Below the pieces are notes generated by a model. It was given only the letters and a program-made list of their open reading frames with translations. It made no database searches and had not been told where the DNA came from. A DNA stretch of 48,414 bases from Rubricoccus marinus (GTDB taxonomy: Bacteria > Bacteroidota > Rhodothermia > Rhodothermales > Rubricoccaceae), in the NCBI RefSeq assembly GCF_002257665.1, contig NZ_MQWB01000001.1:1844167-1892580 (forward strand). The letters are read 5' to 3'. The first letter of the stretch is position 1, and each line of letters begins with the position of its first letter. Below are positions 1-48,414 of this stretch, one piece after another. The position numbers and the translations under genes were made by a program.

Positions 1-2076
1 CTTGTTGGCGCTGCCATTTTGGGCGGCTCCCTCCTCACCTACAGCACGCGTCAACTCGCCGCCGAAGGCGAGGCGGACTCACGCGCTGATCAGGCGGACC
101 TCGTCACGCGCCAGATCGCAGAAAGCGGTCACGCGCTGGTCCTGGCCTCCATTATCGGCACCGACGGGTTTCAGCCTGTGGCCGGCGCGACCCGCGAGTA
201 CGACGGCGGGACCTACCGCGTGGAGTACGACCCGGCATCGACGCCGCTTCGTGCTACGTTCGCGGTGCACTCCGACTACGCGGGCGCCACGCACACCATC
301 CGGAGCACCTACGAGTGGGATCCCGTGGACTACCCCGGCCCCGTCTGGCTGGATGTGCCCTACGCCTCCGCAGAGGTGGCCTCTGGCGCGAGCGTGACCG
401 GCGGCCCCGCCAACCTGGACGTGCAGTTCGACCGCCGCAAGCACGACGAGTTCGGTCTTGAAGGCCTCGCATCGCTGCGCACGATGGAGTCTGGCCTGAA
501 CGCAGCGTTTGGAGCGACCGACTCCGGCTTTGACTCCAGCCTGCCCGCGGGATCGTGGGAAGGACTGCTCGAAGACCTGAACGTCTCCAGCGGCGAAGGC
601 CTCTACCAGCAGGCCCTCGCCAAAACGCCCGAGACCACCATTCCGGGGCCTCTGGCGCTTTCGGTCACCCGCAGCGGCGTCGGCAACGAGAACGAGGTCA
701 CGCACGTGACTGGCGATCTCGACATCGCCAGCGGCGGACGTTTCGAGGGCGAAGGCGCGCTCGTGATCGACGGGTTGCTCAGCGTCGCCCCAGGTGGCAA
801 GATGAAGTGGCGCGGCATCGTCATCGTCCGCAGCGAGCAGCAGTACATGCCGATCCGCCTCAAGGGAGACGTCAAGGTGACGGGCGGCATCGTCGTGGTG
901 CAGAACGCGTACCCGCCGGGCGGCCACATGGACGTGACCACGTGGCGGGACCTCTCGAAAGGGCTCGGCGCCACGAACATCCAGGGCGAGCCCTCGGTTT
1001 TCCCGTGGTCGGGCATGCCGTTCAAGCAGCACAAGCACCGCTTCGACATCGACTTCGGCACGCGGCGGATCGCGTTCGTCGAGAAGGGTGCGGCGGTCCC
1101 CACCCAGGAGGCCGTGACCCTCTTCCACGACACCATCAAGCGTCTGGGGAATGAGGAGATCTACCTGGAGTTCGAGAACGCGAGCCAGCACGGCTACGGC
1201 CAGTACACCCTCGCCGTCAACGGCGAGAGCAAGACGCACTCTGGCAGCGTGATGGGAGGCTTCGGAGAGTTCAGCACGGCGGCCAACCGCCACCGGACCA
1301 ACACCTTTAAGGCGAAAGACCTGAAGGACTTCGTGGTGGACATCAAGAGCCTCCAAGGGCTGCGCGCCCGGTTCGACGGCGTGGATGGGTGCTCGGTCAC
1401 GCGCCAATGGCCTCGCTGCCTGGGCGACCGCTGGGACCGCGGAGGCGTGCTCCGCGTCCGCATCCGCCGGGCGGCGTCCAGCCAGGTCGCGTACGAGACC
1501 GGCATTTACTGGCATATGCGCGCCGACGAGGAGGCGGAGTACCAGACCCGGATCGCCAACTGGCGCGCTCAGATCCAGAGCGGCGGCCTGTTCGGGACCC
1601 GCCTCGAGTTCGGCCCCGACGTCGAGATCGACTACTCGCTCGGTCCCATCCTGGACTTGGCGGACCGGCTGGACTTCGACGGCAACGAGGTCATCCACGT
1701 CGGCTCATTCGCAGATCACGCCACGCGCGCTCAAAACCTGGCAGCCGCGACGCGCGCCGACGGCAAGATCGAGGTGTGCCACAACCCGACCTCTGGCGGG
1801 AATACGCTGGCTCTGAATCCCAAAGCGCTGGACGCTCACCTCCGCCACGGAGACCGCCTAAAGAACTGCGACGGTACGCCAGCAGCGTCCGGCGCGTCCA
1901 CGCCGGCTCCGCTTCAAACTCCACCGAACTGCCTACTGTCGCCGGCTACGATTCAGATCTGCAACAAGCCCGGCGGAAACGGGCAATGGCGAGACCGTAC
2001 GGTTTCCTGCTCGTCCGTCGCGAACCACCTCGCGCACGGGTGCAAGCTGGGAAGCTGCGCACTCAACGGACTATGA
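1..2076 (+). CDS. Large envelope protein with doubled CHxP...HGD motif, 5' end outside window
   Basis: The frame is already open at base 1 (L-V-G-A-A-I-L-G-G-S) and aligns with about residues 7-16 of the complete paralogue at 2229, so only a few codons are missing. About 691 residues remain. A hydrophobic N-terminus runs into a polar helix ending QIAESGHA, an arrangement like PilX-type accessory pilins, but the part that would show a prepilin cleavage site is cut off. The middle is beta-rich (GEGALVIDG, WRGIVIVR near residues 250-275), as in exported beta-helix proteins. Near the C-terminus is VCHNPTSGGN...HLRHGD, a motif known from many secreted Bacteroidota proteins, followed by a degenerate second copy CNKPGGN...HLAHGC. 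With the next gene it forms a tandem duplication, the two proteins being similar over their whole length. The molecular role is unknown; pilus or surface-appendage assembly is a guess. Confidence 0.8.
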   Translation, partial: LVGAAILGGSLLTYSTRQLAAEGEADSRADQADLVTRQIAESGHALVLASIIGTDGFQPVAGATREYDGGTYRVEYDPASTPLRATFAVHSDYAGATHTIRSTYEWDPVDYPGPVWLDVPYASAEVASGASVTGGPANLDVQFDRRKHDEFGLEGLASLRTMESGLNAAFGATDSGFDSSLPAGSWEGLLEDLNVSSGEGLYQQALAKTPETTIPGPLALSVTRSGVGNENEVTHVTGDLDIASGGRFEGEGALVIDGLLSVAPGGKMKWRGIVIVRSEQQYMPIRLKGDVKVTGGIVVVQNAYPPGGHMDVTTWRDLSKGLGATNIQGEPSVFPWSGMPFKQHKHRFDIDFGTRRIAFVEKGAAVPTQEAVTLFHDTIKRLGNEEIYLEFENASQHGYGQYTLAVNGESKTHSGSVMGGFGEFSTAANRHRTNTFKAKDLKDFVVDIKSLQGLRARFDGVDGCSVTRQWPRCLGDRWDRGGVLRVRIRRAASSQVAYETGIYWHMRADEEAEYQTRIANWRAQIQSGGLFGTRLEFGPDVEIDYSLGPILDLADRLDFDGNEVIHVGSFADHATRAQNLAAATRADGKIEVCHNPTSGGNTLALNPKALDAHLRHGDRLKNCDGTPAASGASTPAPLQTPPNCLLSPATIQICNKPGGNGQWRDRTVSCSSVANHLAHGCKLGSCALNGL

Positions 2077-2093
2077 CGGCACGGGCGCCTTTT

Positions 2094-2111
2094 CGCCAGA
2101 GGCCTCTGGCG
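2094..2111. repeat. Perfect 18-bp palindrome of two overlapping motif copies
   Basis: CGCCAGAGGC (2094-2103) overlaps GCCTCTGGCG (2102-2111), giving an 18-bp perfect palindrome 17 bp after the first paralogue's stop. No T-tract follows, so terminator function is uncertain. A third copy lies at 2179-2188. The spacer to the next gene is 152 bp. Confidence 0.85.
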
Positions 2112-2228
2112 GCTCTCATGGCGCCCGCGCTTACGTCGCGCATCGAACGCGACGATACCCTCGGTGCGTGACTGGAGCGCCTCTGGCGCTTCGGCCACTC
2201 ACCCACACACCCCACGCTCCCCCTCCAC

Positions 2229-4331
2229 ATGGGCAAGCTTACACTCCTCCTCGTCGGCGCCACCATTCTTGGGGGCTCGCTTCTCACGCTGAGCACGCGG
2301 CAACTCGCGGGCGAAAGCGAAAAGGGACTGCGGGAGCAGCATGCGGACCTCCTCTCGCGCCAGATCGCGGAGAGCGGCCACGCCGTTGTCCTCGCCTCCA
2401 TCATTGGAGACGCCGGCTTTAAAGCCGCGTCGGACAAGACGGAGAGCTACGAGGGGGGCACGTACCGTGTGGAATACTCCCCGGCATCCACCTCGAATCG
2501 GGCCACGTTCGTCGTCGCGGGGGACTACGCGGGGGCGACGCACACCATCGAGAGCACCTACGAGTGGGACCCGATGAACTACCCCGGCCCGGTCTGGCTG
2601 GACGTGCCGTACGTGACGACCTCGGCGCACTCCAGCGCGGAGATCTCCGGCGGCAAGGTGCAATTCGACCGGCGCAAGCACGACGCCTTGGGTCTGCAGT
2701 CCCTTGCAGGGCTCGGTCCGATGGAGAGTTCGCTGGGAAGCGAGGTCGCGAAAACGGGCGCCGCGTACAACGCTGGCATGTCGGCCGGCTCGTGGCCGGG
2801 AATGCTGGAGGACCTCAACGTGCAGGACGGCGAGGACCTCTACCAGGCGGCCCTTACGCAGGCGCCGGAAACCGTGATCGCGGGCCCGCTCGTGGTGACC
2901 AACAACCGGAGCAACATCGGCGAGAAGGACGAGGTGACGCATGTCACGGGCGACCTCCTCATCGCGACCAACGCCCGTTTCAGGGGTGAAGGCGCGCTCG
3001 TGGTCGACGGCTCCCTGGAGGTGCAGGACAAGGGCGTGTTCGAATGGCGCGGCATCGTGATCGTGCGGGACGAGGAGCAGTTCCTGCCCGTGAAGCTCAA
3101 CGGCGACGTGGAGATCACCGGCGGCCTCGTCGTGGTTCAGCACGCGTACCCGCCGGGCGGCCACATGGACGTGACCACGTGGCGCGACGTGGCGGCGGGC
3201 ATCAGCAGCAGCAACGTGCGCGGCGCGGGCACCTCCGCGCCCTGGAACGACACCGCGTTCCCGTGGCTGCAGCACAAGCACCGCTTCGATGAGGACCTCG
3301 GCACGCGCCGCGTCTCCTACCTCAACGGCGGCAACGCCGTCCCCTCGCAAGAGGCCTGGACGCGCTTCGAGGACACGATCGATCAGCTCGGCAGCGAGGA
3401 CATCTACCTCGAGTTCCAGAACGTGGGCCGCCACGGCTACGGCGTCTACACGCTGGACGTGGACGGCATGAGCGAGCCGCAGCGCGGCGCCGTCCGCGAC
3501 GGCTTCGGCGCCTACGCCAGAGGCTCCAACGGCGCCCGCTTCCAAACGCGGACGTTCGCGGCCGACGACCTCAACGACTTCGCGGTCGACATCCGCAGCC
3601 TGCGGACGCTCCAGGACCGGTTCGACGGCCAGGGCGGGTGCGGGCAGTGGCCGTTCTGCATCGGCGAGCGGACCGACCGTGGCGGCGCGTTGCGCGTCGG
3701 CATCAAGAAGGCGAGCACGAACCGGACGGTGTACGAGAGCGCGCTGTACTGGCACATGAAGGCTGAGGACTGGACGGAGTACCAGGCGAAAGAGGACGCG
3801 TGGCGCTCACAGATCCAGAACGGCGGCCTGTTCGGCACCCGTCTGGAGCTAGGCAAGAAGGCCGACATCGCGTTCGAGATCCGCCCGATCCTCGACCTCG
3901 TGGAGCGCCTCGGCTTTGACGGCAACGAGGTCATCCACGTGGGGACCGAGACCTCGCATCGGACCCGCGCTCAAAGCCTCGCCCTCGCCACGCGTCCCGA
4001 CGGCAAAATCGAGGTGTGCCACAACCCGACCTCTGGCGGCAACACCGTCGCTATCCACTCGGACGCGCTCAACATGCACCTCCAGCACGGAGACCGCCTG
4101 ATGGCGTGCGACGGGACGCCTGCCAACGCGGGTGCCTCTACGCCGGCCGCGCTGCAAGCCCCGCCGAACTGCCTCACGGCACCGGTCTCCATCGCCATCT
4201 GTAACAAGCCCGGAGGCAACGGTCTTTGGAAGGATCGCGACGTCTCCTGCACATCGGTCGTCAATCACCTGGCGCACGGCTGCAGGCTCGGGAGCTGCGC
4301 GCTTAATGGGTTACCTACCACTGATTCGTAG
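2229..4331 (+). CDS. Large envelope protein with doubled CHxP...HGD motif (second tandem copy)
   Basis: This 700-residue protein is complete. Residues about 3-25 (KLTLLLVGATILGGSLLTL) are a membrane anchor or uncleaved signal with only one basic residue before it, followed by a polar helix ending RQIAESGHA. There is no GFxxxE prepilin site, so if it is PilX-like it is atypical. A beta-rich region follows, with GEGALVVDG near 253 and WRGIVIVR after it. The C-terminus carries VCHNPTSGGN...HLQHGD (about 595-625) and then a shorter homologous unit CNKPGGN...VVNHLAHGC (about 656-682). The two units share spacing and Cys/His positions and look like an internal duplication. The ATG has the pyrimidine-rich leader CTCCCCCTCCAC. 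It probably forms a unit with its upstream paralogue. Function unknown. Confidence 0.82.
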   Translation: MGKLTLLLVGATILGGSLLTLSTRQLAGESEKGLREQHADLLSRQIAESGHAVVLASIIGDAGFKAASDKTESYEGGTYRVEYSPASTSNRATFVVAGDYAGATHTIESTYEWDPMNYPGPVWLDVPYVTTSAHSSAEISGGKVQFDRRKHDALGLQSLAGLGPMESSLGSEVAKTGAAYNAGMSAGSWPGMLEDLNVQDGEDLYQAALTQAPETVIAGPLVVTNNRSNIGEKDEVTHVTGDLLIATNARFRGEGALVVDGSLEVQDKGVFEWRGIVIVRDEEQFLPVKLNGDVEITGGLVVVQHAYPPGGHMDVTTWRDVAAGISSSNVRGAGTSAPWNDTAFPWLQHKHRFDEDLGTRRVSYLNGGNAVPSQEAWTRFEDTIDQLGSEDIYLEFQNVGRHGYGVYTLDVDGMSEPQRGAVRDGFGAYARGSNGARFQTRTFAADDLNDFAVDIRSLRTLQDRFDGQGGCGQWPFCIGERTDRGGALRVGIKKASTNRTVYESALYWHMKAEDWTEYQAKEDAWRSQIQNGGLFGTRLELGKKADIAFEIRPILDLVERLGFDGNEVIHVGTETSHRTRAQSLALATRPDGKIEVCHNPTSGGNTVAIHSDALNMHLQHGDRLMACDGTPANAGASTPAALQAPPNCLTAPVSIAICNKPGGNGLWKDRDVSCTSVVNHLAHGCRLGSCALNGLPTTDS

Positions 4332-4365
4332 CCTTTAGGCGCAGAACTGCCAACTCGTAGAACGG

Positions 4366-4381
4366 CTCTGGCGCCAGAGGC
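4366..4381. repeat. Motif hairpin between envelope protein and era
   Basis: CTCTGGCGCCAGAG (4366-4379) is a 14-bp perfect palindrome containing one full motif copy (4372-4381) and one with a single mismatch (GGCTCTGGCG). It lies about 35 bp after the stop of the upstream gene, the position of a terminator, but no T-tract follows. Confidence 0.6.
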
Positions 4382-4443
4382 CGCGCCGAGTCTCCAAGAA
4401 CCCCGGGGGGCGCGCGTCGTATTTGACGCCCGCCCCCCTGCTT

Positions 4444-5505
4444 ATGACCGATCTCGACTCGACGCCTTCCGGCGACGCCCCCTACATCGCTTCCGGTGAC
4501 GCCCCCGACGACTCGCGCCCTGCGCCGAGCGCGCCAGAGGCGCACCCGGATGAGGCCTCTGGCGACGCGCCGGCGTTGCTGTTCGAGCCCGTCCCCGAAG
4601 GCCACAAGTCCGGATACGCCGCGCTCGTGGGCGCGCCCAACGTGGGGAAGTCCACGCTGCTGAACCGCGTGCTGGGCACCAAGCTGTCGATCGTCACGCC
4701 GCGCCCGAGCACGACGCGAAACCGCGTGCTCGGCATCCTCTCCAGCGACGGCTCGGACGGGAATGCCCCGCATCAGGTCGTCTTCCTGGACACGCCCGGC
4801 GTGGTGCGGCCCAAGTACCGGCTCCACGACTACATGATGCGCGACGTGGACCGCGCGCTCCGCGATGCGGACGTGGCCGTCTTCCTCGCCGACGCGACGC
4901 AGGGACACATCTCGCACGACGCCGAGGCTGCGCTCCAGAAGCTGGACGGCTTTTCCGGGCACTCCATCCTCGCGCTCAACAAGGTGGACCTCCTCCCCAT
5001 GCGCGACGACGCGCTCCCGCTCGTGGACCTCTACCGCCAGAGGCACGACTTTGAGGAGGTCGTCCCCATTTCCGCGCTCAACGGCAAGGGCACGGACAAC
5101 CTCCTGAGCCTGATCCTGGCGCGCATCCCGGAGGGCCCGCCCTACTATCCGGCGGATCAGATCTCTGAGCACCCGGAGCGCTTTTTCGTCTCGGAGATTG
5201 TCCGCGAGGCCGTTTTCAACCTGTTCCGCGACGAGGTCCCCTACTCCACGTCCGTCGTCGTCGTGCAGTTCGACGAGCGCGAGCGGGAAAAGGACTACAT
5301 CGCGTGCGACATCGTGGTGGAGCGGGACAGCCAGAAGGGCATCCTGATCGGCAAGGGCGGGCAGGCGCTCAAGCGGCTCGGCCAGGCCGCGCGGCGCGAG
5401 ATCGAGGACTTCCTCGGCCGCCCGGTCTATCTCCAGTTGCACGTCAAGACGCGGTCGGATTGGCGCAACCGCGAGGGCCATCTCCGCGAGTACGGCTACG
5501 GCTGA
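4444..5505 (+). CDS. era: GTPase Era
   Basis: Era binds GTP and the 3' end of 16S rRNA and acts in 30S subunit maturation. Residue positions use the ATG at 4444 (353 aa). G1 GAPNVGKS is at 63-70, G3 DTPG near 116, G4 NKVD near 179 and G5 SALN after it. The C-terminal KH domain has GILIGKGG near 299 and ends in an Era-typical tail. The protein is about 55 residues longer than usual at its N-terminus. That extension is low complexity (repeated SGDAP, SPEA-like units) and its DNA contains perfect and degenerate copies of the genome motif (4532, 4555). A TTG at 4423 is in frame but less likely. The gene converges with pdxB across a motif hairpin. Confidence 0.96.
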   Translation: MTDLDSTPSGDAPYIASGDAPDDSRPAPSAPEAHPDEASGDAPALLFEPVPEGHKSGYAALVGAPNVGKSTLLNRVLGTKLSIVTPRPSTTRNRVLGILSSDGSDGNAPHQVVFLDTPGVVRPKYRLHDYMMRDVDRALRDADVAVFLADATQGHISHDAEAALQKLDGFSGHSILALNKVDLLPMRDDALPLVDLYRQRHDFEEVVPISALNGKGTDNLLSLILARIPEGPPYYPADQISEHPERFFVSEIVREAVFNLFRDEVPYSTSVVVVQFDEREREKDYIACDIVVERDSQKGILIGKGGQALKRLGQAARREIEDFLGRPVYLQLHVKTRSDWRNREGHLREYGYG

Positions 5506-5506
5506 G

Positions 5507-5551
5507 GCCTCTGGCGCCGCGGCTGCGGCGCCGCGTCTGTTCGCCAGAGGC
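5507..5551. terminator. Long motif-bounded hairpin between convergent era and pdxB
   Basis: GCCTCTGGCG (5507-5516) and CGCCAGAGGC (5542-5551) are inverted, and between them lies a GC palindrome (GCGGCGCCGC). The structure fills the whole 45-bp spacer, starts one base after the era stop and overlaps the first base of the pdxB stop codon. It has no T-tract, so I infer a bidirectional terminator or insulator from position and symmetry only. Confidence 0.65.
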
Positions 5552-6750
5552 TAGCGGTCTCCAGGCGTGTCCAGCGCCATGCCCAGTCCTCGGGTAACGG
5601 CGGGGACGAGCGGCTCGGGAACGTGCCCGCGCACGCGGTACCGGCTCCACTCGCGCCGTACCGGGTACGTGCGGCGAAGCTCGGCAAAGGCTACGGCCCG
5701 CCGGTCGGGATCGGGCATGGTGACGACGGCGCCCCGAAAGCGACGGTCATCGGCGCGGATGTCGTAGGCCTGACGAACGAGTGCGTCCAGCCACGCCGCA
5801 CGCGCCTCTGGAGTGTCAACGGGCGCCAGAGGCGCGTCTACAACAAGTGGGGCCTCTGGCGCGAGCGCGGACTCGGGATCCCACGGCTCGGGGAGCGGGT
5901 GGCCCTGGGTTGACAGCCACTCGCGAAGGGCGGCCTCCACCATCACGGTCCCCCGGATTTTCCCGTCGAAGGCGTACCCAGCGATATGCGGCGTGGCGAT
6001 GTCCACGCGAGAGGCCAGCGACGTGTTAGGCACCGGCTCGCCTTCCCATACGTCCAGTGCCGTCGCACCGAGGCGACCCGAGGCGAGCGCACGGAACAGC
6101 GCGTCGCCGTCTACCACCGGGCCTCTGGCGGCGTTGACCAGCCACGCACCGTCGCGCATGGCGCCGAGTTTGGCCGCCCCGAGAAGGTGCAGGGTCGCGT
6201 GGGGCGCCTCTCGCGCCAGAGGCGTGTGGACCGTCACGATGTCGGACGCATCGAGAAGCGTCGCCAGAGGCACCCACGGGCCGGGGTCGCCACGCTCGGC
6301 GCGTGGTGGGTCACAGCGGAGCACGCGCACGCCGAGCGCGCGAGCGCGGTCCGCGAGCCGGCCGCCAACGGCCCCCACCCCGACGACCCCGAGCGTTTTG
6401 CCTTCTAGCCCAACGTGCTTCTCTGCCGCGATCCGCAGCAGCGCCGCCACCACCCAGTCCACGACGGACGCCGCATTTGAGCCCGGCGCGTGCGCAACCC
6501 CGATCCCCTCTCGCGCCAGAGGCCCGGCCGCGACGTGGTCCATCCCGGCGGTCGCGCTCGCCACGAACCGAACGGGGGTGCCCACAAGGGTGGACGGCGA
6601 AACGGGCGTGACGCTTCGCACGAGGAGCACATTCGCGCCAGAGAGCGCCTCTGGCGTGATCTCGCGCCCCGGAAGGGCCGTAACGGTGCCGTAGCGCGAG
6701 AACGCCTCGCGGGCGTGCGGGATGTTGGCGTCGGCGACGATGTGGAGCAT
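5551..6750 (-). CDS. pdxB: Erythronate-4-phosphate dehydrogenase PdxB
   Basis: PdxB oxidises 4-phosphoerythronate with NAD in the DXP-independent branch of pyridoxal phosphate synthesis. The 399-residue protein starts VADANIPHAREAF, typical of PdxB, and has SATAGMDHV near 65-73, the NAD-binding glycine loop GVGAVGG at 124-130, the catalytic region NAARGPVVDG (Arg about 209), an acidic LDVWEGEP near 232-239 and catalytic His in PHIAGYAFDG near 255. Length matches the family. It has many motif copies (5824, 5852, 6121, 6214, 6262, 6514, 6647), which encode its PLA, PEA and ARG stretches, including an Ala/Pro-rich linker at about 290-320. ATG at 6748-6750 follows a CCCGCCGCCC leader. It is divergent from the wall hydrolase at 7029. 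Other 2-hydroxyacid dehydrogenases are less likely because of the PdxB-specific N-terminus and C-terminal extension. Confidence 0.92.
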   Translation of the reverse strand: MLHIVADANIPHAREAFSRYGTVTALPGREITPEALSGANVLLVRSVTPVSPSTLVGTPVRFVASATAGMDHVAAGPLAREGIGVAHAPGSNAASVVDWVVAALLRIAAEKHVGLEGKTLGVVGVGAVGGRLADRARALGVRVLRCDPPRAERGDPGPWVPLATLLDASDIVTVHTPLAREAPHATLHLLGAAKLGAMRDGAWLVNAARGPVVDGDALFRALASGRLGATALDVWEGEPVPNTSLASRVDIATPHIAGYAFDGKIRGTVMVEAALREWLSTQGHPLPEPWDPESALAPEAPLVVDAPLAPVDTPEARAAWLDALVRQAYDIRADDRRFRGAVVTMPDPDRRAVAFAELRRTYPVRREWSRYRVRGHVPEPLVPAVTRGLGMALDTPGDR

Positions 6751-7028
6751 GGGCGGCGGGCGTGTCCGGTAAAGAGAACACCTGACCGTTGGCGTAGACA
6801 GTCCGGGCGCGGGCTTCGCCAGAACGTCATTCAGACCTCGGGTTCTCCTCGTGTGCCCTCGCCAGAGGCTTCACGGGGGCTCCCGATACTGGTGTTGAGG
6901 CGCCAGAATCGCCCCCTTCTCTATCTCTTCCCGCTTGCTTCACGAGACAGCCGCTGTTTGGCCGGGTTCTCGCAACGCGGGTAGTAGTGGCGCCCTGAGC
7001 GCCGACCTCTCACCTTCCCCATCGCTCT

Positions 7029-7649
7029 ATGTTCGTCCCCCCGCAGAAAGCGGCTACTGCACTTTCCGTGCTGTTGGCAGCCCTTCTTCCGCTGATCGCG
7101 TTCGGCTTTGCGTCGATGTCTGCGAAGGAAGTGGCTACGAACCAGAACCCCGTCATGACCGTCGCCCACGTCGTCCCGCCATTTATGCAGGACAACGTCA
7201 GCGAGGACGTACTCTGGCTCGCGCGCTGCATCTACTCCGAGACCAAACGCCCTGCTGAGCAGGAGCTGGTCGCGTGGGTGATCCGCAACCGCGTTGAGAC
7301 CGGGTACCGAGGCGCTCGCACGTACGAGGGCACGGTCTTGGACCCTTACCAGTTCAGCGCCTTCAACCCAGGCAGCGCCAAGCGTCGCCTGTACTCCACG
7401 CTCGACGAGAACTCGGATGCCGCAGGATGGCAGAAGGCTCTCCAGGTCGCGCACAAGGTCTACTACTCGTCTGCGGATGAGCGTCCTTTCGACGAGACCA
7501 CGCGCCACTTCTACAGTGAGCGTTCGATGGTAGGAGGCCGCACGCCCGCGTGGGCCGTGGGTAAGAAGCCTGTGCAGCCGGTGCGCTTCCGCCCGGATCC
7601 CCGCCGCTTTCGCTTTTACTCCAGCATCGCAACGGTCGTCCTGGGCTAA
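7029..7649 (+). CDS. SleB-type cell wall hydrolase (Hydrolase_2 family)
   Basis: This 206-residue protein has an N-terminal hydrophobic segment (about 9-30), so it is exported or membrane anchored in the periplasm. The rest fits the Hydrolase_2/SleB fold of lytic transglycosylase-like wall hydrolases: LARCIYSETKRPAEQELVAWVIRNRV near 63-88 carries the family's catalytic-type Glu in an I-Y-x-E pattern. DPYQFSAF near 103-110 and the HFYSERSM...PAWA block near 158-175 follow. It likely cleaves peptidoglycan glycan strands. It stands alone between a divergent neighbour and a strong terminator. No motif copy lies inside it, unlike most neighbours. ATG follows CCTTCCCCATCGCTCT. Confidence 0.85.
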   Translation: MFVPPQKAATALSVLLAALLPLIAFGFASMSAKEVATNQNPVMTVAHVVPPFMQDNVSEDVLWLARCIYSETKRPAEQELVAWVIRNRVETGYRGARTYEGTVLDPYQFSAFNPGSAKRRLYSTLDENSDAAGWQKALQVAHKVYYSSADERPFDETTRHFYSERSMVGGRTPAWAVGKKPVQPVRFRPDPRRFRFYSSIATVVLG

Positions 7650-7673
7650 CCCCGCGCTCCGTTCCGATCTTCC

Positions 7674-7714
7674 GACGCCCTGCTACACCCTCGTGGCAGG
7701 GCGTCCTCTGTTTA
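7674..7714 (+). terminator. Intrinsic terminator of the wall hydrolase gene (not motif-based)
   Basis: GACGCCCTGC (7674-7683) and GCAGGGCGTC (7696-7705) form a perfect 10-bp stem with a 12-nt loop, followed by CTCTGTTTA. It is one of the few strong hairpins here not built from the genome motif. Confidence 0.8.
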
Positions 7715-7721
7715 CCGCCCC

Positions 7722-8744
7722 ATGACACGCCTCTCTCTCCTTCTTGCCCTTCTTCTCGCCGCCTGCTCTGGCGGCGTTCCCGCCAGCGGCGACGCGGCTT
7801 CCGGTGATGCAGCCTCTGGCGCACCACCTCCGTTCCGCGTTGTGGAGACGGTGGACTGGCGCACGGACGGCATCCGCATTGCCGCGTTCAACGGCGAGTT
7901 CCTGTTCGATGGCGTGGGAGACGAGGGGGACGCGGTGATCTCGTTTGAGTGGAAAGGGGACCCGGCGAAGTCGCGTGCGCACCGGGACGCCGTCGCCAGA
8001 AGCATCCGCGCGATCGACGCGGACATCGTCGTCATTCCGGAAACGGAGAACGTGGATGTGCTGGAGATGATGATCGAGGAGTCGCTCTCGGACCTGGGAT
8101 ACAGCGCGTACCTCGTGCCCGGTCAGGACTCCTTTACCGGGCAGAACATCGGGCTGCTCTCTAACATCCCCGTCGATGAAGTCGGCCGGACGGACGTTCG
8201 TCTCCCCGTCGGCGTGAGCGACCAGCGCTACGGGGTCTCTAAGAACATGTGGGCGCGCCTCACGATCGCCGGCCGGCCGGTCACGCTGATCGGCGTGCAC
8301 TTCCTGGCCCGCCCGCTCGATGCCGAGCGCGCCCCCCGCCGCGAGACGCAGGCTGAGGTGATCCGCCAACTCGTCGAGGCAGAGATGGCGATGGGCCGTG
8401 AGGTCGTGGTCTTGGGCGACTTCAACGACTTCGACGACGAGACGCTCGACCGCGCCGGGAGCGTGCCCGTGACCGACGTTATGGCCCGGATCAAGCGCGC
8501 CGGTCCCAGCCCGGACGACGACCTCCGTAACGCTATGGCCGAAGTGCCTCAGGCCGAGCGCTTCACCTCGCTCTACGACCGCAACAACAACGACGTGATT
8601 GAGGAGGGCGAGCTCTCCGCCATCGACCACATCCTCCTTTCTCCCGGTCTGTACTCCCGTTTGCGCGAGGTGCGCTACGCGCCCGTCCATGACCCGCGCG
8701 AGGTCAGCGACCACTTCCCGCTCGTCGTCACGCTCGCCGAGTAA
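7722..8744 (+). CDS. Endonuclease/exonuclease/phosphatase-fold lipoprotein
   Basis: The 340-residue protein starts with a lipoprotein signal (MTRLSLLLALLLAAC, Cys15). A linker built of repeated ASGDA units follows, with DNA made of perfect and degenerate motif copies. The remainder is an EEP domain: RIAAFNGEFL near 50, a metal-binding Glu in VIPETENV near 106-113, IGVHFLARP near 188, VLGDFNDFDDETLD near 228-241 and the terminal SDHFPLVV with catalytic His. It should act on phosphodiester or phosphate-ester substrates outside the cytoplasm, attached to a membrane. Just before the IDHILLS motif is the 12-residue loop DRNNNDVIEEGE (286-297), which fits a calcium-binding EF-hand loop. Substrate unknown: extracellular nuclease and phosphatase are both possible. 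Confidence 0.86.
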   Translation: MTRLSLLLALLLAACSGGVPASGDAASGDAASGAPPPFRVVETVDWRTDGIRIAAFNGEFLFDGVGDEGDAVISFEWKGDPAKSRAHRDAVARSIRAIDADIVVIPETENVDVLEMMIEESLSDLGYSAYLVPGQDSFTGQNIGLLSNIPVDEVGRTDVRLPVGVSDQRYGVSKNMWARLTIAGRPVTLIGVHFLARPLDAERAPRRETQAEVIRQLVEAEMAMGREVVVLGDFNDFDDETLDRAGSVPVTDVMARIKRAGPSPDDDLRNAMAEVPQAERFTSLYDRNNNDVIEEGELSAIDHILLSPGLYSRLREVRYAPVHDPREVSDHFPLVVTLAE

Positions 8745-8767
8745 GCTTGGGAGGACCACGCGCCTGT

Positions 8768-8791
8768 CGTCGCCAGAGGCCTCTGGCGACG
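8768..8791. terminator. 24-bp motif palindrome after the EEP lipoprotein
   Basis: CGTCGCCAGAGG followed by its exact reverse complement gives a 24-bp perfect palindrome centred on two overlapping motif copies (8771, 8779), 24 bp after the stop. No T-tract follows, so the terminator call rests on position and symmetry. Confidence 0.6.
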
Positions 8792-8844
8792 GGCGCCCTC
8801 CGCATTCCGCGTCCGCGCTCGGATCCTTGGAAGGCCGGCGGGAT

Positions 8845-8862
8845 TAGAGGGGCACACCTCTA
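8845..8862. promoter_or_regulatory. Small inverted repeat just upstream of the sigma factor start
   Basis: TAGAGG (8845-8850) and CCTCTA (8857-8862) are inverted with a 6-bp spacer, ending 9 bp before the ATG at 8872. It could be an operator or a leader hairpin. It resembles the core of the dispersed motif (AGAGG) but is not a copy. Confidence 0.35.
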
Positions 8863-8871
8863 GCCTGCCCC

Positions 8872-9624
8872 ATGCCTCCCGTCCACGCCGACTCCGAAGT
8901 GTTCGACGATGCCGTCTGGCTCCGCGCAGTCGGTGGGGACCGCGACGCCTTCGAGACCGCCGTGGCCTCGTTCCACGACGAGCTTCTCGCCGCCGCCGAA
9001 CGGCAGGTCGAGCTCTACCGGGCCTCTGGCGACCTCGCCGAATCGACCCTGAACCCGACCGAGTTGGTCGGTGAAACCCTTGTTCGGGCCTACGAGCACC
9101 GCGAGGGGTTCAACGCAGAGCGCATGGGGTTCCGCGCATGGCTGTTGGGAGTCCAACACCGCGCCCTGGCTCGCGTGATGCGCGAGGAACACCGGTACTC
9201 AGACCGGAAGGCGCTCTCGCTGGACGAACTCGCCCCCTCCTCCTCGGAGGAGGACGCCAGCGGCGATACGTCCTATGAGTTCCGCCAGCCGTTCGAGGTG
9301 GTCACCTACGGTGATCTCATCGCTGGATCGGAGCCCATCGACGTGGAGTTCGATCCAAACGGCCACGAGCCGCTCACCGACCGCGAGAGCCGGGCCCTTG
9401 CGGCTTCCGGCATGTCGGTAGATGGCCAGCACGTGGTTCTCCTCCACGATGAGTTGGACCTGACCATTTCGGAGGTCTCCCAGATTCTGGACGCGTCTCT
9501 CCATGACACGGCCGAAACGCTCAACCTCGCCCGGGCCTCGGTCCGCCAGAGGCTGAGCAACTCCCCGCTTTCCGAGGATCCGAGCGACGCTCGCGATTCG
9601 TACACCGGCGACCCCGTGCGCTAG
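8872..9624 (+). CDS. Sigma-70 family (ECF-like) RNA polymerase sigma factor
   Basis: This 250-residue protein fits the ECF_sigma-like group. Region 2 spans about residues 15-105: DAFETAVASFHDELLAAAERQ, then FRAWLLGVQHRALARVMREE, matching the FRAWLxxIxRNxxxD pattern of sigma region 2. A long acidic linker (LAPSSSEEDASGDTS...) follows. Residues about 180-235 (VDGQHVVLLHDELDLTISEVSQIL) resemble region 4, where an HTH would bind the -35 element, but the fit is loose. At 250 residues it is longer than typical ECF factors. No anti-sigma gene is adjacent; the next gene, 36 bp on, is a baeRF protein. Motif copies at 9022 and 9544 encode ASG and RQR. Confidence 0.75.
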   Translation: MPPVHADSEVFDDAVWLRAVGGDRDAFETAVASFHDELLAAAERQVELYRASGDLAESTLNPTELVGETLVRAYEHREGFNAERMGFRAWLLGVQHRALARVMREEHRYSDRKALSLDELAPSSSEEDASGDTSYEFRQPFEVVTYGDLIAGSEPIDVEFDPNGHEPLTDRESRALAASGMSVDGQHVVLLHDELDLTISEVSQILDASLHDTAETLNLARASVRQRLSNSPLSEDPSDARDSYTGDPVR

Positions 9625-9660
9625 CGCGGACTCGCCCTCTCCCCTCCCACACCCTCTTCT

Positions 9661-10842
9661 ATGAGCGCCCTTTCAGCCGATTCCCGCGACGCCCTCCTCG
9701 CAGAGCTTCGCCGCCGTACGTCCACGCCCGGTTTCCACTTCCTCTCCTCCGACCACATCCAGCGCCTCAACGAGGCCCGCTCCGAAGGCGCGCCCATCGT
9801 GAGCGTCTTTATGGAGCTCACGCCAGAGATGCGTGTCGGTGACTCGTGGGAGATCGCCCTGAAGGATCTGCGCCAGAAGGCGGCGGATGCCTCTGGCGAC
9901 CACGCGAAGGCGGTGAGTGCTGAGATGGACCGCGTGGAAGCGGCTCTCCGCGAGAGCATCCCCCGCACGGGCCGCGGCGTCGCGTTTTTCCTCTGCCAGG
10001 AGCTCGGGCTGTTCGAGCAGTTGGGTACCGCCATCGCTCTCCCGAACGTCGTCCAAGTCGGCCGCGAGCCGTACATCCGGCCTCTCGCGCGCATCCGCGA
10101 CGAGAACGACCGATTTGTGATCGCGCTCGTTTCGGCGCACAAGAGCCGCTTCTTCTTCTCCCAGATTGGTCTGGTCGAGGAGGTCTTCGACCTCGCTGGC
10201 GAGGAGTTGGAGATCACGGACTTCGCCTCCAAGGACCAGCGCCAAGACATGAAGGCGGAGCTCAAAAAGGATCAGGCGCAGAAGAGCGCGCACGCCCTCG
10301 CCCTTATCGCGGAGCAGATGGACGCACGTCACGTGGTCTACTCCTGCGCTTCCGACATGGAAAAGGACTTCCTCGACGCGATGGATCAGAAGACCCGCCT
10401 GAAGGTGTCGGAGAGCTTTGCGTGCGAGGTCAACGCCTCCACGTCGGAAGTCGCCGAGGCCGCGAACACGGCACAGCGCCAGGTGGAAGCCCGCGAGGAG
10501 ATGGAGACCATCGAGAAGGTCCAAGAGCTTCTCTCCTCCCGCGCCGTAGCCGGTCTGGACGACACGCTGGACATGCTCAACCAGCAGCGCGTGATGACGC
10601 TCGTCGTGGACGACGAGGCCCGGATGGCCGGCGGCATCGACCCGGACAGCGGCATGCTCACGACGCAAACCGAGGGCACCTACGAGGCCACAGGCGGCAC
10701 GATCGAGCGCGAGTCCGACCTTATCGAGGCCATGCTGGACAGCGCGATGGCACAGGGCGCGACGCTTGAGCTCGTGCGCAGCGAGGCCGCCAAGAGCGCG
10801 CTGAGCGCCCACGGGCCAGCCGCGGCGATCCTGCGGTTCTAA
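9661..10842 (+). CDS. baeRF family protein (bacterial archaeo-eukaryotic release factor-like)
   Basis: The 393-residue protein fits the baeRF group (closest to family 10 by memory), bacterial relatives of eRF1/aRF1/Pelota proposed to act on stalled ribosomes. The N-terminal half contains VSVFMELTPEM near 43-53 and GVAFFLCQELGLFEQL near 105-120. The middle has FVIALVSAHKSRFFF, a strand-rich motif like the eRF1 central domain. The C-terminal portion (about 235-393) has an eRF1 domain-3-like layout with VEAREEMETIEKVQELL, AVAGLDDTLDMLNQQRVMTLVV and GGTIERESDLIEAMLD. No GGQ hydrolysis motif is visible. It is soluble and cytoplasmic. It follows the sigma factor gene by 36 bp and ends at a strong motif terminator, so the two may form one unit. 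Confidence 0.78.
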   Translation: MSALSADSRDALLAELRRRTSTPGFHFLSSDHIQRLNEARSEGAPIVSVFMELTPEMRVGDSWEIALKDLRQKAADASGDHAKAVSAEMDRVEAALRESIPRTGRGVAFFLCQELGLFEQLGTAIALPNVVQVGREPYIRPLARIRDENDRFVIALVSAHKSRFFFSQIGLVEEVFDLAGEELEITDFASKDQRQDMKAELKKDQAQKSAHALALIAEQMDARHVVYSCASDMEKDFLDAMDQKTRLKVSESFACEVNASTSEVAEAANTAQRQVEAREEMETIEKVQELLSSRAVAGLDDTLDMLNQQRVMTLVVDDEARMAGGIDPDSGMLTTQTEGTYEATGGTIERESDLIEAMLDSAMAQGATLELVRSEAAKSALSAHGPAAAILRF

Positions 10843-10849
10843 CCTTCTG

Positions 10850-10890
10850 GCCTCTGGCGCTCAACCGGCGCCAGAGGCCTTTCTCTTTTC
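10850..10890 (+). terminator. Intrinsic terminator made of an inverted motif pair
   Basis: GCCTCTGGCGC (10850-10860) pairs with GCGCCAGAGGC (10868-10878) across a 7-nt loop, then CTTTCTCTTTT. It lies 8 bp after the baeRF stop and is a clear Rho-independent terminator in which both stem arms are genome motif copies. Confidence 0.92.
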
Positions 10891-10903
10891 TCCCGCCTCT
10901 CTG

Positions 10904-11401
10904 ATGCGCGTTTTCCCTCTCTTTCTGCTCTCCGCCGTTCTCATCACGGGTTGCGGCCTCTTCGGCGGCGCGCGGGATCTCACCGCCATCGAAGTCGCGG
11001 GCCGCTACGAGTTCACCGAGTACTCCGTCGAACCCACCGCGGGGTCTGTGGACTCGAAAAACCTCCGGGGCCGCGAACTCCCTCGCGACGTAACGCTCGT
11101 TCTCAACGAGGCCGGCGAAGCCCGCGTGGAGCGCCTCCGTGGCGAGCGAGTCGACGGAACGCTCGCGTCGGGCTCCTACGTCATCCGTGGCCGCGAGGTA
11201 CGCATCGAGTTCAGCGACCTGGGCGACCTCGGCCGCGACGTGCTCATGCCCCGCTCGATCACGTTCGACGCCGACGGCCGGCGCATGGAGGCGGACATCT
11301 TCCTGGAGGGCGTCAACCTCGAAGATCTCTCGGATGATTACCGCGGCATCACGCGGGCCGATGTCCGGCTTCTCGTCGAACTCCGCAAGATGGCGATCTA
11401 A
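10904..11401 (+). CDS. Small lipoprotein of unknown function
   Basis: I do not recognise the family. The 165-residue product starts with a lipoprotein signal (MRVFPLFLLSAVLITGC, Cys17). The mature part has short beta strands: GRYEFTEYSVEP, DVTLVLNEAGEARVERLRG, GSYVIRGREVRIEF, ITFDADGRRMEADIFLEG. This layout resembles small lipocalin-like or stress-response beta barrels that describe a deviation from an expected value, but sequence alone cannot settle it. It lies between two motif terminators (10850-10890 and 11424-11457), so it is probably transcribed on its own. ATG follows CTCCCGCCTCTCTG. It contains no perfect motif copy. Confidence 0.7.
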   Translation: MRVFPLFLLSAVLITGCGLFGGARDLTAIEVAGRYEFTEYSVEPTAGSVDSKNLRGRELPRDVTLVLNEAGEARVERLRGERVDGTLASGSYVIRGREVRIEFSDLGDLGRDVLMPRSITFDADGRRMEADIFLEGVNLEDLSDDYRGITRADVRLLVELRKMAI

Positions 11402-11423
11402 AAACGCCCTCGGACGACTTCTG

Positions 11424-11457
11424 AAGCCTCTGGCGCCCCTCGCGCCAGAGGCTTTTT
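11424..11457 (+). terminator. Intrinsic terminator made of an inverted motif pair
   Basis: AAGCCTCTGGCGC (11424-11436) pairs with GCGCCAGAGGCTT (11442-11454) over a 5-nt loop and runs into TTTTT (11453-11457). The stem is 13 bp with both motif copies intact. It is the clearest example of motif-derived termination in the window. Confidence 0.95.
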
Positions 11458-11467
11458 GTGTTCGGGT

Positions 11468-11510
11468 CTCTGGCGGCTCTGCCAGCGTGCGTGCGCATCC
11501 GCCGCCAGAG
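11468..11510. repeat. Second inverted motif pair in the bshA leader
   Basis: CTCTGGCGGC (11468-11477) and GCCGCCAGAG (11501-11510) form a perfect 10-bp stem with a 23-nt loop, 68 bp upstream of the bshA start. It could affect the leader transcript, but nothing shows regulation. Confidence 0.5.
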
Positions 11511-11578
11511 GCAACCGCGTGGGGGTGCAAGCGTTCGCGACCTGTCCTCGTGCTACTGGTTCACCCCTCCCGCTCCGT

Positions 11579-12760
11579 ATGACCATCGGCATTACTTGCT
11601 ATCCCACGTTCGGCGGCTCCGGCGTCGTCGCCACCGAGTTGGGCAAAGCGCTCGCCGCCAGAGGCCATACGGTCCACTTTATCGCTTACGCACTGCCGCT
11701 ACGGCTGGAGCACGTCGCGGAAAACCTGTATTTCCATGAGGTTCGGGTCAACACGTACCCGCTTTTCGAGTACCCGCCGTACGCGCTGGCGCTCGCGAGC
11801 AAGATGATCGACGTGGTCAAGCACGAGGGACTGGACCTCCTGCACGTCCACTACGCGATCCCTCATGCCACGAGCGCGGTTCTGGCCCGCCAGATCCTGG
11901 AAAGCTCTGGTCACGACGTGCCAGTGGTCACAACGCTCCACGGCACCGATATCACGATTGTCGGCAAGGACCCCAGCTTTAAGCCCGTCGTCGAGCACGC
12001 AATCGACGCGAGTGACGGCGTCACGGCGGTCAGCGACTGGCTCCGCCGCGAGACGTGCTCCTCGTTCGACATCTCGCAGGAGATCGAGGTGATCCCCAAC
12101 TTTATCGACACGGAGCGCTTTCAACGGCACCCCAAGGACCACTTCAAGCGCGCCATCGCGCCCGACGGCGAGAAGCTGTTGGTCCACGTGAGCAACTTCC
12201 GCAAGGTCAAACGCGCGACGGACGTGGTCGAGGTGTTCTCGCGCCTCCACGAATCCGGAGTCTGGCCCGAAGGGCATCCCAAGCACGGGCAGCCTGGCGG
12301 CGTCAAGCTCCTTATGGTAGGCGATGGACCCGACCGCGCAGCCTCCGAGGTCCGTGCGCGAGAGGCCGGCGTGTGGAACGACGTGCGGTTTATCGGCAAG
12401 CAAGAGCCGGTCGAGGAGATCCTCTCGATCGCGGACCTGTTCCTGATGCCGTCCGCGAGCGAGACGTTCGGCCTAGCCGCATTGGAGGCCATGGCGTGCG
12501 GCGTCCCCGTCGTCTCCTCCGATATCGGCGGCCTGCCCGAGCTCAACCTCGACGGCGTGACCGGCTTCCTGCGGCCTCTGGCGGACGTGGACGGCATGAC
12601 CGAAGCCTCGCGGCGGATCCTCACCGACCCCGAACTCCATGCCCGCATGGCACGCGCCGCGCGCGAGCGCGCCGTCAGCGAGTTCGAGCTCGACCAGATC
12701 GTTCCGCAGTACGAGGCGCACTACCAGCGGGTGATGGACGCCCGGACCGTCACCGCCTGA
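11579..12760 (+). CDS. bshA: BshA, N-acetyl-alpha-D-glucosaminyl L-malate synthase
   Basis: BshA transfers GlcNAc from UDP-GlcNAc to L-malate, the first step of bacillithiol synthesis. The 393-residue protein is a GT4 glycosyltransferase with BshA hallmarks: ITCYPTFGGSGVVATELG at 4-21, a family-typical start. LLHVHYAIPHA lies near 87-97, TTLHGTDITIVG near 120, and HVSNFRKVKR in the second Rossmann domain. The nucleotide-sugar EX7E motif is ASETFGLAALEAM (about 294-306). ATG at 11579 is preceded by CCCTCCCGCTCCGT; an upstream in-frame start would add 41 residues that do not look like BshA. Low-molecular-weight bacillithiol occurs in some Bacteroidota. No bshB or bshC homologue lies in the window. 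Confidence 0.93.
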   Translation: MTIGITCYPTFGGSGVVATELGKALAARGHTVHFIAYALPLRLEHVAENLYFHEVRVNTYPLFEYPPYALALASKMIDVVKHEGLDLLHVHYAIPHATSAVLARQILESSGHDVPVVTTLHGTDITIVGKDPSFKPVVEHAIDASDGVTAVSDWLRRETCSSFDISQEIEVIPNFIDTERFQRHPKDHFKRAIAPDGEKLLVHVSNFRKVKRATDVVEVFSRLHESGVWPEGHPKHGQPGGVKLLMVGDGPDRAASEVRAREAGVWNDVRFIGKQEPVEEILSIADLFLMPSASETFGLAALEAMACGVPVVSSDIGGLPELNLDGVTGFLRPLADVDGMTEASRRILTDPELHARMARAARERAVSEFELDQIVPQYEAHYQRVMDARTVTA

Positions 12761-12765
12761 CGAAC

Positions 12766-12785
12766 GGCCTCTGGCGCCAGAGGCC
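12766..12785. terminator. 20-bp motif palindrome after bshA
   Basis: GGCCTCTGGCGCCAGAGGCC is a perfect 20-bp palindrome of two overlapping motif copies, five bases after the bshA stop and 22 bp before the next start. No T-tract follows, so it may be a weak terminator or a processing hairpin. Confidence 0.6.
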
Positions 12786-12807
12786 CCCACCTGCTATTTC
12801 GCCCGCC

Positions 12808-13953
12808 GTGGAGCCCCGCCGCAATCTGATCTCGCGCAAGAAGCCGACGTACCCCGTCAGCGACTACCTCGCCGATTACTTGGGCTCGTACGGCCGCTTG
12901 GCGACGGACTCGCGCGCCTCTGGCGCCAGAGGCGTCACGTACGATGACCTCATGCGGTTCGCGGGCCAGATCCCGCTGTACGACGAACTGGGTGGGGACA
13001 CCCTTTGGAGCACGGTTTATTACGGTCCCTCCGAGCAGGCCGAGATCCACGACGCGCTGCGCGCGACCTACGCGCTCCTGAAGTCGGACGGCGACCTCTC
13101 GACCGTCGAGCACCTGTACATCGACCGCGTGGACCTGTGCCACTACGGCAACACGCTCCCGCTACGCGTCCGGATCGTCAACCGGTTGAACGAGAACTTC
13201 GACTACTTCTATGTCAAACGCGCCGACGCCAACCGCGTCTACGGGCTGGACCTGGAGCACGTCCTCTCACCCAACCGCATCAACTTCTACGTCCGCATTG
13301 ACGGCCCCTCGGTTCGGGAACAGACGCTCGTAGAGGAGCATGTGGTAGGCCTTCCGGGCGATGCCTTTATCCGCGACGCTCTCCCCTCTGGGCGGTTCGA
13401 CCAGGTGCGCCTCGCGAAGGAGTTCGTCAAGTTCAACGAGCGGTGCTTTGTCCGCCTGCTCGGCGACATGCACGCCGGCAACTGGGTCATGGACGTGACG
13501 CCGGACTTCGAGAAGCTGCACTACCGCATGCGGCCCATCGACTTCGACCAGCAAAGCCATCACCCCACGCGCCGGGTGTACCTGCCGCAGTTCTTCCCGC
13601 AGAACAACGCCGTGATCGCCTTCGGCCTGAAGCACCTGACGGAGACCACAGTGGATCAGTACCAGCGCGAGGAGCGCGCGTTGATCGCGGGCCGCTTGCG
13701 CGTTTCGCAGGCCCGCTACCGCGCGCTCATGGATGTGATGAGGGAGGATCTGATTTCCGATCCCTCCAACGTCCGCGAGTTGGGAGCAGCTCTCGCGAGG
13801 CACTACCACGATGACGCCTTTACCCAAGCACTCACGATGGGTGACCTCGTCTACCATTCGTTGGAGCTCTTACAGAAGCGAGCCGAGCCTGCCAGCCTGA
13901 AACTGCTCTCCGGCGCCACCGTCGGCGACGTCGCTGGAGACGTCAGGATCTGA
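12808..13953 (+). CDS. Unknown protein with kinase-like (APH-type) catalytic motifs
   Basis: I do not recognise a named family. The 381-residue protein starts at GTG 12808, right after the bshA palindrome; the open frame extends upstream inside bshA but codon content changes there. Residues 219-226 (GDMHAGNW) and 244-248 (IDFDQ) match the catalytic loop (HGDLHxGN) and metal-binding DFx of aminoglycoside-phosphotransferase-like kinases, with about the usual spacing. DYFYVKRADA near 133-142 could be the strand with the ATP-binding Lys. Thus a small-molecule or protein kinase of the PKL fold is plausible but unproven; the usual His of HGD is Leu here. Residues about 37-41 (RASGARG) are encoded by a motif palindrome. 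It converges with the SHOCT gene. Confidence 0.6.
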   Translation: MEPRRNLISRKKPTYPVSDYLADYLGSYGRLATDSRASGARGVTYDDLMRFAGQIPLYDELGGDTLWSTVYYGPSEQAEIHDALRATYALLKSDGDLSTVEHLYIDRVDLCHYGNTLPLRVRIVNRLNENFDYFYVKRADANRVYGLDLEHVLSPNRINFYVRIDGPSVREQTLVEEHVVGLPGDAFIRDALPSGRFDQVRLAKEFVKFNERCFVRLLGDMHAGNWVMDVTPDFEKLHYRMRPIDFDQQSHHPTRRVYLPQFFPQNNAVIAFGLKHLTETTVDQYQREERALIAGRLRVSQARYRALMDVMREDLISDPSNVRELGAALARHYHDDAFTQALTMGDLVYHSLELLQKRAEPASLKLLSGATVGDVAGDVRI

Positions 13954-13978
13954 GTCTCTGGCGCCAGAGGCGTTTAAA
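13954..13978. terminator. Bidirectional terminator between convergent genes
   Basis: GTCTCTGGCGCCAGAGGC (13954-13971) is a motif palindrome with one mismatch, flanked by GTTTAAA. It fills the 20-bp gap between the kinase-like gene and the SHOCT gene that ends the complex I operon. It is likely to stop transcription in both directions. Confidence 0.7.
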
Positions 13979-14519
13979 GCAATGCGTCGAGCAGCTTGCG
14001 CCGGTCCCCCGGCGTCAACGCCCCCTCGGTGACGAGCCGATCCAGCGCGCGCACAACGGCGTCCACGTCGGTCTCGCCAGAGGCCTCTGGCGTGGGCGCA
14101 CTCGCGCTCCGCAGCATGGCCTCGCGGAGAAAGCGATCCACGAACTCCGCGGCGCCCGCCTGGGCGGAAAAGTCCAGCGTCTCCGTGATCGTCGCCCGTC
14201 CACGGTTGACCTCTAGCTCCACCTTCTTGCCGCCCAGAAGCTGCCGCTTGACACGCACGCCGACGATGTCCTCGTAGCGGATCGCCCGGGGCGTCTGGAG
14301 GTCGTTGTTCTGGAAGACGAGCCGGTCGGCGAGAAACAGCGCGCCGTCCCGTGCCGAGCCAAGACGCGTGGCGTCGTAGAGCGCGAGCACGTCGCCAGAG
14401 GCCACGCCTTCCGCGTAGTCCGAGATCGCGGCACGGACCTTCCCCTCCGGGATATCCGGGGCCACAAAAAGCCCCAGGTCTGGCGCGTTCGGGAGGTACT
14501 CGCGGATGAGGGAGTTCAC
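13974..14519 (-). CDS. Unknown protein with PH-like domain and C-terminal SHOCT domain, last gene of the nuo operon
   Basis: This 181-residue protein starts at GTG, four bases after the nuoN stop, so it should be cotranscribed with complex I genes. Residues about 55-135 (DGALFLADRLVFQNN...IRYEDIVGVRVKRQLLGGKKVELEV) have the strand pattern of small bacterial PH-like domains. The last 30 (VVRALDRLVTEGALTPGDRRKLLDALL) fit the SHOCT oligomerisation motif. A Pro/Ser/Ala linker between them (SAPTPEASGE) is encoded by a motif palindrome (14075-14092). No signal peptide or membrane segment is visible. A role in complex I is suggested only by position; the name is not assignable. Confidence 0.7.
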   Translation of the reverse strand: MNSLIREYLPNAPDLGLFVAPDIPEGKVRAAISDYAEGVASGDVLALYDATRLGSARDGALFLADRLVFQNNDLQTPRAIRYEDIVGVRVKRQLLGGKKVELEVNRGRATITETLDFSAQAGAAEFVDRFLREAMLRSASAPTPEASGETDVDAVVRALDRLVTEGALTPGDRRKLLDALL

Positions 14520-14523
14520 GCCT

Positions 14524-16005
14524 CTACCGGAGCGACGCGAACTGGATAAGACCGTCGAAGAAGCCCTCCGCCGTTCCGATCACCGCGCCGGGGACGACGC
14601 CCAGGACGATCAGCAGCACGGCGCACGCCACGAGAACCGCCGAGGTCGAGGTCGTCAGGGCAGCGTTGTTATGGGAGGCCTCTGGCGCCTCGTCTGACGA
14701 GCGCATCCACATCACGACGAGCACGCGGAGGTAGTAGAACGCAGAGATCATCGATGCGATCACGCCCACAATGGCGAGCCACGTCATCCCCGCGTCCACG
14801 GCCGCGCCCAGCACGAACCATTTCCCCATAAAGCCCGCGAGGGTCGGGAAGCCGATCAGCGCGAACATAAAGACCCCCATCGTGACGCCGAGGATGGGGT
14901 AGCGGTAGCCAGAGCCCGAAAGGGAGTCCAGCGTCTGCTCCGCGCCCTGCTCGCCATCCCACTCTAGCGCGGCAATCACGCCGAACGCGCCGAGGTTCAT
15001 GAGCGTGTACGCGAGGAGGTAGAACATCGCGCCGCCGTATCCCTCTGGCGAGCCAGCAGCCAAGCCGGCGATGATGTAGCCCGCGTGCGCGATGGAGCTG
15101 TACGCCAGCATGCGCTTCACGTTGGTCTGGACCAGCGCGATCACGTTCCCCACGATCATCGTGACCGCCGCGACCGCCGCGAGTGCGAACTGGATCTCGC
15201 CGACCACCATGTCGAACGGAAGAGCCCGCGCGAGCACGACGATCAGCGCTGCAAACGCCGCAGCCTTCGACGCCGTCGACATAAAGCCGGTCAGCGTGGT
15301 CGGCGACCCTTGATACACGTCCGGCGTCCACATGTGGAACGGGACCGCGCTCACCTTGAACAGGAAGCCGATCAGGAGCAAGCCCACGCCTACAACGAAG
15401 ATGCCCGTCCGGCCTGTGGCCGCGAGGCCGACGCCCATCTCACTGAAGATCATCGTGCCGGTTGCGCCGTAGAGCAGCGCGATCCCGTACAGGAAGAAGC
15501 CCGTTGAGAAAGCGCCGAGCAGGAAGTACTTGAGGGCGCTCTCGTTGGCCGTCTTCTCCTCACGCGCCAGGCCCGTGATGACGTACAGACACACGGACAT
15601 CGTCTCGAGCCCGACGAACAGCGTAACCAGGCTGCCTGCGCTCGCCAACGTCATCATGCCCGCCGTGGCGAACAGCATCAGCGCGTGGACCTCGCCGTAG
15701 TTGCGCCCGACGCTTTTGAGGTACGGGACCGATAGCGCGACCGAGCCGAGGGCTCCGAGCAGGATCACCATGTTGGCGAACGAGGCCGCGCCGCCGCTGT
15801 AGACCTGACCGTAGAACGCCGTCGTCGGGTCGAAGAGCCGCATGCCCTCAAGCGCGAACGCCGCCACGATGCCGATCGCGGAGAGGATCGGGATCGAAGG
15901 GCTGTCGTTGCGGAACGCGTCCACCAGGACGACGGCAATGCCCATCGCTGCCACGATGAAGATGGGCAGCACGCGGCCTGTGTCGAGAAAGAGGGAGTCG
16001 TACAT
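14524..16005 (-). CDS. nuoN: NADH-quinone oxidoreductase subunit N
   Basis: NuoN is one of the three antiporter-like membrane subunits of complex I and translocates protons during NADH:quinone oxidation. The 493-residue protein has about 14 hydrophobic helices. Motifs include FVGLETMSVCLYVI (TM5 Glu) near 128-141, KVSAVPFHMWTPDVYQGSP near 220, and KRMLAYSSIAHAGYIIAGL near 298-316. The final helices include LGVVPGAVIGT. Length is normal. It is separated from nuoM by nhaD and pcd, and its start lies 73 bp downstream of the pcd stop across a motif palindrome. Just one perfect motif copy (14678) is inside, in the loop coding for APEASH. Confidence 0.96.
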   Translation of the reverse strand: MYDSLFLDTGRVLPIFIVAAMGIAVVLVDAFRNDSPSIPILSAIGIVAAFALEGMRLFDPTTAFYGQVYSGGAASFANMVILLGALGSVALSVPYLKSVGRNYGEVHALMLFATAGMMTLASAGSLVTLFVGLETMSVCLYVITGLAREEKTANESALKYFLLGAFSTGFFLYGIALLYGATGTMIFSEMGVGLAATGRTGIFVVGVGLLLIGFLFKVSAVPFHMWTPDVYQGSPTTLTGFMSTASKAAAFAALIVVLARALPFDMVVGEIQFALAAVAAVTMIVGNVIALVQTNVKRMLAYSSIAHAGYIIAGLAAGSPEGYGGAMFYLLAYTLMNLGAFGVIAALEWDGEQGAEQTLDSLSGSGYRYPILGVTMGVFMFALIGFPTLAGFMGKWFVLGAAVDAGMTWLAIVGVIASMISAFYYLRVLVVMWMRSSDEAPEASHNNAALTTSTSAVLVACAVLLIVLGVVPGAVIGTAEGFFDGLIQFASLR

Positions 16006-16049
16006 CGAGCGGAGTGAACGGGAGAACCAGCCAGATGGCCGGTGGGGTG

Positions 16050-16069
16050 CGCCTCTGGCGCCAGAGGCG
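16050..16069. repeat. 20-bp motif palindrome between pcd and nuoN
   Basis: CGCCTCTGGCGCCAGAGGCG, two overlapping motif copies, inside the operon. If it terminates, it would lower nuoN relative to upstream genes; if not, it may be an RNA processing or stabilising hairpin. Confidence 0.7.
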
Positions 16070-16077
16070 GGATAGCC

Positions 16078-16377
16078 CTAGTCGGCGAGGGCGTCGATGC
16101 GGCGGGCGAGTTCGAGGTCAGTCTCAGTCACGCGGTCGCCGGCGTCGTGGGTCGTCAGCGCGACGGCCACGCGGTCGTACACGTTGAAAAGCTCTGGGTG
16201 GTGGTCCATCGCTTCCGCCTCGAAGCCGACGCGGACGATGAAACCCATCGCGGTGCGGAAGTTGGCGAACCGGAACTCGCGGGAGATCCGGTTGCCGATC
16301 TCGGCCTGGATCCGGCGCCAGCCCTCGGGGAGAGCCGCGTCGATCTGCTTATCGGTGAGCGCGTCGCGTGCGGGCAT
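16078..16377 (-). CDS. Pterin-4a-carbinolamine dehydratase
   Basis: The 99-residue protein has the full PCD/DCoH signature: MDHHPELFNVYDRVAVALTTHD near 58-79, with the active-site His pair and later His, and VTETDLELARRIDALA at the C-terminus. PCD dehydrates 4a-hydroxytetrahydrobiopterin and in bacteria often accompanies aromatic amino acid hydroxylases or molybdopterin enzymes, neither of which is nearby. It starts 3 bp after the nhaD stop and sits in the complex I operon. A PCD homologue among complex I genes has been reported for Rhodothermus marinus (from memory), so the position is conserved, although its role there is unresolved. Confidence 0.93.
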   Translation of the reverse strand: MPARDALTDKQIDAALPEGWRRIQAEIGNRISREFRFANFRTAMGFIVRVGFEAEAMDHHPELFNVYDRVAVALTTHDAGDRVTETDLELARRIDALAD

Positions 16378-16380
16378 GGT

Positions 16381-18132
16381 TTAGGGGATCATCATGGACA
16401 GCGCCTCGGCGCCAGCGGCGTCCGGAGGATGAGGGATGACCATGCCGCTGAAGAAGACGAACCAGACCAGGATGTAGATCGGGATCAGGATCGGCAGCGA
16501 GTACTTGACGATGTACGTCACGAACGACGGTGTCTCTACGCCAGAGGACTCGGCGATCGCCTTCACCATGAAGTTGGGGCCGTTGCCGATGTAGGTCAGC
16601 GCGCCGAAGAAGACGGCGGCGATCGAGATCGCTTCGAGGTAGAAGGTCTCGGCAGGCACGTTCGTGCCCAATGCGAAGGCCTCCACCATGTCGCGGTTCT
16701 CGATGCTGGACCCGAACTTGCCCATCGCGGCGGACAGGAAGCTGACGTAGGTCGGCGCGTTGTCCAGAACGCCGGAAAGGATGCCCGTTCCGAAGTAGAA
16801 CTGCGTCACGCCGAGCGAGCCCGCGTTGTTGGCCGCAAACGAGCCGATGAGCGTCAGCGCCGGCTGCATCGTCAGGAAGATGCCGATGAAGAGGTAGCCG
16901 ACCTCCTTGATGGGCTCGAAGTTGAAGTCGTTGCCTGCCAGGACGTGCGGCTTGGCCGTCTTGTACGCGAAGTAGCAGACCGCGAACATGATCACCTCGC
17001 GGATGCCGAACGGCACGTGGAACTGCCCGTGGAGGTCCAGGACCGTCCCCTGCATCCACTCCATGATGTTCGGATCGAGGAAGACCGAGCCGATGATGAT
17101 CGCGAGCCAGGCGAAGCCCGCCTTGCCCTCGATGGTCAGCCGCTTGCGCGTGTGCACGGGCGCGGACTCGATGCCCGGGGCCTCTGGCGCCACGGCACGG
17201 CCCGGGATCTCGCCCGGCTCCACGTCGATCCCGACGTCTTCGGCCTCCTCGCGAATGCTCTCCTCCTTGTTGCGGCTGTCGATCACGTAGAAGACCGCCA
17301 GGATGAGCAGGATGGTCGGGAGCCAGATCTGCCACAGGTTGACGACCGTCCAGAAGAACGGGACGCCGCGCAAGAAGCCCAGGAACAGCGGCGGGTCACC
17401 AATCGGCGTCAATGCGCCTCCGATGTTGGAGACGATAAAGATGAAGAAGATGATGTGGTACGGCTTCAAGCGCCCAGCGTTGAGACGCATATACGGCCGG
17501 ATCAGCAGCATCGAAGCGCCAGTCGTCCCAATAAAGTTGGAGATCACGCCTCCCACGAAGAGCAGGATCGCGTTCGCGCGGGGCGTACCGGCGAAGTCCG
17601 TCTTGATCAGGATGCAGCCGCTGGCGACGAAGAGCGAGCCCAGAAGCGCGATAAAGGAGAAGTACTCCATCGCGGCGTGCTCAATCGGCGTCACCTCCCC
17701 CATTCCGATGAGGTAGTACGCGGCGACGATGGCGCCGAGCGCGATGGCAACCTTCGGGTAGTGGTGGTGCCAGAAGTGCGGGTAGAACAGCGGCCCCGTC
17801 GCGATCATCAGCAGCAGAACCACAAACGGGATCACGAGCCAGATCGGTGGCGGGTCGCCGTGGCCGCCTTCTTCGGCGTGTTCGCTGCCTTCGTGCGCTG
17901 CTTCGCCGCCGTGCGCGCCGGGCACGACCTCCTCCAGCTCTTCCTCGACTGGGATCGACGCGTCATCTGCCTCCGGGACGGTCTCCGGCGCCGGGTCCGA
18001 GAGCTCGGCCTCTGGCGTCGGGTCTTGGAGTTCAGACTGGAGCGGGTCCGCTTCCAGGTCCTGCGCGCTCACGGCCGCCAGAGGCGCCACCGCGAGGAGG
18101 AGTGCGAAAGCGAGAGACGCGAGACGATGCAT
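16381..18132 (-). CDS. nhaD: NhaD-type sodium:proton antiporter with signal peptide and acidic/His-rich N-terminal region
   Basis: NhaD exchanges cytoplasmic Na+ or Li+ for protons and is typical of marine bacteria. The 583-residue protein (ATG at 18130-18132) has about a dozen membrane segments with NhaD/ArsB-type motifs such as FIGTTGASMLLIRPYMR, SNIGGALTPIGDPPLFLGF and FLSAAMGKFG. Unusually, it begins with a cleavable-looking signal peptide (MHRLASLAFALLLAVAPLAAVSAQ) followed by about 75 residues rich in Glu/Asp and Pro. These end in a His/Glu-rich stretch with AHEGSEHAEEGGHG before the first core helix. That segment should lie in the periplasm and could sense cations or pH (inference). 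It follows nuoM by 50 bp and precedes pcd by 3 bp. Embedding in complex I matches Rhodothermus marinus. Confidence 0.93.
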   Translation of the reverse strand: MHRLASLAFALLLAVAPLAAVSAQDLEADPLQSELQDPTPEAELSDPAPETVPEADDASIPVEEELEEVVPGAHGGEAAHEGSEHAEEGGHGDPPPIWLVIPFVVLLLMIATGPLFYPHFWHHHYPKVAIALGAIVAAYYLIGMGEVTPIEHAAMEYFSFIALLGSLFVASGCILIKTDFAGTPRANAILLFVGGVISNFIGTTGASMLLIRPYMRLNAGRLKPYHIIFFIFIVSNIGGALTPIGDPPLFLGFLRGVPFFWTVVNLWQIWLPTILLILAVFYVIDSRNKEESIREEAEDVGIDVEPGEIPGRAVAPEAPGIESAPVHTRKRLTIEGKAGFAWLAIIIGSVFLDPNIMEWMQGTVLDLHGQFHVPFGIREVIMFAVCYFAYKTAKPHVLAGNDFNFEPIKEVGYLFIGIFLTMQPALTLIGSFAANNAGSLGVTQFYFGTGILSGVLDNAPTYVSFLSAAMGKFGSSIENRDMVEAFALGTNVPAETFYLEAISIAAVFFGALTYIGNGPNFMVKAIAESSGVETPSFVTYIVKYSLPILIPIYILVWFVFFSGMVIPHPPDAAGAEALSMMIP

Positions 18133-18182
18133 GGGGAGGCGGAAAAGGGGGACGGGCGCGGCTCGGACGGCAGGCAAAAGCG

Positions 18183-19823
18183 CTAGTGCGCCTCCGGCGT
18201 GTGCGCGGGCACTGGGGTAGGCGCCAGAGGCGCTGCGGCAACGGCCTCGGGCCAGATGATCTCCACCGCCACCGTTTCATTGGGGGCGGCTCCTGCGACG
18301 GCGACTCGCTTGGCCTCGACGGTCTCCAGAATGGAGCGGACAGCCAGTTCGCTCTTGGCCAGGAACGGTGCGGGCACGAAGCCCATGCCGATCATCAGAA
18401 CCGCCAGAGGCACGATCAGCGCGATCTCGCGGCCGTTGAGGTCCTTCATCGTCGCGTTGGCCTCGTTCGTGATCTCACCGAAGAAGGTCCGGTAGACCAT
18501 CCACAGCAGGTAGACCGCTGCGAAGATGACGCCAGAGGCCGCAATCGCCGTGAGAACAGCGTATCCCGTCACGCCCGAGGTGAAGGACCCGACCAAGATC
18601 ATGAACTCGCCCACGAAGCCGTTGAGTCCGGGCAGGCCGGCGCTTGCGAACACGCTGAAGAGCATGAAGAAGGTCAGGACGGGGACGCTTTTGGCGATGC
18701 CACCGTAGTCGGCCATCGCGCGGGTGTGGCGGCGCTCGTACATCATGCCAATGATGAGGAACAGCGCGCCGGTCGAGATGCCGTGGTTCACCATCTGGAT
18801 GAGAGCGCCCTGAACGGCCGTCGTGTCGAACGCGAAGATGCCCAGGACCACGAAGCCCAGGTGGCTCACAGAGGAGTAAGCGACAAGCTTCTTCACGTCG
18901 GTCTGCGCGAACGCGACGAGGGCGCCGTACACGATGCCGATCACGGCCAGGATGCCGATCCACGGCGCGTAGGTCAGGCTCGCGTTCGGGAAGAACGGGA
19001 GGACGAACCGCAAGAGGCCGTAGGTGCCCATCTTGAGCAGCACGCCCGCGAGGACGACCGAGCCGCCGGTCGGCGCCTGGGTGTGCGCGTCGGGCAGCCA
19101 CGTGTGCAGCGGGAACAGCGGGACCTTGATCGCGAAGGCGAGTCCGAAGAGGAGGAACAGCCACGTCTGCGCGCCCAGCGGGACGCCGTACTCGACGAGT
19201 TTGTACCAGTCCGTCGTGAAGCCGACGCCAGAGGCCTCGCCAACCGCGAAGCCGAGCCACAGCACGCCGACGAGCATCAGCAGGGAGCCGACGAGCGTGT
19301 AAATCACGAACTTCGTCGCGGCGTAGATCCGGTCCTCTCCGCCCCAGATGCCGATGATGAACACCATCGGGATGAGCGTGAGCTCGAAGAAGACGTAGAA
19401 CAGGAAGACGTCGAACGCCGCGAACACTCCGAGGACGCCCGTTTCGAGCAGCAGGATCAGCGCGTAGTAGCCCTTGTGCGCTTTGCCGATGTAGTGCCAC
19501 GACGAGAGCACAACGATCGGCCCGAGAAGCGTCGTCAGCAGGAGCAGGAGCAGGTTCAGCCCGTCCACGCCCACGTGGTAGTTCACGTCCACGCCCGGCA
19601 GCCAGTTGATGTATTCGCGCAGTTGCGGCGCATTCGCCGTCGAGACCGAGGCGTCGAAGCCGAACCAGAAGCCGAGCGAGAGGACGAACGCGACCGTCGT
19701 GACCGCGAGCGAGATCCACCGGATGGCGCTCACGCTCGGTGCCAGCATCACCGCCAGCGCGCCGAGCGCGGGCAGGAAGATGACCAGCGAGACCAGGTTG
19801 GGAATGTCAGCGAGAAAGCTCAT
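18183..19823 (-). CDS. nuoM: NADH-quinone oxidoreductase subunit M
   Basis: NuoM is an antiporter-like proton channel subunit of complex I. The 546-residue protein has about 14 membrane helices and the family motifs FYVFFELTLIPMVFIIGIWGG near 142-162 (TM5 Glu), VPLFPLHTWLPDAHTQAP near 228-245 and KKLVAYSSVSHLGFVVLG near 304-321. The sequence IGVDGLNLLLLLLTTLLGP-like block near residue 90 is also typical. The C-terminus carries an additional Pro/Ala-rich tail (APLAPTPVPAHTPEAH) encoded in part by a motif copy (18222). The tail is not expected in the family and may be motif-driven. The stop lies 50 bp before nhaD. Confidence 0.96.
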   Translation of the reverse strand: MSFLADIPNLVSLVIFLPALGALAVMLAPSVSAIRWISLAVTTVAFVLSLGFWFGFDASVSTANAPQLREYINWLPGVDVNYHVGVDGLNLLLLLLTTLLGPIVVLSSWHYIGKAHKGYYALILLLETGVLGVFAAFDVFLFYVFFELTLIPMVFIIGIWGGEDRIYAATKFVIYTLVGSLLMLVGVLWLGFAVGEASGVGFTTDWYKLVEYGVPLGAQTWLFLLFGLAFAIKVPLFPLHTWLPDAHTQAPTGGSVVLAGVLLKMGTYGLLRFVLPFFPNASLTYAPWIGILAVIGIVYGALVAFAQTDVKKLVAYSSVSHLGFVVLGIFAFDTTAVQGALIQMVNHGISTGALFLIIGMMYERRHTRAMADYGGIAKSVPVLTFFMLFSVFASAGLPGLNGFVGEFMILVGSFTSGVTGYAVLTAIAASGVIFAAVYLLWMVYRTFFGEITNEANATMKDLNGREIALIVPLAVLMIGMGFVPAPFLAKSELAVRSILETVEAKRVAVAGAAPNETVAVEIIWPEAVAAAPLAPTPVPAHTPEAH

Positions 19824-19866
19824 GTAGGATCTGCGTCGGTGCGCCTGCGGCGCCCGGAGGGATGCG

Positions 19867-19889
19867 GCCTCTGGCGGGCCGCCAGAGGC
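19867..19889. repeat. Inverted motif pair flush with the nuoL stop codon
   Basis: GCCTCTGGCG (19867-19876) and CGCCAGAGGC (19880-19889) are inverted with a 3-bp loop, immediately adjoining the nuoL stop (19890-19892). No T-tract follows on the minus strand, so partial termination or RNA stabilisation between nuoL and nuoM is possible. Confidence 0.7.
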
Positions 19890-21998
19890 TTAGCCGAGCA
19901 TTACGAGGCCGACCACGAGGACGACGCCGAGCACGATGGCGAGGGCGTACGTCTGCACGCCGCCGGTCTGGATGCCGCGGAGGCCGCTGGCGAAGCCGCG
20001 GACGCCTCGGCCAAGGCCGTTCACACCGCCGTCGACGACGTTTTTGTCGAACGGCGCGAAGACGTTGCGGGCGCCGTCCACGACAGCACGGACGAAGGTG
20101 GCGTTGTACAGCTCATCCCAGCCCCACTTGCGCGAAGCGGGCGCGTAGAGCCAGCCCATCATCTTGAAGAAGCGGCGGTCCGCATCCAGGCCTCTGGCGC
20201 CAAAGCGGAAGCCGACCCACGCGATGGCGACACCGGCGGCGGCGATGATCGAGCCCACGCCGAGGAGGATCCACTCCGTCGCGTGCGATGGCTTGTACTC
20301 GAACGCGGCCTCGGCCACAGGCCCGCCGTAAGCGGCGCCGAGCCAGTGGTGGATCCAGCTCTCGGTTCCAAACAGTTCCGCGACAACGGGCGCAAGGCCC
20401 AGCAGTCCGGCGCCAGCGGCGAGCGCGGCGAGGATCCACAGCGGGAGCGTCATGGTCCACTGGCTCTCGTGCGGGTGCACGTCCATCGCGGCGGGCCAAC
20501 GCGGGGTGCCCTCAAACGTGAGGAGGTACGCGCGTGTCATGTACACCGCCGTCATCAGCGCGGTAATCAGCCCGATGACCCACACGGCCAAGCTGAGCAC
20601 GTTGCCGTCCATCCCGGACTTGAACGCGAAGAACAGGATCTCGTCCTTGGAGAAGAAGCCCGCCAGAGGCGGAATGCCTGCAATCGCGAGCGTCGAGATC
20701 AAGAAGGTCCACCGCGTAGCCGGCATGTACTTCTTGAGTCCGCCCATCGTGCGCATGTCCTGCGCGTCGAAGTGCCCGTCGTATGGCAGCGGGTTGTGAC
20801 GGAGCGTGTTCTGCGTCGCCTCGGAGTCCAGCGGGGTGTCGGGACCGCCGTGGTGGCTCGGGATGATGCCCTTGTGCTCCAGTTCGTGCTCCACGTGGTG
20901 CATGGAGTGGATAACAGACCCGGATCCGAGGAAGAGGCAGGCCTTAAAGAAAGCGTGCGTCATCACGTGGAAGATGGCGACGAAGAACGCGCCGACGCCG
21001 GCCGCCATGAACATGAAGCCCAGTTGGCTCACGGTCGAGTAGGCGAGCACCTTTTTGATGTCGTTCTGCGTCATCGCGACCGAGGCTGCCATGATGGCCG
21101 TAATCGCGCCCACGATGGCGATCACGCCCATGGCCGCTGGCGCCAGAAGCACCATCTCGCTCAGGCGTGAGAGCAGGTACAGGCCGCTTGTCACCATCGT
21201 CGCGGCGTGGATCAGCGCGGAGACGGGCGTCGGCCCGGCCATCGCGTCCGGGAGCCAGACGAAGAGCGGGATCTGCGCGCTCTTGCCCGTAGCGCCGATG
21301 AACATCAGCAGCACGATCCAGAAGCCAATGGGGCCGTCGAAAAGAGCGAGCGTCTCGGGCGCCAGAAGCGTCGCGAAATCGAAGCCAAACGGGCCTGCGA
21401 TGTTGTCCGTGACTGTCTTGAAGATCAGGAACAGCGCAATCAGGAAGGCGAAGTCACCGATACGGTTGACGATAAACGCCTTGTTGGCCGCCGCCGAGTT
21501 CTTGAGGTCCGTGTACCAGAATCCGATGAGGAGGTACGAGCACAGCCCCACGCCCTCCCAGCCCAGGAACAGCACAATGAGGTTCTCCGCCAGAACCAGG
21601 TTGAGCATCGCGAAGATGAACAGGTTCAGATAGGGAAAAAACCGCCAGTACCCGCTATCTCCGTGCATGTACCCGATGGAGTACAGGTGGATGAGGCTAC
21701 CCACGCCGGTCACGATAAGCGTCATCAGCAGCGACAGCTCGTCGATCCGGTAGCTGAACGCCACGCTCAGGTCACCTGCGGTCATCCAGTGGAAGAACGG
21801 AACCACCTGCGGCGCCCCGTGCTGGTAGCCCAGGAACAGCATCACCGTCACGCCGAATGGGATAGCAACCGCGATCAGCGCCAGGGTCCCGATCAGCTTT
21901 TCCTGCTTCCGCCACGACGGCATGAACAGCCCCATCATCCCGTTAAAGGCCGCCATCAGCAGCGGCGGGAGGAGAATCAGGCGAACGAGGGTTTCCAT
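19890..21998 (-). CDS. nuoL: NADH-quinone oxidoreductase subunit L
   Basis: NuoL is the distal antiporter-like subunit of complex I with the long lateral helix that spans the membrane arm. The 702-residue protein contains GWEGVGLCSYLLIGFWY near 148-164, PVSALIHAATMVTSGLYLL near 257-275, KVLAYSTVSQLGFMFMA near 315-331 and HAFFKACLFLGSGSVIHSMHH near 347-367, all standard NuoL motifs. The C-terminal region includes KWGWDELYNATFV and ends in a hydrophobic helix. A loop with DGHFDAQDMRTMGGLKKYMP is also family typical. Length is slightly above the E. coli protein. Motif copies are only at 20190 and 20661. The ATG follows an 80-bp spacer with a G-rich repeat and hairpin. Confidence 0.97.
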   Translation of the reverse strand: METLVRLILLPPLLMAAFNGMMGLFMPSWRKQEKLIGTLALIAVAIPFGVTVMLFLGYQHGAPQVVPFFHWMTAGDLSVAFSYRIDELSLLMTLIVTGVGSLIHLYSIGYMHGDSGYWRFFPYLNLFIFAMLNLVLAENLIVLFLGWEGVGLCSYLLIGFWYTDLKNSAAANKAFIVNRIGDFAFLIALFLIFKTVTDNIAGPFGFDFATLLAPETLALFDGPIGFWIVLLMFIGATGKSAQIPLFVWLPDAMAGPTPVSALIHAATMVTSGLYLLSRLSEMVLLAPAAMGVIAIVGAITAIMAASVAMTQNDIKKVLAYSTVSQLGFMFMAAGVGAFFVAIFHVMTHAFFKACLFLGSGSVIHSMHHVEHELEHKGIIPSHHGGPDTPLDSEATQNTLRHNPLPYDGHFDAQDMRTMGGLKKYMPATRWTFLISTLAIAGIPPLAGFFSKDEILFFAFKSGMDGNVLSLAVWVIGLITALMTAVYMTRAYLLTFEGTPRWPAAMDVHPHESQWTMTLPLWILAALAAGAGLLGLAPVVAELFGTESWIHHWLGAAYGGPVAEAAFEYKPSHATEWILLGVGSIIAAAGVAIAWVGFRFGARGLDADRRFFKMMGWLYAPASRKWGWDELYNATFVRAVVDGARNVFAPFDKNVVDGGVNGLGRGVRGFASGLRGIQTGGVQTYALAIVLGVVLVVGLVMLG

Positions 21999-22003
21999 TG
22001 TGC

Positions 22004-22061
22004 GGGGACTGGGTTTTAGGGACTGGGGACTGGCTTGGCGTCTGGAGTTCCGAGTCCCCAG
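22004..22061. repeat. G-quadruplex-like run and 9-bp inverted repeat in the nuoK-nuoL spacer
   Basis: On the plus strand four G-runs (GGGG 22004-22007, GGG 22011-22013, GGG 22019-22021, GGGG 22025-22028) are separated by 3, 5 and 3 bases, matching the G3-N1-7 quadruplex rule. The repeated unit is GGGACTGG. In addition CTGGGGACT (22023-22031) and AGTCCCCAG (22053-22061) form a perfect 9-bp stem. It lies 5 bp upstream of the nuoL ATG, with the G-rich strand being the template. Confidence 0.75.
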
Positions 22062-22078
22062 CTGCCAGCCCCGGGGCG

Positions 22079-22378
22079 CTAGCCCCTAAACAGGTTGATC
22101 TCGTCGATGTTGAGCGTCATCGTGTTGCGGAACAGCGCGATGACGATGGCGAGCCCAACGGCGGCCTCAGCCGCGGCGACGGACATCACGAAGAAGACCA
22201 GGATCTGGCCGTGCACGTCACCGAAGCCCTGCGCGAAGGCCACGAGCGTGAGGTTGACCGCGTTCAGCATCAACTCGATGCTGAGAAAGACGACAATCGC
22301 GTTGCGGCGCAGGAGGACGCCGAGAACGCCAATCGTAAAGAGAACCGCGCTGAGCGAGAGGTACCAGGTGAGTTCCAT
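22079..22378 (-). CDS. nuoK: NADH-quinone oxidoreductase subunit K
   Basis: NuoK is a three-helix membrane subunit of complex I with conserved glutamates in the proton path. The 99-residue protein has [20 protein letters not shown] near 21-40, containing the TM2 Glu in the SIELMLNA motif, and [17 protein letters not shown] near 68-84, with the second Glu in the A-A-E-A-A-V pattern. Length is exactly typical. The ATG directly abuts the nuoJ stop codon (no intervening base), so translation is probably coupled. It contains no motif copies. Confidence 0.97.
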
Positions 22379-22888
22379 CTAGACGAACCGCTTCTTGGCG
22401 AGGACAACGGCACCGATGGTCGCCGCGAGGAGGAGGACGCCGACGATCTCGAGGGCGAAGGCGTGCTCGGTAAGGAGCGTCACGCCGATGTTGGCCACGT
22501 CCGTCGCCTCGACGGCTTCTTCCGTGGTGGGGGCGTCCGGCAAGAGGTCGAACTTCAGCGCCACAACCGAGAGCAGCTGGGCGAGCACGCCCACGCCGAG
22601 GACGAAGGCGGCCACCTTTCTGAAGTCCATCGCGCCCAGCTTCGGCATCTCGTCCAGGTTCAGGAGCATGATGACGAACAGGAATAGCACCATGATGGCG
22701 CCTGCGTAGACCAGCACCTGCACGACGCCGATAAACGCGGCGTTCAGCGTGAGGTACAAACACGCGATGGACAGCATGACCTGAACCATCCAGAGCGCGG
22801 CCGTAACGGGGCTCCGGGAGATCAGCATTCCGAGTGCGCCGACGACCGAAAGGACGGCGAAGACGAAGAAGAGAAACGTCTCCAGCAT
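22379..22888 (-). CDS. nuoJ: NADH-quinone oxidoreductase subunit J
   Basis: NuoJ is a five-helix subunit of the complex I membrane arm near the quinone site. The 169-residue protein shows SRSPVTAALWMVQVMLSIA near 24-42, CLYLTLNAAFIGVVQVLVYAG near 43-63 and AIMVLFLFVIMLLNL near 64-78, the family's conserved core including the pi-bulge helix region. Length matches. It is the first complex I gene on this strand: upstream is a 375-bp intergenic region and a divergent gene, so subunits A-I must be elsewhere. ATG follows CCTCCTCACCCACCC. No motif copies inside. Confidence 0.96.
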   Translation of the reverse strand: MLETFLFFVFAVLSVVGALGMLISRSPVTAALWMVQVMLSIACLYLTLNAAFIGVVQVLVYAGAIMVLFLFVIMLLNLDEMPKLGAMDFRKVAAFVLGVGVLAQLLSVVALKFDLLPDAPTTEEAVEATDVANIGVTLLTEHAFALEIVGVLLLAATIGAVVLAKKRFV

Positions 22889-23263
22889 GGGTGGGTGAGG
22901 AGGCCGGGCGTACCGGAAGGGGCGGCGCAGAGGGGAAGAGGCGCGCCGTCAGCAGTGCGCCCGAAGGTACCGAGGGAGGACAGCCGTCACAACCGCGAGT
23001 CGCGCCAGAGGCTTGGCCTTTGAATGAAATGGCGACGCTTTGCTCCCCACTCGTGCCGCCTCTGGCGCGAACGGGCCCGGCCAAGACGCGTGCAGCCTTG
23101 CAGGTGATCCGGCCTCTGGCGTCTCACCAGACCGCCGCTCGGGTATCTTTCGTGGCGCTCCCCACGTAGCGCGCCCGCCTTCCCCCGCGACGTCCTGGAA
23201 CTGCAGCCCTCCCCTCCCGCCCCGCCGGAGCCTCACGACGAGGCGCCAGAGGCCATCCCACTG
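22889..23263. other. Intergenic region between divergent nuoJ and LPG-synthase-like gene
   Basis: The 375 bp should hold the promoter of the nuoJ-N operon and that of the gene at 23264. I see no convincing -33/-7 pair of the Bacteroidota type; TATCTTTC near 23150 is a weak candidate -7 element on the plus strand. Four motif copies are present (23003, 23058, 23112, 23244), not arranged as a tight hairpin. No small ORF or RNA gene is evident. Confidence 0.5.
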
Positions 23264-24298
23264 GTGCCACCGGTCCAGCGCGGCTCGGTGCGCTTCCGCG
23301 ACGTGATCTGGCCCATCGCGCTCAGCCTGGTCGCGATCATCGCGATTGTGGCGTTTACGACGGAGGGGGCGGATTTGGTGGCGGTGGCGAGGCGCTTCCG
23401 GCCCGGACTTCTCGCGCTGGCCGTTCTGGCGCTCGGGCTCCAGATCACGTTTGCCTCGCTGCGGCTGCAACTGATCTCGCGCGGGGCGCTAAGCGTCCGG
23501 CAGGCGTACAAAGGGCAGGTGACCTGGGACTTCCTCTCGGCCATTACCCCCTCGGCACTTGGCGGCGGGCCGTTCGCGGCCTACTTCATCGCGAAGGAGA
23601 ATGACCTCCCGTTTGGGCAGGTCTCGGCGTACATGCTGTTCTCGATGCTGATGGACCAGGTGTGGTTCGCGGTGCTGATCGTGATGCTGTTCCTCTTCGC
23701 GTTCGAGCTGCCCGTATTTCCGGACGCGCTCGGTGCGGTGAGCATCGGGACGGTCGCGCTGTACTTGGTTGGGTTGCTTTCGTGGATCTCGTTTTTTGCC
23801 TACGCGACGCTCGTTCGGCCCCAACTCATCGAGTGGGTAGCGGGCAAAGTGGTGAGGCTCAAGTTCCTCCGCCGCTTCGAGGACCGCGTGCACGACGAGG
23901 CACGCAAGCTCAGGCGGCAGGCGCGCATTCTCCGCGCGCAGCCTCTGGCGTTCTACCTCAAAGGATTCGGGCTGACGCTGCTGATCTGGTGCTCGCGCTA
24001 CGCGATCGCGCTGTATGCAGCGTTCGCGGTCGCCTCGATCGCGCGACCGTTTCTGTTCTATCTGCGCACGGCCGCCCTCTGGCTCGTAGGGATCGCGCTA
24101 CCCACGCCGGGCGGGTCTGGCGGTATGGAGGGGCTGTACCTCCTCTTCCTCTCCCCGCTTCTTCCCGAGAGTGCAGGTGGCCCCGCGCTCCTGGGCTGGC
24201 GCCTGATCGCGTACTACACCATCCTGGTGATCGGCTTCGCGGTCGCGGGCCGGACCGTGGGTGAGGTGCTGTTCGGCAGCAAGAAAAAAACCGCTTGA
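23264..24298 (+). CDS. Flippase-like LPG-synthase transmembrane domain protein (UPF0104)
   Basis: The 344-residue integral membrane protein fits the lysylphosphatidylglycerol-synthase TM family (PF03706-type). About eight hydrophobic segments are visible. Family landmarks are QITFASLRLQLISRGALSVRQAYKG near 66-90, WDFLSAITPSALGGGPFAAYFI near 93-114, and the late LPTPGGSGGMEGLYLLFL block near 284-301. Relatives flip or modify lipids or glycans; no catalytic aminoacyl-transferase domain is fused here, so the substrate is unknown. The start is a GTG at 23264; upstream codons remain open to about 23200 with no ATG/GTG, so the true start could be a little earlier with a rare codon. It ends with a KKKTA tail. 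Confidence 0.82.
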   Translation: MPPVQRGSVRFRDVIWPIALSLVAIIAIVAFTTEGADLVAVARRFRPGLLALAVLALGLQITFASLRLQLISRGALSVRQAYKGQVTWDFLSAITPSALGGGPFAAYFIAKENDLPFGQVSAYMLFSMLMDQVWFAVLIVMLFLFAFELPVFPDALGAVSIGTVALYLVGLLSWISFFAYATLVRPQLIEWVAGKVVRLKFLRRFEDRVHDEARKLRRQARILRAQPLAFYLKGFGLTLLIWCSRYAIALYAAFAVASIARPFLFYLRTAALWLVGIALPTPGGSGGMEGLYLLFLSPLLPESAGGPALLGWRLIAYYTILVIGFAVAGRTVGEVLFGSKKKTA

Positions 24299-24503
24299 GG
24301 CACAAGCCAACGCCGTCTACGCGAGCGGCATGGTGCCCCAGTACCAGGCCCTCCGTGAGCGAGGCCTCTGGCGCGTGAGGACAACGCAAGCGTACGTGTA
24401 GCATCCGCAGAGGCCCGTGCCGCTTTCGCTCACGCAGCAAGCGTCTCGCAAGCGCCAGAGGCCCACCGCCTTCGATCTTCTCGTACCTCGTCCCCAGCTT
24501 TCC

Positions 24504-25556
24504 ATGCCCAGACCCGTAGACGACCGCCGCGCCGAGGCGGAGCGCTTCGACTTCCGCCGAATCCACGAGCGCCTGCGATTCGGGACGGCGTCGGACCGCT
24601 ACGCAGGCTGGATCGACACCATCTACCCGCGCGACGTGTGGGCCGGCGAGGTGACGACGCGGAGCAAAAAGGTCGGCGGGCAGACCTTTCAGGAGCGGCT
24701 GCTGCCGATCAAATCGGTGACGGACTACTTCGAGCACTTCAACGTGCTGGAGCTGGACTTCCTCTACTACCGCCCGCTGCTCAAGCCCGATGGGCGGCCG
24801 GAGAACAACCTGTTCATCCTCCAGCAGTACGTGGACGCGTCGCCTGCGAACGCTCGGTTTGTGGTCAAGGCGCCGCGCGAGTTCGTCTCGCGAGTTCTAC
24901 CGCGCCGCGTGGACGGCCGCATGACGTTCGTGGAGAACGAGCGCTACCTGGACGCCAGAGGCTTCACCCATCAGTTCGTGGCGCCTCTGGCGGACGCGCT
25001 AGGCGTCAAGCTTGCAGGCATCTTGGTGGAGCAGGAGTACATCCGGCAGCGCGATGCCCCCTCGCCAGAGGCCTACATCGGCGACTGGGATGAGTTTTTC
25101 CGCGACGTGCCCGGGGACGTCGCATACCACCTGGAGGTGCGCTCCGAGCACATGCTCACGCCCGGCTTCGCGGCGTGGATGGCGAGCCGGAAGATTGGGC
25201 GCGTGTTCAGCCATTGGACGTGGCTGCCGTCCCTCAAAACGCAGTGGGAGCTGGCCGACGAGCAGTTCACGTCGGGCGCGGACGAAGCCGTGGTGCGGCT
25301 GCTCAACCCCATCGACATGAAGCACAACGAGGCCTTTGCGCTGGCCTACCCGTTCGACAAGCCGGTCCCGGCGCTCTCGCAAACGCAAGAGGCCCGTCGC
25401 ATGATCGACGAGACAACGGCGCTCGCATACCAGGCGGCCTCACGCGGCGTCACGCTCAACGTGATCGCGAACAACCGCGCGTGGGGCAGCTCGCCGCACC
25501 TCGCCCAGGCCGTCGCGAACCGGTTCTTGGATTTCGCGGACCGCAAGGGCGAATAG
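24504..25556 (+). CDS. DUF72 family protein
   Basis: The 350-residue protein fits DUF72 (YecE-like), a TIM-barrel-like family of unknown function. Visible landmarks are LRFGTASDRYAGWIDTIYP near 24-42, FNVLELDFLYYRPLL near 81-95, FVVKAPREFVSR near 119-130, and YHLEVRSEHMLTPGF near 209-223. The last portion has LNVIANNRAWGSSPHLAQAVA, where the family usually ends with an N-N-x-x-x-G-x-A-x-x-N-A motif; NNRAWG...LAQAVANRF fits. It is longer than typical bacterial members (about 250-300). ATG 24504 is chosen; an in-frame GTG at 24417 would add 29 residues with no conserved feature. Convergent with the HhH gene across a motif terminator. Confidence 0.83.
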   Translation: MPRPVDDRRAEAERFDFRRIHERLRFGTASDRYAGWIDTIYPRDVWAGEVTTRSKKVGGQTFQERLLPIKSVTDYFEHFNVLELDFLYYRPLLKPDGRPENNLFILQQYVDASPANARFVVKAPREFVSRVLPRRVDGRMTFVENERYLDARGFTHQFVAPLADALGVKLAGILVEQEYIRQRDAPSPEAYIGDWDEFFRDVPGDVAYHLEVRSEHMLTPGFAAWMASRKIGRVFSHWTWLPSLKTQWELADEQFTSGADEAVVRLLNPIDMKHNEAFALAYPFDKPVPALSQTQEARRMIDETTALAYQAASRGVTLNVIANNRAWGSSPHLAQAVANRFLDFADRKGE

Positions 25557-25590
25557 AAAAGCCTCTGGCGACACGGAGGACGCCAGAGGC
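25556..25590 (-). terminator. Terminator for the minus-strand HhH gene, made of a motif pair
   Basis: GCCTCTGGCG (25561-25570) and CGCCAGAGGC (25581-25590) form a 10-bp stem with a 10-nt loop. On the minus strand the hairpin is followed by TTTTC. It lies between convergent genes and starts 5 bp after the DUF72 stop. Confidence 0.75.
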
Positions 25591-25613
25591 TGGGCAGAAC
25601 CCGCGAGTGCCGG

Positions 25614-26282
25614 CTAGGCGGCGGCCGGCGGGAACAGGGTATAGATCGTCGCGAGCGGAGCCGTCTCCGGCACAGCGGTCTCGTCCGAGGCGTCGGCCTC
25701 TGGCGTTGGCAGGTCGTCCTCGCGGCGGCGGATGGACGACAGGCGAGCCATCTGGCGGCGCACCCGGCGTTCGCGGCGTCGTGCGGACTTGTTCAGGATG
25801 GAGTTGAGCTGGAGCCGGATCGCTTCGAGGCGGCGCGGGCCGAAGCCGGCGATCTCGGCGAGCCGGCCGTCGTGCGACGCCCGCTCCAGCGAGGTCAGCG
25901 AGCGGATGCCCGCCTCCACGAGGCTGCGCGCGAGGGACTCGCCAATGCCCGGAACGGTCATCAGCAACGCGGCCGGGTCGTCAGACGCTAGAAGCCGGTC
26001 GCGCAAGCCCACGCGGCCTCGTTCGATGTAGTCCGCGAGGTGGCTCGCGAGGTTCACGCCGATGCCGGGTAGCTCGGTCAGCGCGTCGCGACCGCCGGTG
26101 CCGTAAATCTCGACGACCGGTGTGTCCAGGTCTCGCAGCATCGCTGCCGCCTGGAGGTACGCTTGGACGCGGTAGGGATTCGGCTCGCCCGAGCGCGTGA
26201 GCAGCTCGGCCATTTGCCCGAGGATGTCCGCCAGCTCGACGTTGGTGGGCCCGATAGAGGGCCGTGGGAGCGCGTGCAGCAT
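25614..26282 (-). CDS. Stand-alone helix-hairpin-helix protein resembling the N-terminus of PolX
   Basis: The 222-residue protein (ATG 26280-26282; an upstream GTG at 26327 is less likely) has NVELADILGQMAELLTRSGE near 14-33, then NPYRVQAYLQAAAMLRDLD, exactly the layout of the HHH_8 domain that opens DNA polymerase beta/X proteins. Three HhH motifs follow: LTELPGIGVNLASHL, LMTVPGIGESLARSLVE and LAEIAGFGPRRLEAIR. The polymerase palm and PHP phosphoesterase domains of PolX are absent. Instead comes a very basic segment (ARRRERRVRRQMARL) and an acidic, low-complexity tail ending in a YTLFPPAAA peptide. It should bind DNA non-specifically. Whether it is a trimmed PolX or its own family cannot be told here. 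Confidence 0.75.
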   Translation of the reverse strand: MLHALPRPSIGPTNVELADILGQMAELLTRSGEPNPYRVQAYLQAAAMLRDLDTPVVEIYGTGGRDALTELPGIGVNLASHLADYIERGRVGLRDRLLASDDPAALLMTVPGIGESLARSLVEAGIRSLTSLERASHDGRLAEIAGFGPRRLEAIRLQLNSILNKSARRRERRVRRQMARLSSIRRREDDLPTPEADASDETAVPETAPLATIYTLFPPAAA

Positions 26283-26361
26283 GTTTCTAGATGTTGATTG
26301 CCTCAAGATCGCGCACAGCGATGCCACCTGAATGTCACACCTTCGGCCCTAAAATATGCAT

Positions 26362-26379
26362 CGCCAGAGGCCTCTGGCG
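26362..26379. repeat. 18-bp motif palindrome upstream of the HhH gene
   Basis: CGCCAGAGGCCTCTGGCG, two overlapping copies, between the yceH-like stop (26388) and the HhH start. It could terminate yceH-like transcription. An A+T-rich stretch (CTAAAATATGCA) adjoins it and might hold the HhH gene promoter; both roles are inferred. Confidence 0.55.
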
Positions 26380-26387
26380 CAGGCCTG

Positions 26388-27029
26388 CTAGTCTGCTCCC
26401 AACGCTTCTTTCAGAGCAGCCAGATCGCCCTGGAGGGTTTCCACGAGCGCCTCCAGCGTGGCGACGCGTTCGGCGAGCGTGGAGACCGGCTCCGCTGCGT
26501 CCCCTTCGGCCTCTGGCGCCAGAGGCGCCACGTCGCCTAAAAGGGTGTGGGTGTAGCGCTCAGCGCTCTGCCCCGGCTGACGTGGCAGCTTTGCCACGAG
26601 AGGCTCGTCGCGCTCCGAGAGCATCCAGAGCGCTTCCTCCGCCTCGTCTACACTCGTCATCTCCGCCATGCGGCCCACGCGCGTGCGGATCTCGCCAGGC
26701 GTTTGCGGTCCGCGCAGCATGAGCACCGCCAGTACGGCGAGCTCGCGGCGCGAGAGGCCCAGCGCGATGTCCATCGAGTGCCGCAATTTGGAGACGCGAT
26801 GCCCCGCGCCAGAGGCGACGCCAGCGAGTTTACGCCGCTTGACGCGCTCGACGGCTCCCGAGACCTCGCGCTCGGTTACGTCCATGACGGGATCGCGCGA
26901 GGAGCGTTGGTTGCACGCCGCGATCAGCGCGTTCGTCGTCAGCGGGTACGAATCGGGTGTCGCGAGGGACTTTTCGATCAGCGCGCCCAACACGCGGGTC
27001 TCGATGGCGTCGAGTGTAGGAATCGGCAT
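26388..27029 (-). CDS. YceH/DUF480 family winged-helix protein
   Basis: The 213-residue protein fits DUF480 (YceH, UPF0502). It begins TLDAIETRVLGALIEKSLATPDSYPLTTNAL, which is the family signature, followed by RDPVMDVTEREV and LSRRELAVLAVLMLRGPQTPGEIR near 115-138. These make two tandem winged-helix units. The C-terminal part has a motif-encoded linker (LAPEAEGDA; palindrome 26509-26526) and a short coiled-coil (TLAERVATLEALVETLQGDLAALKEAL). Function is not established; a transcriptional or DNA-binding role is presumed. ATG at 27029 is chosen as it matches the family start; an earlier frame start adds 25 unrelated residues. Confidence 0.87.
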   Translation of the reverse strand: MPIPTLDAIETRVLGALIEKSLATPDSYPLTTNALIAACNQRSSRDPVMDVTEREVSGAVERVKRRKLAGVASGAGHRVSKLRHSMDIALGLSRRELAVLAVLMLRGPQTPGEIRTRVGRMAEMTSVDEAEEALWMLSERDEPLVAKLPRQPGQSAERYTHTLLGDVAPLAPEAEGDAAEPVSTLAERVATLEALVETLQGDLAALKEALGAD

Positions 27030-27131
27030 GGAGGTGCGGCCAGAAGGACGGCGGAAGTTGCACGCCTCTGGCGTCCGAGGCAAGGTGCTCCCCGGCGCCC
27101 ACACGCATCCCGCCAGAGGCCATCGCGGCCG

Positions 27132-27851
27132 CTACTCCCTGCCGGCGAGCACGCGGAGTTCGGCCTCGATGGGCCGCGCGAAGTCCTCGCCCCAGGCTGG
27201 AGGCGGCGCGGCAGTAAACCGCCGGCGGTCCTTCTGCGTGGGGTGGTCCAGCGCGAGGTGCGCGGCGTGGAGCGCGATGCTGTGGCCGTCGCCGAGCGGG
27301 ACAGGCGCGGCATAGCGGAGGTCGCCCACTATAGGGTGCCCGATTCCGCCCAGTTGCACGCGGACCTGGTGCGGCCTCCCCGTCTCCAGCACGACGCGGA
27401 CAAGCGTCCGCCCCCGCACGGTTGCGAGCGCGCGCCATTCCAAGACGGCCTTTTTCGCGCCAGAGGTGGTCGAGGAGACGCGCTTAACACGGGTGCCCGT
27501 CTCGGTGTCGTGCGTCTTGAAAAGCCAGTCCTCCAACCGTCCGCTCCCCTCCAGCTTGCCTTCCACGAGCGCGAGGTAGACCTTCTCGACGGACCTCTTG
27601 CGGAACTGCTCGGTGAGGCGGCTCGCGGCTTTGCTCGTCCGCGCGAGGACCATCACGCCAGAGGCCGGGCGGTCCAACCGTTGCACCAAGCCGACGAACA
27701 CGTTTCCAGGCTTGTTGAACTCGCGCTTGAGGAACGCTTTGGCCCAGTTGGCCACGTCGCGGTCGCCCGTGGAATCGCCCTGGGAAAGCATCCCGGCGGG
27801 CTTGGCAACCACCAAGAGGTGGTTGTCCAAAAACAGAATCTCGGGCGTCAT
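27132..27851 (-). CDS. RluA-family pseudouridine synthase
   Basis: The 239-residue protein isomerises uridine to pseudouridine in rRNA or tRNA. ILFLDNHLLVVAKPAGMLSQ at 5-24 and the catalytic loop QRLDRPASGVMVLAR near 57-71 (Asp in RLDR) are RluA-type; the first His of the usual HRLDR is Gln here. KVYLALVEG near 91-99, GRPHQVRVQL near 164-173 and HAAHLALDHP near 205 match the remaining conserved blocks. No S4 domain precedes it, so it is the short RluA/C subtype; its exact RNA target is not deducible. It sits between two motif copies upstream and two downstream (27064, 27111, 27860, 27887). Confidence 0.92.
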   Translation of the reverse strand: MTPEILFLDNHLLVVAKPAGMLSQGDSTGDRDVANWAKAFLKREFNKPGNVFVGLVQRLDRPASGVMVLARTSKAASRLTEQFRKRSVEKVYLALVEGKLEGSGRLEDWLFKTHDTETGTRVKRVSSTTSGAKKAVLEWRALATVRGRTLVRVVLETGRPHQVRVQLGGIGHPIVGDLRYAAPVPLGDGHSIALHAAHLALDHPTQKDRRRFTAAPPPAWGEDFARPIEAELRVLAGRE

Positions 27852-27900
27852 GCGGAGGGCGCCAGAGGCGCGGAATACGGCAGGAGGCCTCTGGCGTCTC

Positions 27901-29691
27901 TCACGCCGCTACCATCGCGTCCGGCTCATCCACAGGCTTGCCGACAAAGCGGAGCACGAGGTACAGCACCAGCGCGCCGATCGGCAGGACGGCCCACCAG
28001 GGCGCTCCAAAGCCGGCCGGGATCGTGCCCAGGAAGAGCGCCACGGCGCCAACGGTCAGCGCGTACGGGATCTGAGTCCGCACGTGGTCGATGTGGTCGC
28101 ACTGGCTCGCGAGGCTGGATAGAATCGTCGTGTCCGAGATCGGCGAGCAGTGGTCGCCCCAGACGGCACCGGCGAGAACGGCGCTTACGGCGCTGTAGAT
28201 GATATGGTGGTACTCCGCGTTGGTATGCAGGCCGTCGGCGGCGAGCACGTTCCACGCCAGAGGCACCACGAGCGGCATGAGGATGCCCATCGCGCCCCAG
28301 CTGGAGCCGGTCGCGAAGGCGGTGGCAGCGGCCAGGATGAACACGAGCGCGGGCACGAGGCCCGGAATGAGGCGGTCCGAGAGCAGGTCTTTCAAGAACT
28401 CGCCGGTGCCCAGCGCTTCGTTGACGCCCGAGAGCGCCCAGGCCAGCGTCAGGATCATGAGCGCGAACAGCATGGTCCGCATGCCAGCCATCAGGGACTC
28501 CACGGCCTCGTCAATGGTCACGATGCGCTGCCCCACGTACATCGTGATGGCCGTGACAACGGCGGCGAGGGATGCCCACATCATGGCTTTGTAGGAGTCC
28601 GCGGCACCGATCACGTCTTGGATGCTCGCGTCCGGGCCTTCGGAGGCGCGGCCTGTGATCCAAAGCCCCACGAGCACGCCAACGACGAGCACACCAATCG
28701 GTAGAAACGCGTTGATCAGGCGGTACGGCGTGCCCTCTTTGGGCTCCAGCAGGTGCGCGTCGGCCTCAGCTGCGCCGACGTTCGCGCCCGGGCGCGCGAG
28801 TTGCCCTGTTGTACGGGCGCGGCGCTCGGCCTTCAGCATCGGTCCGAAGTCCCGCTTCATGCCCGCGACCAGGAAGACGAAGAGCAGCGCCAGAAGCGGG
28901 TAGAACGAGTACCCGATGGAGTTCAGGAAGACGGAGTACGCCGACTCGTCGTAGTCCGGGATCTGCGCGATGGCCTCGCCGATGTAGCCCACCTCGGTCC
29001 CGATCCATGTCGTTACGAGCGCGATGCAGGCAACGGGCGCTGCCGTCGAGTCCACGATGTAGGCCAGCTTCTCGCGCGAGATCCGCAGCGTGTCCGTGAT
29101 CGGCCGCATCGTGCCGCCAACGATCAGCGTGTTGGCGTAGTCGTCGAAAAAGATCGTGATGCCCAACAGCGCCGTCGCGAGCTGTCCCCGCCCGGCCGAC
29201 TTCGCCCACTTGGTGACCAGGTGCACGATTGCCTGCGTGCCACCGCCCTTCTGGATCAACCCGACGAGCCCGCCGATAAGCAGCGAGAACAGGATGATCG
29301 CGGCGTGCCCCTCGTCCGTGATCGCGCTCAGGATGTAGGTCTGGATCGCTTCAAAGAATCCGGTGAACCAGCCCATCGCCGGGTCGCCAGAGGCGATCCA
29401 CGCGCCCACCCACACGCCGAGGAACAGCGCCACAATCACCTGCCGGAACGCCAGCGCGGCTCCGATGGCGAGGACGGCCGGGAGCAGTGACCACCAGCCC
29501 GCGTTGGGCGTGGGCGCCTCTGGCGGCGCTTCCTGGAGCACGACGGGCGCATCGCCCGCTGCGAGGGAATCCGCAACCGGCGCCAGAGCCTCTGGCGCGG
29601 CGGAGTCCTGCGCGATGGCGACGCCCGCGAAGGCGATAAGCACCAGCGCAAGGATGGCGTACTTGGACGGGACGACGCGGCTCAACTTCAT
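27901..29691 (-). CDS. nhaC: NhaC-family sodium:proton antiporter with N-terminal signal peptide
   Basis: The 596-residue transporter of the NhaC family (Na+/H+ antiporter, some members malate/lactate exchangers) has about 12 core helices. IQKGGGTQAIVHLVTKWAKS near 165-184, ITIFFDDYANTLIVGGTMRP near 198-217 and SPISDTTILSSLASQCDHIDHV near 516-537 are diagnostic. It starts with a signal peptide ending in VAIAQ (about residue 28), then a Pro/Ala/Glu linker of about 40 residues partly encoded by motif copies (29516, 29588), before the first core helix. The same arrangement occurs in nhaD. Its ATG overlaps the upp stop in an ATGA (29688-29691), so the two are likely translationally coupled. Confidence 0.9.
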   Translation of the reverse strand: MKLSRVVPSKYAILALVLIAFAGVAIAQDSAAPEALAPVADSLAAGDAPVVLQEAPPEAPTPNAGWWSLLPAVLAIGAALAFRQVIVALFLGVWVGAWIASGDPAMGWFTGFFEAIQTYILSAITDEGHAAIILFSLLIGGLVGLIQKGGGTQAIVHLVTKWAKSAGRGQLATALLGITIFFDDYANTLIVGGTMRPITDTLRISREKLAYIVDSTAAPVACIALVTTWIGTEVGYIGEAIAQIPDYDESAYSVFLNSIGYSFYPLLALLFVFLVAGMKRDFGPMLKAERRARTTGQLARPGANVGAAEADAHLLEPKEGTPYRLINAFLPIGVLVVGVLVGLWITGRASEGPDASIQDVIGAADSYKAMMWASLAAVVTAITMYVGQRIVTIDEAVESLMAGMRTMLFALMILTLAWALSGVNEALGTGEFLKDLLSDRLIPGLVPALVFILAAATAFATGSSWGAMGILMPLVVPLAWNVLAADGLHTNAEYHHIIYSAVSAVLAGAVWGDHCSPISDTTILSSLASQCDHIDHVRTQIPYALTVGAVALFLGTIPAGFGAPWWAVLPIGALVLYLVLRFVGKPVDEPDAMVAA

Positions 29692-30308
29692 GGGTGCGTT
29701 CCGAAGATGCGGTCGCCAGCGTCGCCCAGGCCGGGCCGGATGTACGCCTTGTCGTCCAGTTCGCGGTCCAGTGCCGCCGTGACGATGTCGACGTCCGGGT
29801 GGAACTCGTGGAGGCGCTCTACGCCCTCGGGCGCTGCAACGAGGCAGACAAACGTGAGGTGATCCGCGCCCCGTTGCTTAAGGTGGCTCAGCGCGCCAGC
29901 GGCCGAGCCGCCGGTCGCTAGCATCGGGTCCACGACGAACACGCGCGCACCCCGGACAGGCGGGATGTTGGAGTAGTAGTCGACCGGGCGGTGTGTGGTC
30001 TCGTCGCGGTACATGCCGAGATGGCCTACGCGCGCTTCGGGCACAAAGCGGACGAACCCGTCCACGAGGCCCAGTCCTGCTCGCAGCACGGGCACTACTA
30101 CCACCTCTTGCGCAAGCTTGACGCCGTCAGTCTCCTCCAGCGGGGTCTGGACTGTCTGCTTCTCCGTCGGGATGGTCCGAAGCGCCTCGTAGGCCAGAAT
30201 GGCCGCGGCATCGTTGAGGACGGCGCGGAACTCGCCGTGCGGCGTGGTCTTGTCTCGCAGCGTGGTGACGGCGCGGGCGAGAAGCGGGTGATCGACGACT
30301 GTCAGCAT
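29688..30308 (-). CDS. upp: Uracil phosphoribosyltransferase
   Basis: Upp converts uracil plus PRPP to UMP in pyrimidine salvage. The 206-residue protein has LAQEVVVVPVLRAGLGLVDG near 65-84, RDETTHRPVDYYSNIP near 101-116 and the PRPP-binding loop VVDPMLATGGSAAGAL near 125-140. The uracil-binding C-terminus is near YIRPGLGDAGDRIFGT at 187-202. Length is standard. The stop shares four bases (ATGA) with the start of the nhaC gene, which is an unexpected partner. It contains no perfect motif copy, while its upstream spacer holds three. Confidence 0.96.
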   Translation of the reverse strand: MLTVVDHPLLARAVTTLRDKTTPHGEFRAVLNDAAAILAYEALRTIPTEKQTVQTPLEETDGVKLAQEVVVVPVLRAGLGLVDGFVRFVPEARVGHLGMYRDETTHRPVDYYSNIPPVRGARVFVVDPMLATGGSAAGALSHLKQRGADHLTFVCLVAAPEGVERLHEFHPDVDIVTAALDRELDDKAYIRPGLGDAGDRIFGTHP

Positions 30309-30344
30309 GGGGTGGCCGGGGCCTCTGGCGAAAGCGAACGCGGG

Positions 30345-30386
30345 AAAACAAGCGCCTCTGGCGCCACGCGGGCGCCAGAGGCGGAG
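30345..30386 (-). terminator. Terminator for the AGCS symporter, motif pair with T-rich tail
   Basis: CGCCTCTGGCGCC (30353-30365) and GGCGCCAGAGGCG (30371-30383) form a 13-bp stem with a 5-nt loop. On the minus strand the hairpin is 7 bp after the AGCS stop and runs into CTTGTTTTC. It is a good intrinsic terminator built of two motif copies. Confidence 0.85.
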
Positions 30387-30389
30387 GGG

Positions 30390-32120
30390 CTAGATGCGGC
30401 CTTCAGCCTTGGCCCGCTTGTGATCCTCCTCGTTCTGCTCCCACGGCTTCCGTTCGAAGTACGAGTCCGTCAGCTTGACGAGCGTGCCGGAGAGCAGGAT
30501 GAGCGCGATCACGTTCGGGATCGTCACGAGCGAGAGCGCGACGTCGCCGAGGTCCCAGATCGTCGTCGAGGCCAGGATGGCGCCGATAAAGTGCATGACC
30601 ACAAAGACGGCCTTAAAGGGCAGGATCGCCTTGGGGCCGAACAGGTAGTTCGCACAGCGGTCGCCGTAGTAGCTCCACGAGATGCTTGTCGAGACCGCGA
30701 AGAGCACGACGCTCAGCAGCACGATCCACTTGCCGAAGCCGCCCATGCCGATGGGCGCCAGGCCCATCTCGAACCCGAGCGTGGTCAGCGGGGCCACGCT
30801 ACGCGCGGTGTTGCCGTACAGGAGGTCGACCTCGTCGCCGCCAGAGGCCATCGCGACCAGACCACCAGAGCCCTGCTCAATGCGGCCCTCGAACGGGACG
30901 GTTTGCGCCTCGTCCAGGAAGAGCGTGTCGATCGGGAGGTCGTAGCGCGAGAGGGCGGCGCCCTGCTCGTTCTGCGAGATGCCGCCTTCGTAGACCAGCG
31001 GGAACGCGCCCCCGTAGGAGCCATAGCGCACGAGGTTGCCCGCGTCGTCGAGTTCGGGCGCGAGCACGTTGACGTTCGCGCCGCCTGCCTCGAACGATGC
31101 CGGGGCCTTGGTCTCAAACGCGCCGGTCGTGACGAGCACGAGGCCCGTCATGGTGCAGATCACGATGGTGTCGATAAACGGCTCCAGGAGCGCCACGACG
31201 CCTTCGGAAACGGGCTCGTCGGTTTTGGCCGCCGAGTGCGCGATGGGCGCTGAGCCTTGTCCGGCCTCGTTGGAGAACAGGCCGCGCTGCACGCCGAACT
31301 GCATCGTCAGGAGGAACACGCCGATACCCGCGCCGGCGACGCCAGAGGTCGGGTTGAACGCCTCGGAGAAGATGGTCCCGAACGCGGCGGGGATCGATCC
31401 GAAGTTGAGGATCAGGATGGTCACCGCGCCCAACACGTAGAAGCCCGCCATGACCGGCGCGACGATCGAGGTCACCTTACCGATGCGGCTGATGCCGCCG
31501 ACGATGACGACGCCGACGATGCTCGCCGTGACAAGGCCCGTGATGACCTGGTCGATGCCGAACGAGTCGTAGAGCTGCGTCGCGATGGTGTTGGCCTGCA
31601 CCGCGTTGCCGGTCATAAACGAAGTGATCATGAGCGCGAACGCGAAGAACATGGCCACAGGCTTCCAGTTTTTGCCCAGGCCGCGCTCGATGTAGTACAT
31701 CGGGCCGCCAGAAACCGAGCCTTCCCAGGCCTTGCCGTCCTCGTCCACGCGCACGTCGCGGTACTGCTGCGCGAGGGTCACCTCGGCGTACTTCGTCGCC
31801 ATGCCGAGCAAGGCGGTCACCCACATCCAGAACAAAGCGCCGGGTCCTCCGATGTGGATCGCGAGCGCCACGCCGGCGATGTTTCCGACGCCGACCGTCG
31901 CGGAAAGCGCCGTGGTGAGCGCCTGGAAGTGGCTCACGTCTCCGGGCTCGTCCGGATCGTCGTAGCGGCCTGTGGCTACCGCGAATCCGTGGCCGAGGCG
32001 ACGGAACTGGATGAATCCGAGCCGGATCGTCAGGTAGAGGCCCGTACCCAGGAGGAGGATGACGAGAGGCCAGGCAAGAAAATTGCCGACGGCACCGACG
32101 ATGGTTTCAAACAGCTCCAT
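30390..32120 (-). CDS. AGCS family sodium:alanine/glycine symporter
   Basis: The 576-residue membrane protein takes up alanine or glycine with sodium. GTGLYLTIRLGFIQFRRL near 25-42, TTALSATVGVGNIAGVALAIH near 68-88, FWMWVTALLGMATKYAEVTL near 96-115 and GGPMYYIERGL near 139-149 are AGCS signatures; NEAGQGSAPIAHSAAKTDEP near 280-299 is the substrate-site block. Between helices, about residues 330-445, lies a long hydrophilic insert (about 110 aa) with one motif copy, as seen in some Bacteroidota members. The N-terminus lacks a separate signal peptide. It is probably a single-gene unit: 72 bp upstream to a divergent direction none; downstream a motif terminator. Confidence 0.92.
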   Translation of the reverse strand: MELFETIVGAVGNFLAWPLVILLLGTGLYLTIRLGFIQFRRLGHGFAVATGRYDDPDEPGDVSHFQALTTALSATVGVGNIAGVALAIHIGGPGALFWMWVTALLGMATKYAEVTLAQQYRDVRVDEDGKAWEGSVSGGPMYYIERGLGKNWKPVAMFFAFALMITSFMTGNAVQANTIATQLYDSFGIDQVITGLVTASIVGVVIVGGISRIGKVTSIVAPVMAGFYVLGAVTILILNFGSIPAAFGTIFSEAFNPTSGVAGAGIGVFLLTMQFGVQRGLFSNEAGQGSAPIAHSAAKTDEPVSEGVVALLEPFIDTIVICTMTGLVLVTTGAFETKAPASFEAGGANVNVLAPELDDAGNLVRYGSYGGAFPLVYEGGISQNEQGAALSRYDLPIDTLFLDEAQTVPFEGRIEQGSGGLVAMASGGDEVDLLYGNTARSVAPLTTLGFEMGLAPIGMGGFGKWIVLLSVVLFAVSTSISWSYYGDRCANYLFGPKAILPFKAVFVVMHFIGAILASTTIWDLGDVALSLVTIPNVIALILLSGTLVKLTDSYFERKPWEQNEEDHKRAKAEGRI

Positions 32121-32192
32121 GCGAGGGATGGGGTTAAGGGGAGGTGAACAGGCGAGGCGTGAAGATAACCGCCGCTACAACGCGCGCAGAGG

Positions 32193-32792
32193 TCACTCCA
32201 AGCGAGCGAGCCTCTGGCGGGCCTCGGCGGCACGGGCGGAGTCAAGATCTGAGCGTGCCAGGAGCCATTCCAGGTCCTCTCGTGCCCCGGCGGTATCCCC
32301 CACCATCACGCGAGCTATGCTCCGGTCCGTCCTGTGGGCGATGCTTTCCGGCGCGAGGGTGACGGCCTGGTCCAGATCCGTGAGCGCTCCCGCCACGTCG
32401 TTCGGGTCGAGCGAGAGGCGTGTAAATGCGCGCTGGTTGTACAGCGCGTCAACGGGGATGCTCGAGCCATCGCCAGAGGCCTCGATCGCGCGGCCCAGAT
32501 CTGCGAAAGCGTTCTCGATGTCCTCGCGGGTGGAGTCCTGCGCAAAGCGCCACCGCAGGCATCCGGATCGGACGGCGTACGCGTCCGGGCGCGGCGAGGC
32601 CTGAATGAGGGAATCCAGTTGGAGGATGATCGCATCCACGTTTCCACTCAGGCATGCCGCGCTGGCGTCGCTCACGAGATCGCCAGAGGCGTCGGGTGCG
32701 GGCGCTGCGGGTTCGGGCGAGCACGCCGCCCACGCGAAGGCAAGCGGGAGCACGAGGCCTCTGGCGCCAGAGGCGAAGGTGCGGACGGTCAT
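32193..32792 (-). CDS. Small TPR-like lipoprotein overlapping the ftsE stop
   Basis: The 199-residue product starts with a lipoprotein signal (Cys24 in FAWAAC). Its DNA starts with a motif palindrome (32757-32774) that encodes FASGARGL in the n-region of the signal peptide. The mature part has helical pairs of TPR type (DAIILQLDSLIQASPRPDAYAV, DIENAFADLGRAIE, ALYNQRAFTRLSL, GALTDLDQAVTLAP, REDLEWLLARSD), suggesting a protein-interaction scaffold at the inner leaflet of the outer membrane. ATG overlaps the ftsE stop in ATGA (32789-32792). It is likely coexpressed with the ATPase. The name is unknown. Confidence 0.75.
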   Translation of the reverse strand: MTVRTFASGARGLVLPLAFAWAACSPEPAAPAPDASGDLVSDASAACLSGNVDAIILQLDSLIQASPRPDAYAVRSGCLRWRFAQDSTREDIENAFADLGRAIEASGDGSSIPVDALYNQRAFTRLSLDPNDVAGALTDLDQAVTLAPESIAHRTDRSIARVMVGDTAGAREDLEWLLARSDLDSARAAEARQRLARLE

Positions 32793-33526
32793 AGCGACTC
32801 GGGGTCGACCTCTACCAGGCGCCCTTTGACCAGCGCGAGCGTGCGGGCGGGAAACGAGCGGACGAGGCGGTAGTCGTGCGTTGCCATGAGCAGCGCCATG
32901 CCCTGACGATTGAGCTTGATGAGCAGCTTCTGGATCTCGTCGGCCACGCGGGGGTCGAGGTTGCCAGTGGGTTCGTCGGCCAGGAGCAGCATCGGGTCGT
33001 TGACGATGGCGCGGGCGACGCACGCGCGCTGCTGCTCGCCGCCAGACATCTCGCTGGGCTTGGCCTGCGCGCGGTGGCTGATGCCGACCTGCGAGAGCGC
33101 ATCCATCGTGCGCTGGCGCACTTCGGCGCCGCGGTGGCCCGTGGCGTGGAGCGCGAACGCGACGTTGTCGTACGCGCTGCGGTCTGGAAGCAACTGGAAG
33201 TCCTGGAACACCACGCCCAACATGCGGCGCAAGAACGGCACGTCGTGCGGCTTGGTCGTGTCGGACTGATACGGCCCGACCCGGACGACGCCGTACTCGG
33301 GCTGCACGTCCATGTAGAGCAGCTTGAGCAGGCTGGACTTCCCGCTGCCCGTCGGGCCGATGAGGTAGACCATCTCGCCTCTGGCGAGAGTCAGATTGAG
33401 GTCTTGCGCCACTTCGACGCGGGCGCCGGAGGGGTCACGGTAGCTGACGGCCGCGTTGCGGATCTCGATCAAAGGCCGCTCGCGCGAGGGCGAGGCGGTC
33501 GGCGAGGCGGCGGGATAGTCGGACAC
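32789..33526 (-). CDS. ftsE: FtsE-like ABC transporter ATP-binding protein
   Basis: FtsE with FtsX regulates peptidoglycan hydrolysis at the division septum. The 245-residue protein (GTG at 33526 after a CTATCCCGCC-type leader) has Walker A GPTGSGKS at 57-64, a Q-loop FQDFQLLPDRSAYDNVAFAL near 99-118, the signature MSGGEQQR near 151-158 and Walker B LLLADEPTGNLD near 170-181. DPEYGVVRVG-like and GEMVYLIGPTGSGKSSLLKLLY match FtsE better than LolD. No ftsX is adjacent here; the following gene instead is a TPR-like lipoprotein with an overlapping start. FtsX may be elsewhere. LolD remains an alternative. Divergent to the DUF4175 gene. Confidence 0.85.
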   Translation of the reverse strand: MSDYPAASPTASPSRERPLIEIRNAAVSYRDPSGARVEVAQDLNLTLARGEMVYLIGPTGSGKSSLLKLLYMDVQPEYGVVRVGPYQSDTTKPHDVPFLRRMLGVVFQDFQLLPDRSAYDNVAFALHATGHRGAEVRQRTMDALSQVGISHRAQAKPSEMSGGEQQRACVARAIVNDPMLLLADEPTGNLDPRVADEIQKLLIKLNRQGMALLMATHDYRLVRSFPARTLALVKGRLVEVDPESL

Positions 33527-33697
33527 AGGGGCGTGGATGGCGGCGCGCCAAACTACACGAGCGTCAGAGGCCTCTGGCGACGGCTCTGCACCCAGTCCGG
33601 CGCGAGGCCTACCCCACTCTGGCGCGGCCTTCTCCTCTCCCGGCCGGGCAATCGCTTTGGCGCCGTCTCGTTCGTCCCGTGCGCCTAGCTTCACGCC
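33527..33697. other. Divergent intergenic region, ftsE and DUF4175 gene
   Basis: This 171-bp spacer should hold two opposite promoters. One motif copy (33570-33579) with a degenerate partner (CGTCAGAGGC) makes an imperfect palindrome. I see no clear promoter elements. Confidence 0.4.
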
Positions 33698-36600
33698 ATG
33701 CCCACGCTTCCTCCCACACCCGACGTTCGCCAGAGGCTCCGCACCGCGCGTCTGCGCTGGACCGCGTCCGAAGTCATCCGGGGCGTCTTGCTCGTCGGCG
33801 CGGGTGTCGGCCTCGCGTTTCTCGTGGGTGTAGGCGCCGAGGGTGCGCTCTGGATGGGCGTGGGCCTGCGGACGGCGCTGTTCTGGCTCCTGGCGGCGCT
33901 CGCGCTCGGGCTCGTGGGCGCGTTCGTTCTGCCGCCGGTCTTGCGCGGGCTGGGCCTCCTCCCGGGCATGGACGACTCCACCGTCGCGCACCGCGCCGAC
34001 CGCTTCCGCGAAGGCGCCGGCGACCGACTCCTCGCGCTGCGGGACTTGCAGGCCTCTGGCGCCAGAGGCGAGTCCCCGCTTCAGGCCGCGGCCGTGGCGG
34101 CGTTGGGTCGCGAGGTCGAAGACGTGCCTGTCGAGCACGCCGAGGACCGCCGCGGCCTCTGGCGCTCAGCGCGATGGGCACTGGCGCCGGCCCTCGGGTT
34201 CGTGCTCGCACTCCTCCTGATTCCCGGCCCGTTCGAGGCGGCGGCGGAGCGTCTGTTGTCTCCAGGCGAAGCGTTCTACCCGCCCGCGTCGTTCTCCTTA
34301 AGCCTCCAGCCCGGCGATGTCGAGATCGTGCGCGGCGAGAGCGTCGAGATCACCGCGCGTCCCGCAGGCAAAGACTGGCCGCTGGACGCCACGCTCGAAG
34401 TCCGCCGCGAGGGCGAGACCGTCACCGACGACACGCGGCTTCTGCTGGGCGACGACGGCCTCTGGCGCCACACGGTCGAGGACGTGCGGCAGAGCGCCCA
34501 ATACCGCGTCCGCGCGCTAGGCGTCGTCACGGACTGGGCCTCGATCCGCGTTGTAGCACGCCCGCTCGTCCGGGGCCTCAACGTTGTGCTCCTCCCACCT
34601 GGCTACAGCGGGCGCCCGGCGCGCGCGCTTCCCGAGGGCGTCGGCGATGTCTCCGGCCTCGCGGGCTCAACGGTTCGTCTGACCGTCGGCCTCGCGGGGG
34701 AACGGGCTGCCAGAGGCGAGGTCCGCATCCGCTGGGACGACAGCACCGCCTCGCGCGTGCCCCTGGCGATCGGCGCCGAGGGGGCCACGGCGCGCTTCCC
34801 GCTCCGCCGCGGCGGCCACTACTCGCTGCACCTGGAGACCGCCTCTGGCGTCGCCAACACGAACCCCGCGCGGTACTCGCTCGGCGTGCTCGGAGACGGC
34901 GCGCCGCAGATCACGCTCGTGGACGGCGCCAGCGGCGCGCTCGACGCCAGAGGCCGGCGCCTGGAGTTCCGCGTCTCCGACGACTTCGGCTTTTCCGGCG
35001 GCTCGCTTATCTGGCGCGTGATCCGCGGCGACGCCAGAGGCCCGCTGCGCCGCGCTGCGCTGCCGGTCCGAACGCGCCCGCTCGGTCAGGACGTGGGCGT
35101 CACGTTCCGCCCTACGAACGTGGGTCCGGGCGACGTGGTGGAGTTCTTCGGCGAAGTCGTGGACAACGGGCCAAGGCGGCAGCGCGCCCGAACGCCGGTC
35201 GTCACGCTGCGCTTCCCATCGCTCGCCCAGCGCATCGACGAACTGGAGGCGCAGCGCGATTCGACGCGTGACGACCTCCAAGAACTGCGCGACAACGCCA
35301 AGGAAGCGTCCGAGCGCTTTGAGCGCTTCCGCGACGACCTCCGCCGCAACCCGAACCCGGACTGGGAGGACCAGCGCCAGATCGAAGAACTCCGGCGCCA
35401 GCAGGAGGACCTCGGCAGACAATCAGACGCACTCCAGCAACGCATGGAGAAGCTCCAGCGGGACATGCAGGACAGCGGCCTTGCGGATCCCGAGACCATG
35501 CGCAAGCTGGAGCAGATGCGCCAGGTCATGCAAGAGCTTGACTCACCCGAACTCCGCGACGCGCTTAAGCGCTTGCAGGAGGCCATGGAGAAGCTCGACA
35601 TGCGCGAGATGATGGAGCAGGCCGAGCAGGCCGAGTTCAACGAGGAGGAGTTCCGCCAGAGGCTGGACCGCGCGATGGAGCTGCTAGAGCGCTTCGAAAC
35701 CGCCGTGGACCTCAAAGAGGCCGCCCAGCTCGCCGAAGACCTCGCCGAGCGCGAGGCCGAGATCCAGGCCAAGACCGAGGCGCTCGAAAACGCCTCCAAA
35801 GAACGCCGGGACGGCACCCAGGCCGAGTCGCCAGAGGCCTCTGGCGACATGCCGAAGGAGAACACCGCCGCCGAGCGCGAACAGGTGGCGCAGGAGCAAG
35901 AGCGTGCCGCGGAGTCCGCCGAGGCGCTGGAGAAGCAAATGGAAGAGCTCCGCGAGCGCATGGAGGAGATGCGCGGCCAGCAAGGCGAGCAGCCCATGCA
36001 GGACGCCCAGCAGGAGATGCAGAAAAACGGCGGCCTTCCTGAGCAGATGCAGGAAAACGCGGAAAAGGTGCGCCAGAACCAGACGCAAGAGGCCCAGCAG
36101 CAGCAGCAGGAGATGCGCCGCCAGCTTCGCAAGATGGCCCAGAAGATGCGGGAGTCCAGCTCGCAGATGCAGGGACAGCAGCAGCAGATCGACACTGCTC
36201 GGCTCCGCGCCGCGCTTGAAGACGTGCTCACGCTCTCGGCCGAGCAGGAACGTCTCGCAGGCGAGACAGCCGCCACGCCTGGCCGGAGCCCCGCCCTCCG
36301 GCCTCTGGCGCGGCGCCAGGCCGAGCTACGCACCGGCCTGCAGCACGTCGCCGATTCGCTCCAATCCATCGGACGCACCGTCCCCCAACTCGGCAGCAAG
36401 ATCCGCTCCACGACCACGAGCGCCCTCCGCGAGATGGGCGGCGCCGTAGAGGAGTTCGCCGAGCAGCGCTCCGGGCCCGCCGCCGCGCGCCAGAGGACGG
36501 CCATGACGAGCCTCAATGAGCTCGCGGTGATGCTCGCCGACGTGCTGAGCCAGCTCCAGAACCAGCAGCAGCAAGGCGGAGGTCAGGGCCAGGGCACGCC

Positions 36601-37171
36601 TCAGCAGATGCAGCAGATGGGCCAGCAGCAGCAGCAGCTCAACCAACAGATCCAGCAAATGCTGAACCAGAGCGCGGGCGAACGGCTCTCGCGCGACGAT
36701 CAGCAGCGGATGCGCCAGCTCGCCGAGCAGCAAGAAGCCATCCGTCGCCAACTCAAGCAAATGCTCGAAGGCGCCTCTGGCGGAGGTGGCAACGAGGACG
36801 GCGGACCGGGCGGACTCAGCGAGCAGGCGAAAAGCCAGCTCCGCCGAATCGAGGAACAGATGGGCGAGGCGGCCGAGCAGCTCCGCCGTGGCAACCCGGA
36901 CCCCTCTACGCTTCCCCGCCAGCAGAACATCCTTCAAAAGCTGCTCGAAGCCGAGCGCTCCGCCAACGAGCAGGGCCGCGAGGAGAAACGGGAGGCCGAG
37001 ACCGCCCGCACTACGCCTCCCCCTGCCTCTGGCGGCACACCGCCGCGGGACCGCCCCGAAGACCGCGTCCGCCGCGATCTCATCCGAGCGCTGGAGAGCG
37101 GGTTCTCGCCAGACTACCAGGACCTGATCAAGAGCTACTTCGGGCGCATCCAGGGACGCGCGAGCAATTAG
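33698..37171 (+). CDS. DUF4175 family membrane-anchored coiled-coil protein
   Basis: The 1157-residue protein has two or three hydrophobic segments near the start (about 25-47, 57-85 and 160-180), then an Ig-like/beta-rich region (about 200-500). The latter half is largely predicted coiled coil rich in Gln, Glu, Arg and Met (RIDELEAQRDSTRDDLQELR, QRMEKLQRDMQD, EMMEQAEQAEFNEEEFRQRL, and others), with poly-Gln stretches near 795-800 and 940-985. A C-terminal block ends RRDLIRALESGFSPDYQDLIKSYFGR, where the end of this Bacteroidota family is conserved. The family is typical of Bacteroidota and of unknown function, usually beside MoxR/VWA genes; here it is alone. It is the richest gene for motif copies (16), which encode ASGARG, LWR, LDARG and PEASGD, including two palindromes. 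Confidence 0.82.
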   Translation: MPTLPPTPDVRQRLRTARLRWTASEVIRGVLLVGAGVGLAFLVGVGAEGALWMGVGLRTALFWLLAALALGLVGAFVLPPVLRGLGLLPGMDDSTVAHRADRFREGAGDRLLALRDLQASGARGESPLQAAAVAALGREVEDVPVEHAEDRRGLWRSARWALAPALGFVLALLLIPGPFEAAAERLLSPGEAFYPPASFSLSLQPGDVEIVRGESVEITARPAGKDWPLDATLEVRREGETVTDDTRLLLGDDGLWRHTVEDVRQSAQYRVRALGVVTDWASIRVVARPLVRGLNVVLLPPGYSGRPARALPEGVGDVSGLAGSTVRLTVGLAGERAARGEVRIRWDDSTASRVPLAIGAEGATARFPLRRGGHYSLHLETASGVANTNPARYSLGVLGDGAPQITLVDGASGALDARGRRLEFRVSDDFGFSGGSLIWRVIRGDARGPLRRAALPVRTRPLGQDVGVTFRPTNVGPGDVVEFFGEVVDNGPRRQRARTPVVTLRFPSLAQRIDELEAQRDSTRDDLQELRDNAKEASERFERFRDDLRRNPNPDWEDQRQIEELRRQQEDLGRQSDALQQRMEKLQRDMQDSGLADPETMRKLEQMRQVMQELDSPELRDALKRLQEAMEKLDMREMMEQAEQAEFNEEEFRQRLDRAMELLERFETAVDLKEAAQLAEDLAEREAEIQAKTEALENASKERRDGTQAESPEASGDMPKENTAAEREQVAQEQERAAESAEALEKQMEELRERMEEMRGQQGEQPMQDAQQEMQKNGGLPEQMQENAEKVRQNQTQEAQQQQQEMRRQLRKMAQKMRESSSQMQGQQQQIDTARLRAALEDVLTLSAEQERLAGETAATPGRSPALRPLARRQAELRTGLQHVADSLQSIGRTVPQLGSKIRSTTTSALREMGGAVEEFAEQRSGPAAARQRTAMTSLNELAVMLADVLSQLQNQQQQGGGQGQGTPQQMQQMGQQQQQLNQQIQQMLNQSAGERLSRDDQQRMRQLAEQQEAIRRQLKQMLEGASGGGGNEDGGPGGLSEQAKSQLRRIEEQMGEAAEQLRRGNPDPSTLPRQQNILQKLLEAERSANEQGREEKREAETARTTPPPASGGTPPRDRPEDRVRRDLIRALESGFSPDYQDLIKSYFGRIQGRASN

Positions 37172-37175
37172 CGAG

Positions 37176-37235
37176 GCCTCTGGCGCTCTCGCCGGTTGGC
37201 GTGGCTACACTCGCCACTCGGCTCCCGCCAGAGGC
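37176..37235. repeat. Widely spaced inverted motif pair between DUF4175 and sulfotransferase
   Basis: GCCTCTGGCG (37176-37185) and CGCCAGAGGC (37226-37235) are inverted, with a 40-bp loop, 4 bp after the DUF4175 stop. Termination is uncertain without a T-tract. Confidence 0.5.
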
Positions 37236-37278
37236 GGCACGGGCCCGCCATCCCTTCCGCTGATCTCTGCCTGTCTAG

Positions 37279-38085
37279 ATGCTCCCGTCGTTTCTCATCA
37301 TCGGCGCCATGAAAAGTGGCACCACGAGCCTTTACGAGTACCTCGCCTCCCACCCGGATACCGTCACGCCCTCCACGAAAAAGGAGCCGCAGTACTTCCG
37401 GTCAGACGCCGACTTCAGCAAAGGGCTGGACTGGTATGGGAGCCTCTTCAAGGGCAAAGGAAGCAAGGCGTTCGAGGCGTCCACGATCTACACCCGACGG
37501 CACTTGTGGAGCAACGTCCCGGCGCGCATCAAGAGCGCGATCCCGAACGTCAGGATGATCTACTTGATGCGGGACCCTGTGGACCGTGCGTACTCGCATT
37601 ACGTCCACTTGTATGCGAAGCGGTTGGAAAACGCGCCCTTCTCCGAAGCCATCCGAAAGCACTCGGACTACGTCGACACGGGGCGGTATTTCTACCAGTT
37701 GCAGGCCTACCACGAGCACTTCCCGCCGGGGCAGATCCACCTCCTTACGCTGGAGGACCTGAAGCGTGATCCCCGCGCGGCTCTCTCCGAGATCAGCACG
37801 TTTCTGGGAATCGCCGACACGTTCGACGACTCGGTCCTCGCCCGACGATTCAACCCTGCGGCCGACCGCCGGACTACGGAGCGCGAGATCCGTTTGCGAG
37901 ACGCTGCACCGCACCCGCTTCTCGCCTCCCTTGTCGTTCGTGCCATGCGCCCGCGCCGGCCCGTGTTTGAACGCCCCACGATGACGCCAGAGGACGAGGC
38001 CTACCTCATGGACCGCCTCCGGCCCGACGTACAACAGCTCCGCGAGCACACCGGACGCTCCTTTGCCGAATGGCGACCCTACTGA
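37279..38085 (+). CDS. Sulfotransferase (PAPS-dependent)
   Basis: The 268-residue protein transfers sulfate from PAPS to a hydroxyl of a glycan or small molecule. FLIIGAMKSGTTSLYEYLASHP at 5-26 contains the 5'-phosphosulfate loop KSGTTSL; MIYLMRDPVDRAYSHYVH near 93-110 is the 3'-phosphate binding block with Arg and Ser. The C-terminal half has a helix-rich region (PEDEAYLMDRLRPDVQQLREH). Length and layout match bacterial heparan-type sulfotransferases. It is likely cytoplasmic, as no signal is seen. It is convergent with the lipoprotein gene at 38102 with only 16 bp between them. Its target is not predictable from the neighbours. Confidence 0.92.
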   Translation: MLPSFLIIGAMKSGTTSLYEYLASHPDTVTPSTKKEPQYFRSDADFSKGLDWYGSLFKGKGSKAFEASTIYTRRHLWSNVPARIKSAIPNVRMIYLMRDPVDRAYSHYVHLYAKRLENAPFSEAIRKHSDYVDTGRYFYQLQAYHEHFPPGQIHLLTLEDLKRDPRAALSEISTFLGIADTFDDSVLARRFNPAADRRTTEREIRLRDAAPHPLLASLVVRAMRPRRPVFERPTMTPEDEAYLMDRLRPDVQQLREHTGRSFAEWRPY

Positions 38086-38101
38086 CCGCGCGTGAAGTCC
38101 C

Positions 38102-38590
38102 CTATGGGATCACCTCCACATCGCCGTAGGTCACGATCCGTCCCTGACGGTCCAAGAGCACGACCCGGTGGAGCCCGGGACCGCCGAGTTGGCCCGCTGG
38201 GAAAGAGAACAGAGGAGCCGTTCCCTCTGTCGATCCGGTGACCGCTTGGATTCGCGAGAGGTCTCCCTGGGCAGTCAGGCGGTACGGGATCAGCGCGCCG
38301 TTGGAACCGGAGAACGTGCCCGCAAACTGAACGCTCTCGGTTGGAGAGGCGGGGTTGGGATACGGCAGGAAGGTGAGAGTGAACTGCGAGCTGTAGACCG
38401 GCGCCGTGCGCCAGTCCCGGTCGTCCTCGCTCAGCACATTGCCTCTGGCGTCCGTCCGTGACACCCCATCAGGGACGCCGACCGCGTCAAACTCGAACAC
38501 GCGCTGGAGCTCCCCGATGCTGGTCGCGTCGCACCCGACGAGGAAGGGCGTGGCGAGGAGGAATCCGAGGATCGGGAGCAGTCGGGGCAT
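38102..38590 (-). CDS. Small lipoprotein of unknown function with an internal YPNPA segment
   Basis: The 162-residue product has a lipoprotein signal (MPRLLPILGFLLATPFLVGC, Cys20). The mature part is strand-rich: FTLTFLPYPNPASPTESVQFAG near 72-93, ALIPYRLTAQGD and HRVVLLDRQGRIVTYGDVEVIP at the end. The YPNPA string with its strand pattern is like the start of type IX secretion sorting domains (YPNPx...), and the C-terminus ends like such domains, but a lipoprotein carrying a sorting domain is unexpected; it may simply be a related beta-sandwich fold. It is divergent from the B12 unit (47 bp). Confidence 0.65.
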   Translation of the reverse strand: MPRLLPILGFLLATPFLVGCDATSIGELQRVFEFDAVGVPDGVSRTDARGNVLSEDDRDWRTAPVYSSQFTLTFLPYPNPASPTESVQFAGTFSGSNGALIPYRLTAQGDLSRIQAVTGSTEGTAPLFSFPAGQLGGPGLHRVVLLDRQGRIVTYGDVEVIP

Positions 38591-38637
38591 GCGCGTGGGC
38601 TAGAGCGGTACGTTTCAACGCCACCACATCCGCCGTC

Positions 38638-39513
38638 GTGCCCGAGCCTCTCTCTTCTGCGCCTATCGTCTCCGCCAGAGGCCTAGGCGTCGCCCTCGCG
38701 AAGCGGAGCGTGCTGCACGGGCTGGATCTCGACGTGCGCCCGGGTGAGTGGCTGGGCATCGTGGGCCCCAACGGATCCGGAAAAACGACGCTCCTGCGCA
38801 CGCTCGCGGGTCTCCTCCCCTACACCGGCAGCCTGGCCGTCCGGGGCCGCGACCTCCGCCTCTGGCGGGGCCAGGACCGTGCGCGCGAGGTCGCGCTCGT
38901 GCGACAGCAGACGGACCTGCCGTTCGCGTTCAGCGTGCGCGAGGTGGTGGCGATGGGACGGGCGCCGCACCTGGGCTGGCTTTCGCCTCTGGCGGCGAGA
39001 GACAAGCAGGCGGTATCGAATGCAATAACGGATCTGGCGCTGGACGCGCTCGCGCTCCGCCCCGTCAACGCGCTTTCCGGCGGCGAGCAGCAACGCGTCC
39101 TACTCGCTCAGGCGCTCGCGCAAGAGGCCCCGCTGCTCTTGCTCGACGAGCCCACCGCGCACCTCGACGTGCGCCACCGCCTCGACGTGCTCGACCGCGT
39201 GCGCCGGCTGGTCGCCGCGCGGGCCTCTGGCGAGACGGCGTCCGCCGGAGGCGCCAAAACCGTGGTCGCGGCCATGCACGACTTGGAATGGGCCGCGCGC
39301 TATGCCGACCGGCTCGTCGTGTTGCACGGCGGGCGCATCGCCGCAGAGGGCGCACCGGCCGACGTGCTCACGCCCGCACTTCTCGGCGACGTGTTCGGCG
39401 TCCGCGCCGAGGTGGAGCCGACGGCCTCTGGCGTGCGGGTCCGGTATCTTGGCCGGCACGCGCCAGAGGCCTCCGAACTCACGGAGATCGGCGCGCCCCA
39501 CCCCACCCCATGA
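38638..39513 (+). CDS. btuD: BtuD-like ABC transporter ATP-binding protein (cobalamin/haem/siderophore class)
   Basis: The 291-residue ATPase has Walker A GPNGSGKT at 43-50, Q-loop LVRQQTDLPFAFSVREVVAMGRAPHLG near 85-111 (the FSVREVVxxGRxPH pattern is specific for FecE/BtuD/HmuV), signature LSGGEQQR near 144 and Walker B LLLLDEPTAHLD near 160. GTG at 38638 is chosen; residues 12-15 (SARG) are motif encoded. The stop overlaps the PduO start in ATGA, which supports vitamin B12 as substrate. No permease or periplasmic binding gene lies here, so they are presumed elsewhere. Haem or iron-siderophore import remains possible from sequence alone. Confidence 0.82.
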   Translation: MPEPLSSAPIVSARGLGVALAKRSVLHGLDLDVRPGEWLGIVGPNGSGKTTLLRTLAGLLPYTGSLAVRGRDLRLWRGQDRAREVALVRQQTDLPFAFSVREVVAMGRAPHLGWLSPLAARDKQAVSNAITDLALDALALRPVNALSGGEQQRVLLAQALAQEAPLLLLDEPTAHLDVRHRLDVLDRVRRLVAARASGETASAGGAKTVVAAMHDLEWAARYADRLVVLHGGRIAAEGAPADVLTPALLGDVFGVRAEVEPTASGVRVRYLGRHAPEASELTEIGAPHPTP

Positions 39514-40079
39514 AGGTCTACACCAAAACCGGCGACGACGGCACCACCGCGCTCTTCGGAGGCGACCGCGTCTCCAAAAGCCACCCCCGGATCGCAGCAT
39601 ACGGGACGGTCGACGAGGTCAACTCCGTGCTCGGCATGGCGCGTGCCACGCTCGACCCCGGAGCGGCCACCGACCTCATCGCGCGGGTCCAGAACGAGCT
39701 GTTCGTGCTCGGCGGCGACCTCGCCGCGCCTGAGGAGACGACGTACCCGCTGCCGCGGATCGAGGCGCACCACACGGAGCAGATGGAGGCGGACATCGAC
39801 CGGCTGACGGCGGACCTCGCGCCGCTGAAGAACTTCATCCTGCCCGGTGGCACGCAGGCCTCGGCATCGCTCCACCTCGCGCGGACGGTCTCCCGCCGCG
39901 CCGAGCGGCTCGCGATCGACATGGTGGGCGAGGGCGAGGTCGTCTCGCAAGAGGCCCTCAACTACCTCAACCGGCTCTCGGACTGGCTGTTCACGCTCGC
40001 CCGGTGGGTCAACCATGACGCCGGCGTAGAAGACATCGCGTGGGTGCCCGTGGCCGACCGCACCCCCGCCGCTCCGTGA
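39510..40079 (+). CDS. pduO: PduO-type cob(I)alamin adenosyltransferase
   Basis: The 189-residue protein transfers the adenosyl group from ATP to cob(I)alamin (or cobyrinate) to give coenzyme B12. KVYTKTGDDGTTALFGGDRVSK at 2-23 holds the ATP-binding TKTGDDGTT loop; HPRIAAYGTVDEVNSVLGMA near 25-44 and ARTVSRRAERLAI...LNYLNRLSDWLFTLAR near 134-170 are the family blocks. It is short for PduO with no extra C-terminal domain. Its start is coupled (ATGA) with the upstream ATPase and its stop with the downstream SGNH gene (GTGA). It thus forms the middle of a three-gene coupled unit. No perfect motif inside. Confidence 0.95.
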   Translation: MKVYTKTGDDGTTALFGGDRVSKSHPRIAAYGTVDEVNSVLGMARATLDPGAATDLIARVQNELFVLGGDLAAPEETTYPLPRIEAHHTEQMEADIDRLTADLAPLKNFILPGGTQASASLHLARTVSRRAERLAIDMVGEGEVVSQEALNYLNRLSDWLFTLARWVNHDAGVEDIAWVPVADRTPAAP

Positions 40080-42142
40080 GCAAGAGGGCGACCAAGAAGG
40101 CCGGGGCGGCGCCTCTGGCGCCAGAGGTCTCGGCGGGCACGCGCCGCGTCTTCTGGGCGATCACGCTGCTGATCCCGTTCCTCTTTTTTGCGCTGCTGGA
40201 GGGCGGGCTCCGGCTGGGCGGCTACGGCGGCAGCTATCCCCTCTTCGAGCCTGTGGAGGGCGTACCGGACGTTCGGGTGCAGAGCCGCGAGGTGGCACGC
40301 CGGTACTTCGCGCAAACAGAGGGCGTGCCGAACGCCAACGCGGACTACTTCTACGCCGAGAAACCCGAGGGCTCGTTCCGCATCATCGCTCAGGGCGGCT
40401 CCAGCGCGGCAGGCTTCCCGTACTACTGGGGCGCGGCGTTTCCCCGCACGATGGCAAACCGGCTCCGCGCGTCCTACCCCGGTCAGCGGATCGACGTGGT
40501 CAACACGTCCATCGCGGCCGTGAACAGCTACACGCTGCTGGACTTCGCGGACGAGATCATCGAGCAGAAGCCCGACGCCGTGATCATCTACGCGGGCCAC
40601 AACGAGTATTACGGGGCGCTCGGCGCGGCTTCAGCCGAGAGCTTTGGGCGCAACCCCACCCTCGTGCGCGGCTACCTCGCGCTCCGCCGCTGGCGCACGG
40701 TCCAACTCGTCCGCGATGTCATCGCGAAGCTGCGCGGCGCTGGCGCCGAGGTCCCGGAGGCCTCGGGCGAACAGAGCAACGAGACGCTCATGAGCCGCAT
40801 GGTGGGTGAGCAGTCGGTCCCCTACGGGTCCGAGCTGTTCGAGGACGGCCACCGGCAGTTCCGCGAAAACCTGGACGCGCTCCTGGCGCGCTACCAGGCC
40901 GAGGGCATCCCCGTCTTTGTGGGCACCCTCGCCTCCAACGAGCGCACGCAGCGCCCCTTTATCACGGCCCACGCCGCGGGCGCCGACACGACCGCGTACA
41001 ACGCGGCGCTGCGCGACGGCTTGAGTGCCTTCGCCAGAGGCGACAGCGCCGCAGCGCTCCCCGCCTTCCGCCGCGCGACCACGGCCAGCGCCGACGCCGC
41101 CGAGGGGCACTACCGGCTGGCCCAAGCACTCCTGGCCTCTGGCGAAGCCGAGGCCGCTCAAGAGGCGTTCCTCCGCGCCAAGGACCTCGACGCGCTCCGC
41201 TTCCGTGCGCCCGAGGTGTTCAACGCGTCCATCCGCGAGATCGCTAGCGCCAGAGGCGCGACGGTCGTGGAATCCCAAGACCTCGTGCGCGAGCGCTCGC
41301 CGCAGGGCGTGATCGGGGACGAGATGATGCTGGAGCACCTCCATCCCACCCTCGCGGGCTACGACGCGATCGCGGACGCCTTCTACGCTTCCATCCGCGC
41401 CTCTGGCGTGATCGGCGAGACCTCGCAAGAGGCGCCGCCCGCCACCCTCGTGCGGCTCTCTACGCCCGTCGATAGCCTCGCGGGCGCGATCCGCGTGGGG
41501 CGCCTGACCCAAAGTTGGCCGTTCCGGCCGGACGAGGTGCGACCGTTTGCGCTCGACACTTCCCGCACCCCGATGGCGGTCTTGCAGATCGCCGAGGACT
41601 TGGTCCAGAACAAGGTGGGCTGGGAAACTGCCACGGACGCCCTCGCGGACTACTACCTCGCCAAAGGTGAGTACACCGAGGCGCTCCGCGCGCGCCAGGC
41701 CATGCTCATGATGTACTGGTTCGAGCCGCGCGTCCATGACGCTCTCGCGGCCGTTCGGATGCAGATGGCGCAAACGTTGGGCGAGCCGCGCTACGTGGAG
41801 ATGGCCAAAGCCAACTACGAGGCCTCGCTCACCCGCAACCCCAACCACGGCCCGGCGCTCTCAATGCTGGGCGCCATCCACCTCCAGCGCTCTGAAGAGG
41901 CCAAGGCCTCTGGCGCCAGCGGCGTGGCAACGCAGGAGCGCGGCGAGGCCATCGCGTACCTGGAGCGCGCGCGGAGCGTGTTGCCGCAGGACACGCAACT
42001 GTTGTACAACCTCGCGGGCGCCTACGCGCTACAAGGCCGCTGGCAAGACGCGCTCCGCACGGTCAACGTGCTGCTCCAGCGCCAGCCGCAAAACCCCGCG
42101 GCGCAGCAGCTCAAAGCGAGCGTGCTCCAAAACATGGGCTAG
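40076..42142 (+). CDS. Membrane-anchored SGNH/GDSL hydrolase fused to TPR repeats
   Basis: The 688-residue protein begins at GTG 40076, overlapping the PduO stop by four bases. A transmembrane helix (about 28-46; WAITLLIPFLFFALLEGGL) precedes an SGNH domain: GGSSAAGFPYYWGAAFP (Ser near 107), GHNEYYG near 175-181 (Asn) and EHLHPTLAGYDAIADAF near 420 (catalytic His). A TPR-type insertion lies between blocks (about 325-360), and a second TPR-type C-terminal region (about 515-688) follows with EYTEALRARQAM, NPNHGPALSMLGAIHLQRSE, DTQLLYNLAGAYALQGRWQDAL. It should face the periplasm and deacylate glycans or lipids. Why it is coupled with B12 genes is unclear. Its N-terminal APLAPEVS is motif encoded. 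Confidence 0.86.
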   Translation: MSKRATKKAGAAPLAPEVSAGTRRVFWAITLLIPFLFFALLEGGLRLGGYGGSYPLFEPVEGVPDVRVQSREVARRYFAQTEGVPNANADYFYAEKPEGSFRIIAQGGSSAAGFPYYWGAAFPRTMANRLRASYPGQRIDVVNTSIAAVNSYTLLDFADEIIEQKPDAVIIYAGHNEYYGALGAASAESFGRNPTLVRGYLALRRWRTVQLVRDVIAKLRGAGAEVPEASGEQSNETLMSRMVGEQSVPYGSELFEDGHRQFRENLDALLARYQAEGIPVFVGTLASNERTQRPFITAHAAGADTTAYNAALRDGLSAFARGDSAAALPAFRRATTASADAAEGHYRLAQALLASGEAEAAQEAFLRAKDLDALRFRAPEVFNASIREIASARGATVVESQDLVRERSPQGVIGDEMMLEHLHPTLAGYDAIADAFYASIRASGVIGETSQEAPPATLVRLSTPVDSLAGAIRVGRLTQSWPFRPDEVRPFALDTSRTPMAVLQIAEDLVQNKVGWETATDALADYYLAKGEYTEALRARQAMLMMYWFEPRVHDALAAVRMQMAQTLGEPRYVEMAKANYEASLTRNPNHGPALSMLGAIHLQRSEEAKASGASGVATQERGEAIAYLERARSVLPQDTQLLYNLAGAYALQGRWQDALRTVNVLLQRQPQNPAAQQLKASVLQNMG

Positions 42143-42174
42143 CGCCAGAGGCCTTCCGCGACAGCCTCTGGCGC
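42142..42174. terminator. Motif hairpin between convergent SGNH and BNR genes
   Basis: GCGCCAGAGGC (42142-42152) and GCCTCTGGCGC (42164-42174) form an 11-bp stem with an 11-nt loop; the first G is the last base of the SGNH stop codon. It lies between convergent genes and has no T-tract. Bidirectional terminator inferred. Confidence 0.65.
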
Positions 42175-42184
42175 CAGCGGCGCG

Positions 42185-45166
42185 TTACGGCATCTTCTTG
42201 CGCGCGCGGCTACGAGGCTCGGGGCCGCTCTTGAGCACAAGCGGGACGGACACGCTGCTGCTACCCGCCGAGACGTTGAGCAGGTACTCGCCCGGCATCA
42301 GGTAGTAGAGCTCGTCGTCTTCTCCGGCCTCGTGCTCGTCGCTTATTGCGCGGTCCACGGTCATTGGCCACGCGGCGTAGTTCAGCCCGGCGCCAGAGGC
42401 GTGGGTCCACGAGGCCAGTTCGACGCCCTTCGTGTTGACGACGGAGAACGTGACCGGGCCGCCTTGAGCGACGGTGTACGCGATGCTCAGCTCAGGCTGG
42501 TACGGGTCGCTCCAGTTTCCGCCCTTGGAGCCCCAGCGCGTGGAGTGCTGGAGCGTGTCGGGCGCGAAGACGTGGAGCGCCTCGGCCAGAAGCGCGGGCG
42601 TGAGCTGCTGCACCTCTTCCAGGTCCGCAATCCAGATGCTCCGGCCGTGCGTGCCGACCACCAGATCCTTATCGCGCGCCTGCACCGTGAGGTCGTGGAC
42701 GGGCACGTTAGGCATTGTGCGGCTGTCCCACATGCTCTCGCCTCTGGCGCCGTCGGCGTCCTCGCGCTCGGCGCGCTGGCCGCGCATGGGGTGGAAGCTC
42801 TCGCCACGGTCCAGCGAGACGTAGAGGCCGTGGTCCGTTCCCACGTACACGATGTCGCCAGAGGCCGGGTCTTCCTTGGCCACGTTGACGGGCTCGGCGG
42901 GAAGGTCCGTGCCGATGCGCGTCCACGTGCGGCCAAGGTCGTCGGAACGGTAGACGTAAGCGTCGAAGTGGTCCCAGCGGTAGCCGTTGAGCGAGACGAG
43001 GAGCCTCTGGCGATCGTGGCCGGAAAGCTCCACGCGCGAAACCCAGAGCGGACCGGGGAGGCCAGCGGAGCGGTCCTGCCACGTGCGGCCGTCGTCTTCG
43101 CTTACCCAGATTTTGCCGTCGTCCGTTCCCGCCGCCAGAAGCCCGTACTCCAGCGGGCTCTCGTGGAGGCTCGTGAGCGTGCCGTACGGGACGTCGCCGG
43201 GCTCACCGCCAGAGGTGAGATCCTCGGAGATGGTCTGCCAGGTTTCGCCGCGGTCGAGCGAGCGGTGGACCTTGTTGGAGCCGAAGTAGAGCACGTCCGG
43301 CAGGTGCCGCGAGAGGTGGATGGGGGTCTGCCAGTTGAAGCGGTACGGGCGCTCACCCAGTGTGTGACTGGGCGTGATGCGGCTCGCGCGTCCGTTGCCT
43401 TCGGGGATGCGGACGTAGTTGCCGAACTGGAAGCCGGTGTAGACCGTCTGGTCACGCGGGTCCACCTGGATCTGCATGCCGTCGCCCCCGCCGAGCCGCT
43501 CGTAGGGGTAGTCGCCGTTTGCGAGCCAGCCACGCGAGGGGCGGTAGTCGCTTGGTCCGCGCCAGACGCCGTTGTCCTGCAGGCCGCCGTAGACGTTGTA
43601 CGGCTGCGCGTTGTCCGTCGTGACGGTGTAGAACTGGCCGACGGCCGGGACGTTGGCGCTTTGCCAGGAGCGGGCGTCGTCGTAGGAGATGTTGACGCCG
43701 CCGTCGTTGGCGTTGAGCAGCCGGTCGGGGTTGGTCGGGTCGATCCACAGGTCGTGGTGGTCCACGTGCACGTTCGCGTCGTCGATAGCCGCCCACGTGG
43801 CGCCGCCGTCGGTGCTGCCGATCAGCGGGACGCCGATGAGGTAGAGCCGGCTGGGATCGTCCGGCGCTACGCGCACCTGTCCGAAGTAGTAGCCGTAGGA
43901 ATACACGAGGTCGTCGATGTAGCCCTCGTGCGTCCGCGTCCAGGTCGCGCCCCCATCGTCCGAGCGGTACACCTCGGCGCCGACGACGGGCGTGTCGAAC
44001 AGCGCGCGGTTGGCATCCTCCAAGAACTCGACCAGCGCCAGAGGCTCCAGGTTGCCCTCGCGCACGTCGCGCAAGATGGACTCGGCGGTGTAGCTGTACG
44101 GGAAGTTGTTGGCGTCCAAGAACGCGTTGAGCGCGTCTTCGCTGAGGTCGAGAAACGCCTCGCGCGACATGGAGCGCAGGGCCTCTTGCGTGACCGCGTC
44201 CATCGCCTCCTCATTCTCGTCGGCCTCCTTGGGCCGCCGGGCCTGGTTGTCGACCGTCGCCCAGAGCACGCCCCCGGCCGCTGGCGACACGGCAAGGCCG
44301 ATGCGTCCGACGTCGGCGCCGGTCGGGAAGCCGGAGCCGTCGGTCGTGACGCGCGTCCAGGTCATGCCGCCGTCGTCGGAGCGGTGGATGGCGGAGCCGG
44401 GGCCGGCCTCGCGGAAGTCCCACGCGCGGCGGGAGCGCGTCCACGTAGCGGCGTAGAGGCGGTCAGGGTTCGCCGGGTCCATCACGAGGTCGATGGCGCC
44501 GGTCTCTTCGGCCTCTGGCGCGAGCGTCAGGGCCCAGGACGCGCCACCATCGCGCGTGACGTAGACGCCGCGCTCGCCGCCGTTGGAGTAGAGCGGGCCG
44601 ATGCTCGCGACCCAGGCCGTGTTGGGATCGCTCGGGTGGAGCACGATGCGGCCGATGTGGTGCGAGTTCGCGAGGCCGACGTGCGCCCAGGTCGCGCCGC
44701 CATCGGTGGATTTGTAGACGCCGGTTCCGGCGTAGGAGGAGCGGCTGGAGTTGCTCTCGCCGGTCCCGGCCCAGACCGTCGGCCCGTCGCCTTCGGGATC
44801 GCGCCAGTCCACAGCGATGTCGCCCATCGTCATGCTCGCGTACTCGTCGAACAGCGGTTCGAAGCGCGTGCCTGCGGACTCCGTTTTCCACAGCCCGCCA
44901 GAGGCGTAGGCAACGTAGAACACGGTCGGATCGCCGGGCTTGCCCTCGATCGCGCTTACGCGCCCGCTCATCACCGTCGGGCCGACGCTGCGGAACGGCA
45001 CGGCGCCGAGCGGCGAGCGCGCCTCCATCGCGGCGCGGGCCTCGGCGCCCGCCATCCGTGCGGCCTCTGGCGTCGGCGCGATGGGGTTCTGCGGGTACGG
45101 GGTGGCGTTGTCCTGGGCGGTGGCCGCCAGAGGCAACAGGGCGAGAAGAGCGAGGGTGAGGCGCAT
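42185..45166 (-). CDS. Secreted BNR/Vps10 (sortilin-like) repeat protein
   Basis: The 993-residue protein has a signal peptide (MRLTLALLALLPLAATAQ). Most of the rest is a large beta-propeller of Asp-box repeats, KSTDGGATW, TRDGGASW, RSDDGGMTW, RSDDGGATW, GSTDGGATW, RSLDRGETW, SEDDGRTW and RSDDLGRTW, of the BNR/Vps10 type. Late blocks LVVGTHGRSIWIADLEEVQQL near 790 are typical of Bacteroidota 'glycosyl hydrolase'-annotated sortilin-like proteins. After that a C-terminal beta-sandwich-like domain follows, without an evident type IX sorting signal. No catalytic residues of sialidases can be assigned, so it is likely a binding or degrading exoprotein. Divergent from the DUF1232 gene with 53 bp between. 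Confidence 0.85.
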   Translation of the reverse strand: MRLTLALLALLPLAATAQDNATPYPQNPIAPTPEAARMAGAEARAAMEARSPLGAVPFRSVGPTVMSGRVSAIEGKPGDPTVFYVAYASGGLWKTESAGTRFEPLFDEYASMTMGDIAVDWRDPEGDGPTVWAGTGESNSSRSSYAGTGVYKSTDGGATWAHVGLANSHHIGRIVLHPSDPNTAWVASIGPLYSNGGERGVYVTRDGGASWALTLAPEAEETGAIDLVMDPANPDRLYAATWTRSRRAWDFREAGPGSAIHRSDDGGMTWTRVTTDGSGFPTGADVGRIGLAVSPAAGGVLWATVDNQARRPKEADENEEAMDAVTQEALRSMSREAFLDLSEDALNAFLDANNFPYSYTAESILRDVREGNLEPLALVEFLEDANRALFDTPVVGAEVYRSDDGGATWTRTHEGYIDDLVYSYGYYFGQVRVAPDDPSRLYLIGVPLIGSTDGGATWAAIDDANVHVDHHDLWIDPTNPDRLLNANDGGVNISYDDARSWQSANVPAVGQFYTVTTDNAQPYNVYGGLQDNGVWRGPSDYRPSRGWLANGDYPYERLGGGDGMQIQVDPRDQTVYTGFQFGNYVRIPEGNGRASRITPSHTLGERPYRFNWQTPIHLSRHLPDVLYFGSNKVHRSLDRGETWQTISEDLTSGGEPGDVPYGTLTSLHESPLEYGLLAAGTDDGKIWVSEDDGRTWQDRSAGLPGPLWVSRVELSGHDRQRLLVSLNGYRWDHFDAYVYRSDDLGRTWTRIGTDLPAEPVNVAKEDPASGDIVYVGTDHGLYVSLDRGESFHPMRGQRAEREDADGARGESMWDSRTMPNVPVHDLTVQARDKDLVVGTHGRSIWIADLEEVQQLTPALLAEALHVFAPDTLQHSTRWGSKGGNWSDPYQPELSIAYTVAQGGPVTFSVVNTKGVELASWTHASGAGLNYAAWPMTVDRAISDEHEAGEDDELYYLMPGEYLLNVSAGSSSVSVPLVLKSGPEPRSRARKKMP

Positions 45167-45219
45167 GAGGGGAACCGTTTGGGCGTTGGGGCGAAGGTAC
45201 TCTGACCACCTCTCCCGAC

Positions 45220-45618
45220 ATGACTGCCTTCTCCGAGTCCAACGCCAAACGCGGCCTCCACCTCTTCCGCCGCCGCGCCGAACGCGAGGCGCAGGAGCCC
45301 GGAAAGCTCCAGTCTCTCGCCGAGACGGCCAGCGCAAAGGCGCAGGAGCACAGCGAGCACCTCGGGGCGCTTCGCGCCGATCTCCCCGTCCTCCTCCGCG
45401 TGGTCAAGGCCTACGCCAGAGGCGAGTACCGGGCCATCCCGTGGAAGTCCATCGTCACGCTCGTGGCGGGGCTGATCTACTTCGTCGTCCCGGTAGACCT
45501 CATCCCGGACTTTATCCCGGTCGTGGGCTACATCGACGACGCGGCCGTTATCGGCCTCGCGCTGCGATACGTGCGCAAGGATCTGGAAGCGTTCGAGGCC
45601 TGGGAGGACGAGGCGTAG
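45220..45618 (+). CDS. YkvA/DUF1232 family membrane protein
   Basis: The 132-residue protein has the DUF1232 core: SIVTLVAGLIYFVVPVDLIPDFIPVVGYIDDAAVIGLALRYVR near 77-119, where PVDLIPDFIPVVGYIDDA is the family signature. The N-terminal portion is a polar helix (REAQEPGKLQSLAETASAKAQEHSEHL). It likely sits in the inner membrane; function unknown. The ATG at 45220 follows CTCTCCCGAC. Its stop codon's last G begins a motif palindrome that makes up the entire spacer to the following gene, from which it is separated by 18 bp. Confidence 0.87.
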   Translation: MTAFSESNAKRGLHLFRRRAEREAQEPGKLQSLAETASAKAQEHSEHLGALRADLPVLLRVVKAYARGEYRAIPWKSIVTLVAGLIYFVVPVDLIPDFIPVVGYIDDAAVIGLALRYVRKDLEAFEAWEDEA

Positions 45619-45635
45619 CCTCTGGCGCCAGAGGC
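45618..45635. repeat. 18-bp motif palindrome that constitutes the complete spacer between two genes
   Basis: GCCTCTGGCGCCAGAGGC starts on the last base of the DUF1232 stop codon and ends one base before the next ATG (45637). The AGAGG within it could also act as a weak Shine-Dalgarno, though it would sit very close to the ATG. Confidence 0.8.
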
Positions 45636-45636
45636 C

Positions 45637-45939
45637 ATGCGCGTCATCGATCACGAGCCCCAGTCCTGGTTTCTGCTGGAGGCAGACGGTGAGTTCTACC
45701 TCGACGGCCGGTACTCCAACAGCTTCGTGGACTACAGCTTCCCGATGCGTCTCGATGCTGAGGAGCGCGAGGCGTACGAGCGAGACGGGCACGGCGCCGT
45801 TCAGCGTCTTTACGAGTGCGTGCAGTACACGGCGCCTGGTGTCGCCGCGTCGCGCTCACCGTACGTCGGCCGGAAGGTGGAGCCGGCGGTCTCGGAGCAG
45901 ATGCACCGCGCGATCATGGCTTGGAAGAGCATGGGCTGA
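45637..45939 (+). CDS. Small protein of unknown function
   Basis: The 100-residue protein has no family I recognise. It starts MRVIDHEPQSWFLLEADGEFYLDGRYSNSFVDYSF, a strand-rich segment with several aromatic residues, then LDAEEREAYERDGHGAVQRL, then a helical C-terminus with MHRAIMAWKSMG. No signal peptide or membrane helix is visible, so it is likely cytoplasmic. Codon use and third-position GC fit the neighbourhood. It starts 18 bp after the DUF1232 gene and may be coexpressed. The start is firm because no other ATG/GTG is nearby in frame. A second similar small ORF was not seen in the window. Confidence 0.65.
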   Translation: MRVIDHEPQSWFLLEADGEFYLDGRYSNSFVDYSFPMRLDAEEREAYERDGHGAVQRLYECVQYTAPGVAASRSPYVGRKVEPAVSEQMHRAIMAWKSMG

Positions 45940-46071
45940 ACGGCCAGGCGTGGGCGTGTGGGCGCCTCGCCAGAGGCCCGCTCGGATCGGGACCGTGCCT
46001 GCTCGGCACCGCACGCGCCAGAGGCCGCTGGCGCCGGATTAGATTCCGGTATCCCCATTTAGACCCGACGT

Positions 46072-47685
46072 ATGCGTCTCTCCGCTTTCGCGGCCCTCTT
46101 GCTGGCCGCCCCCGTCGTCGCTCAGCCTGTGGCCGAGCCGACCGACTCCACCGCCATCGCGTTTATCAAGGCCGAGGCCACTGAGCGCGGCCAGGTCATG
46201 GACCACGCCACGTGGATGACCGACGTGCACGGCGCGCGCCTGACGGGCTCCGAAGCGCTCGACCGCGCCCAGGAGTGGGCCGTTGACCGCTTCCGCTCCT
46301 GGGGCGTGAGCGCCGAACTGGAGCCCTGGGGCACGTTCGGCCGCGGCTGGAAAAGCGACCGCATGGCCATGTCGGCCCGCGTGAGCGGCCCCGACGTGGC
46401 CTCGCAGTCCTTCCCGCTTACGGCCGCGCCCAAGGCGTGGAGCCCGAGCACCGGTCGCGCCTCTGGCGAGCTGGTCGTCATCGACATCGACGACGACACG
46501 CTGGACCCGGCGACGCTCGACGTGCGCGGCAAGGTCGTCCTCATGGGCTCGCTCTCCGACGTCGCCAGAGGCCTGGAGCCGCTGGCGCAGCGGCGCGATG
46601 AGCACGAGCTCCTGGAGCTCGCCAACGCGGGCCTCGCGATGACGCGCGGGGCGCAGCGCCGCTACTCCCCCGAGGTGCTCGCGCGGTACCGTGCTCGGGC
46701 GGCCCGCACGCAGGCCGTGCTGACCGGCGAGCCTCTGGCGATCCTCACGCCCTCGGGCACGGGAGGCTCCGGCGCCGTTCGCGCCATGCAGGCCGCCGTC
46801 CCGGAAGGGCAGGCCACCGGCGCCGGAGGCCGCGCCGCGCCGTGGACGGCCGGCGTCGAGACTGTTGCGCAGTTCGCCGTTCTGGACGAGCACGCCAACC
46901 GCCTGATCCGCCTCGCTGAGGCCGGACAGTCGGTGACCATCGACCTGGACTACGCGGCGACGTTTACCGACGAGGAAGTCGTGGAGGACAACGTCATCGC
47001 GGAGATCCCCGGCACGGACCTCGCGGACGAGATCGTGATCGTCGGCGGACACTTCGACTCGTGGCACAGCGGCTCGGGCGCGACGGACAACGCGGCCGGC
47101 TCTGCTGTCACGATGGAGGCCGCCCGCATCCTCAAGGCGTTCTACGACGCCAGAGGCGAGGGCCCCCGCCGCACCATCCGCTTCGCGCTGTGGACCGGCG
47201 AGGAGCAGGGACTGTGGGGCTCGCGCGGCTACGTCAGCGAGCACTTCGCGCCGACGCCCGGCTACGGTGAGCCGCCGACGGACGTCCTGCCCGGCCACGC
47301 CAACGTCTCGGCGTACTACAACATGGACAACGGCTCCGGGCGCTTCCGCGGCGTCTACATGCAGTCCAACGAGGCCGTGCGGCCCATCTTCCGCGCGTGG
47401 CTCGACGCCTTCGATGACTCGACGGCCCAAACGCTGACCATCAGCAACACCGGCGGCACGGACCACCTCTCGTTCGACAACGTGGGCATCCCCGGCTTCC
47501 AGTTCCTCCAGGATCCTCTGGCGTACTTCGCCAAGACGTGGCACACGCACATGGACGTGTACGACCACCTGGACCCGGACGATATGGAGCAGGCTGCGGC
47601 CATGATGGCAACGTTTGCGCACCACACTGCCGAGCGCGCCGAGAAGCTCCCTCGCAAGGCGATGCCGGACCTGGCCGGCAACTAA
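46072..47685 (+). CDS. Secreted M28-family zinc metallopeptidase
   Basis: The 537-residue protein has a signal peptide (MRLSAFAALLLAAPVVAQ). The N-terminal half includes a PA-like region (about 120-280; GELVVIDIDDDTLDPATLDVRGKVVL). The M28 aminopeptidase domain follows with two-zinc ligands His327 (GGHFDSW), Asp339 (TDNAAG), Glu377/Glu378 (GEEQG), Asp419 (YNMDNGS) and His493 (HTHMDVYD), all present, so activity is expected. It is probably periplasmic or secreted and removes N-terminal amino acids from peptides. Length is usual. It ends before a strong motif terminator. Motif copies at 46459, 46563, 46731 and 47148 lie in surface regions (RASGE, VARG, EPLA, DARG). Confidence 0.93.
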   Translation: MRLSAFAALLLAAPVVAQPVAEPTDSTAIAFIKAEATERGQVMDHATWMTDVHGARLTGSEALDRAQEWAVDRFRSWGVSAELEPWGTFGRGWKSDRMAMSARVSGPDVASQSFPLTAAPKAWSPSTGRASGELVVIDIDDDTLDPATLDVRGKVVLMGSLSDVARGLEPLAQRRDEHELLELANAGLAMTRGAQRRYSPEVLARYRARAARTQAVLTGEPLAILTPSGTGGSGAVRAMQAAVPEGQATGAGGRAAPWTAGVETVAQFAVLDEHANRLIRLAEAGQSVTIDLDYAATFTDEEVVEDNVIAEIPGTDLADEIVIVGGHFDSWHSGSGATDNAAGSAVTMEAARILKAFYDARGEGPRRTIRFALWTGEEQGLWGSRGYVSEHFAPTPGYGEPPTDVLPGHANVSAYYNMDNGSGRFRGVYMQSNEAVRPIFRAWLDAFDDSTAQTLTISNTGGTDHLSFDNVGIPGFQFLQDPLAYFAKTWHTHMDVYDHLDPDDMEQAAAMMATFAHHTAERAEKLPRKAMPDLAGN

Positions 47686-47703
47686 GCACGCTCACGCCAA
47701 CCC

Positions 47704-47723
47704 GCCTGACACCAGCGTCAGGC
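47704..47723 (+). repeat. Extra hairpin after the M28 peptidase gene
   Basis: GCCTGAC (47704-47710) and GTCAGGC (47717-47723) form a 7-bp stem with a 6-nt loop, just upstream of the motif terminator. It may stabilise or prime the terminator fold. Confidence 0.5.
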
Positions 47724-47726
47724 TTC

Positions 47727-47766
47727 CCGCGCCAGAGGCCCCGTTGCCTCTGGCGCGGTTTATTTG
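47727..47766 (+). terminator. Intrinsic terminator of the M28 gene, motif pair with T-rich tail
   Basis: CCGCGCCAGAGGC (47727-47739) pairs with GCCTCTGGCGCGG (47746-47758) over a 6-nt loop, then TTTATTT (47759-47765). A 13-bp stem with both motif copies makes this a clear Rho-independent terminator. Confidence 0.93.
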
Positions 47767-47891
47767 CGTACGCACTGTGGCTCCGTAGACGCGTGCTTCG
47801 GCGCCAGAGGCACGAGACGGGCAAACGCCCCGTTGGTGTGACCAGACGCCGCACTCAAGCGGCTGACCTGTCTCACCTTCCGGGCACGCGT

Positions 47892-48414
47892 ATGTCGTCT
47901 CGCCTACACCTCCTCGCTTTCGTCCTGCCCTTGCTGCTCGTCGCGGCGCACACGCCGCCAGAGGACGCAGGCCGCCAGGCCTCTGGCGCGATCGCGGGCG
48001 TCATCACGCTCGCGGACACCGGCGAGCCCGTCCCCGGCGCGTCGATCGCTCTGGTCGGCACGCCGCGCGGCGCGGCGTCCAACATCGACGGTGAGTTCAC
48101 GATTGCCGACGTGCCTGCGGGCGACCACGAGGTGCGCGTGGCATACGTCGGCATGGTGGCTCAAACGCTCACCGTGACGGTGCGTGAGGGCGAAACCACC
48201 CCGCTGAACGTGGCGCTGGTAGTGGACGAAACGATCGAAGAAGTCGTCGTCGGGGCCGAGCGCGCCGTGATCTCGCGCGATGCGACCGGCGGCGCGCGCA
48301 CGGTCAGCGGCAAAGCCTCTGGCCTCTCGTCGCCCACGAGCCCCCGGATGGCACCGGCCCGCAGCCGCGCAGCAGACCTGGCCACGCCCGGCATGATCCG
48401 CGACATGGAGCCCC
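47892..48414 (+). CDS. Exported protein with carboxypeptidase-regulatory-like domain, 3' end outside window
   Basis: The frame is open from ATG 47892 to the last base, about 174 residues. It begins with a signal peptide (MSSRLHLLAFVLPLLLVAAH), then a short linker encoded by one perfect and one degenerate motif copy. Next is a CarbopepD_reg-type beta-sandwich domain at about 34-115 (GVITLADTGEPVPGASIALVG, NIDGEFTIADVPAGDHEVRVAYVG). It is followed by ETIEEVVVGAERAVISRD, as in the N-terminus of many TonB-dependent receptors and of Bacteroidota YfbK/VWA proteins. A Ser/Pro/Arg-rich segment then runs on (SGKASGLSSPTSPRMAPAR). Both a SusC-like receptor and a VWA-domain protein are possible; the missing rest decides. 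Confidence 0.75.
   Translation, partial: MSSRLHLLAFVLPLLLVAAHTPPEDAGRQASGAIAGVITLADTGEPVPGASIALVGTPRGAASNIDGEFTIADVPAGDHEVRVAYVGMVAQTLTVTVREGETTPLNVALVVDETIEEVVVGAERAVISRDATGGARTVSGKASGLSSPTSPRMAPARSRAADLATPGMIRDMEP

Follow-up and report, generated by a model that had tools for sequence, protein, structure and literature searches.

It is very probable, judging from the sequence, that a minority of the inverted pairs of a 10-nt word in the genome of Rubricoccus marinus, namely those that follow genes, carry a T-rich tail and mainly show one arm order, are intrinsic transcription terminators. The word, W, is GCCTCTGGCG, with the reverse complement CGCCAGAGGC; pairs in which GCCTCTGGCG precedes CGCCAGAGGC are denoted '+-', and those in the opposite order '-+'. 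The best explanation as a whole, which is considered likely, is that +- pairs of W with a T tail terminate transcription and were co-opted for this from a word that is kept for another reason. The arrangement of the copies, the predicted energy of their hairpins, the strand-specific T tail and the enrichment after genes are direct observations. As for the mechanism, W, which is very abundant on the chromosome, crowds just past stop codons, often beside an inverted copy. Where GCCTCTGGCG, a loop and CGCCAGAGGC lie past a stop codon and lead into T-rich sequence, the RNA would fold into a GC-rich stem of 11-14 bp followed by U residues, and we infer that RNA polymerase most likely terminates at this folded hairpin. 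Pairs of W would then supply about one third of the strong intrinsic-terminator-like sites. The role in termination looks co-opted, the word itself being kept across the genome for some other reason; this is the most probable reading because most copies and pairs of W, including those within genes, lack terminator features.

The genome of R. marinus SG-29 (4,430,441 bases in 15 contigs) holds 14,176 exact copies of W, 7,049 and 7,127 on the two strands, which corresponds to 3.2 per kb over the whole assembly, while the reversed word, used as a control, occurs 61 times (24 and 37). The window, which is the whole stretch of 48,414 nt that was analysed (C1:1844167-1892580), contains 146 copies. 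W is thus over-represented on both strands and specific at the species or genus level, in the manner of DUS/USS-type words. It is not identical to its own reverse complement and is therefore not a perfect palindrome of the HIP type, the palindromes that it forms arising solely from overlapping pairs. A strand polarity of the Chi/KOPS type was rejected, given that the two orientations are about equally frequent in every stretch. Variants of W with one mismatch are scarce beside the 2,866 exact copies found in the window and the sample loci L001-L040, the exception being GCCGCTGGCG, with 296 copies, which resembles the word found in relatives.

The tests beyond the window were made on a sample of 1.65 Mb, or 37% of the genome, in which a simple codon-based script called 1,404 genes (88% coding) and on which all gene ends rest. 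In the genes of this sample W leaves a clear footprint: 1,223 of 1,434 stretches encoding Ala-Ser-Gly followed by a codon that starts with G (85%) are exact copies of W, and 66% of all AGA codons and 45% of all TCT codons lie inside the word.

The earlier note had placed motif-pair hairpins at five sites of the window, and all five are real, at those sites or a few bases off, with stems of 11-14 bp that consist of the two copies of W. On the + strand, the hairpin at 10849-10879 (10849-10889 with its tail, CTTTCTCTTT) has a 13-bp stem, a 5-nt loop and a predicted energy of -28.9 kcal/mol, and begins 7 nt past the stop at 10842 of a ribosome-hibernation-factor-like gene (9661-10842, + strand). 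The next one, at 11423-11455 (11423-11462 with the tail TTTTTGTGTT; + strand), has a 14-bp stem and an energy of -27.6 kcal/mol, 24 nt past the stop at 11401 of the gene 10904-11401. On the - strand, the hairpin at 30353-30383 (30344-30383 with the tail GCTTGTTTTC; 13-bp stem, -29.4 kcal/mol) lies 7 nt past the stop of an agcS-like gene (30390-32120, - strand). The hairpin at 47727-47758 (47727-47765 with the tail CGGTTTATTT; + strand) has the -+ arm order, a 13-bp stem and an energy of -30.0 kcal/mol, and is found 44 nt past the stop at 47685 of the gene 46072-47685. The fifth, at 25560-25591 on the - strand (25551-25591 with the tail TTTTCTATTC), has an 11-bp stem and an energy of -22.7 kcal/mol, 23 nt past the stop of the gene 25614-26282 (-); on the + strand, where it would serve the gene 24504-25556, it has no T tail.

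For each of the five, the next 10 nt contain 6-8 T, and none of 200 dinucleotide shuffles folds as well. A stable GC-rich hairpin that is immediately followed by a T-rich stretch after a gene, as expected of an intrinsic terminator, is therefore present at these five sites. The description of the hairpins as lying directly after a stop codon is right in that all are past stops and loose in its wording, the distances being 7-44 nt. The fifth (reported as 25556-25590) had been called the weaker case; it is not weak, being, like the hairpin at 11423, one of only 18 distinct exact pairs genome-wide whose stem is followed by TTTT at a distance of at most 4 nt. There are 25 inverted pairs of W within 40 bp in the window, 10 of them wholly intragenic, and a strong T tail is found in these five alone, so that the earlier list is complete for strong T tails and selective with regard to pairs (5 of 25). 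A marginal case is the palindrome at 26362-26379, which is T-poor (5 T in 10). The commoner paired form is illustrated by the 18-bp palindrome GCCTCTGGCGCCAGAGGC, which occurs at 12767-12784, 6 nt past a stop (-15.7 kcal/mol), and again at 12916-12933, wholly within the gene 12808-13953, in both cases with no T tail. A search of the window against Rfam gave zero matches.

In the sample, 112 of 1,325 stops are followed by a strong hairpin (predicted energy of -20 kcal/mol or lower) that has a T-rich tail, and 19 by one with an A-rich tail, which served as the control. Both arms contain W in 35 of the 112 T-tailed hairpins (31%) versus 5 of the 19 A-tailed ones. The sequence features of an intrinsic terminator are thus present at 35 W-pair sites of the sample and absent from most W pairs. 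T tails outnumber A tails to no greater degree among W hairpins than among the remaining hairpins (Fisher p=0.79). The ratios are nearly equal, which suggests that pairs of W are used no differently from hairpins of other sequence.

The tails follow the strand of the gene. In tail-to-head regions, +- pairs with a loop of 1-20 nt (n=49) are followed by 2.96 T per 10 nt on the gene strand versus 1.80 on the opposite one (p=0.001), and at least 5 T in 10 are found for 10 of the 49 pairs on the gene strand and for 1 on the other. For +- pairs in forward regions the flanking six positions contain on average 0.89 A and 2.28 T, and in reverse regions 2.0 A and 0.83 T, while intragenic +- pairs have neither A nor T tails (0.71 A and 0.65 T of 6). 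Genome-wide, 414 +- pairs have a loop of 1-20 nt; TTTT begins 0-4 nt past the stem of 18 distinct exact +- pairs and of 2 -+ pairs, and AAAA follows 8 +- pairs (18 versus 8, p=0.08). The -+ pairs have little or no T tail. Past stops, unpaired copies lack a T tail (1.36 and 1.89 T per 10 nt, at 16% T overall), which means that the tail belongs to the hairpins; that it is part of an extended form of the word was rejected on the same ground. Kingsford et al. (PMC1852404) cautioned that for some uptake words the extended motif itself supplies the tail, a caveat that is removed here given the tail-less unpaired copies.

These sites represent a minority of the pairs of W. With hairpin-spaced pairs defined as by Kingsford et al. 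(loop of up to 10 nt), 58 of 118 W pairs are intragenic (49%), and the +- and -+ orders stand at 69:49, which differs from the confinement to gene ends and the single +- order of Neisseria-type pairs. The proposal that W pairs serve as intrinsic terminators is supported for a subset, the strong T-tailed hairpins on the gene strand, mainly +-, and unsupported as a general claim, given the intragenic pairs, the low share of tailed pairs in tail-to-head regions and the tail-less palindromes.

Neighbouring copies of W tend to face opposite ways. Inverted neighbours make up 86-87% of consecutive pairs up to 40 bp apart, 70-72% of those 41-120 bp apart and 63% of those 121-300 bp apart (63% also at 201-300 bp); beyond 300 bp their share is approximately 50-55%. 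Within genes, inverted pairs outnumber direct ones by a factor of 2.0-2.8 at distances of 31-120 bp and of 1.5 at 121-300 bp. If copies were placed independently, about three times as many direct pairs would be expected within 40 bp as are present, and fewer inverted pairs in genes at 22-80 bp. No orientation bias is seen for CGAGCGCG, a frequent word unrelated to W. Termination cannot explain the bias of W, which is present inside genes too, nor can it explain pairing as such, and W and its facing arrangement have another cause than termination. An origin of the inverted pairs by snap-back (hairpin-templated) copying is unsupported, the flanks of pairs within genes having no excess complementarity.

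These observations favour the strongest of the rival explanations, namely that inverted pairs are favoured genome-wide at the level of DNA, by a dimeric or bridging W-binding protein or some other process, and that the hairpins after genes are a by-product in which a T tail is occasional. Its chances are put at about even. It accounts for the inverted bias at short range, inside genes as well, for its decay to about 50% and for the rarity of close direct pairs, which the unrelated word does not share. It predicts, however, neither the strand-specific T tails nor the excess of pairs near stops, and it fits the co-option of W pairs as terminators as its background and not as a full alternative.

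The excess near stops is pronounced. In intergenic DNA, W is densest over the first 20 nt past stops (28 per kb), also in convergent regions, and its density drops to 5-9 per kb at more than 120 nt. Of the copies that lie within 50 nt of a stop, 69% are paired, versus 45% in intergenic DNA more than 150 nt away, in agreement with the enrichment of pairs within 50 nt of stops that had been anticipated; unpaired copies are plentiful there too (275 of 1,032). The commonest paired form past stops is the overlapping 18-bp palindrome, found 178 + 91 times within 60 nt of 1,326 stops and having no T tails. Such palindromes account for half of the copies found up to 50 nt from a stop, compared with 8% of those in genes, where the sample nonetheless contains 151 of the same palindromes.

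A second rival would have the stop-proximal pairs act in RNA without a U-tract, as hairpins that stabilise 3' ends or as T-independent terminators, with the T-less 18-bp palindromes as the main form. The peak past stops and the share of palindromes within it speak for this possibility, as does the finding that W-free sequence past stops also folds better than shuffled sequence. It is nevertheless unlikely, given the palindromes inside genes, where this function would be either damaging or of no relevance, and the many single copies past stops. That the hairpins are the chance outcome of a very dense word facing itself and preceding T-rich DNA is quite improbable: in tail-to-head regions, +- pairs spaced 11-21 bp are as numerous as independent placement predicts (33 observed, 31 expected), but the tests of the tails already disfavour chance, the tails of strong W hairpins being strand-specific (35 T versus 5 A) and those of unpaired copies and -+ pairs slight or absent.

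Related genomes keep other words. W is at background in them, including the same-genus genome G001, where its 99 copies are at background. Instead, GCTGGCGG reaches 2.2 per kb in G001 and in the family member G007, and G004 and G006 have a weaker word, CCGCCTCGG. These relatives were sampled at loci L045-L047 and L078-L079 (G001), L057-L058 and L062-L069 (G007), and L052 and L070-L074 (G004). The 3' end of the ortholog of the gene at 9661 carries in G004 a hairpin made of CCGCCTCGG and its complement, and in G001 a third, different GC-rich hairpin, the T tail being present in R. marinus only. Similarly, the same-genus ortholog of the agcS-like gene at 30390-32120 has an unrelated GC-rich hairpin at its 3' end. 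Strong T-tailed hairpins were found past 6 of 301 stops in the small samples of the relatives, versus the 112 of 1,325 in R. marinus. It is possible, though held with less than even confidence, that the Rubricoccaceae keep lineage-specific, very dense words (W, GCTGGCGG and the weaker CCGCCTCGG) whose facing pairs are placed by some machinery, at a range of about 300 bp in R. marinus, and that each word is reused in hairpins at 3' ends.

The words of the relatives also form facing pairs at fixed spacings, of 11, 14 and 15 bp in G007 and of 27 bp in G001. The close word pairs of G007, G001 and G004 were rejected as terminators, given that these pairs, at fixed short spacings, have no T tails.

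W can be compared with several known systems. Like the DUS of Neisseria (PMC1852404, PMC2397512), W is a non-palindromic 10-mer found on both strands, whose facing copies form stems of 10-13 bp past stops, with the T tail on the same strand as the gene that precedes them, and close direct pairs are rare in both. The likeness to the Neisseria arrangement drawn in the earlier note stands for the facing copies and the tail; it does not extend to location and order, given that genes contain only 3 of the 231 hairpins of N. meningitidis, with +- and -+ orders at 226:5 (PMC1852404), versus 58 of 118 and 69:49 here. W is, moreover, several times denser per kb than the DUS and has no built-in A/T extension. 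In the Pasteurellaceae, 16-29% of high-confidence terminators contain the USS (PMC1852404), to which, as to the share of the USS in Haemophilus, the 31% of strong T-tailed hairpins that contain W is close, although the predictors differ. An A/T-rich extension supplies the tail of the USS, whereas W has none. The HIP words of cyanobacteria, HIP1 among them (PMC4390886), resemble W in their very high density, their spread over the whole genome and the presence of different words in their place in some relatives; HIP1, however, is a palindrome tied to known methyltransferases, while W is a 10-mer with dyad-symmetric arms (GCC-TCT-GGC-G).

A literature search found no earlier report of a genome-wide word reused as terminators in this lineage. 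The reuse of such words, known from Neisseriaceae and Pasteurellaceae, would thus be extended to an unrelated lineage of high GC content. Two things that are usually merged are also separated, given that facing pairs are here mostly without termination, and the alternation of orientation within genes, together with the change of word within one genus, makes the maintenance of such words directly testable.

For the USS the specificity of uptake is known, while W as an uptake word is an analogy and not a result; were it true, W would add a case that is remote from those known classically. Genes for ComEC, PilT-like and PilQ-like proteins are present in R. marinus. Competence genes were rejected as evidence of uptake, given that ComEC was found in 20 of the 20 related genomes searched and so does not discriminate. 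A second PilQ-like secretin is encoded on contig C11, alongside genes that resemble those of pili/type II secretion and of transposases. These extra pilus-like genes were rejected as the machinery of W, the sampled parts of C11 being poor in the word. In the sampled stretches of contigs C11, C14 and C15, W is nearly absent (0.15-0.5 per kb) at a similar GC content, and these contigs look extrachromosomal or acquired.
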